Shown here one piece after another: positions 1-64,000 of a stretch of DNA of 64,000 nucleotides. This DNA is from an uncultured Litoreibacter sp. GTDB lineage: Bacteria; Pseudomonadota; Alphaproteobacteria; Rhodobacterales; Rhodobacteraceae. The notes beneath the pieces are model-generated. The model did not search any database, was not told where the DNA came from, and was given only the letters and a program-made list of their open reading frames with translations. The translations under genes and the position numbers were made by a program. The DNA is taken from assembly GCA_947494645.1 (NCBI GenBank), contig CANLVO010000001.1, positions 930,001 through 994,000 of the forward strand. Direction: 5' to 3'. How positions within the stretch are numbered: the stretch's first letter is position 1; each line of letters opens with the position of its first letter.

Positions 1-140
1 AGCGCCGTTTGCCCGTCGCCGATCAGCTGATCAAACAGCGAAATCGCGCGGTTGATCCAATAGACCGACACCAGCACAAGAGAGAAAAAGCCGAACAAAA
101 GCAGCAGCTGCGACAGCATATATCTGTCAAATCGCGCCAA
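1..140 (-). CDS. lptF: LPS export ABC permease LptF, N-terminal fragment
   Basis: Only the first 46 codons lie in the window; the gene runs off the left edge. I chose the TTG start at 140 because GGGAG sits seven bases before it; an in-frame ATG eight codons later lacks such a site. The reading begins LARFDRYMLSQLL and contains one long hydrophobic helix followed by YWINRAISLFDQLI, the usual amino end of LptF in Rhodobacteraceae. LptF with LptG forms the inner-membrane permease that extracts lipopolysaccharide for the LptB2FGC machine. It is divergent from pepA across about 135 bases, the common arrangement lptFG/pepA. Identity rests on recognition of a short segment. Confidence 0.75.
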   Translation of the reverse strand, partial: MARFDRYMLSQLLLLFGFFSLVLVSVYWINRAISLFDQLIGDGQTA

Positions 141-276
141 CCTGCTACTCCCTACCCATTTTTGCGATCAACTTAGCCGAATTTTTCGGGGCTCAAAAGG
201 GCCTTCTGGCCTTCACGGCGCAGCCACGCTAGCTATAGCGCAACACCACCCATTTGCAGACAGCTCAGAGGTCCCC

Positions 277-1749
277 ATGACAACGCCCATCGCCCCCAAT
301 TTCATCGCCACCGATATCGACCTGATCAAGGAGGCGCAGGGCGTTCTGGCAGTGTTTGTCCCCGAAGCAGGGACGCTGGACGCGACAGCCAAACGGGTCA
401 ATCGCCTGTCGCGCGGCGCGGTTGCGCGGCTGGTGGAAAGCGATGGTTTCTCCAAGCTCGACGAGGGCAAGGCCATCATGCTGGCCTACCCGGTGAACAT
501 GGCCGCCGAGGGCGTGATCGTGGTCAAGCTGTCGCGCCGTCCCGATGTCTCCTCCGCCCGCAAAGCGGGGGCGACGCTGGCCAAAATGGCTGCTGGCAAG
601 GAACTGCACGTGCTCTGCGGCAATCTGCGCCGCGCCGAAGAGGTGGCATTGGGCATCGCGCTGCGCAGCTACGCCTTTAACGACCATTTCACCAAGGAAG
701 ACCAAGCCCCCGGCGCGGTCCATGTCATGGTCAACGCGCCCGATGACGTCAAAGCCGCAGGTGCCGCGCATGGCGCGATTGCCGACGGTGTCTTCTTCAC
801 CCGCGATCTAGTCAACGAGCCCGCCAATGTGCTGACCACCACCGAATTTGCCGACCGTCTGGCAGAGCTGTCCGCGTTGGGCCTCAAGGTCAAAGTCATG
901 GAAGAGGCCGAGCTGGAAAAACTCGGCATGGGCTCGCTGCTTTGCGTCGGCCAAGGCTCCGACAGCCCTTCGAAAGTCGTCGTCATGGAATGGATGGGCG
1001 GCGACAAGGATGACCAACCTTTCGCGCTGGTGGGCAAAGGCGTGGTCTTTGACACAGGCGGCATCTCGCTGAAACCGGCGGGCGGCATGGAAGACATGAC
1101 CATGGATATGGGCGGCGCGGGCGTCGTGGCAGGCGTGATGAAAACGCTCGCCGCCCGCAAGGCCAAGGCCAACGTCGTAGGCCTCGTCGGCCTGGTCGAA
1201 AACATGCCATCCGGCAACGCGGTGCGCCCCGGCGACGTGGTCGCCTCCATGAAGGGCGACACGATCGAGGTCATCAACACCGACGCCGAAGGCCGCTTGG
1301 TTCTGGCCGATGTGCTCTGGTACGCGCAGGAAACCTATAACCCCATCGGCATGATCAACCTCGCCACGCTGACGGGCGCGATCATCATCGGCCTGGGCCA
1401 TGAAAACGCGGGCGTTTTCTCCAACAATGACGCGCTGGCCAATGCCTTCCTGAAAGCCGCAAATGCGGAAGAGGAGGGCGCATGGCGCATGCCCATGGGC
1501 AAAGCCTACGATGACCAGCTAAAGTCCCGCGTCGCCGACATGAAAAACGTCGGCGGGCGCCCCGCAGGCTCCATCACCGCCGCGCAGTTCCTCGAGCGCT
1601 TCGTGAAGCCCGAAACCCCGTGGTGCCACCTCGACATCGCAGGCGTGGCCTCGCTCAAGACCGATAGCAACTTCGCCCCGAAAGGCGCGACAGGCTGGGG
1701 CGTGCGCGCCCTGAACCGGTTGATCGCGGATAATTTCGAAGGCTCCTGA
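277..1749 (+). CDS. pepA: leucyl aminopeptidase (M17 family)
   Basis: A 490-residue cytosolic aminopeptidase that removes N-terminal residues, especially leucine, from peptides with a two-metal centre. The C-terminal catalytic domain is complete: Lys254 and Asp259 within GKGVVFDTGG, then the M17 signature NTDAEGRL at 334-341 that carries metal ligands and the catalytic arginine. The N-terminal half is the less conserved macro-like domain. Length matches the family. The stop codon TGA overlaps the start of holC by one base (TGATGG), so the two are translationally coupled; pepA-holC is a common pairing in proteobacteria. Confidence 0.97.
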   Translation: MTTPIAPNFIATDIDLIKEAQGVLAVFVPEAGTLDATAKRVNRLSRGAVARLVESDGFSKLDEGKAIMLAYPVNMAAEGVIVVKLSRRPDVSSARKAGATLAKMAAGKELHVLCGNLRRAEEVALGIALRSYAFNDHFTKEDQAPGAVHVMVNAPDDVKAAGAAHGAIADGVFFTRDLVNEPANVLTTTEFADRLAELSALGLKVKVMEEAELEKLGMGSLLCVGQGSDSPSKVVVMEWMGGDKDDQPFALVGKGVVFDTGGISLKPAGGMEDMTMDMGGAGVVAGVMKTLAARKAKANVVGLVGLVENMPSGNAVRPGDVVASMKGDTIEVINTDAEGRLVLADVLWYAQETYNPIGMINLATLTGAIIIGLGHENAGVFSNNDALANAFLKAANAEEEGAWRMPMGKAYDDQLKSRVADMKNVGGRPAGSITAAQFLERFVKPETPWCHLDIAGVASLKTDSNFAPKGATGWGVRALNRLIADNFEGS

Positions 1750-2207
1750 TGGCGGAGGTCTATTTCTACCACCTCACCCTGCAGCCGCTCGAAAACACTC
1801 TGCCGCAGCTCTTGGGGCTGGCCCGCAAAGCGGGCTGGCGCATTGCCATCCGTGGCACCTCGGCAGAGCGGCTGGACTGGCTCGACGGCAAGCTGTGGGA
1901 AGGCGACGGCTTTCAACCCCATGGCCGGGCAGGCGGGCCGCATGATGCGGACCAGCCGATCTTGCTGACCGAAGGCGCGGCGGGCAACGCGCCCGATTGC
2001 CTGATCTCCGTTGACGGCGCGCCGCTTGACCCAAGCGAGGTCACGGGCCTGAAGCGCGCGATGGTGTTGTTTGACGGCAATGACGGCGACGCCGTCGCCC
2101 ATGCCCGCACCCAGTGGAAAGCCGTGACCGAGGCCGATCTGCCCGCGAAATACTGGTCACAGGAAAGCGGCAACTGGCAGATGAAGGCCGAGCACCCGAA
2201 GCCCTAG
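1749..2207 (+). CDS. holC: DNA polymerase III subunit chi
   Basis: 152 residues, starting MAEVYFYHL, the typical opening of chi. Chi belongs to the clamp-loader complex and links it, through psi where present, to single-stranded-DNA-binding protein. The central LLARKAGWRIAIRG-like segment and the DADQPILL stretch near residue 75 match the family. It overlaps the end of pepA and meets the convergent protease gene tail to tail with a four-base overlap of coding sequence. No psi gene is visible, as is usual in alphaproteobacteria. Confidence 0.92.
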   Translation: MAEVYFYHLTLQPLENTLPQLLGLARKAGWRIAIRGTSAERLDWLDGKLWEGDGFQPHGRAGGPHDADQPILLTEGAAGNAPDCLISVDGAPLDPSEVTGLKRAMVLFDGNDGDAVAHARTQWKAVTEADLPAKYWSQESGNWQMKAEHPKP

Positions 2208-2785
2208 CGCTCCAGAAGCAACCTGTCGCCGCGTATCTCGATCCGTTCAAACCGCTGCAAATAGCTCATGCCCAGCAGCGAGGTCTCCAGATCGCCCTCA
2301 TTGACCGAGGCCCGCACCGTCCCCTCGTCAATCCCCCCGACGCTGACATCCGCTAGTCGCACCGTCGCTGTCCGCACGATCCCATTGGCGGTGGAGGCCT
2401 GCCCGTCAAAGAACAGCTCATCTTCCACAAACCCAACCCGCGCGGCATCCGGAAGGCTCAGCACCACATCTGTCGCCCCGGTATCAACGACAAACTCAAT
2501 TGGGACCCCGCCCACATCAAGGGTCATGTAGAAATGCCCGTCAGGTCTGCGCGGCACCTCAATCGTGCCTTGCTCTACGGACACGCTTTGTTGCGGCAGC
2601 ACCGTGTCCTTGACGTCGTTCCACAGCCCGTAAGCCACGATCACGCCAATGAATATGAACACCCACAAGCTGGCCGCCCGCGCGGTTTCGCCCAGCTGCT
2701 TGCGGCCTGAGACGAAGAAATAACTGCCGATCACGGCGCCCAAAAGCACCAGGTAAATCAGCTGGCCGGTGTCATCTGCGCTCAT
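2204..2785 (-). CDS. TIGR02281-type clan AA aspartic protease (retropepsin-like)
   Basis: 193 residues from the ATG at 2785, chosen because AAGGAGG lies seven bases upstream; an upstream in-frame ATG at 2809 has no such site. Two hydrophobic helices (about residues 6-22 and 38-55) anchor the protein, and the remainder is a single retropepsin fold: the catalytic motif DTGATDVVLS is near residue 102, and the LLGMSYLQRF segment near the end is the family's second signature. A single domain implies a homodimer, by analogy with retroviral proteases. The substrate of this bacterial family is unknown to me. Confidence 0.85.
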   Translation of the reverse strand: MSADDTGQLIYLVLLGAVIGSYFFVSGRKQLGETARAASLWVFIFIGVIVAYGLWNDVKDTVLPQQSVSVEQGTIEVPRRPDGHFYMTLDVGGVPIEFVVDTGATDVVLSLPDAARVGFVEDELFFDGQASTANGIVRTATVRLADVSVGGIDEGTVRASVNEGDLETSLLGMSYLQRFERIEIRGDRLLLER

Positions 2786-2821
2786 AAACTCGCCTCCTTG
2801 TGGCACCATATAAGCACGATG

Positions 2822-3445
2822 TCAGACCGCTGCCAGAACCCCAAGGTCGCGCATCCCGTCCACCACAAACTGCACCGACAGAGCCGCCAGAAGCATCCCC
2901 ATCAGCCGCGTCACCACCTTGACGCCCGTGGCCCCCAACAGCCGCTCAATCGGCGCGGCCAGCAAAAACAGCGCAAAGACCAGCAGCACCACAAACGCCA
3001 TCACGCCCAAGACGCTGCTCACCACCAGCCAGTCCTCGCCGGAGGCCAGCAGGATCATCGTGGCCATCGCGCCGGGTCCGGCAATCAATGGCATGGCAAT
3101 CGGGAAAATCGACGGGTCGTCATCCAGCCCCGCATCTCCCGATTGCTCCTCCCGCCGCGCCGAGCGGCGCTCAAACAGCATGTCCAACGCGGTGATGAAC
3201 AGAAGTATGCCGCCCGAGATCCGAAACGCCGCCAGTGAGATCCCGATAAAGTCCAAAATCGCCTGACCGGCCAGCCCGAACACGGTCAAGATCACCGCTG
3301 ACACAACGCAGGCCCGAATGGCAATCGCCAGCCTTTGCCGCTGCGACATACCGGTGGTCATGGCCACGAAAAGCGGCGCCAACCCAATGGGGTCGATCAC
3401 GACAAACAGGGTGAAAAACGCGGTGATCGCCAGCGTCAGCTCCAT
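2822..3445 (-). CDS. MarC family integral membrane protein
   Basis: 207 residues with six predicted hydrophobic helices and the amino end TLAITAFFTLFVVIDPIGLAPLF, in which the FVVIDPIG block is typical of the MarC (UPF0056) family. Despite the name, the family has no established role in multiple antibiotic resistance; some members have been linked to amino-acid export. It starts directly downstream of the ABC-F gene on the same strand with only a base between them, so both are probably co-transcribed. Confidence 0.88.
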   Translation of the reverse strand: MELTLAITAFFTLFVVIDPIGLAPLFVAMTTGMSQRQRLAIAIRACVVSAVILTVFGLAGQAILDFIGISLAAFRISGGILLFITALDMLFERRSARREEQSGDAGLDDDPSIFPIAMPLIAGPGAMATMILLASGEDWLVVSSVLGVMAFVVLLVFALFLLAAPIERLLGATGVKVVTRLMGMLLAALSVQFVVDGMRDLGVLAAV

Positions 3446-3446
3446 C

Positions 3447-5300
3447 TCAGGCCTCCGCCTTTTCCAGCTTGCTCTGCGCCTTCAGCCACATCGCCTCCGC
3501 GCGGTCCATGGCTTCCATCACCTCGGCATATTTCTTCTGGTAGACGTCCCGCTTGGCCGCGTTCTGGTCCTCGTAAATCGCGGGGTCCGCCAGCCGCTTG
3601 GCAATTTCCGCCTGCATTTCCGACAGTTTCTCGACCCGCGCTTCGCATTTGCGCACATCCGAGCGCATCGCCAGAACCTCGTCCCGGCTGGCCTGCTTTT
3701 TCTTCGGCTTTTCGATCTTGTTGCCCGATTTGTCCCGCTCAGGCGGGGCCAGCAGCAGCTTGCGGTAAGCTTCCAGATCTTCCGTGTACGGCGTCACGCG
3801 CCCGTCTTTGACCAGCCACAACCGGTCCGCGACAAGCGACAGCAAATGCATGTCATGGCTCACCAGAATGACTGCGCCCGAATAGGCGGTCAACGCCTCG
3901 ACCAAGGCCTCACGGCTTTCAATATCAAGGTGGTTGGTCGGCTCGTCCAAAATCAGCAGATGCGGGGCAGGGAGCGTGGCAAGCAAAAGCGACAACCGCG
4001 CCTTCTGCCCACCCGACAGCCGCCCGACCTCGGTATCCGCCTGATCCGCACCCAACCCAAAGGAGGCCAACCGCGCCCGCAGCTTGGCCTGACCCTCATG
4101 CGCCCGCTCCCGGATCAGATGCTCCAGAGGGGTCTCGTCAATATGCAGCTCATCCACCTGATGCTGGGCAAAAAACCCGACCCGCAGCTTGTTTGAAGAC
4201 GTCACGCGCCCGCCCATCGGCTGCAGCCGCTCCGACAACAGCTTGGCCAGCGTCGACTTGCCCTCGCCATTGCGCCCCAACAGGGCAATCCGGTCATCTT
4301 GGTCAATCCGCAGGTTCAGATGGCTCAGGATCGCCTTGCCGTCATACCCGACAGAGGCGCTTTCCGTGTTGATAATCGGCGGCGACAGCTCTTCCGGCTC
4401 AGGGAAGGTAAACACCGTCCGCGCGGCGTCCTCCGGCGCGGTGATCGTCTCCATCTTCTCCAGCATCTTGACCCGCGACTGCGCCTGCTTGGCTTTCGAG
4501 GCCTTCGCCTTGAATCGGTCCACAAAGCTCTGCAAATGCGCCCGCTTCAAATCCTGCTTCTTCGCCGCTGCCGCTTGCACGGCCCGCTTCGCTGCACGCT
4601 GCCGGGCAAACTGGTCGTAAGGCCCTGTGTAATACGTCAGCTGCTTGCCTTCGAGATGCAGGATCGCGTTCACCGCCCGGTTCAATAGCCCACGGTCGTG
4701 GCTGATGATGATCACCGTATGCGGGTATTTGGCCAAATAGGCCTCCAGCCACAACGCGCCTTCCAGATCCAGATAGTTCGTAGGCTCGTCCAGCAGCAGA
4801 TAATCCGGCGCGGAAAACAGCACGGCGGCCAAAGCCACCCGCATCCGCCACCCACCCGAGAAGGCAGAGCACGGCATATGCTGCTCTTCATGCGTGAAGC
4901 CCAAGCCCGCCAAAATGGACGCGGCCCGCGCCTCCGCAGACCAGGCCTCGATATCGGCCAGCCGGGTCTGCACCTCCGCGATCCGGTTGGGATCTGACGC
5001 CGTGTCTGCCTCTTTCAGCAACGCCGCGCGTTCCGTGTCAGCGGCCAGCACCGTGTCGATCAGCGACACCTCATTGCCCGGCACCTCTTGGGCTACGCCG
5101 CCGATCCGCGCTTTGTCGGGCAGCGATACAGTGCCGCCTTCCAACACAAGTTCGCCGCGTATCAGCTTGAAAAGTGTGGTTTTTCCGGTACCATTGCGCC
5201 CGATCAACCCGACCTTGTGGCCGGTTGGAATCGTGGCCGAGGCGCCCTCCAACAAGGTGCGGCCTTCCACAGAGTAGCGCAGGTCAGACAATCGTAGCAT
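3447..5300 (-). CDS. ABC-F family ATP-binding protein (YheS/Uup type)
   Basis: 617 residues with two ATPase cassettes and no membrane segment. Cassette 1: Walker A GRNGTGKTT at 34-42, signature SGG at 148-150. Cassette 2: Walker A GRNGEGKST at 342-350, signature LSGGQ. They are joined by a basic helical linker (about 230-290, with the KASKAKQAQSRVKMLEKM stretch) that in ABC-F proteins reaches into the ribosomal E/P site; a charged coiled coil ends the protein. Such proteins act on stalled ribosomes rather than transport. I take the ATG at 5300 (MLRLSDL); an upstream extension to 5339 looks non-coding. Which ABC-F subfamily is not certain. Confidence 0.9.
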   Translation of the reverse strand: MLRLSDLRYSVEGRTLLEGASATIPTGHKVGLIGRNGTGKTTLFKLIRGELVLEGGTVSLPDKARIGGVAQEVPGNEVSLIDTVLAADTERAALLKEADTASDPNRIAEVQTRLADIEAWSAEARAASILAGLGFTHEEQHMPCSAFSGGWRMRVALAAVLFSAPDYLLLDEPTNYLDLEGALWLEAYLAKYPHTVIIISHDRGLLNRAVNAILHLEGKQLTYYTGPYDQFARQRAAKRAVQAAAAKKQDLKRAHLQSFVDRFKAKASKAKQAQSRVKMLEKMETITAPEDAARTVFTFPEPEELSPPIINTESASVGYDGKAILSHLNLRIDQDDRIALLGRNGEGKSTLAKLLSERLQPMGGRVTSSNKLRVGFFAQHQVDELHIDETPLEHLIRERAHEGQAKLRARLASFGLGADQADTEVGRLSGGQKARLSLLLATLPAPHLLILDEPTNHLDIESREALVEALTAYSGAVILVSHDMHLLSLVADRLWLVKDGRVTPYTEDLEAYRKLLLAPPERDKSGNKIEKPKKKQASRDEVLAMRSDVRKCEARVEKLSEMQAEIAKRLADPAIYEDQNAAKRDVYQKKYAEVMEAMDRAEAMWLKAQSKLEKAEA

Positions 5301-5404
5301 AGCGCCCGTGTCGCCCATGCCGCTGCAAGTGTCAATCAACCGCTTTCCAAGCGATCAGGCCCATGCTAGGTCCGCGCCAAATTCACTCTCAAAGGAGCCT
5401 CCCC

Positions 5405-5827
5405 ATGGCCGTACAACGCACGTTCTCCATCATCAAACCCGACGCTACCAAGCGCAACCTGACAGGCCAGATCGTGGCCAAGTTCGAGGAAGCCGGTCTG
5501 CGCATCGTCGCCTCCAAACGCATCCAGCTGACGCTGGCCCAGGCCCAGCAATTCTACGGCGTCCACTCCGAGCGTCCGTTCTTCGGCGAGCTGTGCGAGT
5601 TCATGATCTCCGAGCCGATTGTGGTTCAGGTTCTGGAAGGCGAAGACGCGATTGCGAAAAACCGCGAAGTCATGGGCGCAACCAACCCGGCCGAAGCGGC
5701 TGAGGGCACCATCCGCAAGGAATTCGCGCTCTCCATCGGCGAGAACTCCGTCCACGGCTCCGACGCACCGGAAACCGCAGCTGAAGAAATCGCCTTCTTC
5801 TTCTCCGGTCTCGAACTGGTCGGCTAA
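5405..5827 (+). CDS. ndk: nucleoside diphosphate kinase
   Basis: 140 residues starting [25 protein letters not shown] lies eight bases before the ATG, so the longer upstream frame is ignored. The enzyme moves the gamma-phosphate of ATP onto NDPs through a phosphohistidine, here His117 in NSVHGSD, the family signature. All the expected nucleotide-binding blocks are present and the length is normal. It is divergent from the ABC-F gene and is followed by a strong intrinsic terminator. Confidence 0.98.
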
Positions 5828-5849
5828 GCCGCTCAGAACAAAAACATCA

Positions 5850-5880
5850 GCCGCTCTGCTTAGCGCAGGGCGGCCTTTTC
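5850..5880 (+). terminator. intrinsic terminator of ndk
   Basis: GCCGCTCTGC, loop TTAGC, GCAGGGCGGC form a ten-base-pair stem (one G-U pair) followed by CTTTTC. It ends the ndk transcript. The stop codon of the convergent DUF4112 gene lies inside the loop. Confidence 0.85.
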
Positions 5881-6234
5881 TTTGCCGAGTTCTTCGCGCA
5901 AAATCTTGGTGTTCCGGATATTGGCCTTCCAGCCGAAATCGAACAGATCGCCCAGCACGGGCACCAGCCCGACCACGTAATCAACGCCCACATTGAACCC
6001 CATCCGCCCCAGCGCATGGTTCGATGCGCCCAGCCGTTTGGCTTCCAGCAGCACGTAGAGCGATGGCACCAGCGCCAGCGTGTCGCCAATCACCGGAAAC
6101 AGCCCCAACACGCTGTCCAACCCCAACGTCAGATTGGTGCCGGGAATACGCACCAACGCGTCCATATTGACCGCAAACTTGTCGAGCCGCTCTAGGTCGG
6201 CATCCAGATCGCGGCGTGCGGGCAAATCGCTCAT
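5860..6234 (-). CDS. DUF4112 domain protein
   Basis: 124 residues. The conserved block runs from residue 20 to 110: NMDALVRIPGT, the LGLDSVLGLFPVIGD repeat-like segment and the later VDYVVGLVPVLGDLFDFGWKAN, with two weak hydrophobic helices that suggest a small membrane protein. The duplicated G(L/V)xPVxGD pattern is the hallmark of DUF4112. No function is known. Its start overlaps the stop of the upstream TfoX-C gene by four bases (ATGA), so the two are an operon. Confidence 0.85.
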   Translation of the reverse strand: MSDLPARRDLDADLERLDKFAVNMDALVRIPGTNLTLGLDSVLGLFPVIGDTLALVPSLYVLLEAKRLGASNHALGRMGFNVGVDYVVGLVPVLGDLFDFGWKANIRNTKILREELGKEKAALR

Positions 6235-6560
6235 CTCCGGCGCCCCACACCGACCGCATCCAGCTCCCGCTCGATCGAGGACAACCCTTCGTCGAAATGC
6301 GTCACCTTCATCGCGTCAAACCTCTTGCGCAACGCCTTCTTCTCCTCGCCTTTGCAGTCGTTCCAGGGGCGGCCCTGCAGCGCCATGACCAGCACGTAAT
6401 ACCCGATGAAATGCGGGCGGGTGCCCGCCTCCAGTAACTTGGCATAGGCCGCATCTGCGCCGATCTCGCGCAGCTCTTCGGCGCTGTTGATCCCGACCGC
6501 GCTGAGGCTCTCCTCATAGGCGGGGCCAAGATTGCGGATGGAGGAAACAGGTGTGTTCAT
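6231..6560 (-). CDS. TfoX C-terminal domain protein
   Basis: 109 residues from ATG at 6560 (MNTPVSSIRNLGPAYEESL); an alternative ATG three codons earlier (6569) is possible, and neither has a convincing ribosome site. The helix-hairpin-helix-like SSIRNLGPAYEESLSAVGINSAEELREIG stretch, split across residues 5-35, is the TfoX/Sxy C-terminal domain, without the N-terminal TfoX domain. Stand-alone copies like this are common in alphaproteobacteria and need not concern competence. Coupled to the DUF4112 gene. Confidence 0.8.
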   Translation of the reverse strand: MNTPVSSIRNLGPAYEESLSAVGINSAEELREIGADAAYAKLLEAGTRPHFIGYYVLVMALQGRPWNDCKGEEKKALRKRFDAMKVTHFDEGLSSIERELDAVGVGRRR

Positions 6561-6607
6561 CCCCGACATTTTACCAACTCGCCCAGACAATTGGTAGCCC
6601 TCTGAGC

Positions 6608-7459
6608 TCACCGCGCCCCGTAGCTGGACGCGTCATAGCTCATCACACCGTCCAGATATCCCAAGGCCTGCACCCGCTTGCGCCCCGACAGCCACGACAG
6701 TGGCGAAAGCAGCTTGCCCGCAGCCCGCAAATAGGCCCCTCGATAGGGCCGGGGCCGCGCATGTTTCTGCTCCACGTAAAGCCGCGACTGCGCAATGGCC
6801 CGCGCTTTCGCCCGCACGGAAGCCTTCGAATAGCCCGTCGAGCCGCTGCCGATATGGCGCACGGCTGCGCCATGCTCCAGCCGCAGCGACCAGCCCGCTT
6901 GTCGCAGTCGCAGGCAAATCTCGTCATCCTCGTGATACAGGAAAATGCGCTCGTCAAACCCGCCGACCTGCGCAAAGGCGTCCTGCCTGCAAAACAACGC
7001 CGCGCCATGCAGGATCTTGACCTCCGCGCTCGTGGCCTCCACGGCCAACTCGCGCGGCGTCCAGTCGCTCGGGCCAATCAAACAAGACCGCCGTTTCATC
7101 GCAAACGCCCCGTCCGGTTCCAGAATGGCGGGGTTCATCGCGCCCGCGGTCGGATGCCGCTCTGCCGCGGCCACCAGCGCCGCGCAGCAGCCCTCTTCCA
7201 AAACTGCATCGGGATTTACGAAAAACACAAAAGCCTGCGTGCTGCCTTGCGCACCCAGGTTGCACGCCGTCCCGAAACCGCGATTATCCGTGGCTCGGAT
7301 CACCGTGGCCCCGGCTTGCTCCGCAATGGCGCAGCTGTCGTCTTGGCTGGCATTATCGACCACCACAACCTCGACACCGTCGGGGATACTGCCCAGCAAA
7401 TTCCCGATCACGCCCGCGCTGTTATATGTGACGGTCACAATGCGGATGGGCAGGGTCAT
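6608..7459 (-). CDS. glycosyltransferase family 2
   Basis: 283 residues. A GT-A fold: the opening IRIVTVTYNSA nucleotide-binding strand, VVVDNASQDDS near residue 35, NRGFGTACN near 60, and NPDAVLEEGC near 81 standing in for the DxD metal motif, followed by the HEDDEICLR acceptor segment near residue 173. This organisation fits rhamnosyltransferase-like enzymes that build cell-surface polysaccharide. The sugar and acceptor cannot be read from the sequence, and no polysaccharide cluster lies nearby. The upstream gap to the sensor kinase is only 87 bases and holds nothing obvious. Confidence 0.85.
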   Translation of the reverse strand: MTLPIRIVTVTYNSAGVIGNLLGSIPDGVEVVVVDNASQDDSCAIAEQAGATVIRATDNRGFGTACNLGAQGSTQAFVFFVNPDAVLEEGCCAALVAAAERHPTAGAMNPAILEPDGAFAMKRRSCLIGPSDWTPRELAVEATSAEVKILHGAALFCRQDAFAQVGGFDERIFLYHEDDEICLRLRQAGWSLRLEHGAAVRHIGSGSTGYSKASVRAKARAIAQSRLYVEQKHARPRPYRGAYLRAAGKLLSPLSWLSGRKRVQALGYLDGVMSYDASSYGAR

Positions 7460-7546
7460 AGGGCTCGCAAGGGGGTGACCGGGGGCGCGTGTGGCTCCGA
7501 TTTCAGGCCTGCAGGCTAGCGGAAACGCGCGGCCCGCCGCAAGCGG

Positions 7547-8941
7547 TTAGGTCGCAGGCGCCAGCTGGAACGCGTCACGAGCAATCGGTGTGTCAGCCTG
7601 CGTGCGGATCAGCTTGTTGGGAATGAACACTTCCGCGCTGAGCCCGCCCAGACCGGTGGATGTGGCCAGCCGCAGCTCCGCGCCGTATGCGTTGAGCAAA
7701 TCCATCGCAATCGCCAGACCAAGACCGGTGCCGGGTTTCGAGCTGTCCAGCCTACCGCCAGAAGACAGCGCTTCGCGGCGATCATCCTCAGGAATGCCCG
7801 GGCCGTCATCTTCAATGAAAAGCGTGATCCCGCCTTTGACCTGTTCCAGCGACAGTCGCACGGTGGCGTCGCACCATTTCAGGGCGTTATCGAGCAGGTT
7901 GCCCATAACTTCTTCGATGTCCTGCGCATCAATGCGGACCACAAACCCTTTTTCGCAGAAGGTCTCCAGCACCTTGCCATCCCGCGCGGCCATCGCGCCA
8001 AACAGGCGGTTGAACCGGCTGATCGACGCCGCGAGGCTGGTAGACGCCTTGGCCGACGCGCCCGAATTTGCCGCCCGCATCCGCGCAAGTGAACGGCCCA
8101 GTTGCGCGTCCACCCGGTCAAGCGCATCGACGGAAGCGGTCACAGGCAAACCCTGTTCCGACAGCGCCGTCAGCTCGTTGCGCAAGATCGCGCTTGGTGT
8201 CTTCAACGCATGGGCCAGATCCGCGGCCTGACGCCGCGCGCCGCCGATGATCTCTCGGTTGCGTTCCAGAAGGTCGTTGATGTCGGTGACCAGCGGGGCC
8301 ACCTCTTCGGGATATTCGTCGGGGTTCAACCCCTCTTCCAGCTCCCACCTGCCGGCGACGTCTTTGCGCAGCTGGTCAATCGGGCGCATGATCGCGGTGG
8401 TCTGCACGATCGCGCCCGCAAATACCAGCAGCGCCAACAGGGCAAAGGCCAACAGCAGGCTGCGCCGCGTGGCCGCCTGCTCCAATGTCAGGCTTTCGCG
8501 GGCCTCGGCCACGGTGATGCCCCAGGTGCTGCCATCTGACAGCCGCACCGATTGATGCACGGTCCGCACAGGTTCCGAGCGCATTTCGATTGCGTCCTGA
8601 AACAACGCGCCTTCCACGATGCCACCGGGCACATCCAGCGTTTCACTGAGCATGGACTCTGAGGTGAACACCCGCCCATCAGGCGATACAATTTGCCAAT
8701 ACCGCCCCGAAAACGGGGTGCGGAAGGCCGGGTCAAAGATGTTTTCAGACAGCCGCGCCGGGTCACCTTCGGCATCATTGAGCGCGATGATCAGTTGTGT
8801 GTGGCGGTCTTTCAGCGTGTTGTCGAAACGCGATAAGGCAATCGTGCCCATCAGCGTGTAAAGCAGGTAGGTCCCGACCGCGAGCACGATGATCGCCGTC
8901 ATCCCGCTGCCAATCAGCGCGCGTTTGCGCAGCGACAGCAT
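7547..8941 (-). CDS. PhoQ-like sensor histidine kinase
   Basis: 464 residues. Membrane helices at about 8-33 and 156-178 flank a periplasmic sensor region; a HAMP-like linker follows. The phosphorylation site is His244 in ADLAHALKTPSA, a variant box (H-A-L-K-T-P) as in PhoQ rather than the usual H-E-L-R-T-P. The ATPase domain has NLLDNALKW, DDGPGIP and GTGLGLAIA. The ATG overlaps the stop of the response-regulator gene by one base, so the two form a co-translated pair. The signal sensed is unknown; PhoQ-like kinases often respond to divalent cations or envelope stress, which is only analogy here. Confidence 0.9.
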   Translation of the reverse strand: MLSLRKRALIGSGMTAIIVLAVGTYLLYTLMGTIALSRFDNTLKDRHTQLIIALNDAEGDPARLSENIFDPAFRTPFSGRYWQIVSPDGRVFTSESMLSETLDVPGGIVEGALFQDAIEMRSEPVRTVHQSVRLSDGSTWGITVAEARESLTLEQAATRRSLLLAFALLALLVFAGAIVQTTAIMRPIDQLRKDVAGRWELEEGLNPDEYPEEVAPLVTDINDLLERNREIIGGARRQAADLAHALKTPSAILRNELTALSEQGLPVTASVDALDRVDAQLGRSLARMRAANSGASAKASTSLAASISRFNRLFGAMAARDGKVLETFCEKGFVVRIDAQDIEEVMGNLLDNALKWCDATVRLSLEQVKGGITLFIEDDGPGIPEDDRREALSSGGRLDSSKPGTGLGLAIAMDLLNAYGAELRLATSTGLGGLSAEVFIPNKLIRTQADTPIARDAFQLAPAT

Positions 8942-9600
8942 CAGGCGGCGTCAATCATGTAGCCGCGTCCGCGGATGGTCTGAATAAAGTCCGAGCCCAG
9001 CTTCTTGCGCAACCGGGTGATGAACACGGCGATGGTGTTGCTGTCGCGGTCGCCGTCATAGGAATAGATATGCTCTGACAGCTCTGTGCGCGATATCAGC
9101 CGGCCGCTGTTATGGACCAGATAGGACAGCACCGCGACCTCCTGGGAGGTCAGATCAACGGGGATCCCATGCGCCGCAACCCGGCCATTGCGGGTGTCAA
9201 AGCTGATCCCGTCTTTCTCGAACATCGGGTTGGTTTGCCCAGATTTGCGCCGCAAGGTGGCACGCACCCGGGCGGCCAGCTCAGACATGTTGAACGGCTT
9301 GGTCATGTAATCATCTGCGCCCGCATCCAGCCCGTCGACGCGGTCAGACCAGCCGTCCCGCGCGGTCAGGATCAGCACCGGCGTATCGATCCCCTCGGCC
9401 CGCCATTTCTTCAGCACAGAGATCCCATCCTGACCGGGCAGACCGATATCAAGGATGATCATGTCATACGGTTCCGTGGACCCCAGAAAATGCGCCTCAT
9501 CCCCGTCAGCCACGGCATCCACCGCGCGCCCCTCAGAGATCAGAAGCGTTCTGATCTGGTCGCTCAAGACCTGCTCGTCTTCTGCCAATAAAATTCTCAT
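8941..9600 (-). CDS. OmpR/PhoP-family response regulator
   Basis: 219 residues. The receiver domain has the acidic pair EDE at 7-9, the phosphoacceptor Asp51 in MIILDIGLPG, a Thr in ILTAR and Lys in TKPF; the second half is a winged-helix DNA-binding domain ending FIQTIRGRGYMI. It precedes and overlaps the PhoQ-like kinase. Upstream of the ATG the AT-rich GCAAAGCAATTGGG region probably contains the promoter, but I cannot assign boxes with confidence. Confidence 0.93.
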   Translation of the reverse strand: MRILLAEDEQVLSDQIRTLLISEGRAVDAVADGDEAHFLGSTEPYDMIILDIGLPGQDGISVLKKWRAEGIDTPVLILTARDGWSDRVDGLDAGADDYMTKPFNMSELAARVRATLRRKSGQTNPMFEKDGISFDTRNGRVAAHGIPVDLTSQEVAVLSYLVHNSGRLISRTELSEHIYSYDGDRDSNTIAVFITRLRKKLGSDFIQTIRGRGYMIDAA

Positions 9601-9706
9601 GCGTAGAAACTAGCAAAGCAATTGGGCAAAGCTGTGGCCGAAACGGGCCAATTCTGGTGCGAAAACCCCTGCGTTCTATAGGATTTCAGGTATCAACGCC
9701 CCAAAT

Positions 9707-9730
9707 AGAAAAGACCGCCCGAAGGCGGCC
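9707..9730 (-). terminator. intrinsic terminator with UUCG tetraloop
   Basis: Read on the minus strand, GGCCGCC-TTCG-GGCGGTC makes a seven-base-pair stem (one G-T) capped by the very stable UUCG loop and followed by TTTTC. It ends a leftward transcript although no convincing gene lies to its right, which is why I propose an RNA gene here. Confidence 0.8.
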
Positions 9731-10052
9731 TGTTCTATACGTGAGAGGTGGAAAGTGAGGGGGTCTGGAGGGACAGGTCTCTAAAATTCTGTGTCGTCTT
9801 ATCTGTGTGTCGTCTTATCTGTGTCTCGTCTGCTCGGTCTCGCTCTGGCGCTTCTGTCGCCGCCGGACCGTGGCGCTTTGCGGCTGCAACTCTGGGCTGG
9901 AAGACCCGGTCTTGCGGTCGCGCTGTTGGCGCTTTGGTCGGCTCGGCTCGTCGTCGTTTCAAGTCCTATCGGCGGTTCGGGCTACCCCTTGGAGGGTCTA
10001 GAAGAGGCTAGATGACTAGGCAGCTCTCTGCGTCGATGTCCTATTTATGCCG
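9707..10052 (-). ncRNA. candidate SOS-controlled small RNA (about 345 nt)
   Basis: Between frcA and the response regulator lies about 640 bases without a credible ORF. On the minus strand there is a promoter (next entry), a LexA box over its -35, and a UUCG-capped terminator. From 10080 to 9735 the minus strand contains no ATG and no GTG; the longest frame would need a TTG at 9962 with no ribosome site and gives a low-complexity basic peptide of 75 residues. The transcript would contain a purine-rich 16-base tandem repeat and an AAGACC-GGTCTT inverted repeat. A non-coding RNA is the simplest reading; a TTG-started small basic protein is the alternative. I recognise no known RNA family. The remaining stretch 10098-10238, before frcA, holds nothing I can name. 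Confidence 0.5.
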
Positions 10053-10058
10053 CAATCG

Positions 10059-10097
10059 ATTTTAATGAAGAGCGAACAAGCTGTTCATATTCGGTTC
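10059..10097 (-). promoter_or_regulatory. promoter overlapped by LexA box (SOS box)
   Basis: The plus strand reads GTTC-ATATTCG-GTTC at 10083-10097, an exact alphaproteobacterial LexA site (GTTC-N7-GTTC). On the minus strand TGAACA (10087-10082, -35-like, 4/6) and TAAAAT (10064-10059, -10-like, 5/6) are 17 bases apart, and the LexA box covers the -35. Start of transcription would be near 10052. A LexA repressor bound here would block only leftward transcription; there is no rightward gene to serve. Confidence 0.65.
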
Positions 10098-10238
10098 ATC
10101 TTGCGAAATCTAGATTAAGCCTTTGATAAACAATGAATATTACTGCCAATAGACCCGAGGTTCCGACACCAAACCCAGCCCCAAAACCCCGAAGATGAAC
10201 GCCAAGTCCCGTCCCCAAAGAGAATCACGTCCGCCCTC

Positions 10239-11018
10239 TCAGGCAGATTCGACCTCTTTCGGGGCCTCTTTCGCGCCGGTCATAAAGGCCACGGCGTCAG
10301 ACATGGTGTAATCCTTGGGGTTGATCACGCACAGCCTGCGCCCCAGCCGGTGCACGTGGATGCGGTCGGCCACCTCGAACACATGCGGCATGTTGTGGCT
10401 AATCAAGATGATCGGAATTCCGCGCGACCGCACATCCTGAATAAGCTCCAGCACCTTGCGGCTTTCCTTGACGCCCAAGGCCGCCGTCGGCTCGTCCAGA
10501 ATAATCACCTTGGAGCCAAACGCCGCGGCTCGCGCCACGGCGACCCCTTGCCGTTGCCCCCCTGACAGCGTCTCCACCGCCTGATTGATGTTCTGGATGG
10601 TCATCAGCCCCAGCTCGGTCAGCTTGTCGCGCGCCTGACGCTCCATCTCCGCGCGGTCGAGCTTGCGAAAGATCGAGCCCATGATGCCCGGTTTGCGCAG
10701 CTCGCGGCCCATGAACATGTTGTCGGCAATCGACAGGGCAGGGGACATGGCCAGCGTCTGGTAGACCGTCTCGATCCCGGCATTGCGCCCTTGTATCGGG
10801 TTGGAAAACTGGATGCGTTTGCCTTCCAGATAAATCTCCCCCGCATCCGGCACCACCGCGCCCGAAATCGCCTTGATCAGCGAGGACTTCCCCGCGCCGT
10901 TGTCGCCAATCACCGCCAGAATTTCCCCCGGCATCAGGTCGAAATCGCAATGATCGAGCGCTGTGACCTTGCCGTAGCGTTTGACCAGCCCGCGGCCTTT
11001 GAGAATAGGGTCGGTCAT
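10239..11018 (-). CDS. frcA: sugar ABC transporter ATPase, FrcA type
   Basis: 259 residues from the ATG at 11018 (MTDPILKGRGLVKRYG), which overlaps the permease stop by four bases. A single ATPase cassette: Walker A GDNGAGKSS near residue 37, signature LSGGQRQGVAVARA, Walker B VIILDEPTAALG, and the switch His in LISHN. CUT2 sugar importers such as RbsA normally have two fused cassettes of about 500 residues; one cassette is characteristic of FrcA, the fructose/mannose/ribose system of rhizobia, and supports the frc assignment. Order frcB-frcC-frcA and the divergent ROK gene agree. Substrate is inferred, not shown. Confidence 0.85.
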   Translation of the reverse strand: MTDPILKGRGLVKRYGKVTALDHCDFDLMPGEILAVIGDNGAGKSSLIKAISGAVVPDAGEIYLEGKRIQFSNPIQGRNAGIETVYQTLAMSPALSIADNMFMGRELRKPGIMGSIFRKLDRAEMERQARDKLTELGLMTIQNINQAVETLSGGQRQGVAVARAAAFGSKVIILDEPTAALGVKESRKVLELIQDVRSRGIPIILISHNMPHVFEVADRIHVHRLGRRLCVINPKDYTMSDAVAFMTGAKEAPKEVESA

Positions 11019-12094
11019 GTCGAAGCCTTTCTGATCCATTGGTCCACGGTCGTGGCCCCAATGATCAATGCGCCGATCAACAGGAAGGTCCATTGCGGAT
11101 CCGCGCCGTACATCCGCAGCCCCAGCTCGAACACGCCCACGATAAGCGCGCCGAACAACGCCCCAAGGATCGAGCCGCGCCCGCCAAACAGCGAGATGCC
11201 CCCGATCACCACGGCGGTGATGGATTGAATGTTGCCGATCACCCCCGTCGTGGCCGAGGGCGACACCGAGCCGAACCGCCCGATCATCACCCATCCCGCC
11301 AAGGCGCAGATCAGCCCCACCAGAGCATAGACTGAGATGATGGTTTTCTTGACGTCGACGCCTGCCAGCTCCGCCGCCTCCGGGTCGTCGCCCACCGCGT
11401 AGACATGCCGCCCCCAGGCTGTGTGTTTCAGAACGTAAGCCAGCACGAAAACCAGCGCGATCATGAACACCACGCCAAGGGTAAAGGACGCCCCGCCCAT
11501 CTGATACTTGGTCCCGAAGAATTGCAGCATCGGGGCCTCCGCCTCGATATCTTGCGAACGGATGGTCTCGTTGGCCGAATAGATGTAATTCGCCGCCAGC
11601 ACGATCTGCCACATGCCCAGCGTCACGATGAACGGCGGCAGCTTGACCTTGGCCACCAGCCAGCCCGAGCACGCCCCGATGGCCGTCCCCGCAATCAACC
11701 CCGCAGGGATCGCAATCGACGGAGGCATCCCGTAGCGAAACGTAAATTGCCCCATGATCACAGAGGTCAGCACCGCAATCGCGCCCACCGACAGGTCAAT
11801 CCCTGCCGTCAGAATGATCAGGCTTTGCGCGGCGGCCAGAACCCCCACGATCTGCACCTGTTGCAAGATCAGCGTCAGCGCGAAGGGAGAGAAGAACTTG
11901 CTCCCCAAAAGCACCGCAAACAGCAGCAGTGACAGAACCAGAACAATCAGCGGCACCAGCGCGGGGTTTTCATGCAGCAGGTGCTGCAGCTTGCCCAATG
12001 CAGAGCGCCGGTTGTCGTCGAACTCGGCCACGGTTGCGTCGGAATGGGACAGGTCAGATTCGTAATCCGAGCCGGACGGGGTGGTCTCTGCCAT
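11015..12094 (-). CDS. frcC: CUT2 sugar ABC transporter permease, FrcC type
   Basis: 359 residues with a soluble N-terminal extension of about 45 residues and eight or more hydrophobic helices. The LTAGIDLSVGAI block near residue 97 and GRHVYAVGDDPEAAELAGVDV near 228 are hallmarks of ribose/fructose-type BPD_transp_2 permeases. It lies between the binding-protein gene and the ATPase gene, overlapping the latter. The inner-membrane homodimer would form the channel of the frc importer. Confidence 0.9.
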   Translation of the reverse strand: MAETTPSGSDYESDLSHSDATVAEFDDNRRSALGKLQHLLHENPALVPLIVLVLSLLLFAVLLGSKFFSPFALTLILQQVQIVGVLAAAQSLIILTAGIDLSVGAIAVLTSVIMGQFTFRYGMPPSIAIPAGLIAGTAIGACSGWLVAKVKLPPFIVTLGMWQIVLAANYIYSANETIRSQDIEAEAPMLQFFGTKYQMGGASFTLGVVFMIALVFVLAYVLKHTAWGRHVYAVGDDPEAAELAGVDVKKTIISVYALVGLICALAGWVMIGRFGSVSPSATTGVIGNIQSITAVVIGGISLFGGRGSILGALFGALIVGVFELGLRMYGADPQWTFLLIGALIIGATTVDQWIRKAST

Positions 12095-12184
12095 GAAAAG
12101 CTCCCTCGGGAATTTAGGTTCAGCACAGCCTTAGAGGGCCAGAAAGGCACGAAGGGGTCGCGAATTGAAGGAAAAACTGTGGAT

Positions 12185-12208
12185 GAGGGGGGCGGCACGC
12201 GCCCCCTC
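12185..12208 (-). other. intercistronic stem-loop between frcB and frcC
   Basis: GAGGGGGGC and GCCCCCTC flank a short loop GGCACGC. It lies just after the frcB stop on the minus strand and has no T-run. Such hairpins after binding-protein genes usually stabilise the upstream message so that binding protein is made in excess over permease; that role is inferred. Confidence 0.55.
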
Positions 12209-12230
12209 TCGATGTCATTTGGCTAAAGGC

Positions 12231-13250
12231 CTAGCCCCAGCAGCGCGCCGTACCTTCTTCGACGGAGATAGACTCGACCCCGTCCGCAGGCTTGTCGGTC
12301 ACCAGCGAAACGCCCGTGTCAAAGAAGCTCTTGCCCGGAGTGTTTTCCGGTTTGGTGCCGTCCTTGGCCCAGGCTGCAATTGCTTCAACGCCCAAGGACG
12401 CCATCAGCAGCGGGTATTGCTGCGAGGTCGCACCGATCACGCCATCGGCCACGTTTTGTACGCCGGGGCAGCCGCCATCGACCGACACGATCAACACGTC
12501 ATTCTCGCGGCCAATCGATTTCAGCGCCTCATAGGCACCGGCAGCCGCAGGCTCGTTGATGGTGTAGACCACGTTGATGCCGGGGTCCTTGGCCAGCAGG
12601 TTCTCCATCGCGCGGCGTCCGCCTTCCTCATTGCCAGCGGTCACGTCGTTGCCGACGATGCGTGCGTCATCTTCGTCGCCCCATTTGTTCGGGTCGCCCA
12701 GATCAATGCCAAAGCCCTGCAAGAAGCCTTGGTCGCGCAACACACCCACGGTGGGTTGGCTGATCGCCAGATCCAACATGCCGATCTTGGCGTCCGCGGC
12801 AGCGTCACCCAACGTAGCAGCGGCCCAGGAGCCGATTAGCTCGCCCGCAAGGAAGTTGTCGGTCGCAAAGGTGGCGTCCGCCGCGTCAATCGGCTCCAGC
12901 GGGGTATCCAATGCGATGACCAGAAGGCCTGCGTCGCGAGCTTGCTTGACGGATGTCACGATGGACGAAGTGTCCGACGCGGTCAGCAAGATGCCCTTGG
13001 CACCATCCGCTATGCAGGTCTCGATAGCTTGCACTTGCGTCTCATGGTCGCCGTCAACCTTGCCCGCGTAGGATTTCAACGTGATGCCCAGCTCTTCGGC
13101 CTTGGCGGTCGCGCCTTCCTTCATCTTGACGAAGAACGGGTTGGTGTCGGTTTTCGTGATCAGGCAAGCCGAGACGGCGTGCCCGTCAGCAAAGCTCGCG
13201 CCGCTCATGGCGGTCAGGGCGAATGCAGTTGTTGCGAATAATTTCTTCAT
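12231..13250 (-). CDS. frcB: sugar ABC transporter substrate-binding protein, FrcB type
   Basis: 339 residues. A clear Sec signal peptide ([20 protein letters not shown], cleavage near ADG at 21-23) precedes a periplasmic-binding-protein type 1 fold: the [15 protein letters not shown] ligand-site opening, the GILLTASD hinge region, and [10 protein letters not shown] near residue 252. It is the first gene of the frc operon, with a good ribosome site (GGAGGACAGCC) before the ATG. It captures the sugar in the periplasm and feeds FrcC/FrcA. Fructose, mannose or ribose are all possible ligands. Confidence 0.88.
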
Positions 13251-13337
13251 GGCTGTCCTCCCAAGACATATCAGTCCTCGCCGTTCTGGCGAATATGCTC
13301 ATAGGGAAACGGGTTTTTGCGGGAAGGTCAATAAATA

Positions 13338-13354
13338 AATAAACTTGATTTATT
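13338..13354. promoter_or_regulatory. candidate ROK-repressor operator
   Basis: AATAAA-CTTGA-TTTATT, an inverted repeat in the AT-rich divergent region between frcB and the ROK gene. On the minus strand it lies immediately upstream of a TTGACC that may be the frcB -35. Position between a regulator and its presumed target operon is the main evidence. Confidence 0.45.
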
Positions 13355-13387
13355 AATCAGCAATCGGTTCACTCACACAGGGTTTGC

Positions 13388-14623
13388 TTGAATAACGCGC
13401 ATAAGGAGGTATGGATCGCCCGCGTGGATGGATCGAAAATCAGATCGCTCAGCGGAGGCGCGAACCAAAGCGGGTTGCGCGACTATAACGAGCGCTTGTT
13501 GCTGTCGATGTTGCAGCGCAACGGGCCGATGCCTGGCAGCGACCTTGCGCGCAAAGCAGGGCTGTCGCCGCAGACTGTCTCGGTCATTCTGCGCAAGCTG
13601 GAAAACGATGGGCTTCTCAGGCGGGGTGACCCGATGCGCGGCAAGGTCGGCAAGCCCTCCATCCCGATGGCGCTGAACCCCGACGGGGTGTTTTCCTTCG
13701 GGCTCAATATCGGGCGGCGCAAGGCCACACTGCTGCTTTTGGACTTCGAGGGGCGCACCCGCGCCAAATGCACCACCCGCTATCCATACCCGTTGCCCGG
13801 CCAGATCTTCGCCTTCCTGCGCGACAGCTACGAAGAGATCGCCTCCGCGCTGCCCCGCGACCATGCCGAACGGGTCTGCGGCATCGGCATCGCCGCACCC
13901 TTTGAGTTGTGGAACTGGCACGAGCTGGTCGGCGCACCCGCCGCCGAGTTTGCCCGCTGGAAGGATGTCAGCTTTCAGGCGGAAGTGGCCGAGATATGCA
14001 ATCTGCCCGCCTTCGTGGTCAATGACGCCACCGCCGCCTGCCGGGCAGAGCATATCTACGGCCGGGGCAAGGAGTTTCGCGACTACGCCTATTTCTTCCT
14101 CGCGGCCTTTGTGGGTGGTGGCATCGTATTGAACCACTCCGTCTATGAGGGGCATCAGGGCAATGCCGGCGCGCTGGGCTCGCTGCGCAGCGTCGGGCCA
14201 AATGGCGAAAGCCGCCAGCTCGTCGACATCGCCTCCATCCATCTGCTCGAGGCCCGCCTGCAAGAGGTCGGCATGGACCCAAGCGGGCTGTGGACCAAGG
14301 ATGACTGGTCCGACTATGACCGCTATGTCGAGCCGTGGATCCGCCAGACCGCGCAGGAGCTGGCCAAGGCCGCGCTCTCCACCTGCTCGGTGATCGATTT
14401 TGAGGCCATCGTCATCGACGGCGGCTTGCCCCGCGACGTCAAGGAAACGCTGGTCGCCCGCACCCGGCGCTACCTGTCAAATCAGGACAAGCGCGGGCTG
14501 ATCCTGCCGCAGGTCGAGGCCGGAGAGATCGGCGGCAACGCCCGTGAAATAGGCGCCGCCTGCGGCCCGATCCTGTCGCAATACCTGCTCAACACCAACG
14601 CAGGCCTGTCAGATCTGGCCTGA
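13388..14623 (+). CDS. ROK family transcriptional regulator (FrcR-like)
   Basis: 411 residues as drawn from TTG at 13388. A winged helix (about residues 32-85, with SDLARKAGLSPQTVSVILRKLENDGLL) is followed by an actin-like ROK kinase fold; the usual zinc-binding cysteine cluster of ROK kinases is not evident, so it is a regulator. It is divergent from frcBCA and probably represses it in the absence of sugar. The start is uncertain: the TTG has no ribosome site, while a perfect AAGGAGGT at 13403-13410 sits inside the reading frame and is followed by an out-of-frame ATG; an in-frame GTG at 13424 is the other candidate. Confidence 0.85.
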   Translation: MNNAHKEVWIARVDGSKIRSLSGGANQSGLRDYNERLLLSMLQRNGPMPGSDLARKAGLSPQTVSVILRKLENDGLLRRGDPMRGKVGKPSIPMALNPDGVFSFGLNIGRRKATLLLLDFEGRTRAKCTTRYPYPLPGQIFAFLRDSYEEIASALPRDHAERVCGIGIAAPFELWNWHELVGAPAAEFARWKDVSFQAEVAEICNLPAFVVNDATAACRAEHIYGRGKEFRDYAYFFLAAFVGGGIVLNHSVYEGHQGNAGALGSLRSVGPNGESRQLVDIASIHLLEARLQEVGMDPSGLWTKDDWSDYDRYVEPWIRQTAQELAKAALSTCSVIDFEAIVIDGGLPRDVKETLVARTRRYLSNQDKRGLILPQVEAGEIGGNAREIGAACGPILSQYLLNTNAGLSDLA

Positions 14624-14636
14624 CCCGCGGCCCGCG

Positions 14637-15494
14637 TCAGCTCAGAAACTGCTCAATCACCGCCGCCTGTTGCTTCTTGCCGGTCGGGTCCGGCTCTGTC
14701 TTGAACCGGGTGAAGGTTTCCCCCCATTTGGACGTCCGCGTCCGGATCGGCGGCTCCTTGGCGGCCATGCACTCCAGCACCACGGCCGCCACCTCATCAG
14801 GTGTCTGGTAAATATCGCCCGCATCCTGCCGGTTCTCCGCACCGCCAATATATTTCTGCAGGATCGGCAGATACTCGTCCTCCAGCATCCCGCCGGTCTC
14901 CTGCACATGTTTCAGCACGCTGGTGGCAAATTCCGATTGGATGCCGCCCGGCTCAACGGTGGTAAAATGGATCCCGAAATGCGGGCTGACATAGCTGGCC
15001 AGCGCCTCTGAATACCCCTCCACCGCAAATTTCGCGGCGCAGTAAATCTCGTTGAACGGCTGCCCGACCAGCCCCCCAACCGAAGAGATCGTGATCACGT
15101 GGCCCGACCGCGCCTTGCGCATATGCGGCAGCACCGCCTTCGTGCAACGCACCACGCCCATGAAATTCACGTCCATCACCCAGCTGATGTCCTCCTCCGT
15201 GGCTTGCTCCGTCGTGCGCACATAGCCCGCGCCCGCGTTGTTGATCAGCGTGTCGATCCGCCCGTCTACGTCCATCACCGTCTCCACCGCCGCCGCAATC
15301 GAGGCGCTGTCCTGCACGTCCAGCTGCAACACGCTCACCTCAACCCCTGCCGCACGGGCCGCCTCCTCAAGCGCGTCCCTTTTGTCCAGATTGCGCATTG
15401 TGGCATAGACCTTGTGCCCCGCCTGCGCCGCCTGCACGGCAATGCTGAGGCCAAGACCCGACGAGGTGCCGGTGATAAGAACAGTTTTGGTCAT
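14637..15494 (-). CDS. short-chain dehydrogenase/reductase
   Basis: 285 residues, classical SDR: cofactor loop TGTSSGLG at residues 9-16, NNAGAG near 87, catalytic Ser in TISSVGG near 140 and YCAAK near 155, and the PGG motif after it. The C-terminal extension beyond residue 200 is longer than in many SDRs and resembles the retinol-dehydrogenase-like group. An Asp/Asn at the end of the second strand is replaced by RNLDK, which suggests NADP(H). The gene stands alone behind a promoter with two palindromic operators. Substrate unknown. Confidence 0.88.
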   Translation of the reverse strand: MTKTVLITGTSSGLGLSIAVQAAQAGHKVYATMRNLDKRDALEEAARAAGVEVSVLQLDVQDSASIAAAVETVMDVDGRIDTLINNAGAGYVRTTEQATEEDISWVMDVNFMGVVRCTKAVLPHMRKARSGHVITISSVGGLVGQPFNEIYCAAKFAVEGYSEALASYVSPHFGIHFTTVEPGGIQSEFATSVLKHVQETGGMLEDEYLPILQKYIGGAENRQDAGDIYQTPDEVAAVVLECMAAKEPPIRTRTSKWGETFTRFKTEPDPTGKKQQAAVIEQFLS

Positions 15495-15594
15495 ACGAAA
15501 TATCCTTGAAGCAAGGGGCGCAACGCCGCGCCACAGTTGGGGAAGGGGTCAGAACCTCCCCAATACTGTCAGCGCAGGGCAGGGCGGTCAGAAA

Positions 15595-15638
15595 TGAGCA
15601 GTTACTCATCTTAAAAGTGAGCACATGCTCAAAGTCAA
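15595..15638 (-). promoter_or_regulatory. SDR promoter with two TGAGCA-N2-TRCTCA operators
   Basis: On the minus strand TTGACT (15638-15633) and TTTAAG (15615-15610) are 17 bases apart. Two 14-base palindromes fit TGAGCA-NN-T(A/G)CTCA: 15618-15631 fills the spacer between -35 and -10, and 15595-15608 covers the likely start point. Their centres are 23 bases apart. This is how a TetR-like dimeric repressor would be placed. I found no regulator gene next to it. Confidence 0.6.
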
Positions 15639-15719
15639 TGATGCGTCACAGCCCCGCAGTTTCAACCGCAGCACTATCGCAAAAAGAAGCCCAAAGCGGA
15701 CCCAGTCAAAGGCATCAGA

Positions 15720-16610
15720 TCAGCCCGCCAGAAACCCCAGAAGATGCTTGGTCAGCTCTGCCGGAGCCTCTTCCGGGATCGCGTGGCCGCATGGCAGCGC
15801 CACGCCTGAGACGTCGACCGCTTTCTCCCGCCACGTCGCCGCAACGTCATACAGCTCCCCGACAACGCCCTGCGCGCCCCAAATCGCAAGCAGCGGCGCT
15901 TGAACCCGAGCCGACTGATCCGCACGGTCATGCTCCAGATCAATGCTCGCCGCAGCCCGGTAATCTTCGCAAATCGCATGCAACGTCGCCGGGTCGCGGT
16001 ACGTGCGCAGGTATTCGGCAATCGCCGCCTCTTCCACGGCCCCGCCGGTCTTCACTTGTCCCGCAATATGTCGGCGCAGGAAATAGTCCGGGTCCGAGGC
16101 GATCAACTTCTCCGGCAACCCGTCCGGCTGGATCAGGAAAAACCACCAGAAATAGCGCGTCGCAAATTCTTGGTCGGTGCGCTCATACATCGTCAGCGTC
16201 GGCGCAATATCCAGCACCACGACCCGCTCAACCGCCTCCGGGAAATCAAGCGCCAGCCGATGCGCCACCCGACCGCCGCGATCATGCCCCACAACCGCGA
16301 AGCTCTCATGCCCCAGATGGCGCATCAACGCGATCTGATCCGCCGCCATGACCCGCTTGGAATAGGGAAAATGCGTGGGGTCACTCTCAGGCTTGTCGCT
16401 GTCGCCATACCCTCTGAGGTCGGGCGCAATCACCCGGTAGCCCGCCGCCACCAGTTGCGGGGCCACCTTGCGCCAGACCACATGGGTCTGCGGATGACCA
16501 TGCAACAGCAAAACCGGCGGGCCGGACCCGGCGCTGGCGTAATTGACGCTCAACCCCGGCAGCTGAACCCGTTGGACCTCGAAGCCCTCAAGGAACGCTG
16601 ACGCTGCCAT
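15720..16610 (-). CDS. alpha/beta hydrolase, fluoroacetate-dehalogenase-like
   Basis: 296 residues. Oxyanion HGHPQTHVVW, nucleophile Asp110 in GHDRGGR, acid Asp134 in VVLDIAP and His276 in CGHAIPEEAP give the haloacetate/fluoroacetate dehalogenase triad; Arg111 and Arg114, which bind the carboxylate, are present. In the halide pocket of the Rhodopseudomonas enzyme, His155, Trp156 and Tyr219 are expected; here 155 is Trp, 156 is Trp and a Tyr stands at 217. So the chemistry (ester intermediate on Asp) is likely retained, but defluorination is not assured; epoxide or another haloacid may be the substrate. It abuts the tartrate dehydrogenase gene and is co-directional. Confidence 0.8.
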   Translation of the reverse strand: MAASAFLEGFEVQRVQLPGLSVNYASAGSGPPVLLLHGHPQTHVVWRKVAPQLVAAGYRVIAPDLRGYGDSDKPESDPTHFPYSKRVMAADQIALMRHLGHESFAVVGHDRGGRVAHRLALDFPEAVERVVVLDIAPTLTMYERTDQEFATRYFWWFFLIQPDGLPEKLIASDPDYFLRRHIAGQVKTGGAVEEAAIAEYLRTYRDPATLHAICEDYRAAASIDLEHDRADQSARVQAPLLAIWGAQGVVGELYDVAATWREKAVDVSGVALPCGHAIPEEAPAELTKHLLGFLAG

Positions 16611-17690
16611 CTACGCGCCCTCTGACATAGCATCCGCAATGGCCGCGCCGCAGGCCTTGGTGTCCGCAGGCCCGCCAAGATCAGGCGTGCGCAAAGCCTC
16701 CTCCGACAAGACCCGCTCAATCGCCGCGACAATCGAAGCGCTGGCCTCATACGCGCCCAGATGCTCCAGCATCATCGCCGCCGCCCAAATCTGGCCGACC
16801 GGGTTGGCAATGCCTTGCCCCGCGATATCAGGCGCGGAGCCATGCACTGGCTCAAACAGCGACGGAAACTTGCCCTCAGGGTTGATATTGCCCGACGGCG
16901 CAATCCCGATGGTGCCGGTGCACGCAGGCCCCAGATCAGACAGAATGTCGCCAAAGAGATTAGAGGCCACCACAACGTCGAACCAATCCGGGTGCAGCAC
17001 GAACTGCGCCGTCAGAATATCAATGTGGTACTTATCGACCTTGATGTCTGGATACTGCGAAGCCATCTCCGCCACCCGCTCGTCCCAATAGGGCATGGTG
17101 ATCGAGATCCCGTTGGACTTGGTCGCCGAGGTCAGATGCCCGCCGCGTTTCGCCGCCAGCTCAAACGCATATTTCAAGATACGGTCGACACCAACCCGGC
17201 TCATAACCGTTTCCTGCAGCACTATCTCGCGATCCGTGCCGGGGAACATTTTGCCGCCGATAGACGAATATTCGCCCTCCGTGTTCTCCCGCACGATCAT
17301 CATATCGATATCACCGGGGCCGCGCCCCGCCAAAGGCAGCGGCACGCCGGGCATGGCGCGGGCAGGGCGCAGGCTGACATATTGGTCAAACTCGCGGCGG
17401 AACTGAATGAGCGACCCCCAAAGGGAGATGTGATCCGGAACAATCTCAGGCCAGCCAACCGCGCCGAAAAACAGCGCGTCACTGCCGCTCAGACGGTCCT
17501 TCCAGTCATCTGGCATCATCTGCCCGTGCTGGGTGTAATAATCGGCAGAGGCGAAATCGTGGTCGGTAAAGTCAAACCCAAGGTCAAACCGTTTCGCGGC
17601 GGCCTCCAGCACACGAATGCCCTCCGGCGTGGTTTCTTTCCCGATCCCGTCCCCCGGGATGACAGCGATCTTCCAACTGTTCTTTGACAT
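16611..17690 (-). CDS. tartrate dehydrogenase / D-malate dehydrogenase (decarboxylating)
   Basis: 359 residues of the beta-decarboxylating dehydrogenase family. IPGDGIGKE opens the NAD-binding fold, the RENTEGEYSSIGG segment near residue 131 and the LFGDILSDLG metal-binding block near 246 are complete, and the LFFGAVGWPE and LWGSLIQFRREFDQY segments point to the tartrate/D-malate branch (TtuC/YeaU) rather than LeuB or isocitrate dehydrogenase. It oxidises and decarboxylates D-malate or tartrate with NAD+ and Mn2+. The hydrolase gene follows without a gap. Confidence 0.88.
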   Translation of the reverse strand: MSKNSWKIAVIPGDGIGKETTPEGIRVLEAAAKRFDLGFDFTDHDFASADYYTQHGQMMPDDWKDRLSGSDALFFGAVGWPEIVPDHISLWGSLIQFRREFDQYVSLRPARAMPGVPLPLAGRGPGDIDMMIVRENTEGEYSSIGGKMFPGTDREIVLQETVMSRVGVDRILKYAFELAAKRGGHLTSATKSNGISITMPYWDERVAEMASQYPDIKVDKYHIDILTAQFVLHPDWFDVVVASNLFGDILSDLGPACTGTIGIAPSGNINPEGKFPSLFEPVHGSAPDIAGQGIANPVGQIWAAAMMLEHLGAYEASASIVAAIERVLSEEALRTPDLGGPADTKACGAAIADAMSEGA

Positions 17691-17782
17691 GTGCGTTTTC
17701 CTCTCGGTCCCGCTCTGAGTAAGCGAGACCTAAAGCACAAGCAACAAAGGTCCTTGGCTATACAAACGCGACTTTGGGAAAA

Positions 17783-17857
17783 TGGCTCCGGCGGTAGGGA
17801 TCGAACCTACGACCAATTGATTAACAGTCAACTGCTCTACCGCTGAGCTACGCCGGA
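17783..17857 (-). tRNA. tRNA-Asn (GTT)
   Basis: Minus-strand sequence folds as a standard cloverleaf: acceptor TCCGGCG/CGCCGGA, D arm GCTCAGC-GGTAGAGC, anticodon GTT in ACTGTTAAT, T arm with GGTTCGATCC, discriminator G and an encoded CCA. Confidence 0.97.
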
Positions 17858-17915
17858 ACGGTTTGCGCGATATAGCAAGGGGTCTCAGGCTCGGCAAGTG
17901 GGTAGGGCGCGAAAA

Positions 17916-18842
17916 TTACGCCTGCCGCGAGAAAACCGCGCTCTCCGAGAGCGGCCCGTCCGGCGTAACCCTGTTTTGCGTTGTCAAATCAATGAGATGG
18001 GCCAGAACATTGCGCGCGGCAGCAGGCAGCAGCGCAGGGTTGAGATCCACGTAAACGGCCTCCGCCACCTCTGCGGCGCGCATCGGGCGGTCGGCCAGCG
18101 CCTGCAATATCTGGCCTTCCCGGTTACGCCGATGCGCCATCAGCTCCGCCATCCGCGCGACAGGCGCCTCGATCGGGGCGCCATGGCCCGCGTGATAGAC
18201 CGCATGGCCCGCCCGCGCCGACATCATCTCCAGCGATGCCATGAAGTCCGACACATGCCCATCCGGCGGGGAGACCAGCGACGTCGACCACCCCATTACC
18301 AGATCGCCGCAGAACACATGGCCGCTGAACGCGCCGTCTACGCCCAGCTCGAAACTCAGATGGTTGCCCATATGCCCCGGCGTGTGCAGTGCCCGCAGCG
18401 CCCAGTCTGAGCCCGCGACCTCTGCCAGATGCGGCAAGGCGACGTCGGGCATGAACGTCTCGTCCACGCCCTCGCCGCCGCCCAGCGCGTCCAGCCCCGT
18501 CATCACCGCCGCCCGCCCCGCGCGGCTCGGGCCAAAGGCATGCACCTTGGCCCCCGTCACCTGCGCCAACACCATCGCCAGCGGCGAGTGGTCGACATGG
18601 CTGTGCGTCACGAAAATATGGCTGATCCGCTGATGGCCCTCCAACGCGTCCATAATGGCTGCCAGATGCGCCTCGTCCGGGGGGCCGGGGTCAATCACGG
18701 CCACATCCCGCGTGCCCACCAGATAGGTGTTGGTGCCGCGAAAGGTCATCGGCGAGGGGTTGGGGGCCAGCACCCGGCGAATGGCGGGGCCAATCGGCTC
18801 GGGGGTTCCAACAGGCGGGTCGAAACGGCTTAGATCGTCCAT
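17916..18842 (-). CDS. MBL-fold metallo-hydrolase with C-terminal winged helix (LACTB2-like)
   Basis: 308 residues. Zinc ligands THSHVDH at 79-85 (His80, His82, Asp84, His85), a further His in HTPGHMGNH near 155-160, Asp in CGDLVMG and His in YHAGHG complete the two-metal site. After residue 225 comes a small winged-helix domain (MAHRRNREGQILQAL) typical of LACTB2-type enzymes, some of which are endoribonucleases. The physiological substrate is not evident. It is divergent from the EnvZ-like kinase with a 42-base gap. Confidence 0.85.
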   Translation of the reverse strand: MDDLSRFDPPVGTPEPIGPAIRRVLAPNPSPMTFRGTNTYLVGTRDVAVIDPGPPDEAHLAAIMDALEGHQRISHIFVTHSHVDHSPLAMVLAQVTGAKVHAFGPSRAGRAAVMTGLDALGGGEGVDETFMPDVALPHLAEVAGSDWALRALHTPGHMGNHLSFELGVDGAFSGHVFCGDLVMGWSTSLVSPPDGHVSDFMASLEMMSARAGHAVYHAGHGAPIEAPVARMAELMAHRRNREGQILQALADRPMRAAEVAEAVYVDLNPALLPAAARNVLAHLIDLTTQNRVTPDGPLSESAVFSRQA

Positions 18843-18884
18843 TGGGCTTTCCCTTGTCCGCGCAGCCGCCTAGTTTGGCGGCCT

Positions 18885-20186
18885 ATGCGGAATATCTCTC
18901 TCAAACGCTATTTGCCCCGCAGCCTCTATGGCCGTGCGGCGCTTATCCTTTTGGTGCCAATCGTCACCATCCAGATTGTCGTGTCTTTCGCCTTCATTCA
19001 ACGTCTCTATGAAGATGTCACGGTGCAAATGACGCAAAACATGGTGCCCCAGATCGCACTTCTGGCGGAGGCGGCGGCCCAAAGCCAGGACGAGCTGGAA
19101 ATGCGCGCCCAAAGGCTGGGGGTGGAGGCCGACTATCCCGGCACCCCCATCGACACCCGCATCCGATTCTATGACCTGTCGGGCCGCGCCATCTACACCA
19201 CGCTACAGCAGAGCTTCGACACGCTCACCGGCATTGATCTGGTGGAAAACCGCAAGGCCGTGCGCATCTCCACTGCGGTGGAGGGCGAGGTGCTGGAAAT
19301 GACCTTCCCCCGCAGCCGCGTCTCCGCTCGTAACCCGCACCAGCTGATCGTGCTGATGCTCGCCACAGGCGCGCTGATGACGCTGATCGCTTATTTGTTC
19401 CTGCGCAATCAGCTACGGCCCATCAAACGGCTGGCAGAGGCGGCGGAGTCTTTCGGTAAGGGCCAGGTGGTGCCCTACCAGCCCTCCGGCGCCAACGAGG
19501 TCCGCTCCGCAGGCGGCGCCTTCCTCAACATGCGCTCCCGGATCGAGCGCCAGACCCAGCAGCGCACGCTCATGCTGTCAGGCGTCAGCCACGACCTGCG
19601 CACGCCCTTGACCCGGCTCAAGCTGGGCCTGTCGATGCAGCCCGCATCAAAAGACAATGACGCGCTGATCGGCGACGTGTCCGAGATGGAAAGCCTGATC
19701 ACCGCCTTCCTCGACTTCGCCCGCTCCGACGCCACCGAAGAGCTGGAACCCTGCGACCCGGTGCAGCTGACCCGCGAGGTTGTCGAGAACGCCAAACGAG
19801 CCGGCCAAAGCGTCACCTTGGGCGAGATGCCCAAGACCGGCGTCGACATGAACCTGCGCCCGATGGCCATCAGACGCGCGTTGGAAAATCTCACCGGCAA
19901 TGCGGTGCGCTACGGCACCAATGCCCGTGTTTCAGCCGAGGTGCTGGAAACCGCAATCCGCATCAGCATCGAAGACGACGGCCCCGGCATCCCCGAGGCC
20001 AAACGCGAAGAGGCCCTCAAACCCTTCTCCCGCCTCGACGCGTCCCGCAACCAGAACAAAGGCTCCGGCGTCGGCCTCGGCCTCGCCATAGCCGCCGACA
20101 TCGCCCGCAGCCACGGAGGCTCCCTCCGCCTCGGCGAAAGCCCCGAACTGGGCGGGTTAAGCGTAGACCTGGTGCTGCCGCGGTAG
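18885..20186 (+). CDS. EnvZ-like sensor histidine kinase (orphan)
   Basis: 433 residues. Membrane helices at about 17-38 and 151-171 flank a periplasmic region of about 110 residues; a HAMP domain follows; phosphoacceptor His236 in SGVSHDLRTPLTRLKLGL, then NLTGNAVRYG, DDGPGIPEAK and GVGLGLAIA of the ATPase domain. The short periplasmic part and H-box resemble EnvZ. No response regulator is adjacent, so its partner (an OmpR homologue) must be elsewhere. Confidence 0.9.
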   Translation: MRNISLKRYLPRSLYGRAALILLVPIVTIQIVVSFAFIQRLYEDVTVQMTQNMVPQIALLAEAAAQSQDELEMRAQRLGVEADYPGTPIDTRIRFYDLSGRAIYTTLQQSFDTLTGIDLVENRKAVRISTAVEGEVLEMTFPRSRVSARNPHQLIVLMLATGALMTLIAYLFLRNQLRPIKRLAEAAESFGKGQVVPYQPSGANEVRSAGGAFLNMRSRIERQTQQRTLMLSGVSHDLRTPLTRLKLGLSMQPASKDNDALIGDVSEMESLITAFLDFARSDATEELEPCDPVQLTREVVENAKRAGQSVTLGEMPKTGVDMNLRPMAIRRALENLTGNAVRYGTNARVSAEVLETAIRISIEDDGPGIPEAKREEALKPFSRLDASRNQNKGSGVGLGLAIAADIARSHGGSLRLGESPELGGLSVDLVLPR

Positions 20187-20267
20187 GAACCTGCAACTAA
20201 GGTCTGCATTGGGCCTACAGCGAGATGTACGGAGGACTGTGTGGATGGCTGATGAAGAGGGAAGAAA

Positions 20268-20603
20268 ATGACCTGTATGACTTTGTCACGTGTTGTTTTG
20301 ATTTTCTCGCTTCTATTGGCTGTCGGCTGCGGGTCTCCCCAATCTAGTGCTTGCACGCAGACGGACACCGCGACCAAAAGGCAGGCTTTGAAAGTGGTCC
20401 AGGTAGCATTGGAAAATTCCTACGGAGGTGACGGGTCTAACTTTAGCTTCGATGTATTCGCGTTACGGAATGACATGATCATCTTAAGGTGCGGAGAGAT
20501 TGTCGTGGTTCGAACTGCTCCCAAGAGCGACTTCCATGGGGGGGCCGTAACAGGTCCAGAATATGAGTTCAGGGTGAATCTTGAGGCAAACAAACTGATG
20601 TAG
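20268..20603 (+). CDS. small putative lipoprotein, unknown function
   Basis: 111 residues; GAAGAGGGAAGAAA precedes the ATG. The amino end is a lipoprotein-like signal (hydrophobic VVLIFSLLLAVGC, Cys21 as the likely lipidated residue, although Ala at -3 is not ideal). The mature part has no domain I recognise. Codon use is more AT-rich than in the neighbours, as in the next gene, which suggests a recently acquired or fast-evolving locus. It could be a species-specific gene. Confidence 0.6.
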   Translation: MTCMTLSRVVLIFSLLLAVGCGSPQSSACTQTDTATKRQALKVVQVALENSYGGDGSNFSFDVFALRNDMIILRCGEIVVVRTAPKSDFHGGAVTGPEYEFRVNLEANKLM

Positions 20604-20777
20604 GTGGCAACTGAACTCCACGGCAAAGCGTCTAACTCTACCTGTTGCGTGTTCTCTGACCGCTTCGGTTTCATTTTCAGTGAAACTGCTGCACAATTTG
20701 GCCCTGCATGGCGCGCGATAAAGTCTGAGACGTCTTGGTGGCCCAAACCACCTCATACGATTTTAGAGGAACTTCAC

Positions 20778-21062
20778 ATGAACGAGTTAGCCCCACTTAT
20801 TGGAGTGATGTTGGGTGTGCTGTGTGTTTCAGCAGCCGTCGCCGTTCTTATAGTGCGGGTTTGGCGTGGCCGAGGGTTGGTCTACTCCTACGGCGTACTC
20901 GGACTTGTCCTCATTCTTTGGATGGCCTGGTTTGCTATCTTCGGAAACTTCTCGACGGGCATGGAAGGGCTGGCCTTCATAATCTGGACGTCGCTCTACG
21001 GTGCCGTTTGTTTTGGTGCTCTTGTCGGATATGCCATTTTTAGAACATTCAAGCGAGATTAG
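20778..21062 (+). CDS. small three-helix membrane protein, unknown function
   Basis: 94 residues from the ATG at 20778, preceded by GAGGAAC; an upstream extension to a GTG at 20604 directly after the previous stop looks non-coding. Three hydrophobic stretches (about 5-27, 36-56 and 65-88) are separated by short loops; the tail RTFKRD is basic and cytoplasmic. No family recognised. The 174 bases between it and the lipoprotein gene contain no ORF of note. Confidence 0.6.
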   Translation: MNELAPLIGVMLGVLCVSAAVAVLIVRVWRGRGLVYSYGVLGLVLILWMAWFAIFGNFSTGMEGLAFIIWTSLYGAVCFGALVGYAIFRTFKRD

Positions 21063-21311
21063 TCTGAAACAACGACACAGGAGCAGGCTGCTGCAACTTG
21101 GGGGCGGCGCGACATGGCGCGACATAAGGAAATACCACGCCGTCCGCCATTTGACCTCTGAGTTCGAACCGAAAATCCGCCTCTCCTCCGCCACAGTTTC
21201 TCGCTCTAAAAATAGATAAAAATCTATACATCCCAACGATATGGGCGGCTCAGTTAATTCAAACTTCAAATCTCACCGCTAGGGCTTGACCAGTTCTTTT
21301 GCGACGCGGTG

Positions 21312-22397
21312 ATGAGTATGGCTATATTTCTTTTCGACACGGTTTTTCTTGGCAACTTCGCCGATACTTACATTGATGAAACTGATCAGAATGCTGAGAA
21401 CGCGGCGGATCTTCTGGGGGCATACTCAAATATCCCCAAGACGCAGCTGACGGTGGATGATGCCGATGATGACAACGTTATCTTCGACAATGAATTCCTA
21501 ACGCCCGACACGATCAGTTACGACACCGGGTCTGGTACGATTACAGTCGCGTTGGACTCGTCGATTGAATACATGGCCACCATCACGCGCGGTGACGGCA
21601 CCACATACAGCGAATCCGTTAGCGTCTATCAGATGGACAATGGGGACGTGTTCGTTCTTGGCGACATCTTTGAAGGGGAAAACATTCAGGCGATCGAGCT
21701 GACCTCCGTCATCAAATCGGATTTCGGCGGCGCGTCTGCGCGTGACAAAACCTACAATTTCGATGTCGTCTGCCTCACCAGCGGGACCATGATCCAGACC
21801 CGAAGTGGCGAGACGCCTGTGGAGACCCTGAAGGAAGGCGATCTGGTGCAAACGCTCTCCGATGGGTGTCAGCCGGTGTTGATGACAGGCTCTCAGAGCC
21901 GCAAACCACGACCCGAAACGGCACCGATCACCTTCGCCAAAGGCTGCCTTGGGGCAAACACGCCCAAACGCACCCTTCGTGTCTCTCCCCAGCACCGCAT
22001 GTTGGTGACCTCTCCCGTAGCCTATGACCTCCTCGGTTGCCCGCATGCCTACATCCCGGCCAAGAAACTTGCAGGCGTGGATGGTGTCTCTAAGGGGCAG
22101 GGCGTTCAGCCCGTCACCTACTGGCACCTCCTTTTTGAGCGGCACCAGTCAATCCTCGCAAACGGCACATGGGTCGAAAGCCTGCTGATAGCCCCTATGT
22201 CGATGCGAGCATTGCCCATGACCTCCCGGCTGAAGCTGCATGGCCTCCATCGCAAACTGCACCCCGTCGCCAGCCGGACACCGGAATTTCCCATCCTCAA
22301 AGGCAAGAGCCTGTCAGCATTCCTGACCCAAAGCCGCCAGACCCAAATCCCCATGGTCAGCCCCGCGTTGTTTGAGCCGACCCGTCAGTCAGCCTGA
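21312..22397 (+). CDS. Hint-domain protein (Hint_2 type)
   Basis: 361 residues from ATG at 21312; an ATG two codons on is equally possible and no clear ribosome site exists. The first 150 residues are acidic (many Asp, little Lys), like secreted RTX-associated roseobacter proteins. The Hint module starts at the Cys in VVCLTSGTMIQTRSGE, the position of the self-splicing nucleophile, continues through VETLKEGDLVQTLSDG and ends with the SPQHRML and ILANGTWVESLL blocks. Such proteins are widespread in Rhodobacterales, probably exported and self-cleaving. The 245-base gap before it shows no gene. Confidence 0.82.
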   Translation: MSMAIFLFDTVFLGNFADTYIDETDQNAENAADLLGAYSNIPKTQLTVDDADDDNVIFDNEFLTPDTISYDTGSGTITVALDSSIEYMATITRGDGTTYSESVSVYQMDNGDVFVLGDIFEGENIQAIELTSVIKSDFGGASARDKTYNFDVVCLTSGTMIQTRSGETPVETLKEGDLVQTLSDGCQPVLMTGSQSRKPRPETAPITFAKGCLGANTPKRTLRVSPQHRMLVTSPVAYDLLGCPHAYIPAKKLAGVDGVSKGQGVQPVTYWHLLFERHQSILANGTWVESLLIAPMSMRALPMTSRLKLHGLHRKLHPVASRTPEFPILKGKSLSAFLTQSRQTQIPMVSPALFEPTRQSA

Positions 22398-22472
22398 AGG
22401 GGCTTCGGTCTCCCGCGTCACGACCCGCCATTTCGCGCAAGCGGACTGTTTGAGATGACATCGCAGAAGGTC

Positions 22473-22549
22473 TGGTAGGCCCGGCAGGACTTGAACCCGC
22501 AACCAAAGCGTTATGAGCGCTCTGCTCTAACCAATTGAGCTACAGGCCC
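22473..22549 (-). tRNA. tRNA with CAT anticodon (Ile2 or elongator Met)
   Basis: Minus strand: acceptor GGGCCTG/CGGGCCT (pair 1-72 is G-T), D arm with AATTGGTTAG, anticodon loop CTCATAA on a GAGCG/CGCTT-like stem, T loop TTCAAGT, discriminator A, encoded CCA. It is not an initiator (no GGG/CCC in the anticodon stem). The variable region TTGGTTGC resembles tRNA-Ile2, whose C34 is turned into lysidine by TilS, but elongator Met cannot be excluded by eye. Confidence 0.92.
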
Positions 22550-22650
22550 CCAATGGTGATGCTCATGTTGCTACCAGACCAAGCCCGGGCGTCAAGCGGG
22601 CTCGCGCGGCTTCAAAGATGAACAGCATCCTAACAAAACCGCCCTAGAGT

Positions 22651-22702
22651 TTTGTACAAATTGGGTTTTGGCCCGTTTTGTTTCGTACAAATTGTACAAA
22701 AC
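22651..22702. repeat. GTACAAA inverted element, copy 1
   Basis: Contains TTTGTACAAATTGGG, TTTTGGCCCG and two more GTACAAA units ending ATTGTACAAAACCCC. The reverse complement of the left part matches the element at 30191-30242 over GGGCCAAAACCCA-(A/T)TTTGTACAAA. It lies in the gap between the CAT tRNA and purM, possibly in the purM promoter or leader. Confidence 0.6.
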
Positions 22703-22777
22703 CCCAAGACGGGCTCTGTCGCATTGCATGAACGGGTCGGTTGCTCTATCGCGTCTGCAACAGAACTTGGGGGCGTT

Positions 22778-23824
22778 ATGAGCGACAAGAAAAACGGACT
22801 GACCTATGCCGATGCTGGCGTTGATATCGATGCAGGCAACGCACTTGTGGACCGCATCAAACCTGCCGCCGCCGCCACCAATCGCTCAGGTGTTATGGCT
22901 GGTCTGGGTGGGTTTGGCGCGCTGTTTGACCTCAAGGCTGCAGGCTTTTCGGACCCCATTCTGGTAGGCGCAACCGACGGTGTGGGCACCAAGCTGCGCA
23001 TCGCCATCGACACCGGGCATCTGGACACAATCGGCATTGATCTGGTCGCCATGTGCGTCAACGATCTGGTCTGCCAAGGCGCTGAGCCATTGTTTTTCCT
23101 CGATTATTTTGCCACTGGCAAGCTCGAGATGGAGGACGCCGCCACCATCATCGAAGGCATCGCCGAGGGCTGCAAACGCTCTGGCTGCGCGCTGATCGGT
23201 GGCGAAACCGCCGAGATGCCGGGCATGTACGGGGCAGGGGATTTCGATCTTGCAGGCTTCTCCGTCGGCGCAATGGAACGCGGCGCAGGCCTGCCCGCAG
23301 AGGTATCCGAGGGCGACGTATTGCTGGGGCTAGCCTCTGACGGGGTGCATTCCAACGGCTACTCGCTGGTGCGCCGCGTGGTCGAGCACTCCGGCCTTTC
23401 ATGGGACGCGGCCTCTCCCTTTGGCGAAGGCACTCTGGGCCAAGCCCTGCTGACACCTACAAGATTGTATGTAAAACAATCACTTGCAGCCATTCGTTCA
23501 GGTGGCGTCCGCGCGCTGGCGCATATCACTGGCGGCGGTTTGACCGAGAATATCCCCCGCGTTCTGCCCGATGGTTTGGGTATCTCCATCGACCTTGACG
23601 CATGGGATCTGCCCCCCGTCTTCAAATGGCTCGCGTCCGAGGGTGGCATCGCAGAGCCTGAGATGCTCAAGACGTTTAATTCCGGCATCGGCATGGTTTT
23701 GGTCGTCGCCAAAGACGAGGCCGAACGCTTGACCTCGCTCCTCACGGAAGCAGGTGAAACCGTTGCCCAGCTTGGTCATGTCACCAAGGAGGCAGGTGTC
23801 GCCTATCGTGGCAACCTGCTTTGA
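22778..23824 (+). CDS. purM: phosphoribosylformylglycinamidine cyclo-ligase
   Basis: 348 residues from ATG at 22778 ([21 protein letters not shown]); the frame is open farther upstream but that part covers the repeat element. PurM (AIR synthetase) closes the imidazole ring with ATP in step five of purine synthesis. [33 protein letters not shown] and [11 protein letters not shown] are the PurM signatures; [15 protein letters not shown] follows. The purN start overlaps its stop, so the two are an operon. Other pur genes (purC, S, Q) lie 8 kb downstream in a separate unit. Confidence 0.97.
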
Positions 23825-24423
23825 AGAACGTCGCGATCCTGATCTCGGGTGGTGGGTCCAACATGCTCAAACTGGTCGAGAGCATGCGCGAAGATCACCC
23901 CGCAAGGCCTTGTTTGGTATTGTCAAATGATCCGAGCGCAGTCGGTCTGGCGCGGGCTGCAAGCCTTGGTGTGACCACGGTGGCGGTGGATCACAAGCCT
24001 TACGGAGAAGACCGCGAACTCTTTGAGGCAGAGCTAAACGCCCACCTCGAACGCGCCAATACCGACATCATCTGCCTTGCCGGTTTCATGCGCATTCTGA
24101 CGCCGTCCTTTATGGAAAAATGGGCTGGCAAGATGCTCAACATCCACCCGTCGCTTCTGCCGAAATACAAGGGACTAAACACCCATGCCCGCGCGCTGGA
24201 GGCCGGTGACACCCAAGCAGGCTGTACCGTGCATGAGGCCACCGCCGAGCTGGATGGCGGCCCGATCCTGTGCCAGGCCCGTGTCGATATCGAGCCTGGC
24301 GAAACCGCCGATAGCCTCGCCGAAAAAGTGCTGCGTCTTGAGCATCAAATCTATCCCGCAACATTACGCAGATTTGCCGCCGGGGACAGGCTTCGGCGTG
24401 ATTGGAAAAGTGACGCAACGTGA
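23821..24423 (+). CDS. purN: phosphoribosylglycinamide formyltransferase
   Basis: 200 residues, starting at a TTG that overlaps the purM stop (TTGA), which gives [12 protein letters not shown], the phosphate-binding loop. The formyl-transfer site is present: [21 protein letters not shown] with the catalytic Asn and His, and [17 protein letters not shown] with the catalytic Asp. Uses 10-formyl-THF to make FGAR, step three of purine synthesis. Coupled translation with purM is the likely way the weak TTG start is read. Confidence 0.96.
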
Positions 24424-24513
24424 CTTCGGTCTCTTTCCATTTTTGGTGTATGGGCTTATGAAACACAGGTCGGTGGGCGGCCTGAAGCAAGAAAAACGAT
24501 AAACCGGACCCAA

Positions 24514-25677
24514 ATGAAAACCATCACCACGACACAAGAGCTTGCCGCATATTGCGCGCATGCAGCCAAGTTTGCCTACGTTACCGTCGACACAGAATTT
24601 CTGCGCGAGCGGACCTATTACGCGAAGCTGTGCCTGATCCAGCTTGCCGTCTCCGGAGATGATCCAGAAGAAGACGCGGTTCTTGTTGACCCCATCGAGG
24701 GCGCGGAGATGTCACTTGAGCCGCTCTACGACCTCTTTCGTGATGAGGCCGTTGTGAAGGTTTTTCATGCGGCCCGCCAAGACCTTGAGATCTTCTTCGT
24801 CGAGGGCGGCGTCATCCCAACTCCCCTGTTTGACACGCAGGTCGCGGCGATGGTGTGCAACTTTGGCGAACAAGTGGGCTACGAGACGCTTGTGCGCAAG
24901 ATTGCCAAGGAGAGCGTGGACAAATCATCCCGGTTTACGGATTGGTCCCGTCGTCCCTTGTCAGATGCGCAGAAGAATTACGCGCTGGCCGACGTGACGC
25001 ATCTCCGCGATATATACGAATACTTGTCCGCCAGATTGACCCGCACCAAACGGCTCAGCTGGGTCGAGGAAGAAATGGCCGTTCTGCGCGCGCCTGAGAC
25101 CTATGTGGTCGAGCCCGAAAATGCGTGGCGTCGCGTGAAAGTGCGCACCAACGCCCCGAAATTCTTGGCAATTGTGCGCGAACTGGCGCAATTCCGCGAG
25201 CATTACGCGCAGACCAAAAACGTGCCGCGCAGTCGGGTCTACAAGGACGACGCGCTGCTGGAGCTGGCCTCCGCCAAGCCCAAGGCGCACTCTGACTTGA
25301 GCAAAACCCGGCTGCTGCTGCGCGAAGCCCGCAAAGGCGAAATTGCAGACGGTATTCTGGCGGCCGTGGCGGCAGGCCTCGCCTGTGATCCAAACGACAT
25401 GCCAAAAGTACCCGCGCCGCGCGACAAGAGCACGATCAACGCGGCTTTGGCCGATTTGCTACGGGTCTTGCTGAAGGCCAAGGCAGAGCAGGCCGGTGTC
25501 GCTCAAAAGTTGATTGCGACGGCAGCAGAGCTGGACAGCATCGCCTTGGGAGAGCGCGATGGTTTGGCCCTATCGGGCTGGCGCAAAGAGGTGTTTGGCG
25601 ATGACGCCCTGCGCCTCTGCGGTGGCGAAGTGGCACTGACGGCGGATGGCTCCACCGTGAAAATCATTGAGATTTAG
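24514..25677 (+). CDS. rnd: ribonuclease D
   Basis: 387 residues. A DEDD 3'-5' exonuclease: VTVDTEFLRERTYY (Exo I), HAARQDLEIF (Exo II) and YALADVTHLRDIY (Exo III, DEDDy tyrosine) within the first 175 residues, then HRDC-like helical domains; the first HRDC segment (VRELAQFREHYAQTKNVPRSRV) is clear. It trims 3' ends of tRNA precursors and other stable RNAs. Same strand as purMN, 90 bases downstream. Confidence 0.95.
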   Translation: MKTITTTQELAAYCAHAAKFAYVTVDTEFLRERTYYAKLCLIQLAVSGDDPEEDAVLVDPIEGAEMSLEPLYDLFRDEAVVKVFHAARQDLEIFFVEGGVIPTPLFDTQVAAMVCNFGEQVGYETLVRKIAKESVDKSSRFTDWSRRPLSDAQKNYALADVTHLRDIYEYLSARLTRTKRLSWVEEEMAVLRAPETYVVEPENAWRRVKVRTNAPKFLAIVRELAQFREHYAQTKNVPRSRVYKDDALLELASAKPKAHSDLSKTRLLLREARKGEIADGILAAVAAGLACDPNDMPKVPAPRDKSTINAALADLLRVLLKAKAEQAGVAQKLIATAAELDSIALGERDGLALSGWRKEVFGDDALRLCGGEVALTADGSTVKIIEI

Positions 25678-25687
25678 AGGCTTAGGA

Positions 25688-26158
25688 TTAGCGACTGACC
25701 GTGCGTTGGCTTCGCTGCCCGCGCACAACAATGCCGCGAATGCTTGCAAGCTGACGATTGCTGAGCGCGGCTCCGGCAATGATCTCGCGCGATTGCGTTG
25801 TGGATTGCGCCCGACGCTCTAACGGCGGCAGGACCCGGAACTCATAGACCGCAAGCGAGGGATCAGCGCTGTTCACGCGCACCAATTCTGCATCCCAAAA
25901 CCCTTGAACTGGCGGCAGGCCCACGGCTCGGATGATCGCGCCACCCGGCGTCTGATCCACTGCCAGCTCTGTCACCTGATCAACCAACTGCCTGCCATCT
26001 GTTGTGACATCCGCGTTGGCCGCGACCGTCTCGACGCTTTCACGCCCGAACCAGTTGAACGGGTTGAACCGGCTTTCAGCCACACGGCCGCACGCGCCCA
26101 CTGTCAGGGAAATGGCCATGACGGCCAAAATGGGTGTTCTCATCCGGTCAGTTTTCAT
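25688..26158 (-). CDS. putative lipoprotein, roseobacter-conserved type
   Basis: 156 residues from ATG at 26158 (GGTGGA upstream), with a lipoprotein signal ending LTVGAC. The mature protein has FNPFNWFGRE soon after the lipidated Cys, and a beta-rich region with GFWDAELVRV and YEFRVLPP. I recall similar hypothetical lipoproteins in Rhodobacterales next to rnd/sufE but know no function. It is convergent with rnd (10-base gap) and divergent from sufE. Confidence 0.65.
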   Translation of the reverse strand: MKTDRMRTPILAVMAISLTVGACGRVAESRFNPFNWFGRESVETVAANADVTTDGRQLVDQVTELAVDQTPGGAIIRAVGLPPVQGFWDAELVRVNSADPSLAVYEFRVLPPLERRAQSTTQSREIIAGAALSNRQLASIRGIVVRGQRSQRTVSR

Positions 26159-26307
26159 CAGGTCCACCTGTACAAGCGGTCTTCACCGCCGCGTTCATAG
26201 CAAAAAGAGGTAGCGCATCATCTCGGATTTGGAAAGCCAAAGGTGGTGGACGCCCGGCGTGGCGTGGCTATATCTGCTGGGACCGGTGCGACGCAGAAAG
26301 CAGGCAA

Positions 26308-26721
26308 ATGGCACAAGACAGATTTGAAGAGATTGTCGAGACGTTCGAGTTCCTCGACGATTGGGAGGATCGCTACCGCGAGGTGATTGATCTGGGCAAG
26401 GCGATGCCGCCTTTGGACGACGCGCTGAAAGTGCCTGCCACCAAGGTCGACGGGTGCGCCAGCCAGGTTTGGCTGCACCCGACCATCGAGGGCGAGGTCT
26501 TCACGTTCGAAGGCGAAAGCGATGCGATGATCGTGCGTGGATTGATTGCGGTGCTGCACGCGCTCTATTCCGGACTGAGCCTGTCTGAAGTCGTCAAAGT
26601 GGATGCAGGCGCGGAGATGGCGCGGTTGGGCCTCAACGATCACCTGTCTGCGCAGCGGTCGAACGGATTACGGGCGATGGTTGAGCGGATCCGCAGCGTG
26701 GCGAACGCGGCGCTCAGCTAA
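26308..26721 (+). CDS. sufE: SufE cysteine desulfurase activator
   Basis: 137 residues from ATG at 26308. Cys50 in KVDGCASQVWL is the sulfur-accepting residue that takes persulfide from SufS. FEFLDDWEDRYREVIDLGK at the start and the ALYSGLSLSEVV region are family blocks. The rest of the suf operon is not in the window, so sufE is detached here, as is frequent in roseobacters. A repeat element follows the stop. Confidence 0.93.
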   Translation: MAQDRFEEIVETFEFLDDWEDRYREVIDLGKAMPPLDDALKVPATKVDGCASQVWLHPTIEGEVFTFEGESDAMIVRGLIAVLHALYSGLSLSEVVKVDAGAEMARLGLNDHLSAQRSNGLRAMVERIRSVANAALS

Positions 26722-26730
26722 AAGCGGCCC

Positions 26731-26760
26731 TTCGGGGAGGATATTTGTGAACATGGGAAG
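26731..26760 (+). repeat. intergenic repeat, GAACATGGGAAG family (copy A)
   Basis: Ends GGATATTTGTGAACATGGGAAG after a GGCCCTTCGGGG hairpin-like stretch. The same tail occurs at 32811-32833 and 62210-62232. It lies between sufE and the convergent DUF1638 gene and probably terminates one of them. Confidence 0.6.
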
Positions 26761-26770
26761 TCTTGTGGAC

Positions 26771-27400
26771 TTACAGACTGGCCAAGGATGTTTCCAAGTC
26801 GCCATAGCCGGTAAAGCGGTACTCATAGGCGAGACCTAGTTTTTCGGCGCAGTCACGGGCCTTGGCCTCGAGGTCGGGATCTTTTGTTTGGGCTTGGTAA
26901 ACCAGCTTTTCGTAGTGTTCGAAATACATGTCGCGTAGCTGGGGGTGGCGGTCGAGGCCCAGAGGTTTGGTCACAAACGCATCAAACTGCCTGACCAGGA
27001 AGTCGGTGAGGTAGAAGGCGGTGATCTCGTCGCGCGCCTCAAAGGCGTCATTGCCCTCGAAGAAGCTGTAGCAATGCGGGCCCTCGACCATTTTCACGCC
27101 CATCTCTGCGCAGGCCGCTTGTAGCAGACCCCCGGTGCCGCAATCGGCGTAAACGACGAAAATTTCGTCATAGTTCTGGCGATGCTTGGCTACGGCCTCG
27201 CGGACGGCCGGCACAATTTTGTCCGGCGTATTGTGGTAGATGGCAGGCAGGCAGGCCAGCACCATATGCTCCCAGCCATTGGCTTTTTGCACCGCAATGA
27301 TCTCGCGCGCCAATGCTCCGCAGGCCAAAAGCAAGATGCGGCCTGTGCCCTGCGCTTCCAGCCCGCTTTGGGTGAGCTGGGTGTCGTCAGGTGTCGTCAC
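26771..27400 (-). CDS. DUF1638 protein
   Basis: 209 residues. DUF1638 core: ILLLACGALAREI near residue 23, CLPAIYHNTPDKI near 49, VVYADCGTGGLL near 83 and VEGPHCYSFFEG near 105. The conserved cysteines and acidic residues hint at a metal or corrinoid site, but no activity is established to my knowledge. It is in the same leftward group as the corrinoid protein and close to the homocysteine methyltransferase, the usual company of this family in roseobacters, so a role in B12-dependent methyl transfer is likely. Confidence 0.85.
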   Translation of the reverse strand: MTTPDDTQLTQSGLEAQGTGRILLLACGALAREIIAVQKANGWEHMVLACLPAIYHNTPDKIVPAVREAVAKHRQNYDEIFVVYADCGTGGLLQAACAEMGVKMVEGPHCYSFFEGNDAFEARDEITAFYLTDFLVRQFDAFVTKPLGLDRHPQLRDMYFEHYEKLVYQAQTKDPDLEAKARDCAEKLGLAYEYRFTGYGDLETSLASL

Positions 27401-27578
27401 GGTTCAGCCTCTTGTGAAGCGCACGGATCACGAGCCCGGCCAACATGGCCAATGGCAGGATCACCGGGATGCCCATGCTGGCCTGTCCTTGAGGTTGCAA
27501 CTGGGCAAACAGAAACACAGTGAGCGCCGCAGCGATCAGCACGTAGCACAGGATGAGGGCGAGGCGGGTAAACGGCAC
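27387..27578 (-). CDS. 63-residue two-helix membrane protein
   Basis: Starts at GTG 27578 with AAAGGGAG eight bases upstream; its end overlaps the DUF1638 start by 14 bases, so it is translationally coupled. Two hydrophobic helices (LALILCYVLIAAALTVFLFA and IPVILPLAMLAGLVIRAL) are joined by QLQPQGQASMG, and the tail HKRLNRDDT is charged. The longer frame upstream is antisense to GST sequence and not plausible. No family recognised; the tight placement suggests a real gene in the methionine group. Confidence 0.6.
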   Translation of the reverse strand: MPFTRLALILCYVLIAAALTVFLFAQLQPQGQASMGIPVILPLAMLAGLVIRALHKRLNRDDT

Positions 27579-27600
27579 GAGTGGGGCTCCCTTTCGGGGT

Positions 27601-28221
27601 TCAGGTATGCAGTTCCAGCGCAGATGCAACCGCTGGACGCTTTGACATACGATCCCGAAATGCGGACAGGGCTGGGAATTGAGCCATGTCGACACCGTCG
27701 CCTTCCAGCCAGCGGGATACGGTGAAGAGGTAGATGTCGGCGGTGGAATAACGTTCGCCCAGCACATAGGGGCCAGCGAGGTAGTCCAGCTCGATCAGGG
27801 CTGCATTGTCGGTCATGTTGGCAGGAACTTTTGCTTTCATGGCCGGATAGGTGGCGGGGTCGTCAGACCAACGGTGGCCACGCATTTTGTGGGCGTGGTT
27901 GATGTGAGCCGTGGCCGCTAGGAAAAGATGGACTTCGGCGACTTTTGCCCGCTCCCAGACAGTCTCAGGCATGAGATGCGCATCGGGAAAGGTCTCTGCG
28001 AGGTAGCCAAGGATGGCGGAGGTCTCAGTCAGGATACCGTCTGGCGTCTCTAACGCAGGCACCCTGCCTTTGGGATTGACCCCAAGATAGTCGGGCTTGC
28101 TTTGAGCGCCGGAGGCGAAATCGACCCAGACCAGCTCGTAATCCGCCCCAACCTCATTCAAGGCAATGTGCACCGCCAATGCAACGGTGCCCTTGGACAG
28201 ATGCAGTCTGTAAGTGGCCAT
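27601..28221 (-). CDS. glutathione S-transferase family protein
   Basis: 206 residues from ATG at 28221 (MATYRLHLSKGT). The N-terminal thioredoxin-like domain carries NPKGRVPALETPDG and the glutathione-binding TETSAILGYLAE; an all-helical C-terminal domain follows with the YSTADIYLFTV N-capping region. Ser9 near the start may be the catalytic residue, as in beta/theta-type bacterial GSTs. Located between the corrinoid gene and the small membrane protein on the same strand. Substrate unknown. Confidence 0.88.
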   Translation of the reverse strand: MATYRLHLSKGTVALAVHIALNEVGADYELVWVDFASGAQSKPDYLGVNPKGRVPALETPDGILTETSAILGYLAETFPDAHLMPETVWERAKVAEVHLFLAATAHINHAHKMRGHRWSDDPATYPAMKAKVPANMTDNAALIELDYLAGPYVLGERYSTADIYLFTVSRWLEGDGVDMAQFPALSAFRDRMSKRPAVASALELHT

Positions 28222-28261
28222 TTGGGCGGGTCCTTTCTTAGGTCGCCGCGTCGAAAAAGGC

Positions 28262-28966
28262 TTATCCTGCAGCGAGTTGGTTATGTTTGCGGGCCATGAA
28301 TTCCTTGGCTGTCTCAACCGCGACAGCGGCGTCCCGGCAATAGGCGTCAGCACCGATGGCCTTGCCAAATTCTTCATTCAGCGGCGCGCCGCCGACCAGC
28401 ACGGTGTAGTCATCGCGACGGCCTTTCTCGACAAGGCTGTCGATGACCACTTTCATGTAAGGCATGGTGGTGGTCAACAGGGCTGACATGCCAAGGATAT
28501 CAGGCTGTTCGGCGTCCAAAGCGGCAAAGTAATCTTCTACGGAGTTGTTGATGCCGAGATCGACAATCTCGAAGCCTGCGCCTTCCATCATCATGCCGAC
28601 AAGGTTCTTGCCGATGTCGTGGATGTCGCCTTTCACGGTGCCGATCACCATCTTGCCCACCCGCGGAGCGCCGGTTTCGGCGAGGAGCGGCTTCAGGATT
28701 GCCATGCCGCCTTTCATCGCGTTGGCGGCCAGAAGTACTTCTGGAACAAAGAGAATTCCGTCCCGGAAGTCGTTGCCGACGATGGTCATACCACCGACAA
28801 GCGCTTCTGTCAGGACGCGGTAGGGCTCCCATCCGCGCTCCAGGAGGATGTCGACGCCTTCTTCGATCTCTTCTTTCAGACCGTCATACAGGTCGTCGAA
28901 CATTTGCGCGACAAGGTCCTCGTCGTTGAGTTCGCTGAGGATGATGTCGTCTTCTTGGTCTGACAT
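28262..28966 (-). CDS. corrinoid (B12-binding) protein, split methionine synthase component
   Basis: 234 residues from ATG at 28966. Residues 12-95 form the helical cap domain of methyltransferase corrinoid proteins; residues 104-225 are the Rossmann-like B12-binding domain with GDIHDIGKN (Asp114, His116, Gly119), where His116 is the lower ligand of cobalt, followed by MSALLTTTM and VGGAPLNEEF. In roseobacters such a protein, a homocysteine-methyltransferase piece and a pterin-binding piece together replace MetH, as I recall from published mutant-fitness work. The methyltransferase piece is the gene at 30274-31296. Trimethylamine-type corrinoid proteins look alike, so the assignment rests on context. 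Confidence 0.85.
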   Translation of the reverse strand: MSDQEDDIILSELNDEDLVAQMFDDLYDGLKEEIEEGVDILLERGWEPYRVLTEALVGGMTIVGNDFRDGILFVPEVLLAANAMKGGMAILKPLLAETGAPRVGKMVIGTVKGDIHDIGKNLVGMMMEGAGFEIVDLGINNSVEDYFAALDAEQPDILGMSALLTTTMPYMKVVIDSLVEKGRRDDYTVLVGGAPLNEEFGKAIGADAYCRDAAVAVETAKEFMARKHNQLAAG

Positions 28967-29067
28967 GGCGGTGCCCTTTGGATAGCGTTCGTAGGCGGAG
29001 TGTTGCGCCAACGCTCTGCCTCCGCAACGGGAATTGCGACATAGGTTAACGCAGGACCGACTTTTCC

Positions 29068-29096
29068 TTGTCGATGTTCCTGCTATGTTCTATTGT
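29068..29096 (+). promoter_or_regulatory. promoter with internal LexA box, radical SAM gene
   Basis: TTGTCG (29068-29073), a 17-base spacer, then TATTGT (29091-29096). The spacer holds GTTC-CTGCTAT-GTTC at 29076-29090, an exact alphaproteobacterial LexA site. Transcription would begin at or within a base or two of the ATG at 29103, so the message is probably leaderless. Confidence 0.7.
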
Positions 29097-29102
29097 CGCA
29101 GA

Positions 29103-30185
29103 ATGGAATTGAAACCACAGCTGGACCCACGACGCAGGCCGGGGCGCGGTGCGTCAACAAACCAGACCAACCGCTTTGAATCATTGGTAAATGTCGGCAT
29201 CGATGATGGTTGGGGCCGCGAAGAAGACTTGCCACCATTGCGCACTGAAGTGAGCGTTGAAGTGCCGCGTAAGGTGATCACGCGCAACAGCTCGCCTGAT
29301 CTGCATTTCGACCGTTCCATTAACCCTTATCGCGGATGTGAACATGGCTGTGTGTATTGCTTCGCCAGACCAAGCCACGCCTATCTGGGGATGTCTCCTG
29401 GATTGGACTTTGAAACGCGGTTGATTGCGCGGCCGGATGCGCCGGGGGTGCTGAAAAAGGAGCTGCGGGCGAAGGGGTATATGCCTCGGGTGATGGGCAT
29501 TGGGACCAACACGGACCCGTATCAACCTATTGAAAAGGATAGACAAATCATGCGCGGGCTGCTGCGCGTGTTGGCTGATCACCGTCATCCTGTGGCGATC
29601 GTTACGAAAGGCACGCTGATTGAGCGGGATCTTGATATTTTGCGGGAGATGGCGGCGGAGAATCTGGTGCGGATCGGGATCTCTGTCACCACGTTAGATG
29701 TTGATATTGCACGGAAATCGGAGCCCCGAGTGCCGTCTCCGGCGCGTAGGTTGCGGGTGATTGAGCGATTGGCTGAGGCGGGGATTGAGGTGCGGGTGAT
29801 GGCGTCGCCGCTTATTCCGGGGCTGAGCGATCATGAGTTGGAAGCGATCTTGGAGGCTGGGAAAAATGCGGGCGCGAAGGCGGCTTCGGTCATTCCGCTA
29901 AGGCTGCCACGCGAGGTCTCTGAGCTGTTTCAGGATTGGCTAGAAGAGCACTTTCCCCAAAGAAAAGAACGGGTTATGGCGCGGGTGCGGGAGATGCATG
30001 GCGGGCGGGACTATGATCCTGAGTTCGGCAAACGGATGACAGGGACCGGAACCTACGCGCAATTGTTGCAGCAAAGATACCGCAAGGCCTGCAAAAGACT
30101 GGGGCTGGCGACGAAGTTGGCTCCACTGCGTAGTGACCTGTTTCGGGTGCCCGTCGAAAAAGGCGACCAAATGTGCCTGTTTTGA
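29103..30185 (+). CDS. PA0069-family radical SAM protein (SplB-like, COG1533)
   Basis: 360 residues from ATG at 29103; the frame is open to 29034, but the promoter described above ends at this ATG. The radical SAM cluster motif is Cys79-x3-Cys83-x2-Cys86 in RGCEHGCVYCFARP, followed by TNTDPYQPIEK and TKGTLIERD, which match spore-photoproduct-lyase-like proteins of COG1533. This family is annotated as DNA repair photolyase by similarity but, to my knowledge, has no proven substrate. The LexA box makes a DNA-damage role more credible. It lies inside the methionine group on the opposite strand. Confidence 0.88.
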   Translation: MELKPQLDPRRRPGRGASTNQTNRFESLVNVGIDDGWGREEDLPPLRTEVSVEVPRKVITRNSSPDLHFDRSINPYRGCEHGCVYCFARPSHAYLGMSPGLDFETRLIARPDAPGVLKKELRAKGYMPRVMGIGTNTDPYQPIEKDRQIMRGLLRVLADHRHPVAIVTKGTLIERDLDILREMAAENLVRIGISVTTLDVDIARKSEPRVPSPARRLRVIERLAEAGIEVRVMASPLIPGLSDHELEAILEAGKNAGAKAASVIPLRLPREVSELFQDWLEEHFPQRKERVMARVREMHGGRDYDPEFGKRMTGTGTYAQLLQQRYRKACKRLGLATKLAPLRSDLFRVPVEKGDQMCLF

Positions 30186-30190
30186 GAGTT

Positions 30191-30242
30191 CTGTACAAAA
30201 CGGGGGCCCTTTCTAAGGGCCAAAACCCATTTTGTACAAAAT
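30191..30242. repeat. GTACAAA inverted element, copy 2 (cruciform-forming)
   Basis: Outer arms TGTACAAAACGGG and CCCATTTTGTACA (one mismatch) enclose an inner hairpin GGCCCTT-TCT-AAGGGCC. The right arm includes the perfect 12-base palindrome TTTTGTACAAAA. It starts a few bases after the radical SAM stop and may end transcription from both sides; an inverted relative lies at 22651-22702. Confidence 0.65.
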
Positions 30243-30273
30243 TATGCGGGTTATTTCTTAATCCATAGGTAAC

Positions 30274-31296
30274 TTAAGCGCGTGCTCGAGTGCGACGTGC
30301 GCCGCGAGAACTTGTACGGGTCCGGGTGGGGCCAGCGCCGTCCGTTCCGTCGCTCTCTGACGAGAAGCCGCCGAGCGCGGAGACGATCTGTTCGAGCGAC
30401 GGTTTCGGGCCTGAGGGACGGGTCTCTAGCGCGTCGCGCATCTGGCGCAGATGGGTGGGCGTGGTGCCGCAACATCCGCCGATGATCCGAGCCCCTGCAT
30501 CACGGGCAAGGACCGCGTAATCGGCCATCAGCTCGGGCGTACCGTCATAGTGAATATGGCCGTCATGATATTTCGGGATCCCGGCATTGCCCTTGGCGAT
30601 GACATGTTTGGGCGTCTCGCCAAATCCAAGCACGGTGCGCAACAGATCAGAGGCGCCAACGCCGCAATTGGCCCCGAACGCCAGTGGCGGGTGTTTCAGG
30701 CGGTCCATTTGAGCGGCCAGCGCTGGGGCAGTGACGCCCATCATGGTGCGCCCGGCAGTGTCAAAGCTCATCGTGCCGCACCATGGCATGCCGGAAAGCG
30801 CAATGGCCTCAGCGGCAGCTTTCATTTCTTCGGGGGCAGATATGGTCTCTACCCACAGCACATCCGCGCCGCCTGCTTTCAGACCTTCGGCTTGTTCGTG
30901 AAACATCTCGACCGCGCTGGCGTGGGACAGGGTGCCGACGGGCTCCATGATGTCGCCGGTTGGACCCATGGAGCCTGCGACGACCACGGGGCGGCCTGCC
31001 TGGTCGGCGACCTCACGGCCTATCTCGGCGGCGAGCTTGTTCAGCTCGAACACGCGGGACTGGGCTTCGTGCAATTTCAGGCGAGAGGCGTTGCCGCCAA
31101 AAGAGTTGGTCAGGAAGATGTCGGAGCCCGCATCTACAGGCCCCTGATACAGCGCTCGGATGCGGTCGGGGTGATCGGCGTTCCACAGCTCGGGCGCGTC
31201 GCCCGATTGCAGCCCCATGTTGAACAGCTCTGTGCCTGTGGCCCCATCGGCCAACAACCAGTCCTGTGTCTTCAGCAGTTTCGAGAGCGCGTCCAT
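30274..31296 (-). CDS. bmt: homocysteine S-methyltransferase domain protein ('bmt'), split MetH component
   Basis: 340 residues. The Hcy-binding barrel: LLADGATGTELFNMG at the start, VAGSMGPTGDIM near 107, and the zinc site Cys211 (GANCG) with Cys275-Cys276 (GGCCGT), all three needed to activate homocysteine. It is usually annotated betaine-homocysteine methyltransferase; in roseobacters genetic data, as I recall, assign this orthologue to the methyltransferase part of a split B12-dependent methionine synthase. The last 30 residues are rich in Arg, Thr and Ser and look unstructured. A long structured leader precedes it. Confidence 0.88.
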   Translation of the reverse strand: MDALSKLLKTQDWLLADGATGTELFNMGLQSGDAPELWNADHPDRIRALYQGPVDAGSDIFLTNSFGGNASRLKLHEAQSRVFELNKLAAEIGREVADQAGRPVVVAGSMGPTGDIMEPVGTLSHASAVEMFHEQAEGLKAGGADVLWVETISAPEEMKAAAEAIALSGMPWCGTMSFDTAGRTMMGVTAPALAAQMDRLKHPPLAFGANCGVGASDLLRTVLGFGETPKHVIAKGNAGIPKYHDGHIHYDGTPELMADYAVLARDAGARIIGGCCGTTPTHLRQMRDALETRPSGPKPSLEQIVSALGGFSSESDGTDGAGPTRTRTSSRGARRTRARA

Positions 31297-31510
31297 AGCG
31301 GGTGATCCTTTACATCATGCGCTTCAGCGCATGGCAGGGATCACCTCTTGAGGCAAATTCATAACCTGCATGATGATTATGAGGTTTGTTGGGGCCACCA
31401 TTCCCGTGGAGGCGGGAACCCCGAAGCTATGTAGGGCTTCGATCTGCGAGGTCCCCGCACCCGTTGTCACGGGCGCAGGCGTTTCGCAGGCGAAAATTAT
31501 AAAGAAATGA
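31297..31510 (-). promoter_or_regulatory. structured 5' leader of bmt, candidate riboswitch or translational switch
   Basis: The minus-strand leader has a series of hairpins: CCCGT-GACA-ACGGG, CGAAGC-CCTACATA-GCTTCG, TTCCCG-CCTCCA-CGGGAA enclosed by GGGG/CCCC, and CATAA/TTATG. Next to the gene GGTGATCC (31345-31338) pairs with GGATCACC (31308-31301), enclosing CATGCGCT-GA-AGCGCATG. The second arm contains the GGA of the only ribosome site (AAAGGA), nine bases from the ATG, so the closed form should block translation. I could not match it to SAM-II, SAM/SAH, SAH, glycine or cobalamin consensus from memory. Confidence 0.5.
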
Positions 31511-31520
31511 CCGGTAGAGC

Positions 31521-31835
31521 TTACAGCTCGGACATCACCTGAGCTTTGGCCTCAACGGTCAGCTCGGCCATTTTGGCGCGGATCGTGGCCTCGTCGACTT
31601 TGCCGTCGAGATCGTCTGAGATCTTGCGGAACACGTCTTCGTCGCCAGCTTCTTCAAAATCGGCTTTCACCACCTCTTTGGCATAGTTAGCGGCGTCATC
31701 GCCGGTTTTGCCCATCATCTCTGCCGCCCACAAACCTAGAAGCTTGTTGCGGCGGGCGCCGGCTTTGAATTGCATTTCGGCGTCATGGGCGAATTTGTTT
31801 TCAAATGCGTCTGCGCGGTCGTCAAAGCTGGCCAT
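31521..31835 (-). CDS. DUF1476 / ATP synthase inhibitor zeta subunit
   Basis: 104 residues, all helical and acidic, no signal peptide. MASFDDRADAFENKFAHD is the family opening. The zeta subunit of Paracoccus binds F1 and blocks ATP hydrolysis by inserting its N-terminal segment at a catalytic interface; this protein has the same length and pattern. It is divergent from purC and lies just upstream of the bmt leader, on the same strand. Confidence 0.9.
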   Translation of the reverse strand: MASFDDRADAFENKFAHDAEMQFKAGARRNKLLGLWAAEMMGKTGDDAANYAKEVVKADFEEAGDEDVFRKISDDLDGKVDEATIRAKMAELTVEAKAQVMSEL

Positions 31836-32021
31836 GGGTGGCTCTCCTCAAGAGGTCTGGTGTTTTCCTAGATATGGCCCCGGTTGGGATGGGGCGCAAG
31901 GGGGCGTTTGCCATCGCTTGCGGCCATAGCAGGTGTGGCGTATAGCCACGACAAGAGCTTCGGCCCGCGCGCCCGCACCGGTCCCGCGCCAGAGGCTCAG
32001 GCAGATTGGGGACCGCATTTT

Positions 32022-32783
32022 ATGGCACGTGGCAAGAAAATCTACGAAGGCAAAGCCAAGACACTTTATGAGGGCCCCGAGCCGGGCACGCTTGTGCAGT
32101 ATTTCAAAGATGACGCCACCGCGTTCAACGCCGAGAAGCGGGCCACCATTGAGGGCAAGGGCGTGCTCAACAATCGGCTGAGCGAGTTCTTCATGACCGG
32201 TCTCAGCCAGATCGGCGTGCCGAACCATTTCCTGAAGCGGCTGAACATGCGCGAGCAACTGATCCGCGCCGTCGAGATCGTGCCGCTGGAAGTGATCGTA
32301 CGCAACTACGCCGCCGGAACAATGGCGCAGCGGCTGGGCATGGAGGAGGGCACCGTGCTGCCGCGCCCGCTGGTGGAGTTCTCTTACAAGAATGACGATC
32401 TGGGCGACCCGCTTGTGCCTGAGGAATATATCATCGGCTTTGGCTGGGCGAGCCAACAGGATCTGGACGACATGATTGCGCTGGCCCTGCGGGTGAACGA
32501 CTTTCTGTCGGGCGTGATGTACGGCGTCGGCATCAAGCTGATTGATTTCAAGATTGAGATCGGGCGGCATTACGAGGGCGATTTCCAACGGCTGATCGTG
32601 GCTGACGAGATCAGTCCCGACTCGTGTCGGTTGTGGGATATCGAAACCGGCCAGAAGCTGGACAAGGATGTGTTCCGCCGCGATCTGGGCGATCTGGCGG
32701 ATGCCTACACCGAAGTGGCCCGCCGTCTGGGCGTGATGCCGCAAAACAACCCGCAGCCGGGCAAACCGCAACTGATCAACTGA
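32022..32783 (+). CDS. purC: phosphoribosylaminoimidazole-succinocarboxamide synthase
   Basis: 253 residues from ATG at 32022 ([18 protein letters not shown]); an open upstream extension is not supported. SAICAR synthetase joins CAIR and aspartate with [33 protein letters not shown] and [12 protein letters not shown] are the signature blocks. First of the purC-purS-purQ run, with a short repeat in the gap before purS. Confidence 0.97.
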
Positions 32784-32810
32784 CCGCGCCCCGTGTTGGG
32801 CGTTGGGATT

Positions 32811-32833
32811 TGGATATTTGAGAACATGGGAAG
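32811..32833 (+). repeat. intergenic repeat, GAACATGGGAAG family (copy B)
   Basis: GGATATTTGAGAACATGGGAAG between purC and purS, identical in tail to copies at 26731-26760 and 62172-62232. Here it lies inside a probable operon, so it is not simply a terminator. Confidence 0.55.
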
Positions 32834-32848
32834 AAGGGGCGTCGCGCT

Positions 32849-33085
32849 ATGAAAGCCAAAGTGCATGTGATGTTGAAAACCGGCGTATTGGACCCGCAAG
32901 GGGAAGCGGTGCGCCACGCGCTGGGGACGCTCGGGTTTGACGGCGTCGAGGGCGTGCGTCAGGGCAAGGTGATCGAGCTGGACCTGGCCGACGGCACCTC
33001 GGAGGCGGATGTGACCGAGATGTGCGAGAAGCTTTTGGCCAACACCGTGATCGAGCGCTACTCCATCGAGATGGTCGGCGCATGA
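32849..33085 (+). CDS. purS: FGAM synthase subunit PurS
   Basis: 78 residues; the small dimeric subunit that bridges PurL and PurQ. MKAKVHVMLKTGVLDPQGEAV and the KVIELDL strand are typical. Its last codons overlap the purQ start by four bases (ATGA). purL is not next to it in this window. Confidence 0.96.
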   Translation: MKAKVHVMLKTGVLDPQGEAVRHALGTLGFDGVEGVRQGKVIELDLADGTSEADVTEMCEKLLANTVIERYSIEMVGA

Positions 33086-33750
33086 AAGCGGGGGTTCTGA
33101 CCTTTCCCGGCTCGAACTGCGACCGGGATCTGGCGCAAGGCTTCAAGCTGGCTGGCGCCGATGTGGAGATGGTCTGGCACAAGGAGACGTCTTTGCCGTC
33201 CGGGCTGGATGTGATCGGCATTCCGGGCGGGTTCTCATTTGGCGACTACCTGCGCTGCGGCGCGATTGCCGCGCGCTCGCCGATTTGCGCCGCCGTGGTG
33301 GAATTTGCCAAGGGCGGCGGGCATGTGATCGGGATTTGCAACGGGTTTCAGGTGCTGTGCGAAACCGGGCTGTTGCCGGGTGCCTTGATGCGCAATGCCG
33401 GGCTGACATTCGTGTGCCGCCAGCAGCAGTTGGTCGTCGACAGCACCGACAGCCCCTATACCAGCGGCTTTGACAAAGGCGCGCGGATCACCGTGCCGAT
33501 TGCGCATCACGACGGGAATTACTCGGCCGATGAGGATCTGGTGGCGCGGCTGCGCGGCGAGGGTCGGGTGGCGTTTTCCTATGCGGATAACCCCAATGGC
33601 TCGGCCGGGGATATTGCGGGCGTGTTGTCGGAGAACCGCCGGGTGCTGGGCATGATGCCGCATCCCGAGCGTGCCGTGGAAGCGGCGCATGGCAACCGGG
33701 ACGGGGCTGCGGTGTTTGCCTCGCTGATGGATGCAATGGCGACAGCCTGA
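33082..33750 (+). CDS. purQ: FGAM synthase glutaminase subunit PurQ
   Basis: 222 residues from the ATG overlapping purS. Class I glutamine amidotransferase: nucleophile Cys86 in GICNGFQVL, His194 and Glu196 in MPHPERAVE, and LTFPGSNCDRD at the start. It supplies ammonia to PurL. The next gene, dctB, starts 105 bases later and is probably a separate unit. Confidence 0.97.
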   Translation: MKAGVLTFPGSNCDRDLAQGFKLAGADVEMVWHKETSLPSGLDVIGIPGGFSFGDYLRCGAIAARSPICAAVVEFAKGGGHVIGICNGFQVLCETGLLPGALMRNAGLTFVCRQQQLVVDSTDSPYTSGFDKGARITVPIAHHDGNYSADEDLVARLRGEGRVAFSYADNPNGSAGDIAGVLSENRRVLGMMPHPERAVEAAHGNRDGAAVFASLMDAMATA

Positions 33751-33855
33751 AAACGGCCTGAAAACGGGCGTAAAACCGCCGACAGGGGCGTGGCTGCCCT
33801 TAGGTTCGCGTGCGTCTTTGTTGAGGCGCAGGGCGAGACCTCGTAACGTCTACCT

Positions 33856-35703
33856 ATGAGTTCTGTAGACCCCCCTGTGACTGAGCGGCGCAGAGCCGGA
33901 CCGCCGCGGCCCATTGGGGCGCGTTGGCAGGTGCGGCTGTTTGCGATCATGCTGATTGCGCTGGCGGTGACGATTGTCTGGGTGTCGAACCTGTGGCTGA
34001 CCGACCGCTTTACCGAGCGCACGCGTGCCGCCGCTGACCTGCGGGTGGCGCTGTATTCCAACGCGATCACCTCGGAGCTGCAGCGCAACAGGGTGGTGCC
34101 GCTTCTGCTGTCGCGCGACCCGGTGATGGTGGCGGCGCTGAACTCGGATGATTTTACCGCGACTTCGCAGCGGCTGATCACCTTCTCGGAGGAAATTGGC
34201 GCGGCGGGGCTGCGTCTGATGGATGCGGAAGGGCGGGTCGTGGCGTCGTCCGACCGGACGCAGATTGGCGAGGTGCGCCGCTCAGAGAGCTATTTCATCG
34301 ACGCGTTGCGCACCAATGACACGCTGTTTCATGTCAGCCAGCAGGACACCGGCGCGTATCAGTTCACCTATTCGCGGCGCATCGCGTCAGAGCGGCAGGG
34401 GATCGGGGTGATCGTGGTCGACGTGGACCTGCGCCAGTTCGAGAACCGGTGGCGCTCGCCCAATGACGCGGTGATGATTGCCGACAGTGAAGGCCAGATC
34501 GTGATTGCCACTGACCCGCGGTGGCGCGGGCTTAAGGTCGAAGACGCGCTGGCCAGCCAATCGCCTGCGGGCGCGTTGCGCCGTGCGATTGAGCTGACCA
34601 ATGGTTATTTCGAGCTGGGCCGCTCGCCCGACGCCTATCTGCGGGGCGAGGCGGTTATGCGGGTTGACGGGCGGATACCGTTTCGCGGCTGGCGGCTGAT
34701 CAATTTCTCGACCTATGCCTCGGTGCGCGAACGTGTGAACGGCGTCTTGGCGCTGGAGATCATGGGCTTCGCCATTTTGCTGGCGCTGACCTTTTATGTG
34801 CTGTCACGTCGCGCGCAATCGGCGGCGGGCTTCTTCCGGCGCGAAAGCGAGGACCTGAGGGACCTCAATGCGCGACTGAGTCGCGAGATCACGGAGCGCA
34901 AAAAGGTGCAGGAAACCCTCGCCGTGGCGGAGCAATCCTTGGTGCAGTCGCAAAAACTTGCCGCTTTGGGCGAGATGTCGGCGGCTGTCAGCCATGAGCT
35001 GAACCAGCCTCTGGCGGCGATGAAAACCTATCTGGCCGGCGCAAAATTGCTGCTGGAGCGCAAGCGTCCAGAAGAGGCGCAAAGCTCGTTTCAGCGCATC
35101 GACGACCTGATCGAGCGGATGGGTGCAATCACCAAACAGCTGAAATCCTACGCCCGAAAGGGCGGCGATGAGCTGCTGGAAGTGGATTTGCGCGACGCGG
35201 TTTCAGGCTCTCTGTCGATGATGGAGCCGCAGCTGAAAAAGGGCGATATCAAGCTCGTTGTGTCGCTTCCCGATCAACCTGTTAAGGTGATTGGCGACCG
35301 GGTGCGGCTGGAACAAGTAATCATCAACCTGTTCCGAAATGCGCTCGATGCGACCAAGTCGCAGGAAAAACCCGAGGTGCAAATCCTGCTGAATGCGGGC
35401 GAGACCGCAACGTTGACCTTGCGCGACAACGGGGAGGGGATCGAGAACCTCGATGACCTGTTTGAGCCCTTCTACACGACCAAGCAGCCGGGCGAGGGCG
35501 TGGGGCTTGGGCTGGCGATTTCGTCCAGCATTGTGAGCGAGCTGGGTGGGTCCTTGACGGCAAGAAATGGCCAATCGGGCGGAGCGGTCTTTGAAATGCA
35601 GCTGCCATTGGCTAAATCTAGGGGGAAAGTGGCCCTGGACATGGGCCCGGAAACAGGCGCGGAAGCGGGCTCTGAGACAGGGTCCGTCAAAGCCGCCGAG
35701 TAG
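33856..35703 (+). CDS. dctB: C4-dicarboxylate sensor histidine kinase DctB-like
   Basis: 615 residues. Helix 1 at about 26-48 and helix 2 at about 297-316 enclose a double-Cache periplasmic sensor with the SQQDTGAYQFTYSRRI and YFELGRSPDAYLRGEAV segments of DctB. A cytoplasmic coiled coil precedes the phosphoacceptor His380 in AAVSHELNQPLAAMKTYL; NLFRNALDAT, DNGEGIENL and GVGLGLAIS complete the kinase. The protein ends in an acidic low-complexity tail. Sensing of succinate/fumarate/malate is inferred from the family. No dctPQM genes are in the window. Confidence 0.88.
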   Translation: MSSVDPPVTERRRAGPPRPIGARWQVRLFAIMLIALAVTIVWVSNLWLTDRFTERTRAAADLRVALYSNAITSELQRNRVVPLLLSRDPVMVAALNSDDFTATSQRLITFSEEIGAAGLRLMDAEGRVVASSDRTQIGEVRRSESYFIDALRTNDTLFHVSQQDTGAYQFTYSRRIASERQGIGVIVVDVDLRQFENRWRSPNDAVMIADSEGQIVIATDPRWRGLKVEDALASQSPAGALRRAIELTNGYFELGRSPDAYLRGEAVMRVDGRIPFRGWRLINFSTYASVRERVNGVLALEIMGFAILLALTFYVLSRRAQSAAGFFRRESEDLRDLNARLSREITERKKVQETLAVAEQSLVQSQKLAALGEMSAAVSHELNQPLAAMKTYLAGAKLLLERKRPEEAQSSFQRIDDLIERMGAITKQLKSYARKGGDELLEVDLRDAVSGSLSMMEPQLKKGDIKLVVSLPDQPVKVIGDRVRLEQVIINLFRNALDATKSQEKPEVQILLNAGETATLTLRDNGEGIENLDDLFEPFYTTKQPGEGVGLGLAISSSIVSELGGSLTARNGQSGGAVFEMQLPLAKSRGKVALDMGPETGAEAGSETGSVKAAE

Positions 35704-35757
35704 CGTACGCCCCTCAGGACAGCCGATTTGGCCGGGGTGGGACAAAGGAAAGTAGTC

Positions 35758-37095
35758 ATGCAAAGTGCAAGTGCCTTGAAAATCGCAATCGTCGATGACG
35801 AACAGGATATGCGTCAATCCATCAGCCAGTGGCTGGCCCTCTCGGGCTATGACACCGAGACCTTCGGCTCCGCCGAGGATGCGCTGAAGGGGATTGGCTC
35901 GGATTATCCCGGGATCGTTGTCTCGGACATCAAGATGCCGGGCATGGACGGGATGCAGTTTCTCAAGCGCCTGATGAGCACAGACAGCTCGCTGCCCGTG
36001 ATCATGATCACCGGCCATGGCGACGTGCCGATGGCGGTGGAAGCGATGCGCGTGGGCGCGTTTGATTTCCTCGAAAAACCGTTCAACCCCGACCGGATGA
36101 CCGAGCTGGCCAAGCGGGCGACGACCAATCGCCGCCTGACGCTGGACAACCGCGCGTTGCGCAAGGAGCTGTCAGACGGCACCAAGCTGATGCAAAAGCT
36201 GATCGGCTCCAGCCCGGTGATGGAACGGCTGCGCGAAGATATTCTGGATCTGGGCCAGGCCGACGGCCATGTGCTGATTGACGGCGAAACCGGCACCGGC
36301 AAGACGCTGGTCGCCCATGCGCTGCATGCGGTGGGACCTCGGGCGGGCAAGAAGTTCGTCTCGCTGAGCTGTGCCGCATTTGACGAAGCCGCGCTGTCGT
36401 CGAAACTGTTTGATCCCGTGGAAGAGGGCGACACGCTGCCTTTGGTGGAAGAGGCCCGCGGCGGCACGCTGGTGCTGGAAGACATCGAGGCGCTGCCCGG
36501 CACGCTACAGGCCCGGCTGCTGCAATTTATCAACGACCAAGGCAGCCCGGCGGAGACGCGGATCATCGCGATCTGTAACACGCAGGAGCAGGACAAGACC
36601 TGCGAAGACCTGATCCGGGGCGACTTGTTTTACCGTCTGGCCGCGATGAAGATCACCATCCCGCCACTGCGCCAACGTGGCGAGGACATCTTGTCGCTGT
36701 TCAACCGCTTTGGAGAACAGTTTGCCGATGATTACGGCTCCGAGACGCCGGAAGTGTCCGCGCAGGAAGCGGCGCAATTGCTGCAGGCCCCGTGGCCGGG
36801 CAATGTGCGCCAGTTGATCAACGTGGCGGAACGGGCGGTGCTGCAAAACCGTCGGGGTTCGGGCTCCATCGCGTCGCTTTTGATGGCGGACAATGCGGAG
36901 ATGGGCCCCGTGATTACCACCGAAGGCAAGCCGCTGAAAGAATATGTGGAAGCCTTTGAGCGGATGCTGATTGACAACACGATGCGGCGTCACAAGGGCT
37001 CGATCTCGGCTGTGATGGACGAGCTGTGCCTGCCGCGCCGAACGCTGAACGAGAAGATGGCCAAATACGGACTGCAACGGTCCGACTACCTCTGA
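35758..37095 (+). CDS. dctD: DctD-like response regulator lacking GAFTGA
   Basis: 445 residues from ATG at 35758. Receiver domain: acidic DDE at 13-15 and Asp57; AAA+ domain: Walker A DGETGTGKT at 175-183; C-terminal Fis-type helix-turn-helix (HKGSISAVMDELCLPRRTLNEK). The L1 loop that should read GAFTGA is missing: after SCAAFDEAALSSKLFD comes PVEEGDTLPLVEEARGG, about ten residues shorter than normal, and Walker B reads LVLEDIE instead of LFLDEI. So it can hardly remodel sigma-54 polymerase and may act on sigma-70 promoters, as NtrC does in Rhodobacter. Confidence 0.88.
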   Translation: MQSASALKIAIVDDEQDMRQSISQWLALSGYDTETFGSAEDALKGIGSDYPGIVVSDIKMPGMDGMQFLKRLMSTDSSLPVIMITGHGDVPMAVEAMRVGAFDFLEKPFNPDRMTELAKRATTNRRLTLDNRALRKELSDGTKLMQKLIGSSPVMERLREDILDLGQADGHVLIDGETGTGKTLVAHALHAVGPRAGKKFVSLSCAAFDEAALSSKLFDPVEEGDTLPLVEEARGGTLVLEDIEALPGTLQARLLQFINDQGSPAETRIIAICNTQEQDKTCEDLIRGDLFYRLAAMKITIPPLRQRGEDILSLFNRFGEQFADDYGSETPEVSAQEAAQLLQAPWPGNVRQLINVAERAVLQNRRGSGSIASLLMADNAEMGPVITTEGKPLKEYVEAFERMLIDNTMRRHKGSISAVMDELCLPRRTLNEKMAKYGLQRSDYL

Positions 37096-37136
37096 TCTCA
37101 GCAAAATTGTGCGCTGCGCGCGCGTGATGCTTGGTC

Positions 37137-37205
37137 CTGGGGGCTCTGCCCCCGGCGCTGCGCACCTCCCCCGGAGTATTTTTGAAGCAGTGATAGGCCA
37201 GAGGC
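37137..37205. repeat. GC hairpin / TATTTTTGAAGCAG repeat (copy D)
   Basis: GGGGGCTCTGCCCCC hairpin, then GCGCTGCGCACC, CCCCCGGAGTATTTTTG and AAGCAGTGATAGG. Same element as at 40945-41024 and 43709-43766. It follows dctD and may terminate it. Confidence 0.7.
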
Positions 37206-37712
37206 TTTCACGCCGTGGCCCCTGTGTTTTTGTGAGGTTGTTTCAGTATTGGAAACAATGACCTGCAGGCCACGGGTTTGTGTTTCTTATGGGCTGCGTG
37301 AATTGCGCATTGTAAAATGCATGTAAAATCCCCTATGTGTAGAGCACGTACCGGTGGACGCTTTGATGGCGCATTGGACGGTGAAATTTTACTGGCTCAG
37401 CCCCGAAGGACAAAACGGCGGTTCCAGAGCCAGGACGAACGGCTTCTTAAATGCAAGCCAAAGCCAAGGTTGGCCAACGCGCCCGCCGGCAAAATCAACG
37501 GGCAGCCCCGATAACGGCGCTGTCGGAGATAAGAACGCGATGAGACGCGCCAGAGACAGACAGGCATCAAGGGACAGGGCCGCATTGCGCCCGGCCCGCG
37601 CCATACGTGTCCGCGCGGCTCCTTTCGCCCAGACAAGTCATTCCGCCAACGTTACGTCTGCCTCCGGGTCACCACCCGGGGTAAGTGCCTTTGCGGGGTG
37701 CACACGGATATT
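37206..37712 (+). other. long non-coding leader region upstream of rne
   Basis: About 500 bases with no credible gene. It contains an inverted repeat TTGTTTC-AGTATTG-GAAACAA (37238-37258) and then GC-rich sequence with several short stems, for example CCGGGTCACCACCCGG near 37665. rne messages usually carry long structured leaders through which RNase E adjusts its own synthesis; an equivalent here is inferred. ORFs in this stretch have no ribosome sites or family likeness. Confidence 0.45.
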
Positions 37713-40478
37713 ATGGCTAAGAAAATGCTTATTGACGCCACCCACCCGGAAGAGACCCGGGTCGTTGTGGCGGACGGAAACAAGGTTGAGGAATTCGACT
37801 TTGAATCGGAAAACAAACGCCAGCTAGCTGGCAACATCTACCTCGCAAAAGTCACAAGGGTTGAGCCGTCGCTGCAAGCGGCGTTCATCGACTATGGCGG
37901 CAACCGCCACGGCTTTCTCGCGTTCAGCGAGATCCACCCCGACTATTACCAGATCCCCGTCGCCGACCGGTTGGCGCTTCTGGAAGAAGAGGCGGAATAC
38001 GCCCGCCAGCAGGCCGAGGATGAAGACAAGCCCAAGAAGGGCCGGGGCCGGGGGCGTGGACGCTCCAAGGCGGCCAAGGCGAAATCCGAGGACGCGGTGA
38101 CCAGCCAAGAGGTTGAGGACGCGGATGCGGACGCGATCTCGGGCATGGATGTCGTGGAACTGGACGATGATCAGGCGGCAGAGATCGAGGAAGGCTCTTC
38201 CCCGATGGAAACCGTGGCGGAGACGCCGGTCGAGACCCCAAGCCGCGACGAAGATCAAGGCGTCGATGATGACGGCGATGACGATGCGGAGGATGAAGCG
38301 GAGGCCCTGCAGGCTACCGACAAGGACGAGAATATTGAGTCCGTCGCCCAAGAAGATGACGCAGACGAGGTGCGCCCGGCCCGCAAGCCGCGCCCTAAGC
38401 GCTACAAAATTCAGGAAGTCGTCAAGGTGCGCCAAATCCTGTTGGTGCAGGTCGTCAAGGAAGAGCGTGGCAACAAGGGCGCGGCCCTGACCACCTACCT
38501 CAGCCTTGCAGGGCGCTACTGCGTCTTGATGCCCAACACGGCACGGGGCGGCGGGATTTCCCGCAAGATTACAAACGCCGCCGACCGCAAGAAACTGAAA
38601 GAGATCGCAGGCGAGATCGACGTGCCAAAAGGTGCGGGTCTGATCGTGCGCACGGCAGGCGCCAAGCGGACCAAATCCGAGATCAAGCGTGACTATGAAT
38701 ATCTGCAGCGCCACTGGGAGCAGGTGCGCGCGCTGACGCTGAAATCCATTGCGCCCGCGCCAATTTATGAAGAGGGCGACCTGATCAAACGCTCGATCCG
38801 CGACCTCTATAATCGCGAGATTGACGAGGTTCTGGTCGAAGGCGAGATGGGCTACCGGACCGCCAAGGACTTCATGAAAATGATCATGCCGTCCCACGCC
38901 AAGAACGTGAAACACTACGCCGAACAGATGCCGCTTTTCGCGCGTCATCAGGTTGAGAGCTACCTCAGTGGCATGTTCAACCCGACGGTGCAGCTGCCCT
39001 CGGGCGGCTATATCGTGATCGACACCACGGAGGCGCTGGTCGCGGTGGATGTGAACTCGGGCCGCGCCACCAAGGAAGGCTCGATTGAGCAAACCGCGCT
39101 GAAGACCAACTTGGAGGCCGCAGAAGAAGTGGCGCGCCAGATGCGTTTGCGCGACCTTGCTGGTCTGATCGTGATCGATTTCATCGACATGGAAGAGCGC
39201 CGCAACAATAACGCGGTAGAGAAGCGTCTGAAAGACAGGCTGAAAACCGATCGCGCGCGTATTCAGGTGGGCCGCATCTCGGGCTTTGGCCTGTTGGAGA
39301 TGTCGCGCCAGCGTCTGCGTCCGGGCATGTTGGAGGCCACCACGCAGCCTTGCCCGTCGTGCCACGGCACCGGGCTGATCCGCTCGGATGACAGCCTGGC
39401 TCTGACGATTCTGCGTCAGCTTGAGGAAGAAGGCACGCGCAAGCGGTCGCGTGAGGTGCTGCTGACCGCGCCAGTGGCGGTGATCAACTATCTGATGAAC
39501 GCCAAGCGTGAACATGTGGCCGCCATCGAGGCACGCTACGGCATGGCTGTGCGGATGGAGGCGGACCCCCATAAGGTCAGCCCGGATTTCCACATCGAGA
39601 AGTTCAAGACGGCAACCCGTAACATCACCCCGGTGGTGGCCAAGACGGCTGCGATCTCGATGGATTCGATTGATATGTCGGATCTCGAGGATGTGGTCGA
39701 CGCCGATGAGGTGGAGGATGAAGCACCCGCCCCGCGTGGTCAGGAGCGTGCTCAACAACAGCAAAACGAGCCGGAGCTGGATGAAGACGGCAACCCGAAG
39801 AAGAAAAAGCGCCGCAGACGGCGCGGTGGTCGGGGCCGTAACCGCAACCGGGATCGTGATGGCGAGAACAAGCCTGAAAATGGCGAGGCCGAAAACGGCG
39901 GTGAAGATCAGAGCAAGCCCGCGACCGCAGATGATGATGACGACCCACGTCCGTCGATTGCAGAGGCCAAGGCAGCTGCTGCCGCTGAGGACGGGACGGA
40001 GGATGAGGTGAAGGCCGAGAAGCCGAAACGGTCCCGCACCCGTTCGCGCAGCAAGAAGGCCACCGAGGACACCGCTTTGGAGGCGGAAGAAAACGCTGCT
40101 GAAGCAGCAGCGCCTGAGGCGGAAGAAAAGCCCAAGCCAAAACGCCGGTCGCGTGCCAAAAAGGCAGAGGATGCGCCCGCAGAGGCCGCTGGTGAGGCTG
40201 CCCCTGATGGCGACGCGGCGGAAAAACCAGCCAAGAAGCCGCGCAGCCGGGCCAAGCCCAAAAAGGCAGAACCCGTGGCCGAGGCTGCCGTGGTGGCGGA
40301 TGCAACCACGGAGACCGTTGCCGAGGCTGTGGTTGACGACGCGCCCAAGCCTAAGAAAACGCGGACGCGGACCTCTGGGACCACCGCCTCATCGGTGACT
40401 GAGCCGGTGGCCGAGACGGCGGAGGTGGCCGAGAAGCCGAAGAAGAAGCGACGCGGCTGGTGGTCGCTCGGCGGTTAA
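37713..40478 (+). CDS. rne: ribonuclease E/G
   Basis: 921 residues from ATG at 37713 (MAKKMLIDATHPEETRVVV). The S1 domain (about 35-285) is split by a strongly acidic, low-complexity insertion at about 88-225, a feature of alphaproteobacterial RNase E. Catalytic aspartates: Asp446 in VAVDVNSGRAT and one near 490 in LIVIDFIDMEE. Zn-link: Cys547 and Cys550 in CPSCHGTG. After residue 650 the tail is a disordered scaffold of alternating acidic and Lys/Arg-rich blocks ending RRGWWSLGG, which should bind RNA and degradosome partners. Central enzyme of mRNA decay and rRNA processing. Confidence 0.97.
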   Translation: MAKKMLIDATHPEETRVVVADGNKVEEFDFESENKRQLAGNIYLAKVTRVEPSLQAAFIDYGGNRHGFLAFSEIHPDYYQIPVADRLALLEEEAEYARQQAEDEDKPKKGRGRGRGRSKAAKAKSEDAVTSQEVEDADADAISGMDVVELDDDQAAEIEEGSSPMETVAETPVETPSRDEDQGVDDDGDDDAEDEAEALQATDKDENIESVAQEDDADEVRPARKPRPKRYKIQEVVKVRQILLVQVVKEERGNKGAALTTYLSLAGRYCVLMPNTARGGGISRKITNAADRKKLKEIAGEIDVPKGAGLIVRTAGAKRTKSEIKRDYEYLQRHWEQVRALTLKSIAPAPIYEEGDLIKRSIRDLYNREIDEVLVEGEMGYRTAKDFMKMIMPSHAKNVKHYAEQMPLFARHQVESYLSGMFNPTVQLPSGGYIVIDTTEALVAVDVNSGRATKEGSIEQTALKTNLEAAEEVARQMRLRDLAGLIVIDFIDMEERRNNNAVEKRLKDRLKTDRARIQVGRISGFGLLEMSRQRLRPGMLEATTQPCPSCHGTGLIRSDDSLALTILRQLEEEGTRKRSREVLLTAPVAVINYLMNAKREHVAAIEARYGMAVRMEADPHKVSPDFHIEKFKTATRNITPVVAKTAAISMDSIDMSDLEDVVDADEVEDEAPAPRGQERAQQQQNEPELDEDGNPKKKKRRRRRGGRGRNRNRDRDGENKPENGEAENGGEDQSKPATADDDDDPRPSIAEAKAAAAAEDGTEDEVKAEKPKRSRTRSRSKKATEDTALEAEENAAEAAAPEAEEKPKPKRRSRAKKAEDAPAEAAGEAAPDGDAAEKPAKKPRSRAKPKKAEPVAEAAVVADATTETVAEAVVDDAPKPKKTRTRTSGTTASSVTEPVAETAEVAEKPKKKRRGWWSLGG

Positions 40479-40503
40479 GGCGCACAGATTGAGAAAGGCC
40501 CGG

Positions 40504-40524
40504 GGCACCTGCTTCGTGCCTTTT
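40504..40524 (+). terminator. intrinsic terminator of rne
   Basis: GGCAC-CTGCTTC-GTGCC followed by TTTT, 25 bases after the rne stop. Confidence 0.65.
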
Positions 40525-40552
40525 GCATAAGAGAGCAGCCCGGGGACGTCGG

Positions 40553-40909
40553 ATGATGATTGACCATTTTAACCTGCCTGTCAGCGACATGGCCGCCGGG
40601 CGGAGGTTTTATGACGCCGTGTTAGGCGCATTGGGCGTGAGCGTTTTGATGGAGGATGGTGACGCGGTGGGTTACGGCTCGGAGCGTTGGGTTTTTGGTT
40701 TGGTGCCGGACCCCATTGGGGCCCCGCTGCATCTGGCCTTCGCTGCGCCGAGCCGTGCTGCGGTAGATCAGTTCCACGAAGCGGGGTTACGCACGGGCGG
40801 CACCTGCAACGGGGCGCCGGGCCTGCGCGAAGAGTATGGCGCGGGGTATTATGCCTGCTACCTGCGAGACCCGGATGGGCATAATATTGAGGCTGTGGTC
40901 CGAGATTGA
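40553..40909 (+). CDS. VOC family (glyoxalase/dioxygenase-like) protein
   Basis: 118 residues from ATG at 40553 (MMIDHFNLPVSDMAAGRRFYD). Two beta-alpha-beta-beta-beta modules; candidate metal ligands are His5, His near 62 in LHLAFAAPS and Glu near 114 in GHNIEAVV. The AFAAPSRAAVDQFHEAG and YYACYLRDPDGHNIE blocks place it with small glyoxalase-like proteins of unknown substrate. No partner genes nearby. Confidence 0.85.
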   Translation: MMIDHFNLPVSDMAAGRRFYDAVLGALGVSVLMEDGDAVGYGSERWVFGLVPDPIGAPLHLAFAAPSRAAVDQFHEAGLRTGGTCNGAPGLREEYGAGYYACYLRDPDGHNIEAVVRD

Positions 40910-40944
40910 CTTGGGATCGACGGGCCTGCGGCCCGCCGATCCGC

Positions 40945-41024
40945 TGGGGGCTCTGCCCCCAGATTTTATTTTAGTGGGGGCTCTGCCCCCAGACCCCCGG
41001 AGTATTTTTGAAGCAGTGATGGAC
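40945..41024. repeat. GC hairpin / TATTTTTGAAGCAG repeat (copy E, doubled hairpin)
   Basis: GGGGGCTCTGCCCCC occurs twice (40946-40960 and 40976-40990) separated by an AT-rich AGATTTTATTTTAGT spacer, then CCCCCGGAGTATTTTTGAAGCAGTGAT, split over the junction. Lies between the VOC gene and the convergent M48 gene. Confidence 0.7.
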
Positions 41025-41098
41025 GAGAGCCTGTCACGGGGCAGGACCGTCCGTTTCGGGAGGGATAGGAGAGGGAGCAGGTGCGCGTGGGTCGAGGG

Positions 41099-42424
41099 TT
41101 AGCGGCGTTTGGCGGTGGCGGCTTTGGCGGTGAGGTCGACATCTTGCGCCCGGAGCCAGCCGGACGATCCCTGAGGCAAAGCGCCCATGGCGCGCTTGGC
41201 CAACTGGCGGGCCTCATCGGGACGGCCAATGATCAAGTAGCGTTCTGCGGTGGCCACTGCAGCCATGCCGTTTTGGCCGTTTTGCGCATGCGCCACGGCA
41301 AGATCGCGTAGCAATGTGGGGTTTCCCGCATCGCGGCCTCGGGCGGCAGCGAGCACTTTGAGCGCCTCGGCGTTGGCTTGCGCGCTGCCGACCGCCAGAA
41401 GCGCCTTGCCGAGACCGGCCATGATCAGCGGCTCGCCGCGGGCCAGATTGGCGGCGTTGCGGTAGGAGGCGACGGCGGCGGATGCATTGCGCGTCTCCAG
41501 CAGGATTTGACCCTTTAGCTCATGATAATAGGGGTCGCGCGGCCGCATCTGCAGCAGACGGTTCATCTCTGCCAGCGCTTTTTTAGGTTGCGGGCGTTTG
41601 TGGTAGGCCACGGCGCGGCGCAGGGTGGCGAGCTCGGTCTTACCCTTGGCATCAAAGCCGCGCAGCGTGGCGCGGGGGCTGCCCAGAAACCCGTCGAGCT
41701 TGGCGTTCATCCGGCCATACCAATAGGCGGCCTCGGGCGATGTAGGCCGCGCCCGGTTGCTATACCCTGCCGCATAACCGCGCACGGCGCGTAATCGGTC
41801 ATTTGTCAGCGGATGGGTGCGGGCATAGGGGTCTTGGGCGCGCCGCAGTGCCTCCTGGCCCCGGAAGATTTCGAGAATGTCGGACATGGCGGCGGGATCA
41901 ATCCCGGCGCTGGCCAGATAACGCAGGGCGGATTGATCGGCAGAGGCCTCCTCCGCGCGGGTATGGCCGAAAAACACCCGTTGGGCAGCGCTTGCGGCCC
42001 CCGCAGCGAGGCCCGCGCCCGCTTGTCCTTCGCCTTTGGCGATGGCGGCGAGCGAGACGGCAAAGCCAATCGCGGCGACGCGGCTGGCGACGCGGGCATT
42101 GGCGGCACGGCTCAGAAGGTGGCCATTGGCCAGATGCGCGACCTCATGGGCGATGACGGCCTGCAGCGCCTCGGGGCGTTTGAGGCGGCGGATCAGTCCG
42201 GAATGGATGAACACATGACGCCGGTCGACGACAAAGGCGTTCAGCGAATTGTCGTTGATCACCAGTATCTTGACCGAGCTGCTGCCAAGACCCGCAGCGC
42301 GCAGCACCGGTTTGGCAAGCTCTTGCAGGGAGCGCTCGATCTCGGCGTCGCGGATCACGCTGATGGCGTGGGCGGGCAGGGGCAGAGACAGCGTCAGCAG
42401 GAGGGCCATGAGGCGAAGCAGCAT
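41099..42424 (-). CDS. M48 family metalloprotease with TPR repeats (BepA-like)
   Basis: 441 residues. Signal peptide MLLRLMALLLTLSLPLPAHA, then an M48 domain: His93, Glu94 and His97 of HEVAHL bind zinc with a later Glu in RAEEASADQSA; the C-terminal half (after about residue 240) consists of TPR-like helical repeats. This is the layout of BepA, the periplasmic protease-chaperone that supervises outer-membrane protein assembly. Secreted periplasmic location is clear, the specific role is by analogy. Confidence 0.9.
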   Translation of the reverse strand: MLLRLMALLLTLSLPLPAHAISVIRDAEIERSLQELAKPVLRAAGLGSSSVKILVINDNSLNAFVVDRRHVFIHSGLIRRLKRPEALQAVIAHEVAHLANGHLLSRAANARVASRVAAIGFAVSLAAIAKGEGQAGAGLAAGAASAAQRVFFGHTRAEEASADQSALRYLASAGIDPAAMSDILEIFRGQEALRRAQDPYARTHPLTNDRLRAVRGYAAGYSNRARPTSPEAAYWYGRMNAKLDGFLGSPRATLRGFDAKGKTELATLRRAVAYHKRPQPKKALAEMNRLLQMRPRDPYYHELKGQILLETRNASAAVASYRNAANLARGEPLIMAGLGKALLAVGSAQANAEALKVLAAARGRDAGNPTLLRDLAVAHAQNGQNGMAAVATAERYLIIGRPDEARQLAKRAMGALPQGSSGWLRAQDVDLTAKAATAKRR

Positions 42425-42526
42425 CGGAGGGTCCCTTTCAGGTCGCGCGCGGTTATTGACCTTTGCAGTGGCGCTTGGTTCAAGCGGTCAGGCCAGTCTG
42501 TGACGCCATTACACTGCGAGGAAGCG

Positions 42527-43669
42527 ATGCGAAGTTCAAGCCGGGGCGAGGTGGATCCGTTCATTGTGATGGATGTGATGGAAGCGGCGCGCAAGTTGGA
42601 GGATCAGGGGCGCAGGATCATCCATATGGAAGTGGGCCAACCGGGGACGCCCGCGCCCGCCCGCGCCCGCGCGGCTTTGGCAGAGGCGATGGAACGCGAC
42701 GCCCTGGGCTACACGGTCGCGCTGGGCCTGCCGGAACTGCGCGAGGGGATCTCTGCATTGTATCAAGACTGGTACGGGATCACGCTGGACCCGGCCCGCG
42801 TGGTGGTCACGGCGGGCTCGTCGGCGGCGTTTGTGTTGGCGTTTACCGCGCTGTTTGACGCGGGCGAGCGCGTGGGCGTCACCGAGCCGGGCTATCCGTC
42901 TTACCGCCAAATTCTGAAGTCTCTGGACCTCGTGCCTGTGGGCCTGCCGACCCATGCGGAGACGCGCCATGTGCCTGCCGTGCCGGAGGAGGCTTTGGAC
43001 GGCCTGATTGTGGCCTCGCCCGCCAACCCTACGGGGACCATGCTGAGTAAAACCGATCTGGGCCTGCTGATTGACAGGTGCAAGGCGGCAGGGACGGCGT
43101 TTATCTCGGATGAGATTTACCACGGCGTGCAATACGGCGCGCGTGCCGTGAGCGCCTTGGAGGTGAGTGATGAGGTTTATGTCATCAACTCCTTCTCAAA
43201 ATATTTCTCCATGACCGGGTGGCGGCTGGGATGGATGGTGGTGCCGCCGGATCATGTGCGCCGCATCGAGCGGCTGGCGCAGAACATGTTCATTTGCGCG
43301 CCGCATGCAGCCCAAGTGGCGGCCCTTGGGGCGCTGGGTGCGCGGACGGAAACGGACGCTATGTTGGAGATCTATGCCGCCAACCGGTCGTTGATGCTTG
43401 AGGGGCTTGCCAAGGCTGGACTTGACCAGATAGCGCCGCCCGATGGGGCATTCTACATTTATGCGGATGTCTCTGATTGGACGCAGGATTCGCTTGGGTT
43501 TTGCCGCGAGGTGCTGGAAGACGCCGGCGTCGCGATCACGCCGGGACTGGATTTCGACTCTGTCCGGGGCCATCAAACGGTGCGGTTCTCCTATGCGCGG
43601 GCGACGGAAGACATCATCGAGGGCATTGCACGGTTGCAGCGCTTTATGGCAAGGCGCGCGAGAGCGTAG
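42527..43669 (+). CDS. PLP-dependent aminotransferase class I/II
   Basis: 380 residues from ATG at 42527 with GAGGAA four bases upstream. The open frame extends far upstream only as antisense of the M48 gene. Fold type I: GLPELREGISALYQDWYG, SPANPTGTML, SDEIYHGVQYG and the PLP lysine in SFSKYFSMTGWRLGW; RFSYARATEDI carries the carboxylate-binding Arg. Among aspartate-aminotransferase-like enzymes of roseobacters; amino-acid specificity cannot be told. Confidence 0.9.
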   Translation: MRSSSRGEVDPFIVMDVMEAARKLEDQGRRIIHMEVGQPGTPAPARARAALAEAMERDALGYTVALGLPELREGISALYQDWYGITLDPARVVVTAGSSAAFVLAFTALFDAGERVGVTEPGYPSYRQILKSLDLVPVGLPTHAETRHVPAVPEEALDGLIVASPANPTGTMLSKTDLGLLIDRCKAAGTAFISDEIYHGVQYGARAVSALEVSDEVYVINSFSKYFSMTGWRLGWMVVPPDHVRRIERLAQNMFICAPHAAQVAALGALGARTETDAMLEIYAANRSLMLEGLAKAGLDQIAPPDGAFYIYADVSDWTQDSLGFCREVLEDAGVAITPGLDFDSVRGHQTVRFSYARATEDIIEGIARLQRFMARRARA

Positions 43670-43708
43670 GGACTTGGGTGGGGTTTTGTGCCCGTGCCGG
43701 ATGTTCAT

Positions 43709-43766
43709 GGGGGCTCTGCCCCCAAACCCCCGGAGTATTTTTGAAGCAGTGATAGGCAAGAGGCTA
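43709..43766. repeat. GC hairpin / TATTTTTGAAGCAG repeat (copy F)
   Basis: GGGGGCTCTGCCCCC, AAA, CCCCCGGAGTATTTTTG, AAGCAGTGATAGGC. After the aminotransferase stop, followed by a partial duplication GAGGCTATCACGGGAGAGAG-GCTATCAC. Confidence 0.7.
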
Positions 43767-43943
43767 TCACGGGAGAGAGGCTATCACCGGCGTGAGCCTG
43801 CGATGGGTTTTTAAGGGTTGGGTGCAGCGGAGAGGCGGCTTGTGCAAGATGGTGGAATTGCGTGAAATCGGGTTGAGACAAGCGGGCAGAGACGCTGTAT
43901 ACTGAGCCGCAAAACAAGAATGCCAAAAGGCAGGCGAGCAGCC

Positions 43944-45128
43944 ATGCATCGACTTTTCATATTTGGCCTGGTCTGGGGCCTGATCACCAGCGCGTGCGCC
44001 GCACAGGACCTGCGGGCCGTGGCGCGGGTGGATATGGCCCTGTCGCAGGTGACCGATACCCGCAGCGGCGCAGAGCTGGTCCTGGCGCTGACGCAAGCAG
44101 TACCCTACCGTCTTTATGCATTGGACGCGCCGATGCGGATCGTTATCGAATTTCGCGAGGTCCGGTTTGAGCAGGCCCTCGACGCGCTGGACCGCTCCGA
44201 GCGGATCGAGACCGTGTCATGGGGTCCCGGACCCACCGGCTGGTCGCGACTTGTCCTGGGGCTGAACGCCCCGATGGGTGTTGACACGGCGGCGCTGGAA
44301 ACCGACCCCAATGAAGGCACGGCGGTTGTGCGGGTGCGGATGCGGGACGTCTCTGCAGAGGCGTTTGCGGCAGGTGCGGCGGAGCCTGAGGGCGCGCGGC
44401 GCGACCCGGTCCCTGCAGAGCCGGTGCGCAGCGATGATGGCCGGTTGGTCGTGGCCCTTGATCCGGGCCATGGCGGCGTCGACCCCGGTGCGCAGCGGGG
44501 CGGCCATGACGAGGCGGACCTGATGTTGCAGTTTGCCCGCGCGTTGAAAGAAGCGCTTTTGCGCGGCGGGGTGGATGAGGTGGTGATGACCCGAGAGGAA
44601 GACAGGTTTGTGTCGCTGCCAGCACGGGTTTCGATTGCGCGGGCAGGGGCGGCGGACCTGCTGATCTCACTTCACGCGGATGCCTTGGCCGAGGGACGCG
44701 CCACAGGTGTGACGGTTTATACGCTGTCCAAGGAGGCCTCTGACCGGGCGAGCGCCACTTTGGCAGAGCGGCAGGACCGGCAGGACATTCTGGCCGGGGT
44801 TGATCTGCGTGCGCAGGATGACCAGATCGCGACGGTGCTGATGGACCTGGCCCGCGCGGAAACCGAGGTTCGCACAGAGCGGCTGGCGAGCCATATGGTG
44901 GAAGGGCTGCGTGGGCAATTGGGCGAGCTGCACAAGCGGCCGCGCTTGCAGGCCGGGTTCTCGGTGCTGAAGGCACCAGATATTCCATCTGTGCTGATTG
45001 AGCTGGGGTTCATGTCCTCTGAAACAGACCTGAGCCGTCTGACCGATCCCGTCTGGCGCGGACAGGCCGCGGAAGGAATTGTTGATGCGGTCACGGCTTG
45101 GGCCGCGGATGAGGAGGCCCGCAAGTGA
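43944..45128 (+). CDS. amiC: N-acetylmuramoyl-L-alanine amidase, AmiC type
   Basis: 394 residues from ATG at 43944. Signal peptide (MHRLFIFGLVWGLITSACA), an AMIN domain (about 25-130) for septal peptidoglycan targeting, then Amidase_3: zinc site with His in DPGHGG, Glu in GHDEADL and His in SLHADAL, catalytic Glu in IELGFMSS. It splits septal peptidoglycan during division. mrcA follows on the same strand after 109 bases, a common amiC-mrcA pairing in Rhodobacterales. Confidence 0.93.
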   Translation: MHRLFIFGLVWGLITSACAAQDLRAVARVDMALSQVTDTRSGAELVLALTQAVPYRLYALDAPMRIVIEFREVRFEQALDALDRSERIETVSWGPGPTGWSRLVLGLNAPMGVDTAALETDPNEGTAVVRVRMRDVSAEAFAAGAAEPEGARRDPVPAEPVRSDDGRLVVALDPGHGGVDPGAQRGGHDEADLMLQFARALKEALLRGGVDEVVMTREEDRFVSLPARVSIARAGAADLLISLHADALAEGRATGVTVYTLSKEASDRASATLAERQDRQDILAGVDLRAQDDQIATVLMDLARAETEVRTERLASHMVEGLRGQLGELHKRPRLQAGFSVLKAPDIPSVLIELGFMSSETDLSRLTDPVWRGQAAEGIVDAVTAWAADEEARK

Positions 45129-45237
45129 CGCGGCAGGAAACAACGTTGCGGCAATGTTTCGCCCCCAAGCGGGTTGTGATTTTGACCCCGCAGCGTCAAA
45201 GGCTTATAACCAAGGCAATTGGTGTGGGGAGTAACCC

Positions 45238-47760
45238 GTGATTTTACGCGCGATCCTATCGTTTTTCGGCTCGATCTTCAGCCTTGTGACCATCGGGCTG
45301 GTGGCGGTCGCCCTGTTGGTGGGCGCGATCTTCATGATGTATGCCCGCGACCTGCCGGACACCGACCAGCTGGCGCAATACACACCACCCACGATCAGCC
45401 GGATTTATTCGGGCCAAGGCGAGCTGATCGACGAGTTTGCGCAGGAGCGCCGCTTGTTTGCCCCGGCAGACGAGATCCCCGACATGGTGAAGCAGGCCTT
45501 CATCTCGGCGGAAGACAAGAATTTCTACACCCACAAGGGCTATGATCCGCTTGGTATGGCCAAGGCTGCGGTGGATGCGGCGCAGGGCGCACGGCTGCGT
45601 GGCGCCTCGACCATCACCCAGCAGGTGATGAAGAACTTCCTGCTGGGCGGCGAGCGGTCGGCCGAGCGCAAGATCAAGGAGCTGATCCTCGCCTCGCGGA
45701 TCGAGGGCACGCTGGACAAGGACAAGATCCTTGAGCTGTATCTCAACGAAATCTTTCTGGGTCAGAACAGCTTTGGTGTGGCCGCTGCCGCGCAGACCTA
45801 CTTCAACAAGACGCTGAGCGATCTGAATGTCGAGGAAGCCGCCTATCTGGCGGTGCTGCCAAAAGCGCCTTCGCGCTACCACCCTGTGCGCCAACTGGAG
45901 CGGGCATTGGGCCGGCGCAACTTCGTGCTGCGCGAGATGTATGAGAATGGCTATATCGATGAGGCCGAGTATGAGCGCGCCAAGGAAGCGCCACTGAAGA
46001 CCGTGCAAAATGGCGATTTTGACGCTTTCAAAGGCCAGATCCGCGACCGCGACTACTTTACGGACGAGATCCGTCGCCAGCTGTCAGGCGATTTCGGCGA
46101 AGAGGAATTCTTTGGCGGCGGGCTGTCGATCCGCGCCACGGTGGACCGCGAATTGCAGGACGAAGCCGCGCGGAGCCTGCGGCAGGCGCTGGAGAATTAC
46201 GACCGCAGCCAAGGTGTGTTTCACCGGGTGAAAACCAAGATCGAGCCGGAATTGCTGGACGGCGACGGCTGGAAAGAGGCGCTGAACGACACGGTCTTCC
46301 CGCGCGATGTGGAAGGCTGGAACGTCGCCGTGGTGCTGGGCTTTGACGGCGAAGATGCGCGCATCGGCGTCGAGGGCGCGGGCCTTGGCGTGGTGCCCGG
46401 CAGCGATGTGAAATGGGCGCGGCCTCGGCAGACAGATGGCAAGCTGGGCTCTGCGCGGGCGGCGGCAGATAACCTGCTGGCGGTGGGCGACGTGATCCAT
46501 GTGGCGTCCCGTGGCGAGGAGAACTGGTCGCTGCGGCAGGTGCCGCAGGTGCAGGGTGGCTTCATGGCGATGGACGCCCAGACCGGCCGGGTGCTGGCGA
46601 TGCAAGGTGGGTTCTCCTACCAGCATTCGGTGTTCAACCGGGCCACGCAGGCGAAACGGCAGCCGGGCTCGTCTTTTAAGCCGTTTGTCTATGCGGCTGC
46701 GCTGGATAGTGGCTTCTCGCCCAACACCATCGTGGTGGACGCCCCGATCGAGATCAACACGCCGCAAGGCCTGTGGCGGCCCAAGAACGCTTCGAACAAG
46801 TTTTATGGCCCTGCGCCGTTGCGCACCGGGATTGAGCGCTCGCGGAACCTGATGACGATCCGTCTGGCCGAGGAAGTCGGCATGAGCACAGTGGCGCAAT
46901 ATGCGGAGCGCTTTGGCGTCTACGGCAAGATGAACCCGTTCCTGTCGAACGCGCTTGGGGCGCAGGAATCGACCTTGTTCAACATGGTTGCGGCCTATGC
47001 AATGTTTGCCAATGGCGGCGAGCGGGTGGAGCCGACCTTGGTGGACCGTGTGCAGGACCGTTGGGGCCGGACGGTCTATCGTCACGACCAGCGCGTTTGC
47101 GAGGATTGCCAACTGGCCTCCCTTGATCAGAACTTTGCGCCGACCATCGTGTCGAACCGCGAACGGGTGATGAACGCGATTACGGCCTATCAGCTGACCT
47201 CGATGATGACAGGCGTTGTGGAACGCGGCACGGCAGCGAATTTCGTGAAACTGCCTGTGCCGACGGCCGGTAAGACCGGGACAACCAATGACGCCAAGGA
47301 CGTGTGGTTTGTGGGCTTCACCTCAAACATCGTGGCGGGCTGCTACATTGGATATGACCGCCCGCGCAGCCTTGGAAAAGGCGCATCAGGTGGCGGCATG
47401 TGTGGCCCGGTGTTCAACAGCTTCATGCAGCAAGCGACGGCCAAATACGGCGGCGGGGACTTTCAGGTGCCTCCGGGTGGATACTTTGTGCCTATTGATC
47501 GCCACACAGGAGGCGTGTTGCCGGAAGGATCGTTTGGCGATCATGTGGTGATGGAGTATTTCCGCGACGGCGAGCTGCCAGCTTATGGTCTTGGCAACAT
47601 TCTGGATGGCGGCTTTGCGATGGGCTCGAACCTGAACCTGTATTCACGCGGTGACAGTTCGGTCAATCAGGTGCGCGAGGTGACCTCGTCCAGCGGCAAG
47701 AGGGCGGTCATCCCGACGCGGGCCAATTTGGGCACGATCAGCGCGGGCGGCCTCTATTAG
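45238..47760 (+). CDS. mrcA: penicillin-binding protein 1A
   Basis: 840 residues from GTG at 45238. An N-terminal membrane helix (about 8-36) anchors a GT51 glycosyltransferase with catalytic Glu92 in FISAEDKNFYTH and the QQVMKNFLL motif, then an OB-like insert (about 290-430) and the transpeptidase with SxxK Ser481-Lys484, an SRN-type motif in IERSRNLMT and KTGT at 679-682. It polymerises and cross-links peptidoglycan. All active residues are present. Confidence 0.96.
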   Translation: MILRAILSFFGSIFSLVTIGLVAVALLVGAIFMMYARDLPDTDQLAQYTPPTISRIYSGQGELIDEFAQERRLFAPADEIPDMVKQAFISAEDKNFYTHKGYDPLGMAKAAVDAAQGARLRGASTITQQVMKNFLLGGERSAERKIKELILASRIEGTLDKDKILELYLNEIFLGQNSFGVAAAAQTYFNKTLSDLNVEEAAYLAVLPKAPSRYHPVRQLERALGRRNFVLREMYENGYIDEAEYERAKEAPLKTVQNGDFDAFKGQIRDRDYFTDEIRRQLSGDFGEEEFFGGGLSIRATVDRELQDEAARSLRQALENYDRSQGVFHRVKTKIEPELLDGDGWKEALNDTVFPRDVEGWNVAVVLGFDGEDARIGVEGAGLGVVPGSDVKWARPRQTDGKLGSARAAADNLLAVGDVIHVASRGEENWSLRQVPQVQGGFMAMDAQTGRVLAMQGGFSYQHSVFNRATQAKRQPGSSFKPFVYAAALDSGFSPNTIVVDAPIEINTPQGLWRPKNASNKFYGPAPLRTGIERSRNLMTIRLAEEVGMSTVAQYAERFGVYGKMNPFLSNALGAQESTLFNMVAAYAMFANGGERVEPTLVDRVQDRWGRTVYRHDQRVCEDCQLASLDQNFAPTIVSNRERVMNAITAYQLTSMMTGVVERGTAANFVKLPVPTAGKTGTTNDAKDVWFVGFTSNIVAGCYIGYDRPRSLGKGASGGGMCGPVFNSFMQQATAKYGGGDFQVPPGGYFVPIDRHTGGVLPEGSFGDHVVMEYFRDGELPAYGLGNILDGGFAMGSNLNLYSRGDSSVNQVREVTSSSGKRAVIPTRANLGTISAGGLY

Positions 47761-47839
47761 CGGTTTCGCATTTTTGCACTCGTCACCGCAGCCTGACCCG
47801 CCTATCTAGGGTGTAACCCAATCACGAGAGACCGAACGC

Positions 47840-48961
47840 ATGCGCGCAGACGCACAAAACGCCGTCGAGGCCATCACCAAATCCCTTGAGCTGCTGAAAT
47901 CCCGCATGGATTGGGAGACCGCTCCGCATCGGCTGGAAGAGTTCAATGCGCGCGTCGAGGACCCGACCCTTTGGGACGACCCGGAAAAAGCGCAAAAGCT
48001 GATGCGCGACCGCCAGCAATTGGTTGACGCGATGGAGGGTTACACCTCGATGAAGGCGGAGCTGGACGACAATGTCGAGCTGATCGAGCTGGGCGAGATG
48101 GAAGATGACGCCGAGGTTGTAGCCGAGGCCGAGGCCGCGTTGATGGCGTTGGTCGAGAAGGCGGCGGCCAAAGAGCTGGAAGCGCTTTTGGACGGCGAGG
48201 CCGATGCCAATGACACCTTCCTCGAAATCAACGCAGGCGCGGGCGGCACGGAAAGCTGTGACTGGGCCTCAATGCTGGCACGGATGTATGTGCGCTGGGC
48301 CGAGAAACGCGGCTTCAAGGTCGAACTGCAATCGACCAGCCCGGGCGATGAGGCGGGGATCAAATCGGCGGCCTACAAGATCAGCGGGCACAACGCCTAT
48401 GGCTGGCTGAAGTCGGAAAGCGGCGTGCACAGGCTGGTGCGGATATCGCCCTTTGACTCGGCGGCCAAGCGGCATACGTCGTTTAGCTCAATCTGGGTCT
48501 ACCCGGTGGTGGACGACAATATCGAGATCGAAGTGAACCCCTCAGATATTCGGATCGACACTTACAGATCCTCGGGCGCTGGTGGGCAACACGTCAACAC
48601 CACGGACTCGGCAGTTCGGATCACCCACGAGCCCACGGGCATTGTGGTGACCAGCTCCGAGAAATCGCAGCACCAGAACCGTGACATCGCGATGAAGGCG
48701 CTGAAATCGCGGCTCTACCAGATGGAATTGGACCGCCGGAACGCGGCGATCAACGAGGCGCATGAGAACAAGGGCGACGCGGGCTGGGGCAACCAGATCC
48801 GCAGCTACGTGCTGCAGCCCTACCAGATGGTCAAAGACCTGCGCACGGGCCATGAAACATCGGACACCAAAGGTGTGCTGGACGGTGATCTGGACGCGTT
48901 CATGGCCGAAACCTTGGCCCAGAACGTGTCTGGGAAAAGCCGCGCCGACGCGCAGGGCTAA
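47840..48961 (+). CDS. prfB: peptide chain release factor 2, no programmed frameshift
   Basis: 373 residues in one frame from ATG at 47840. Codon recognition tripeptide SPF at 203-205 (UGA/UAA), catalytic GGQ at 248-250 in SGAGGQHVN. Most bacterial prfB genes are split by an in-frame UGA after about 25 codons with a CUU slip site; here the frame is continuous, so this autoregulation is absent. It converges with the MFS gene, with four bases between the stops. Confidence 0.97.
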   Translation: MRADAQNAVEAITKSLELLKSRMDWETAPHRLEEFNARVEDPTLWDDPEKAQKLMRDRQQLVDAMEGYTSMKAELDDNVELIELGEMEDDAEVVAEAEAALMALVEKAAAKELEALLDGEADANDTFLEINAGAGGTESCDWASMLARMYVRWAEKRGFKVELQSTSPGDEAGIKSAAYKISGHNAYGWLKSESGVHRLVRISPFDSAAKRHTSFSSIWVYPVVDDNIEIEVNPSDIRIDTYRSSGAGGQHVNTTDSAVRITHEPTGIVVTSSEKSQHQNRDIAMKALKSRLYQMELDRRNAAINEAHENKGDAGWGNQIRSYVLQPYQMVKDLRTGHETSDTKGVLDGDLDAFMAETLAQNVSGKSRADAQG

Positions 48962-48965
48962 CGGC

Positions 48966-50498
48966 TCAGGAGACCACGCTGGAGAGGCTTTTCTCAGCCA
49001 CCTCATCGGTCTTGCGAAGTTGGCCGGGTTTGCCTTTGAAGCCGCTAAACAGTGAAATCGCCGCCGCAATCAGGCAGAGCACGGCAGCAATGGCAGCAAA
49101 CCGTGCAAAGGCCGCGTTGGAGGCCATGGCGTGGCTGGGCATCTCGTTATATTCGCCGAAGCTGCCACCGCCGCCCTCCGCGCCGTAGGTCACCGCGATC
49201 ACGCTGCCCATCGCCGCAACAGAGATTAGCCCGGCCATGCGTGTCACCGCGTTGTTGACGCCCGAGGCCGTACCGGTCTTGTGGCTTTCCACCGAGCCCA
49301 TGACCGCCGTGGACAGCGGCGTGACAACCAGCGCCATGCCGATGCCCTGTAGGCACATTGCAGGCACCACCGCGCCCCAGAAATTCTGCGTATGCGCCAC
49401 CATGGCCAGCGCAGTATAGCCGCCCGCCAGCACCAGCGAACCTGCAACCAAAAGCGGGGCAGGGCCGTAGCGGTCTGCCATCCGGCCCGACAGGCCCGAC
49501 AGCGTGGCGATGAAGAACGACAGCGGCGCGTAGGCGGCTGAGGCCTCGATCTCTGTGATGCCCCAGCCGCCGATTACGGCCATGGGCAGATACATCGAGA
49601 TTGTCGAGAAAGAGAAATAGATGAAGAAGCTGACAATGTTGGCCACGGTGAAATGCAGGTTGGAGAACAGGTCCAGCGGCATCATCGGATGCGGGCTGCG
49701 GGACTCGACCCAGATAAAGGCAGCCAAGGCCAACAACCCGGCACCGCCGTAAGCCAGCGCGCGGGCATCAACCAGGTCGCCGTGTTCTGCACCTGTCAAA
49801 GCCCATGCGATGAGCCCAAGGCCGAGTGTCGCGAGGAAGCCGCCGGGGAAATCAACGCCGCGCTCCGGCTGCGCCGGGTCTTGGTCGATCTTCGACCACA
49901 GAACAAAAAGCGCGAGCCCCCCCAAGGGCAGGTTGATGGCAAAGATCCAGCGCCAGGTCTCCGTGTTGCCGTAGGTCAGAGCCAGCCCGCCGATGATCGG
50001 GCCAAGCGCCGCGGTGATGGCCGCGGACGCCGCCCAGATGCCAATGGCCCGGCCACGCTCTTCAGGTGGATAAGCGCGGGAGATCAGCGCCAGCGAGCCT
50101 GGCACCATGAAGGCCGCGCCGATGCCCTGAACCCCGCGCGCTGCGATGAGAAATTGCGGGGTCGGGGCCAGCGCACAGGCGATGGAGGCAATGACAAAAA
50201 GGCTGATCCCGCCGGCAAAGACCTTGGCCAGCCCGAACCGGTCGCCAATGGCCCCGCCCACCAGAATGAGGGCCGAGAGCGTCAGCATATAGGCGTTCGA
50301 TATCCATTGAGCCTGAACCAGCGTGGCGACCAACGAGTCCCGCATCCCCGGAAGTGCTATCGCAACCATTGACCCGTCGATAAATCCGAGGGCGGAAGCA
50401 AGAATAGCAGCAAACAGAATAAATTTTCGCCCTTCAGGGGCGCATAAAGTGTAAGTCTCCGAGCCAGAAATATGCTCGGAGGCCGATGTTTGGGTCAT
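48966..50498 (-). CDS. MFS drug exporter, DHA2 (14-helix) family
   Basis: 510 residues with about 14 hydrophobic helices. Motif A-like GGAIGDRFGLAKVF follows helix 2, and RGVQGIGAAFMVPGSLALISR is motif C region of the EmrB/QacA group. The interior GRMADRYGPAPLL is the second motif A. Proton-driven export of hydrophobic compounds is expected. No EmrA-like adaptor is adjacent, so it may act alone. Directly upstream lies the bactofilin gene with a four-base gap. Confidence 0.88.
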   Translation of the reverse strand: MTQTSASEHISGSETYTLCAPEGRKFILFAAILASALGFIDGSMVAIALPGMRDSLVATLVQAQWISNAYMLTLSALILVGGAIGDRFGLAKVFAGGISLFVIASIACALAPTPQFLIAARGVQGIGAAFMVPGSLALISRAYPPEERGRAIGIWAASAAITAALGPIIGGLALTYGNTETWRWIFAINLPLGGLALFVLWSKIDQDPAQPERGVDFPGGFLATLGLGLIAWALTGAEHGDLVDARALAYGGAGLLALAAFIWVESRSPHPMMPLDLFSNLHFTVANIVSFFIYFSFSTISMYLPMAVIGGWGITEIEASAAYAPLSFFIATLSGLSGRMADRYGPAPLLVAGSLVLAGGYTALAMVAHTQNFWGAVVPAMCLQGIGMALVVTPLSTAVMGSVESHKTGTASGVNNAVTRMAGLISVAAMGSVIAVTYGAEGGGGSFGEYNEMPSHAMASNAAFARFAAIAAVLCLIAAAISLFSGFKGKPGQLRKTDEVAEKSLSSVVS

Positions 50499-50502
50499 TC
50501 AA

Positions 50503-51006
50503 CTAGCTTTTTGCGGGCTCTGCTTTTGGTGCTGCAGAGGCCTTGGTTGCACCGGTATTCAAAGGGTCGTCTTGGCGCTGTACGGAACCCTCAAAATGGG
50601 CGCCAGATTCGATAGCAATCGTCTTGTGGATGATGTCACCCTCCACCCGAGCGGTGGAGGTCAGCCGGACTTTGAGGCCGCGTACACGTCCGACGATGCG
50701 GCCATTGACCACCACGTCATCAGCGATAATTTCGCCTTTGATGACGGCGGTTTCGCCGACGGTCAGAAGATGCGCCCGGATGTCGCCCTCAACGGTGCCT
50801 TCCACCTGCACATCGCCAACGGTCTTGATGTTGCCGGTGATTGTCAGGTCGTTGGACAGCACAGACGGCGCGGCTTTCGGGCGAGGCGCTGAGCTGCTGA
50901 GGTCTGATTTGGGGGCCATGCCACCCGCGCTGCTGGGCGCCGGGGCCGCAGTGTCGCCTGCGTCTTTGGAAGAGTTGGGCTCGTTGATCTTGCTTTTAGA
51001 AAACAT
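50503..51006 (-). CDS. bactofilin (polymer-forming cytoskeletal protein)
   Basis: 167 residues. A rigid beta-helix core (about 50-145) with GNIKTVGDVQVEGTVEGDI and IIADDVVVNGRIVGRV is flanked by short disordered, Ser/Ala/Pro-rich ends; no membrane helix. Bactofilins polymerise without nucleotide and position peptidoglycan enzymes. Its start overlaps the stop of the M23 peptidase gene by 11 bases, so enzyme and scaffold are made together. Confidence 0.93.
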   Translation of the reverse strand: MFSKSKINEPNSSKDAGDTAAPAPSSAGGMAPKSDLSSSAPRPKAAPSVLSNDLTITGNIKTVGDVQVEGTVEGDIRAHLLTVGETAVIKGEIIADDVVVNGRIVGRVRGLKVRLTSTARVEGDIIHKTIAIESGAHFEGSVQRQDDPLNTGATKASAAPKAEPAKS

Positions 51007-52384
51007 CGCGTCCTGCCTTGATGTAAGTCATCGGGTTCACTGGGTTTCCGTTGATCCGCACCTCATAGTGCAGATGCGTCCCTGTGACCCGTCCAGTGGC
51101 TCCCATATCACCGATGCGATCCCCGCGCGAGACTTTTTGACCAACATTCAGCCGAATTTTCGACAGATGCGCATATCGTGTTTCGATACCAAACGCATGC
51201 CGTATCTTGATGAGTTTACCATATCCTGACTGCCAGCCCGCGAAGGTCACAACACCGTCCGCCGCTGCGTTGATGGGCGTGCCGCGAGAGGCTGCGAAAT
51301 CGACGCCGGAGTGCATCCGGCGGCCTGCGCCTTTGGGGTCATTGCGGAAGCCGAAACCAGACGTGTAGCGGAAGTTACCGGACACGGGCAGGCCGACGGG
51401 TGTTTTGTCGGCTGCGATGCGGAACAGGTTGATGCGGTCCAGCTCTTTTAGAAGCGTATTGGCACGCAGCGATGTGCTGTCAGGGATGGATGCCCCGCCG
51501 GAGGTCGACTTTGTCACTGGCAAGAGCGGGCCGCCTTGGCCCGAATAGCCACGGCGGACCTCGTCAAGGATGCGCTCTGTCGGCATGCCGGCGGCGCGGA
51601 ACATCTTGTCGAGCGGCTCAAGCGACACGGTCACTGCCTCTTCAAGACGTTGGAAAATGCGGTTGTTGCGGTCCTCGTTGAGGTCCATTTCAAATTGCAG
51701 GTCGGACACGATCTGCTCGGCCTCGGAGGAGAACTTGATCGCCTCGTCACGCTCGGCGGCGGTTTTCTCCAGCGCGGCGGTCAGGAAGGCGACGGAGCCG
51801 TCTGCCGTTTGTGCGCGGGCCAGTGTGGGGTTTGTGCCCTCGGCACCTTCTTCGATCTCGGCCAGCAGGGTTTCATGCGCGCCGCGTGCGGCGTCCCGTT
51901 CCTTGATGGTGCGGCGCAGGGTTTTCTGGATCACCTCGATGCCGGTTTCCAGCTCGGTGCGGCGGTCCTCGGAGGCCAGCAGTTCGCTTTGCATGTTGGA
52001 GACCTGATCAAGCGCCACAAAGAACCGTTCCTGCGCGGCAGCAGATTCGGAGGCGCGGTCGTCACGTTCCTGGCTCAGTGCGTTCAGGCGGGCTTCGTAG
52101 ATCGCGCGTTCGCGCTGGGCCTGTTCACGCTGGTTGCCCGAGCTGATGGCGTCCATCAGGAAAATCGCGGTGACCACAATGGTCCAGCTCATCAGCAACG
52201 CGCCACCGGCAAGGATCGCCGCAGAGGTGGCGGGCCGCAGGCGGATGAACCGCGTGCCGCTCTCGGATTTCAGGAACATCCGTTGTTCCGGCAGGTGGCG
52301 TTCTAACGCTGTGTTCAGCGTATCGAGCAGTCGTTTTTGCAATGTTCCGGCCCCGTTTGTCCCATACCCAGCAGTCTTATGCAT
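50996..52384 (-). CDS. M23 family peptidoglycan endopeptidase
   Basis: 462 residues from ATG at 52384 (MHKTAGYGTNGAG); upstream in-frame starts look non-coding and a later TTG is an alternative. One membrane helix at about 53-77, a long periplasmic coiled coil (about 85-260), then a LytM domain: first zinc ligands in MHSGVDFA, last in THLHYEV. Such proteins cut cross-links to allow cell-shape change. The coiled coil probably contacts partner proteins, and coupling with bactofilin suggests a shape-determining pair, as described in other proteobacteria. Confidence 0.9.
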   Translation of the reverse strand: MHKTAGYGTNGAGTLQKRLLDTLNTALERHLPEQRMFLKSESGTRFIRLRPATSAAILAGGALLMSWTIVVTAIFLMDAISSGNQREQAQRERAIYEARLNALSQERDDRASESAAAQERFFVALDQVSNMQSELLASEDRRTELETGIEVIQKTLRRTIKERDAARGAHETLLAEIEEGAEGTNPTLARAQTADGSVAFLTAALEKTAAERDEAIKFSSEAEQIVSDLQFEMDLNEDRNNRIFQRLEEAVTVSLEPLDKMFRAAGMPTERILDEVRRGYSGQGGPLLPVTKSTSGGASIPDSTSLRANTLLKELDRINLFRIAADKTPVGLPVSGNFRYTSGFGFRNDPKGAGRRMHSGVDFAASRGTPINAAADGVVTFAGWQSGYGKLIKIRHAFGIETRYAHLSKIRLNVGQKVSRGDRIGDMGATGRVTGTHLHYEVRINGNPVNPMTYIKAGRDVF

Positions 52385-52541
52385 GCCTCGTGTCCCCACA
52401 CGAATGTGGCACGCACCCGTCGTGCATAGAAGTTTGGGCCCCATGTCGCAAGATTTTGGGTTCGTTTTTTTGCCCGACTAGCGACTTTTTGCTGACGGCA
52501 GAGCGACTTCCGGGCTTAAGTTGACGCGCCGTAGCTTCACG

Positions 52542-53366
52542 TCAACTCAGGGCAGGCGGGGTCTGTGCGAGAGGCCAATAGAAGTCTGGCGCGATGCCCG
52601 CTTCCGCGCGTTTTTCTTCGTTGAAGGGCGGTTTCAGCTGGCTGTGGAAGTAGCGCTGCACGAGGCTGTGAAAGGCTTCTTTGGGGTCGCGGTCCTCTCG
52701 GCCGCACAGAAAGTGGAACCATTTCGACCCATAGGCCACATGCGCGACCTCTTCGGCATAGATCACATCAAGCGCCGAGACGGTGTCTTTGTCCTTGGCC
52801 TGCTTGAAAAGTGCGATCATGCCCGGCGTCACATCAAGACCGCGTGCCTCCAGCACCATCGGCACCACGGCCAGACGGCCCATTATGTCGGAGGCCGTGT
52901 CACTGGCGGCCTGCCACATACCCGCATGGGCGGGCAACGCGCCGTAGAAGCTACCATGCCGTTTCAGGCAATCGGAGAGCAGCCCGAAATGCTTGGATTC
53001 CTCGTCCGCCGCCTTCACCCAGTCATCGTAGAAGCCCATCGGGAACCGCGTATCCGGGAACCGCGCGATAATGTCCCAATGCAGATCGACTGCGTTCAGC
53101 TCGATATGGGCGATGGCATGCAGCATCGCGATGCGCCCCTCCGGCGTTCCGGGCTTGCGATGCGGCACGTCACGCGGCGAAAGCAATTCGGGCGCATCGG
53201 GCCGGGACGGGGCGTCGGGCGGTGTGGCATGGCCCAGCGCAATATCCTCGCCCGCCGCACGGGCCGCCTGCCACCGCGCCGCATGAGCGCGGCTGCGCGC
53301 CACCTTGGCATGGGCATCCGGGGTCGTAAGCACGTCGACCGCCATGTCTCGCAAGCTGAGGCTCAT
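52542..53366 (-). CDS. DUF455 ferritin-like protein
   Basis: 274 residues. A helical di-iron fold: HAIAHIELNAVDL near 84-96, DEESKHFGLL near 120, LEARGLDVTPG near 172 and YAEEVAHVAYG near 205 provide the Glu and His ligands expected of a ferritin-like (MiaE-related) protein. The function is not established. Its start overlaps the peroxiredoxin stop by four bases, so the two are coupled. Confidence 0.88.
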   Translation of the reverse strand: MSLSLRDMAVDVLTTPDAHAKVARSRAHAARWQAARAAGEDIALGHATPPDAPSRPDAPELLSPRDVPHRKPGTPEGRIAMLHAIAHIELNAVDLHWDIIARFPDTRFPMGFYDDWVKAADEESKHFGLLSDCLKRHGSFYGALPAHAGMWQAASDTASDIMGRLAVVPMVLEARGLDVTPGMIALFKQAKDKDTVSALDVIYAEEVAHVAYGSKWFHFLCGREDRDPKEAFHSLVQRYFHSQLKPPFNEEKRAEAGIAPDFYWPLAQTPPALS

Positions 53367-53824
53367 GCGTTTTGCGTGGCCTCCAGCACGGCTTCCACAT
53401 GGCCGGGCACGCGCACTTTATGCCATGCGTTCAGGATTTTACCGTCGCCGCCAATCAAGAATGTCGAGCGCTCAATCCCCATATAGGTTTTGCCGTACAT
53501 GCTTTTCTCTTTCCACACGCCGTAGGCCTCGCAGGTCTGGTCTTCTGCGTCGGAGGCAAGGATCACGCCCAGATCATGTTTGGCCAGAAACTTGTCATGC
53601 TTGGCGGCTGTGTCCTTGGAGATGCCGATGACCTCGCAGCCCGCCGCCTTGAACGCATCGAGATGCTCCGTGAAGCCGATCGCTTCTTTGGTGCAGCCGG
53701 GCGTGTCGTCTTTGGGATAGAAGAACACCACCACCTTCCCGGGGCGCAGCGCGGACAGGGACACGGTGCCACCGCCGTCGCGGGGCAGGGTGAAATCGGG
53801 GGCCATATCGCCTTGATCAAGCAT
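53363..53824 (-). CDS. bcp: thioredoxin-dependent peroxiredoxin, BCP/PrxQ type
   Basis: 153 residues from ATG at 53824 with AAGGAC upstream. Peroxidatic Cys44 in DTPGCTKEAIGF. The resolving Cys five residues later found in E. coli BCP is absent (Ile49), so it uses another Cys (AAGCEVIG or QTCEAYG) or works as a one-Cys enzyme. Coupled to DUF455, which may hint at a shared role in iron or peroxide stress. Confidence 0.92.
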   Translation of the reverse strand: MLDQGDMAPDFTLPRDGGGTVSLSALRPGKVVVFFYPKDDTPGCTKEAIGFTEHLDAFKAAGCEVIGISKDTAAKHDKFLAKHDLGVILASDAEDQTCEAYGVWKEKSMYGKTYMGIERSTFLIGGDGKILNAWHKVRVPGHVEAVLEATQNA

Positions 53825-53959
53825 TGTATCGGTGTCCTTTTTTGTGAGGCCTGAGAAAAAGTGATGTGACGGCAAGCTAGGGCAGTATAAACAAAGTTAA
53901 ACCCCGTAAAGCGATGCAACGTAAGATTGCCGCGGCGGGGCGGTAGCAGACGGGGCCCG

Positions 53960-56900
53960 ATGGCGCAGCAAGACCCAAAGGATTTGGACGCAAAGGACAG
54001 CGTCGCTGAGGACAACGCCGAGGGCGTGGACCTTGCGCCTCCTTTGCCCGGCGGCAACCCCGGCGAAGTGAAGAAGAAACGGCGTCGAACCCGCAAGCGC
54101 TGGGTGTTTTTGTCCATCGGCACGGCGCTTGTCAGCTTTGTCGCCGCCGTGGTGATGGTGGCGATTGTGATGGTGATGGGCCGCTCCGTTGCTTTGCCCG
54201 ATTGGGCGACAGAGGAAGCAGAGGCGCGGATCAACGCGCAGATCGCGGGGCCGGGGCTGGAGATTGCAGGCATCCGTGTGGGGCTTCTGGACGACCAATT
54301 GCGACCCACTGTCGAGCTGCAAGGCGTGCGGATGCGCGGCTCTCCGACTGCGCCGCTGATGGCATTGCCAAGCCTCCAGGTGCAGGTGGACACGTCGGAA
54401 CTGCTTCAGGGCCGTATCGCGCTTGAGACCCTGCGGGTCAAAGACGCCCGCGTGAACCTGACCCGAAACCCTGACGGGCAGTTCGCCTTTGCCTTTGGCA
54501 GCGACCTGACGGGTGGTGGCGATCTGGCGGCCAATTCCGTGGCCGAGGCCATCGCATTGGTGGATGAGCTTTTTGCCAACCCCGCTTTGCGGGAGCTGGA
54601 AGATATCACAGTGAGCGGCGTGACCCTGACGCTGGATGACCAGCGGGCCGGGCGCGAGTTCTCGATCCAAGACGGTCAGCTTGAGCTGATCAATGAGGAG
54701 AAATTCCTAGCGCTTGAGGTGGCCTTCGACTTGGCGATGGATGGCGAGGCACCTGCGACGCTGGTCCTGTCGGCGGATAAGGCCAAGGGCGCGGGCGGCG
54801 GGCGGTTTGAAGCGGAGTTCTCGCAGCTGCGCGTGCGCGACGTGGCCGAGCAGGTCAGCACGCTCAACTTCCTGTCGCTGCTGGACGCGCCGGTGGACGG
54901 TACTCTGACAACGGAATTCGGGACGGAAGGCGAGTTGGTCAGCTTTTCTGGCGGTCTCGATATCGGGCGCGGCTTTGTGCAGCCCGCACCGCAGGCCAAA
55001 GCATTGCCTTTGAACAGCGCAACGACGTCTGTGCGTTTCAGCTCGGCCACGCAGCGGCTGCATCTTGAAGGGCTTGAGATCGACGCGCCCGAGCTGCGTT
55101 TGTCGGGGCAGGGACATGCCGACCTGAAGGATTTCGAGGCAGGCATTCCCGAGACTTTGCTGATGCAAATCCGGCTGGCCAACATCTTGCTGGACCCCGA
55201 AGGCATTTTCGAGACCCCGGTGCGGTTCAGCGAGGGGCAGGCCGACCTGCGGTATCGCCCCAATGACTTGACTGCGGATATCGGGCAGCTGGTTTTGCGC
55301 GGCGCGGACACGGAAATTGTTGCGGGCGGCAAAGTGTCGATTGACGACGCGGGCTGGATCGCTTCGGTGGATGCGAAGCTGGGGCAGATCGCGCAAGGCG
55401 ACCTGCTGTCTCTTTGGCCGACCTCGGCGGTGCAAAACACCCGCGACTGGCTGACCGACAATGTGCGCTCGGGCAATCTGAAGAATGCCGCTGCCGCGAT
55501 CCGGGTGCGCCCCGGCGCACCGCCCGACGCAGCCGTGACCTTTGATTTCGACAATGCGGCGGTGCGCTACATGAAGACTCTGCCGCAGGTCGAGGGCGGG
55601 CGGGGCTACGTCACCATCGCCAAGAACGCGCTGACCCTTGCGTTGCATGAGGGCTACGTCACCGCTCCCAATGGCGAGCAGCTGGATATGACTGGCACGG
55701 TGATGCAGATCCCAGACGTGGACAAGAATATCCCCGACGCCGAGATCGCGCTGCGTGCCCGTGGCCCGATGACGGCAGCCTTGGCGCTTCTGGATGAAGA
55801 GCCGTTTGAGTTTCTGAGCAAATCCGACCTGAGCACGGAGCTTGCGGACGGGCAGGCTGATGTCACGGCGAACTTGTACTTGCCGCTGGCCAAGGACCTG
55901 CTGGTTGAAGACGTGCGCTACGATGTGGCGGCGGATCTGCGCAACCTCAGCTCGACAGAGCTGGTGCCGGGCCGTGTGGTGACATCAGAGGCGCTGTCGC
56001 TGGTCGCGGGTGACGGGGTGCTGGCCATAGAGGGTGGCGCGGCGTTGGACGGTGTGCCGATCACCGTTGCCTGGCAACGCGCCCTGGGACCGGAGAGCCC
56101 GGACAGCTCGCAAATCACCGGAACGATCGAGCTGACGCAGGCAGCCCTGAGAACCTTCGAGATCGACCTCCCCGACGGCAGCGTGTCTGGCCGGGGGCAG
56201 GGCAACTTCACCTTGTCGCTAGATAAGGGCGTCCCGCCCGAACTGGAATTAACCTCGAACCTGCGCGGCGTAGGGCTGAGCATCGAGGCGCTGGGCTGGC
56301 GCAAAACGCCGGATCAGAACGGCTCGCTGCGGCTCGCCGCCACGTTGGGAGAGCAGCCACAGGTGCGCGCGCTGGAGGTGGCGGGCGCGGGGCTTGAAGC
56401 CTCAGGCAGCGTGACCCTGCGCCCCGGCGGCGGTTTGGACCGCGCGGTCTTTAGTCCACTGCAAGTCAGCGGACGGCTCAACAGCCGGGTCGAGGTGGTC
56501 GGGCGCGGGCGCGGCACCCCGGTGCAATTGCTCGTGCGGGGCGGCACGGTCGATATTCGGCAGTTTGGCGTGGGTTCAGGGCGCAACGCGGGGCAAGGTG
56601 GCCCGCCGCTGGATTTGGCGCTCGATAGCCTGATCGTGACGGATGATATCCGCATCGACAATTTCCGGGGTCGGTTCCGCAACGAGCGGGGTCTGGACGG
56701 CACATTCACCGGCAATATCAACGGGTCGGCTGTGATCAACGGGACGGTCGTGCCGACGGAGCGGGGCCTCGCAGTGCGTGTGGGCTCGGCAGATGGGGGC
56801 GGGGTGATCCGCTCCACCGGCATTTTCCGCAACGCGCGGGGCGGAGAGATGAACCTCGTGCTGCAGCCCACAGGCCGGGCTGGGGAGTTCAACGGGCAGC

Positions 56901-57346
56901 TATCCGTGGCCAACACCCGCATCAAGGACGCGCCCGCTTTGGCGGATTTGCTGTCGGCCTTGTCGGTCATCGGCTTGTTGGAGCAGCTCTCTGGCGATGG
57001 CATCCTATTCTCGGAGGTGGAGGCCTACTTCACCCTGTCCCCCGGCGGGGTACGGTTGCGCGAAAGCCGTGCGGTAGGACCCTCCATGGGCATCACCATG
57101 GACGGTGTCTATTCCACCACGCAGCGGCGGATGCAGATGCAGGGCGTGGTTTCGCCGCTTTATCTGGTGAACCGACCTCTGGGATTCTTGTTCTCGAAAC
57201 GCGGCGAGGGGCTTTTCGGGTTCAACTACACGCTGGCAGGTGCGGCAGATGCGCCGAAAGTGGGTGTGAACCCGCTATCGGTCTTTACCCCGGGCCGGTT
57301 TCGCGAGATTTTCCGCCGCCCGCCCCCACAGCAACCGCAGAACTGA
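53960..57346 (+). CDS. AsmA-like / YhdP-type giant envelope protein
   Basis: 1128 residues from ATG at 53960. A cytoplasmic, charged stretch (1-47) with a [10 protein letters not shown] stop-transfer signal, one membrane helix (48-73), then a long periplasmic beta-rich repeat region. The DUF3971 and AsmA_C-like segments fit ([21 protein letters not shown] and [19 protein letters not shown] near the end). Proteins of this type form hydrophobic grooves thought to move phospholipids between membranes. queA follows 20 bases later. Confidence 0.85.
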
Positions 57347-57366
57347 CAGATCGCAGACCTGACCCG

Positions 57367-58404
57367 ATGAAACTTGATGATTTCGACTTTGAGCTGCCCG
57401 AGCGGCTGATCGCCACGCGGCCCGTGTCGCCGCGAAGTGCCGCGAAGATGCTGCTGGCATCGGGGGATACAGTAGAAGACCGCCACGTCCATGACCTGCC
57501 GGAGATGTTGCAGCTCGGTGACCTGCTGGTGCTCAACAACACCAAAGTGATCCCCGCGCGTCTGTTTGGGACGCGGACCCGCGAAGGCAATGTCTCCAAG
57601 ATCGAGGTGACGCTGCTGAGCCCGGATACCCAAGGCCATTGGCGGGCGTTGATCAAGCCGCTGCGCAAGGTGCGCGACGGGGAAGAGATCGCCTTTGACG
57701 CAGGCCTGTCTGCCACGCTGATTGACCGGGTGGACGGGCAGGGCGTGCTGTACTTCAACCTGCAGGGAGAGGCGTTTGACGCAGCTTTGGCACAAGCCGG
57801 CCAGATGCCGCTGCCCCCGTATATTGCCGCCAAACGCGCGGCTGACGCGCAGGACAAGGAAGACTACCAGACGGCCTTTGCCAAACACCAAGGCGCGGTC
57901 GCGGCCCCCACGGCCTCGCTGCATTTTGATGCACCGCTGCTGGAAGCGCTGAAAGCCCGAGGCGTGGAATTTGCCGAGGTCACATTGCATGTTGGCGCGG
58001 GCACTTTCCTGCCCGTCAAGGTGGAGGACGTGACCACCCACAAAATGCATGCTGAATGGGGACAGGTCGACGACGCAACCGCCGCCCAGATCAACGCGGC
58101 GAAGGCGCGCGGGGCGCGGGTGATCCCGGTGGGCACCACCGCTTTGCGGCTGATCGAGACGGCGGCAACGGGCAGGGGCACCATCGCTCCATGGGTGGGG
58201 GAGACGGATATCTTCATCTACCCGGGCTTCGCGTTCCAGCTGACCGACGCGCTGATGACCAATTTCCACCTGCCGAAGTCAACACTGCTGATGCTGGTCT
58301 CTGCCTTGATGGGGCAGGACCGGATGCGCGAGATTTACGCGCATGCGGTCGCACAGGAGTACCGGTTTTTCTCTTACGGCGACAGCTCTCTTCTGATCCC
58401 TTGA
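57367..58404 (+). CDS. queA: S-adenosylmethionine:tRNA ribosyltransferase-isomerase
   Basis: 345 residues. [19 protein letters not shown] at the start, [14 protein letters not shown] near 55, [19 protein letters not shown] near 201 and the ending [13 protein letters not shown] are all QueA blocks. It moves the ribosyl part of SAM to preQ1-tRNA to give epoxyqueuosine at the wobble position. Other queuosine genes are not in the window. Confidence 0.97.
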
Positions 58405-58537
58405 AGGCGTGTCAGACGCGACACTCAATTGGTCGTTGCGGGGCGCGAAAGACGGGCGTAGAGGGGCGATGATTGCGCTCAGACGCATCCGAATCTCATT
58501 GGCGTTTCCAACGCCATAGCCGAAAGGTGTCGACGCG

Positions 58538-59851
58538 ATGTTCAGAGTGATTGGCAATGCCTGGGCGCTGCTGCTGGGAATGATGTTCCTGATGGTGGGC
58601 AACGGGATGCAGGGCACCATGATGGGTGTGCGCGGCGCGTTGGAAGGTTTCACGACACTTGATTTGTCGCTGATCACCTCGGCCTACTTCCTGGGCTTTT
58701 TGGGCGGTTCACGACTGGCGCCAGATTTCATCCGCCGCGTGGGCCATGTGCGGGTGTTTGCAGCGCTGGGCAGCTTGGTGTCTGCCGCGCTTATCCTGTA
58801 CCCGGCAATCGCCCATCCCACGGCATGGATCCTCTTGCGCGTTCTGGTCGGGTTCTGCTTCTCGGGCCTCTATGTGACCGCGGAAAGCTGGCTGAACAAT
58901 GCGGCCACAAACGACACGCGCGGGCAAACATTGTCGGTCTATATGATGGTGCAGATGCTGGGCATCATCGCGGCGCAGGGCCTGCTGAACGTCGCCGACC
59001 CGGCGGGCTGGATACTGTTTGTGATCCCGTCGGTGCTGGTTTCGATTTCCTTCGCGCCGATTTTGCTCTCCGTGGCCCCGACACCAAGTTTTGACACGAC
59101 CAAATCCATGGGGCTGCTGGACCTCTACCACCGCTCCCCCTTGGGCTTCGTTGGCATGTTCCTTCTGGGCAGCGTTTTTGCGGCGCAGTTCGGGATGTCG
59201 GCGGTCTACGCTACCCAGATCGGGCTGAGCGTCGGACAAATCTCGATTTTCATCTCGGCCATTTTTGTCGGCGCGATGGTGCTGCAATATCCCATCGGCT
59301 TCCTGTCTGACCGCATGGACCGCCGGGTTCTGATCATCGGCGTGTCGCTCATCGGGGCGTTATCGGCAGCCATGGGCTGGCTTCTGGCAAGCCAGTTCTG
59401 GGCGCTGTGTGTCTCCGCCTTTGTGCTGGGCGGGATGTCCAACCCGCTTTATGCGCTGCTGATCGCCTATACCAACGACTACTTAGAGCCTGACGACATG
59501 GCCGCGGCCTCGGGTGGGTTTATATTCGTCAACGGTCTGGGCGCAGTGGGCGGCCCGGTGCTGATCGGCTGGATCATGACGCAGTTTGGCCCCGGCGGTT
59601 TCTGGTCAGTGATCATCGTCTTGATGGTGGCCATCGCCGTATACGGCGCCTACCGGATGACCCGGCGCGAGTCGCTATATGCGGTGGAGGCAGACGCCTA
59701 CGATCCGACGCCCTTTGCACCTGTCACGGCCGCCGGCATGGCCATCGCGGCCGAGGTGGCACAGGAATACTATTCCGATCTGGATGAAGACGCAGATGAG
59801 AGCTGGTCAGAGGGCAAGGACCCAGAGGGCGACCCGAACCCACCCGCGTGA
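58538..59851 (+). CDS. MFS transporter, YcaD-like
   Basis: 437 residues with 12 hydrophobic helices and a 60-residue acidic cytoplasmic tail (EYYSDLDEDADESW). VGFCFSGLYVTAESWLNN and LSVYMMVQMLGIIAAQG in the first half, and GFLSDRMDRRVLIIG (motif A) in the second, are typical of the YcaD/YfcJ group. Substrate unknown. The 133-base upstream gap has no other feature I can name. Confidence 0.86.
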   Translation: MFRVIGNAWALLLGMMFLMVGNGMQGTMMGVRGALEGFTTLDLSLITSAYFLGFLGGSRLAPDFIRRVGHVRVFAALGSLVSAALILYPAIAHPTAWILLRVLVGFCFSGLYVTAESWLNNAATNDTRGQTLSVYMMVQMLGIIAAQGLLNVADPAGWILFVIPSVLVSISFAPILLSVAPTPSFDTTKSMGLLDLYHRSPLGFVGMFLLGSVFAAQFGMSAVYATQIGLSVGQISIFISAIFVGAMVLQYPIGFLSDRMDRRVLIIGVSLIGALSAAMGWLLASQFWALCVSAFVLGGMSNPLYALLIAYTNDYLEPDDMAAASGGFIFVNGLGAVGGPVLIGWIMTQFGPGGFWSVIIVLMVAIAVYGAYRMTRRESLYAVEADAYDPTPFAPVTAAGMAIAAEVAQEYYSDLDEDADESWSEGKDPEGDPNPPA

Positions 59852-60010
59852 TTGGCCGCGTGATTGGCCGAAACACTTTGTCATGAATGTCACGATATCG
59901 CTGCGGGGGAGCCATTGTGCAGAAAAACCCTTGCGTGACGCCGATTTGCTTGCAACGCTTCGGTAACGCCTTGTTAAGGTGTGCGGGGGCCTGTCGTAAC
60001 GGAGGACGCT

Positions 60011-60589
60011 GTGGCTAGACCTGAAGATGTACTGAGTTTTTGGTTAGATGAAGTTGGGCCAGCAGGCTGGTACGACCAAAGCGACGCGCTGGACGCGAAT
60101 ATTCGCAAACGCTTCGAGCCGACATGGGAGCGCGCAAGGGAAGGGGCCTTGTCGCTGTGGATGACCTACCCAAGCGGCGCTCTGGCCTATTTGATCCTGA
60201 CGGATCAATTTCCACGCAACATGTATCGCGGCACGGCCAAGGCCTTCGCCACCGACCGCGCGGCTTTGGCCCTGTCCAAGATCGCGGTGGACCGCAACTG
60301 GGACCTGAAGATCGACGGCCCGGCCCGACAATTTTTCTATATGCCGATGATGCATTCGGAATGTATCTCGGATCAGGAGCGCTGCATCCGCATGTTCACC
60401 ACACGTATGGAGGGTGAAGATAGCAGCAACCTGCTTCATGCGCAGGCGCATCGCGACGTGATCCGCCGCTTTGGCCGCTTCCCGTTCCGCAATGAAGCGT
60501 TGGAACGCCGCACGCTGGAGACCGAAGAGGCCTTCCTCGCTGCAGGCGGCTACGGCGCAACCGTGCGCGAGTTGCAGGCCACCGCGTAA
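60011..60589 (+). CDS. DUF924 family protein
   Basis: 192 residues from GTG at 60011, with a perfect GGAGG eight bases upstream; a longer frame from 59981 is less likely. The DUF924 core is clear: VLSFWLDEVGPAGWYDQSDALD, LILTDQFPRNMYRGTAKAFATD, FFYMPMMHSE and GRFPFRNEALERR, a TPR-like helical fold. Function unknown. It ends in a terminator before lpdA. Confidence 0.88.
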   Translation: MARPEDVLSFWLDEVGPAGWYDQSDALDANIRKRFEPTWERAREGALSLWMTYPSGALAYLILTDQFPRNMYRGTAKAFATDRAALALSKIAVDRNWDLKIDGPARQFFYMPMMHSECISDQERCIRMFTTRMEGEDSSNLLHAQAHRDVIRRFGRFPFRNEALERRTLETEEAFLAAGGYGATVRELQATA

Positions 60590-60679
60590 GTCATATCTCT
60601 CAAGAGGGACGTACACGGGTTATGCGTTTCGCGCATGGCAGGGTTAAGCGCGCGCCCGGTTGCTTTATGGAACCCCGAC

Positions 60680-60703
60680 AAATAGTTTAGCGTTAAACTA
60701 TTT
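60680..60703. promoter_or_regulatory. candidate operator upstream of lpdA
   Basis: AAATAGTTTA-GCGT-TAAACTATTT: a perfect ten-base inverted repeat with a four-base centre. AT-rich in a GC-rich setting, 40 bases before the lpdA start. It could be a protein-binding site, or with the following hairpin part of a composite terminator. Confidence 0.45.
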
Positions 60704-60704
60704 T

Positions 60705-60724
60705 AGCCGCCTTCGCGGCTTTTC
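60705..60724 (+). terminator. intrinsic terminator or lpdA attenuator
   Basis: AGCCGC-CTTC-GCGGCT then TTT. It can end the DUF924 transcript; being only 18 bases before lpdA, it may alternatively act as an attenuator for that gene. Confidence 0.6.
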
Positions 60725-60742
60725 GAGATTGGGAGAAACGTC

Positions 60743-62140
60743 ATGGCCTCTGAAACATTTGACCTTGTTGTGATTGGTGCCGGACCGGGCGGCTATGTGG
60801 CCGCGATCCGGGGCGCACAGCTGGGACTGAACGTGGCCATTGTGGAGCGCGAACATCTGGGCGGTATCTGCCTGAACTGGGGCTGTATCCCGACGAAAGC
60901 GATGTTGCGCAGCTCGGAAGTGTTTCACCTGATGCACCGCGCCAAGGAGTTCGGCCTGAAAGCTGACGGGATTGACTATGATCTCGACGCGGTGGTGAAG
61001 CGCTCGCGCGGCGTGGCGGGGCAGCTTTCTGGCGGCATTGGCCACCTGATGAAGAAGAACAAGATCAAAACGATCATGGGCGAGGCCAAGCTGGTCGGAA
61101 AAGGCAAGATCTCGGTCAAGACCGAGAAAGGCACAGAAGAGCTCAGCGCCAAGAACATCGTGCTGGCCACAGGCGCCCGTGCTCGTGAATTGCCGGGGCT
61201 CGAAGCCGATGGCGATCTGGTCTGGACCTACAAACACGCGCTGACACCGGCGCGGATGCCCAAAAAGCTGCTGGTGATTGGCTCGGGCGCAATCGGCATC
61301 GAGTTTGCCAGCTTCTACAACACGCTCGGCGCGGACACGACAGTGGTCGAGGTGATGGACCGCGTGCTGCCGGTAGAAGATGAAGAGATCTCTGCCTTCG
61401 CCAAGAAAGCATTCGAGAAGCAGGGCATGAAGATCATGCAGAAGGCGATGGTCAAACAGCTTGATCGCGCCAAAGGGAAGGTCACCGCGCATATTGAAGT
61501 GGGCGGCAAAGTCGAGAAACAAGAGTTCGACACCGTGATCTCTGCCGTTGGGATCGTCGGCAATGTCGAGGACCTCGGGCTTGAAGAGATGGGCGTCAAA
61601 GTTGACCGCACCCATGTGGTGGTCGATGCCTATTGCCGCACCGGCGTTGACGGTGTCTTTGCGATTGGCGATCTGGCGGGTGCGCCATGGCTTGCGCATA
61701 AAGCCAGCCATGAAGGCGTCATGGTGGCCGAACTGATCGCGGGCAAGAACAACGTCCACCCTGTGCGCCCAGAGGCGATTGCAGGCTGTACCTATTGCCA
61801 CCCGCAGGTGGCCTCCGTGGGGTACACAGAAGCGAAATGCAAGGAAATGGGGCTCGATATCAAGGTCGGCCGCTTCCCGTTTATCGGCAACGGCAAGGCG
61901 ATTGCGCTGGGCGAGCCGGAAGGCATGGTGAAGACCATTTTTGACGCCAAGACCGGCGAGCTGCTGGGCGCCCATATGGTCGGCGCGGAAGTGACCGAGC
62001 TGATCCAGGGCTATGTCGTAGGCCGCGCGTTGGAGACCACGGAAGAAGACCTGATGAACACCGTCTTCCCGCATCCGACCCTGTCGGAGATGATGCATGA
62101 AAGCGTGCTGGACGCATATGGGCGGGCAATCCACTTCTAG
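60743..62140 (+). CDS. lpdA: dihydrolipoyl dehydrogenase
   Basis: 465 residues. FAD-binding GAGPGGYVAAIRGAQLG at 13-29, redox disulfide Cys43-Cys48 in GICLNWGCIPTKA, NAD-binding GSGAIGIEFASFYN near 180, and HPTLSEMMHE near the end with the catalytic His-Glu. It reoxidises lipoamide of pyruvate, 2-oxoglutarate or glycine complexes. No partner E1/E2 genes lie in the window. A good ribosome site (GGGAGAAACGTC) precedes the ATG. Confidence 0.97.
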   Translation: MASETFDLVVIGAGPGGYVAAIRGAQLGLNVAIVEREHLGGICLNWGCIPTKAMLRSSEVFHLMHRAKEFGLKADGIDYDLDAVVKRSRGVAGQLSGGIGHLMKKNKIKTIMGEAKLVGKGKISVKTEKGTEELSAKNIVLATGARARELPGLEADGDLVWTYKHALTPARMPKKLLVIGSGAIGIEFASFYNTLGADTTVVEVMDRVLPVEDEEISAFAKKAFEKQGMKIMQKAMVKQLDRAKGKVTAHIEVGGKVEKQEFDTVISAVGIVGNVEDLGLEEMGVKVDRTHVVVDAYCRTGVDGVFAIGDLAGAPWLAHKASHEGVMVAELIAGKNNVHPVRPEAIAGCTYCHPQVASVGYTEAKCKEMGLDIKVGRFPFIGNGKAIALGEPEGMVKTIFDAKTGELLGAHMVGAEVTELIQGYVVGRALETTEEDLMNTVFPHPTLSEMMHESVLDAYGRAIHF

Positions 62141-62171
62141 GACATTGCGCCGACTATCGTCGTCGCCAAGG

Positions 62172-62232
62172 CGGGGGGCCTGCCCCCCGTCGCTGACGCG
62201 ACTCCCCCCGGGATATTTTTGAACATGGGAAG
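62172..62232. repeat. GC hairpin / GAACATGGGAAG repeat (copy C)
   Basis: GGGGGGCCTGCCCCCC hairpin, then CGCTGACGCGA, CTCCCCCCGGGATATTTTT and GAACATGGGAAG. It joins the hairpin of the 37137-type repeat to the tail of the 26731-type repeat, so the two are variants of one element. Its GGGAAG end serves as the ribosome site of the next gene. Confidence 0.7.
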
Positions 62233-62233
62233 T

Positions 62234-63373
62234 ATGAGCGCACCTCAACGGACCAACTGGCTGCTGGTGTTCATGCTGCTTTTGGCGGGGCTGTTCGCGG
62301 CGGCGCAGTTCGGCAAGCTGACGCTGACCCTGCAGGTGCTGCGCGAGACCTACCCGAGCGGCGGCGCATTCGTGCCGGTGCTGATTTCCATCGTTGGGAT
62401 CGTGGGCATCGTCCTGGGCGCAGTTGCAGGCTCTGTCGTGGCCCGCGTCGGGGTGACGCGGTCGATCATCGGGGCGTTACTTGCGGGCGGGGCGCTGTCT
62501 TTGCTGCAGGCGATGATCCCGCCAATGGCTGCCTTTGCGTTTCTGCGCGTGCTCGAAGGGATCGCACATCTGGCGATTGTCGTGGCCACGCCCACCTTGA
62601 TGGCCAGCATTTCCAGTGACGCCGACAGGCCGTTTGTGATGGGCATCTGGGCTGCGTTCTTCGGGATATCCATGGCGATCCTTGCGGCGATCCTGCCCTG
62701 GGTGTTGGGACAAGGCGGCCTGCCGCTGGTCTTGGTCGGGCATGGCGCGGGGATGCTGATCATGGCGGCGTTGCTTTATCCGCTTTTGCCGAAGAGGCGT
62801 ATCAGTGAACCCGTAAAGGTTTCCTACTGGGCGGAGCACCGGGTGATCTATACCACGCCGCGGCTGCTGATCCCCGGGGCGGGGTTCGTGTGGTACACGA
62901 TCCTCTACATTGCGCTGCTGGCGGTGCTGCCGATTGCGTTGGCCTTGCCCGTTTGGGTGATCACCGCGCTGCCGCTTATCTCCATCGCGGGGACGCTTTG
63001 GGGCGGGATGCTGGCCAAGCGCGTCGCCCCTGACATCCTCGTCGCCGTGGGGTTTGCGCTGACGGCTTTGGCCACCGGGCTGGTTTGGGTCCTGTCGCCT
63101 GCGCTTTGGCCTCTCTTTGTGCTGTTCTTCGTGATGGCGCTGATCCCTGCGGGCTCTTTTGCCTCCATCCCGCATTTCAACGCCACAGCCACTGACCGGG
63201 CGCGGGCCACAGGCGGCATAGCGCAGCTGGGCAATGTGGGTACCACTTTGGGCACGCCGATCTTTGTGTTGGCGCTGGATGGCGGCGGGTTGGCGCTGAT
63301 CTGCGCGATCCTGACAGCCTTTTGCTTGCTGGGTCTGGGCGCGACCCGCGCGCTGGCGGCGCGGATCAAATAA
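62234..63373 (+). CDS. MFS transporter, CynX/NimT-like
   Basis: 379 residues from ATG at 62234 (MSAPQRTNW). Starts at 62219 or 62225 would lie inside the repeat element. Twelve hydrophobic helices; AGSVVARVGVTRSIIGALLAGG resembles motif A after helix 2, and the central loop is short. The sequence resembles cyanate/nitroimidazole-type MFS permeases, but no substrate can be given. Upstream of uvrA on the same strand, probably a separate unit because uvrA has its own LexA box. Confidence 0.82.
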   Translation: MSAPQRTNWLLVFMLLLAGLFAAAQFGKLTLTLQVLRETYPSGGAFVPVLISIVGIVGIVLGAVAGSVVARVGVTRSIIGALLAGGALSLLQAMIPPMAAFAFLRVLEGIAHLAIVVATPTLMASISSDADRPFVMGIWAAFFGISMAILAAILPWVLGQGGLPLVLVGHGAGMLIMAALLYPLLPKRRISEPVKVSYWAEHRVIYTTPRLLIPGAGFVWYTILYIALLAVLPIALALPVWVITALPLISIAGTLWGGMLAKRVAPDILVAVGFALTALATGLVWVLSPALWPLFVLFFVMALIPAGSFASIPHFNATATDRARATGGIAQLGNVGTTLGTPIFVLALDGGGLALICAILTAFCLLGLGATRALAARIK

Positions 63374-63383
63374 ATCTGTGGAT

Positions 63384-63398
63384 GTTCTCTTTACGTTC
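63384..63398 (+). promoter_or_regulatory. LexA box of uvrA
   Basis: GTTC-TCTTTAC-GTTC, an exact alphaproteobacterial SOS box, 66 bases before the uvrA ATG and just after the stop of the MFS gene. uvrA is a standard SOS gene. Confidence 0.85.
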
Positions 63399-63464
63399 TG
63401 TTAACCCGGTGGCATTCCCCGCAAGGAAGGCTATCTCTGGCGGGATTGCTGTTTGGGGTGGACC

Positions 63465-64000
63465 ATGGCCGAGCTGAAAAACATCGAAGTACGCGGCGCG
63501 CGCGAGCATAATCTCAAGAATATCGACGTCGACATTCCGCGCGACCAGCTGGTGGTGATCACCGGGCTGTCGGGCTCTGGCAAGTCCTCGCTGGCCTTTG
63601 ACACGATCTATGCCGAGGGGCAGCGTCGCTACGTGGAATCGCTGTCTGCTTATGCGCGGCAATTCCTCGACATGATGGAAAAGCCGGATGTGGATCATAT
63701 CGCGGGGCTGTCGCCTGCGATCTCGATTGAGCAGAAGACCACCTCGAAGAACCCCCGCTCTACCGTGGGTACCGTCACCGAGATTTATGACTATATGCGG
63801 CTGCTCTATGCCCGCGTTGGCACGCCCTATTCGCCTGCCACCGGCAAGCCCATCGAGGCGCAGCAGGTCCAAGATATGGTCGACCGCACGATGGCCATGG
63901 AGGACGGCACGCGCGGCTATTTGCTGGCTCCGATCGTGCGCGACCGCAAGGGCGAATACCGCAAGGAGTTCGCAGAACTGGCCAAGCAGGGCTTTCAGCG
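63465..64000 (+). CDS. uvrA: excinuclease ABC subunit A, N-terminal fragment
   Basis: 178 codons are visible; the gene continues past the right edge. [19 protein letters not shown] and Walker [10 protein letters not shown] near 34-42 open the first ATPase domain; [36 protein letters not shown] and the SYV-like [19 protein letters not shown] blocks are typical of UvrA. With UvrB it finds bulky lesions for nucleotide excision repair. GGTGGA precedes the ATG, and the LexA box above indicates SOS control. Confidence 0.97.

Follow-up and report, generated by a model that had tools for sequence, protein, structure and literature searches.

A candidate noncoding RNA gene under the predicted operator of a neighbouring two-component system in Litoreibacter

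The stretch of DNA analysed, referred to throughout as the window, comprises 64,000 nucleotides of the genome of an uncultured Litoreibacter sp. (G000). The interval of interest, on the minus strand, is bounded by the end of an ABC-transporter gene at 10239 and the start of a response-regulator gene at 9600. The features used below are the following.

7547..8941, minus: sensor histidine kinase (PhoQ/PmrB-like; HATPase_c, 2CSK_N), presumed partner of the response regulator
8941..9600, minus: OmpR/PmrA-type response regulator (Response_reg, Trans_reg_C), presumed regulator of the RNA promoter
9708..10037, minus: predicted noncoding RNA, approximately 330 nt with inferred ends, from promoter, terminator and noncoding evolution
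9712..9731, minus: intrinsic terminator, AGGCCGCC-UUCG-GGCGGUCU followed by a U tract
9735..9962, minus: TTG-initiated ORF of 75 codons, not a gene by its substitution pattern and gaps
9766..9773, minus: UCCCUCCA motif shortly before the terminator
9860..10043, minus: conserved 5' part of the predicted RNA, from identity relative to fourfold sites
9985..9996, minus: CCCUCCAAGGGG, a C-rich motif shared without change by G000, G016 and G019, which may form a small hairpin
10044..10049, minus: -10 element CATAAA, 11 bases past box 2; transcription start expected at about 10037
10061..10077, minus: response-regulator box 2, GTTCGC-TCTTC-ATTAAA, with the same orientation as the RNA
10083..10099, plus: response-regulator box 1, GTTCAT-ATTCG-GTTCAT, best match to the box matrix in the window

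The response regulator is closest to PmrA/BasR, with its best NCBIfam match, PmrA (NF007928), reaching 222 bits and so falling below the membership cut-off of 330; the kinase scores 121 bits with the PhoQ profile, for which the cut-off is 497. In many relatives the regulator follows a gene whose exported product has a tail rich in glycine and asparagine. At L032-L060, these proteins, with long glycine/asparagine-rich C-terminal repeats, are encoded directly before the regulator-kinase pair. They are described as 'PepSY-like' because the Pfam family PepSY (PF03413) matched only one of three scanned, and that weakly (E 0.054, 14.3 bits against a cut-off of 24), the other two giving no match. A search of the literature library consulted, for a PepSY protein associated with a response regulator in Rhodobacterales, found nothing.

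The first-pass annotation had read the interval as an SOS-induced small RNA, and its description of the parts was largely accurate. The sequence GTTCATATTCGGTTC at 10083-10097 of the plus strand is indeed an exact GTTC-N7-GTTC, which reads GAACCGAATATGAAC on the minus strand, where it forms a GAAC-N7-GAAC at 10097-10083. The proposed minus-strand promoter with 17-base spacing, TGAACA-17-TAAAAT at 10087-10059, is present as the sole sigma-70-like site in 9580-10260, compared with 0.4 (sd 0.7) in shuffled sequence. Neither ATG nor GTG occurs on the minus strand between 10058 and 9707, as had been noted, while there are three TTG codons. The UUCG-capped terminator exists at 9731-9712, its stem consisting of eight pairs rather than seven, and it ends about 110 bases before the start of the regulator gene on the same strand. 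The broader proposal of a noncoding minus-strand unit with its own promoter and terminator gains support from the genome comparison described below, which points to selection at the RNA level.

Read on the minus strand, the RNA promoter consists of ATGAAC CGAAT ATGAAC AGCTT GTTCGC TCTTC ATTAAA ATCGATTGCGG CATAAA, i.e. four half-sites starting 11 bases apart (ATGAAC-N5-ATGAAC-N5-GTTCGC-N5-ATTAAA-N11-CATAAA). The reported 'LexA box' is the first 15 bases of box 1, which, seen from the minus strand, provides the two upstream, reversed half-sites of this promoter. The TAAAAT previously taken as the -10 element overlaps an operator half-site and is not conserved, the same place being occupied by TAAATG in G016 and TAAATA in G019. 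Better conserved is CATAAA at 10049-10044, relatives having CATAAA, CATAAC or a close variant (CACAAA, GATAAC, CATAAG, CATACC) at this position, and half-sites are found at the place of box 2 in 14 of 21 genus genomes.

This arrangement was compared with the sequences upstream of regulator orthologues in other genomes (L032-L063), of which 27 were scored; the omitted loci are two partial ones (L045, L054) and three with weaker regulators that lack the exported-protein arrangement (L061-L063), while L029-L031, without the exported-protein gene, lie outside the scored range. All but one of the 27 have RTT(C/A)A-N6-RTT(C/A)A with a TA exactly 11 bases past the second half-site, the exception being L047, which has no box; L053 has an extra box lacking the TA. 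At L058, the identical 17 bases, GTTCATATTCGGTTCAT, stand in front of the regulator operon. A box matrix trained on 26 regulator-operon promoters of other genomes, none from the window genome, places 10083 (plus) first in the 64-kb window at 23.8 bits, equal to the training median, against 16.2 bits for the next match and maxima of 10.6-19.9 bits in 20 simulated windows. With the -10 element included in the matrix (a 34-mer), the top two matches in the window are 10083 (plus, 25.1 bits) and 10077 (minus, 11.2 bits). Box 2 is therefore weak, being under the training minimum (range 21.0-42.3 bits). The 11 bases that separate it from the -10 element equal the corresponding distance in the promoters from which relatives would transcribe the regulator operon. 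The pattern RTTCAY-N5-RTTCA-N12-TA matches the entire G000 genome once, at the window site; relaxing the pattern and dropping the TA gives six matches.

The box thus matches the operator of the adjacent OmpR-family regulator in sequence, half-site spacing, -10 distance, genomic position and phylogeny. By the same comparisons, the regulator would be expected to bind here, and presumably to activate rather than repress transcription. The 6-5-6-11 layout is that of PhoP/PmrA-type promoters, with two 6-base half-sites 5 bases apart and about 11 bases to the -10 element. The locus differs from these in its half-site, GTTCAT, in having a second, inverted box upstream, and in a regulator that scores below the PmrA cut-off. 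A search on the PmrA box in the same literature library found nothing.

The four-half-site operator occurs once in each of 14 of the 21 genus genomes, and its reversed control in none. All 12 operator-bearing genomes that are at least 90% complete also have the regulator; the other two, G013 and G019, in which no regulator was seen, are incomplete. The regulator is found without this operator in G004, G015 and G017, and both are absent from the complete genomes G006, G018 and G020 and the incomplete G011. Operator and regulator therefore co-occur, with none of the three regulator-less genomes of at least 90% completeness carrying the operator. In the family sample, the operator was detected in 8 of 394 genomes (nine sites, the window included). 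Six of these fall among the 22 of 395 genomes with a close regulator, the regulator sample differing from, and overlapping, that used for the operator. The site lies 0.46-1.07 kb from the regulator gene start in five of the six, and on another contig than the close regulator in G320, while G093 and G183 have the operator pattern and no regulator at the strict threshold. At L157, L161, L162 and L150, the reverse box serves as promoter for the regulator operon, which makes the operator divergent; at L150 no -10 element is evident on its other side.

A scan of a wider collection for the operator pattern returned 16 loci, of which eight carry the genus label Litoreibacter: three from uncultured members and one each from L. 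albidus, L. arenae, L. meonggei, L. halocynthiae and L. ascidiaceicola. The remainder comprise two Tateyamaria, Albidovulum, Hoeflea, Devosia, an alphaproteobacterial MAG, and MAGs of Chitinophagaceae and Eubacterium; the last two matches are presumed to be chance. Outside Rhodobacteraceae, the four-half-site operator precedes apparently secreted-protein genes at L109 (Hoeflea), L113 (Devosia) and L115 (the alphaproteobacterial MAG); at L115 it is beside a regulator-kinase pair, and no regulator homologue was found in the 8-kb loci L109 and L113. At L107, L160 and L161, the genes across the operator appear by our own reading to be TadE-like.

Close homologues of the RNA itself were found in just three Litoreibacter genomes (G000, G016 and G019). 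In searches of the other 20 genus genomes by DNA similarity, G016 matched at 77% over the whole length, and G019 at 89% over 249 bases with a second piece besides, its contig ending at the terminator. Short matches at E <= 0.01 were found in G008 and G013, that in G013 including the promoter and lying at a contig end (L007). Across 394 family genomes, DNA similarity identified, besides the window, 20 short matches of 20-55 bases, of which five loci were inspected (L009-L012 and L022). The sequence TGAACCGAATATGAACAGCTTGTTCGCTC is identical in G000, G016 and G019, whereas conservation is low in the adjoining upstream flank. Between 10043 and 9860, identity with G000 is 154/180 in G016 and 160/184 in G019 (86-87%), compared with 57-69% at fourfold sites of the neighbouring genes (75/108 for the regulator and 142/248 for the kinase in G016, 90/137 for the ABC gene in G019). 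The 3' part, 9859-9733, has identities of 68/114 and 68/94 (60-72%), hardly above those fourfold sites. Because its identity exceeds that at the fourfold sites, the 5' half is constrained as RNA; the 3' part is not clearly so. The whole RNA folds no better than shuffled sequences (z 0.04 and 0.48; -1.17 for the 3' half). The three-sequence consensus fold likewise gives no signal above shuffles: only 2 of its 73 pairs have a two-sided change, and the covariation term of +4.45 kcal/mol counts against structure. Within the RNA of G000, a tandem repeat of 16 bases in 2.6 copies is present at 9790-9831; G019 has a deletion here, and the alignment with G016 shows no clear counterpart.

Of the 14 operator-bearing genus genomes, eight (G001, G002, G003, G008, G009, G010, G012 and G014) have a small-protein gene of approximately 62-84 codons, depending on the choice of start, under the operator; that of G009 requires a TTG start. 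One uncultured Litoreibacter and the named species L. meonggei, L. halocynthiae, L. ascidiaceicola, L. arenae and L. albidus encode the small protein too, although judging by sequence these six seem to be identical with six of the eight genus genomes; two Tateyamaria have a 58-codon relative under the same operator. No convincing match to it could be found in G000, G016, G019 or G005 (the best, in G005, having an E of 0.039 over 20 residues); the G013 locus stops at a contig edge, and the pattern in G007 is a divergent regulator-operon promoter. The small protein matches nothing in Pfam or NCBIfam, and a search of 394 family genomes yielded two weak matches, both with internal stops. Members of this operator-linked family (L110, L116-L121, L111, L039) have about 58-84 codons and a motif F-x-x-(I/V)-(D/E)-x-VL; by eye, L163 encodes a similar FPDVDDI protein. 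Where the small protein is encoded, its unit has a terminator of its own, which is followed by a separate regulator-operon promoter.

The comparison suggests that the RNA either descends from the small-protein mRNA or replaced it under the same operator. A recA tree of 19 genomes, without G013 (partial recA) and G011 (no recA match), groups G000, G016 and G019 together (87/83) and G005 with G009 and G007 (97/98), 3 of its 16 inner branches being strong. A single origin of the noncoding form is unsupported, as the position of G005 apart from the other three requires two changes; consequently, the ORF may have been lost twice, or G005 may be a separate case. It is possible, if on balance doubtful, that an mRNA was turned into an RNA gene: the small-protein ORF, which is coding in sister species and has a distant relative in Tateyamaria, would have been lost, and a noncoding regulator kept under the same operator and a terminator, with the exported-protein gene missing before the regulator in G000, G016 and G005.

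Two C-rich motifs are found in the RNA. The 5' motif CCCUCCAAGGGG has a close version, CCTCCAAGGG, in G013 too. Before the terminator, TCCCTCC is present in G000 (9773-9767), G019, G005 and seven of the eight Litoreibacter small-protein transcripts; G016 has CCCTCC only, G009 has no TCCCTCC after its ORF, and one Tateyamaria has TCCCTC. The frequency of TCCCTCC in the window is 27 in 18266 stretches of 70 nt. Since the UCCCUCCA part is poorly conserved and the exact motif is absent from G016, the idea of anti-Shine-Dalgarno pairing would rest mainly on CCCUCCAAGGGG.

The region 10099-9708 on the minus strand is probably a noncoding RNA gene, with the operator of the neighbouring two-component system as its promoter. 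In the proposed sequence of events, activity of the kinase (7547-8941) would lead to phosphorylation of the response regulator (8941-9600), which would bind the four 6-base half-sites, one helical turn apart at their 11-base period, and recruit RNA polymerase to CATAAA. Transcription would stop at the UUCG hairpin, some 110 bases short of the regulator gene, yielding a product of about 330 nt that could act in trans as a noncoding arm of the two-component system, its CCUCC-type motifs pairing with ribosome-binding sites. Base-pairing in trans is put forward, tentatively, as the likeliest of the modes of action considered.

Under the SOS small RNA that had been proposed, LexA would repress the minus-strand promoter and DNA damage would induce the RNA, a reading that relies on the exact GTTC-N7-GTTC over the proposed -35. 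The bare pattern is common, with six occurrences in the window against 1.58 expected and none of 100 shuffles reaching six; genome-wide there are 63 instances, compared with 137 for the reversed control pattern. The GAAC-N7-GAAC is intact in 7 of the 14 genus operators (G000, G016, G019, G013, G005, G014 and G007), including those of the closest relatives of the window, such that LexA could still bind. The other seven have lost one GAAC while keeping the operator, the first half-site being ATTAAC or GTTAAC in six and ATGAAT in G009, whereas the recA boxes are intact in all 19 scored (20 were fetched, one being partial); conservation across relatives is thus not that of a LexA-regulon site. The spacer is also unlike those of recA boxes, the site scoring 4.0 bits (rank 46 in the window) with a recA-box matrix that gives recA boxes 15-27 bits, although this matrix, built from recA boxes alone, is over-fitted and deserves little weight. 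As the -10 element proposed with it is not conserved either, and as all that a LexA box explains is explained by the regulator operator too, LexA control is considered very improbable. On SOS-controlled small RNAs in Alphaproteobacteria, which the first-pass annotation had called little described, a search of the literature library gave no paper that was on topic as judged by title and opening of the abstract.

A stronger challenge to base-pairing in trans, and its main rival, is a role in cis, with the RNA as the 5' leader of the regulator-kinase operon, which would be autoregulated through the RNA promoter while the terminator at 9731-9712 sets the level of read-through. This supposes that the separate regulator-operon promoter of other species, which has the same box, is missing in the clade of the window; between the terminator and the regulator start, about 110 bases downstream on the same strand, no regulator box is found among the top matches listed. 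By eye, the terminator arm GCCGCC has a potential pairing partner in a GGCGGC of the conserved part. However, 330 nt and a strong UUCG terminator would be needed equally by a free RNA, and such a leader function would not be ancestral, because the small-protein unit terminates before a separate regulator-operon promoter. A cis role is, on this evidence, unlikely. That the RNA is a functionless relic, a decaying small-protein mRNA whose promoter persists since the operator is still bound, would fit the loss of the ORF in the clade, the lack of a structural signal and the drift of the 3' part, but the 5' part is too conserved relative to fourfold sites for this, making it an improbable account. 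Hardly credible is either a plus-strand gene or a small protein initiated at a TTG or some other codon, for which the 75-codon TTG frame, plus-strand frames of 64-87 codons and short ATG and GTG frames in G016 could be invoked. A conserved TTG frame with synonymous bias, which the first-pass annotation had named as a finding that would overturn its reading, was not seen: the ORF starting at 9962 evolves as noncoding sequence. Compared with G000, the three codon positions have 11/15/13 substitutions in G019 and 19/21/20 in G016; of the changed codons, 4 are synonymous, compared with 24 and 35 that are nonsynonymous, and the alignments have gaps. The three plus-strand ORFs have the same pattern, all four tested frames contain gaps, and a stop is gained in three of eight comparisons. 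The even changes over codon positions, the excess of nonsynonymous over synonymous changes and the gaps rule out these four frames as genes.

Other candidate LexA sites were noted. The best in the window, GTTCTCTTTACGTTC at 63384-63398, lies about 55 bases before a uvrA ORF (63453 on; UvrA_inter match). GTTCCTGCTATGTTC at 29076-29090, just ahead of the likely ATG of an ORF (29034-30185) that we read as radical-SAM-like, is a possible LexA target. At L069 (G000 C1:1345479-1345495), GTTCATATTGAGTTCAT lies between genes read by us as RseP-like and BamA-like, and is possibly a further target of either the regulator or LexA. L009 was considered as a LexA site upstream of ssb and rejected, as the box is beside the 3' end of the gene, read by us as ssb-like; there, at L009:1504-1520 (G046), the 17-base box of the window recurs as part of an incomplete set of four half-sites that points away from the 3' end of that gene. 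At L022, a box precedes a gene that we read as MmcB-like.

A scan of the region against Rfam returned no match either at the gathering score or at E <= 1, yet the kind of element, an RNA under a two-component system, is already known. CpxQ is a small RNA from the 3' UTR of cpxP, within the Cpx two-component system; as at this locus, an RNA from a unit activated by a response regulator is tied to its own two-component system, and one promoter has coding and noncoding output (PMC9438474). The resemblance is by description, CpxQ being about 60 nt and cleaved out of a transcript in which the CpxP reading frame is retained, whereas the window's clade has no such ORF and a conserved 5' half. The LhrC small RNAs of Listeria share with the RNA predicted here two-component dependence, in their case on LisRK, and C-rich motifs, namely UCCC motifs, one of which is demonstrated or presumed to base-pair with a Shine-Dalgarno site (PMC4132741). 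They are likened by description only, being present in five copies in a low-GC Gram-positive host. LhrC RNAs are also shorter than the approximately 330 nt predicted here. CcsR1-4 and CcaF1 of Rhodobacter sphaeroides are alphaproteobacterial small RNAs tied to a small-protein gene, from whose 3' UTR they derive, recalling the small-protein link in relatives of the window (PMC8625941). This likeness too is one of description; these RNAs are processed from an mRNA, and the small protein of the window's relatives has no Pfam match. CcsR1-4 and CcaF1 have a C-rich CCUCCUCCC motif and are controlled by sigma factors. In the FeuN-FeuP-FeuQ system of Sinorhizobium, the periplasmic modulator FeuN binds and inhibits FeuQ; relatives of the window are similar in arrangement alone, with an exported-protein gene before the regulator, and the available part of the FeuN account mentions no RNA (PMC12486126).

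One consequence is that, when alphaproteobacterial genomes are scanned for GTTC-N7-GTTC, OmpR-family operators of 11-base period can be mistaken for LexA boxes. The operator described here is diagnostic for the regulator-kinase system and can be read from sequence alone. A false SOS lead is replaced by a regulator-kinase circuit of Rhodobacteraceae, with, probably, a noncoding RNA under it. Were the conversion of an mRNA into an RNA gene to hold true, feedback on the kinase could run through RNA instead of protein.
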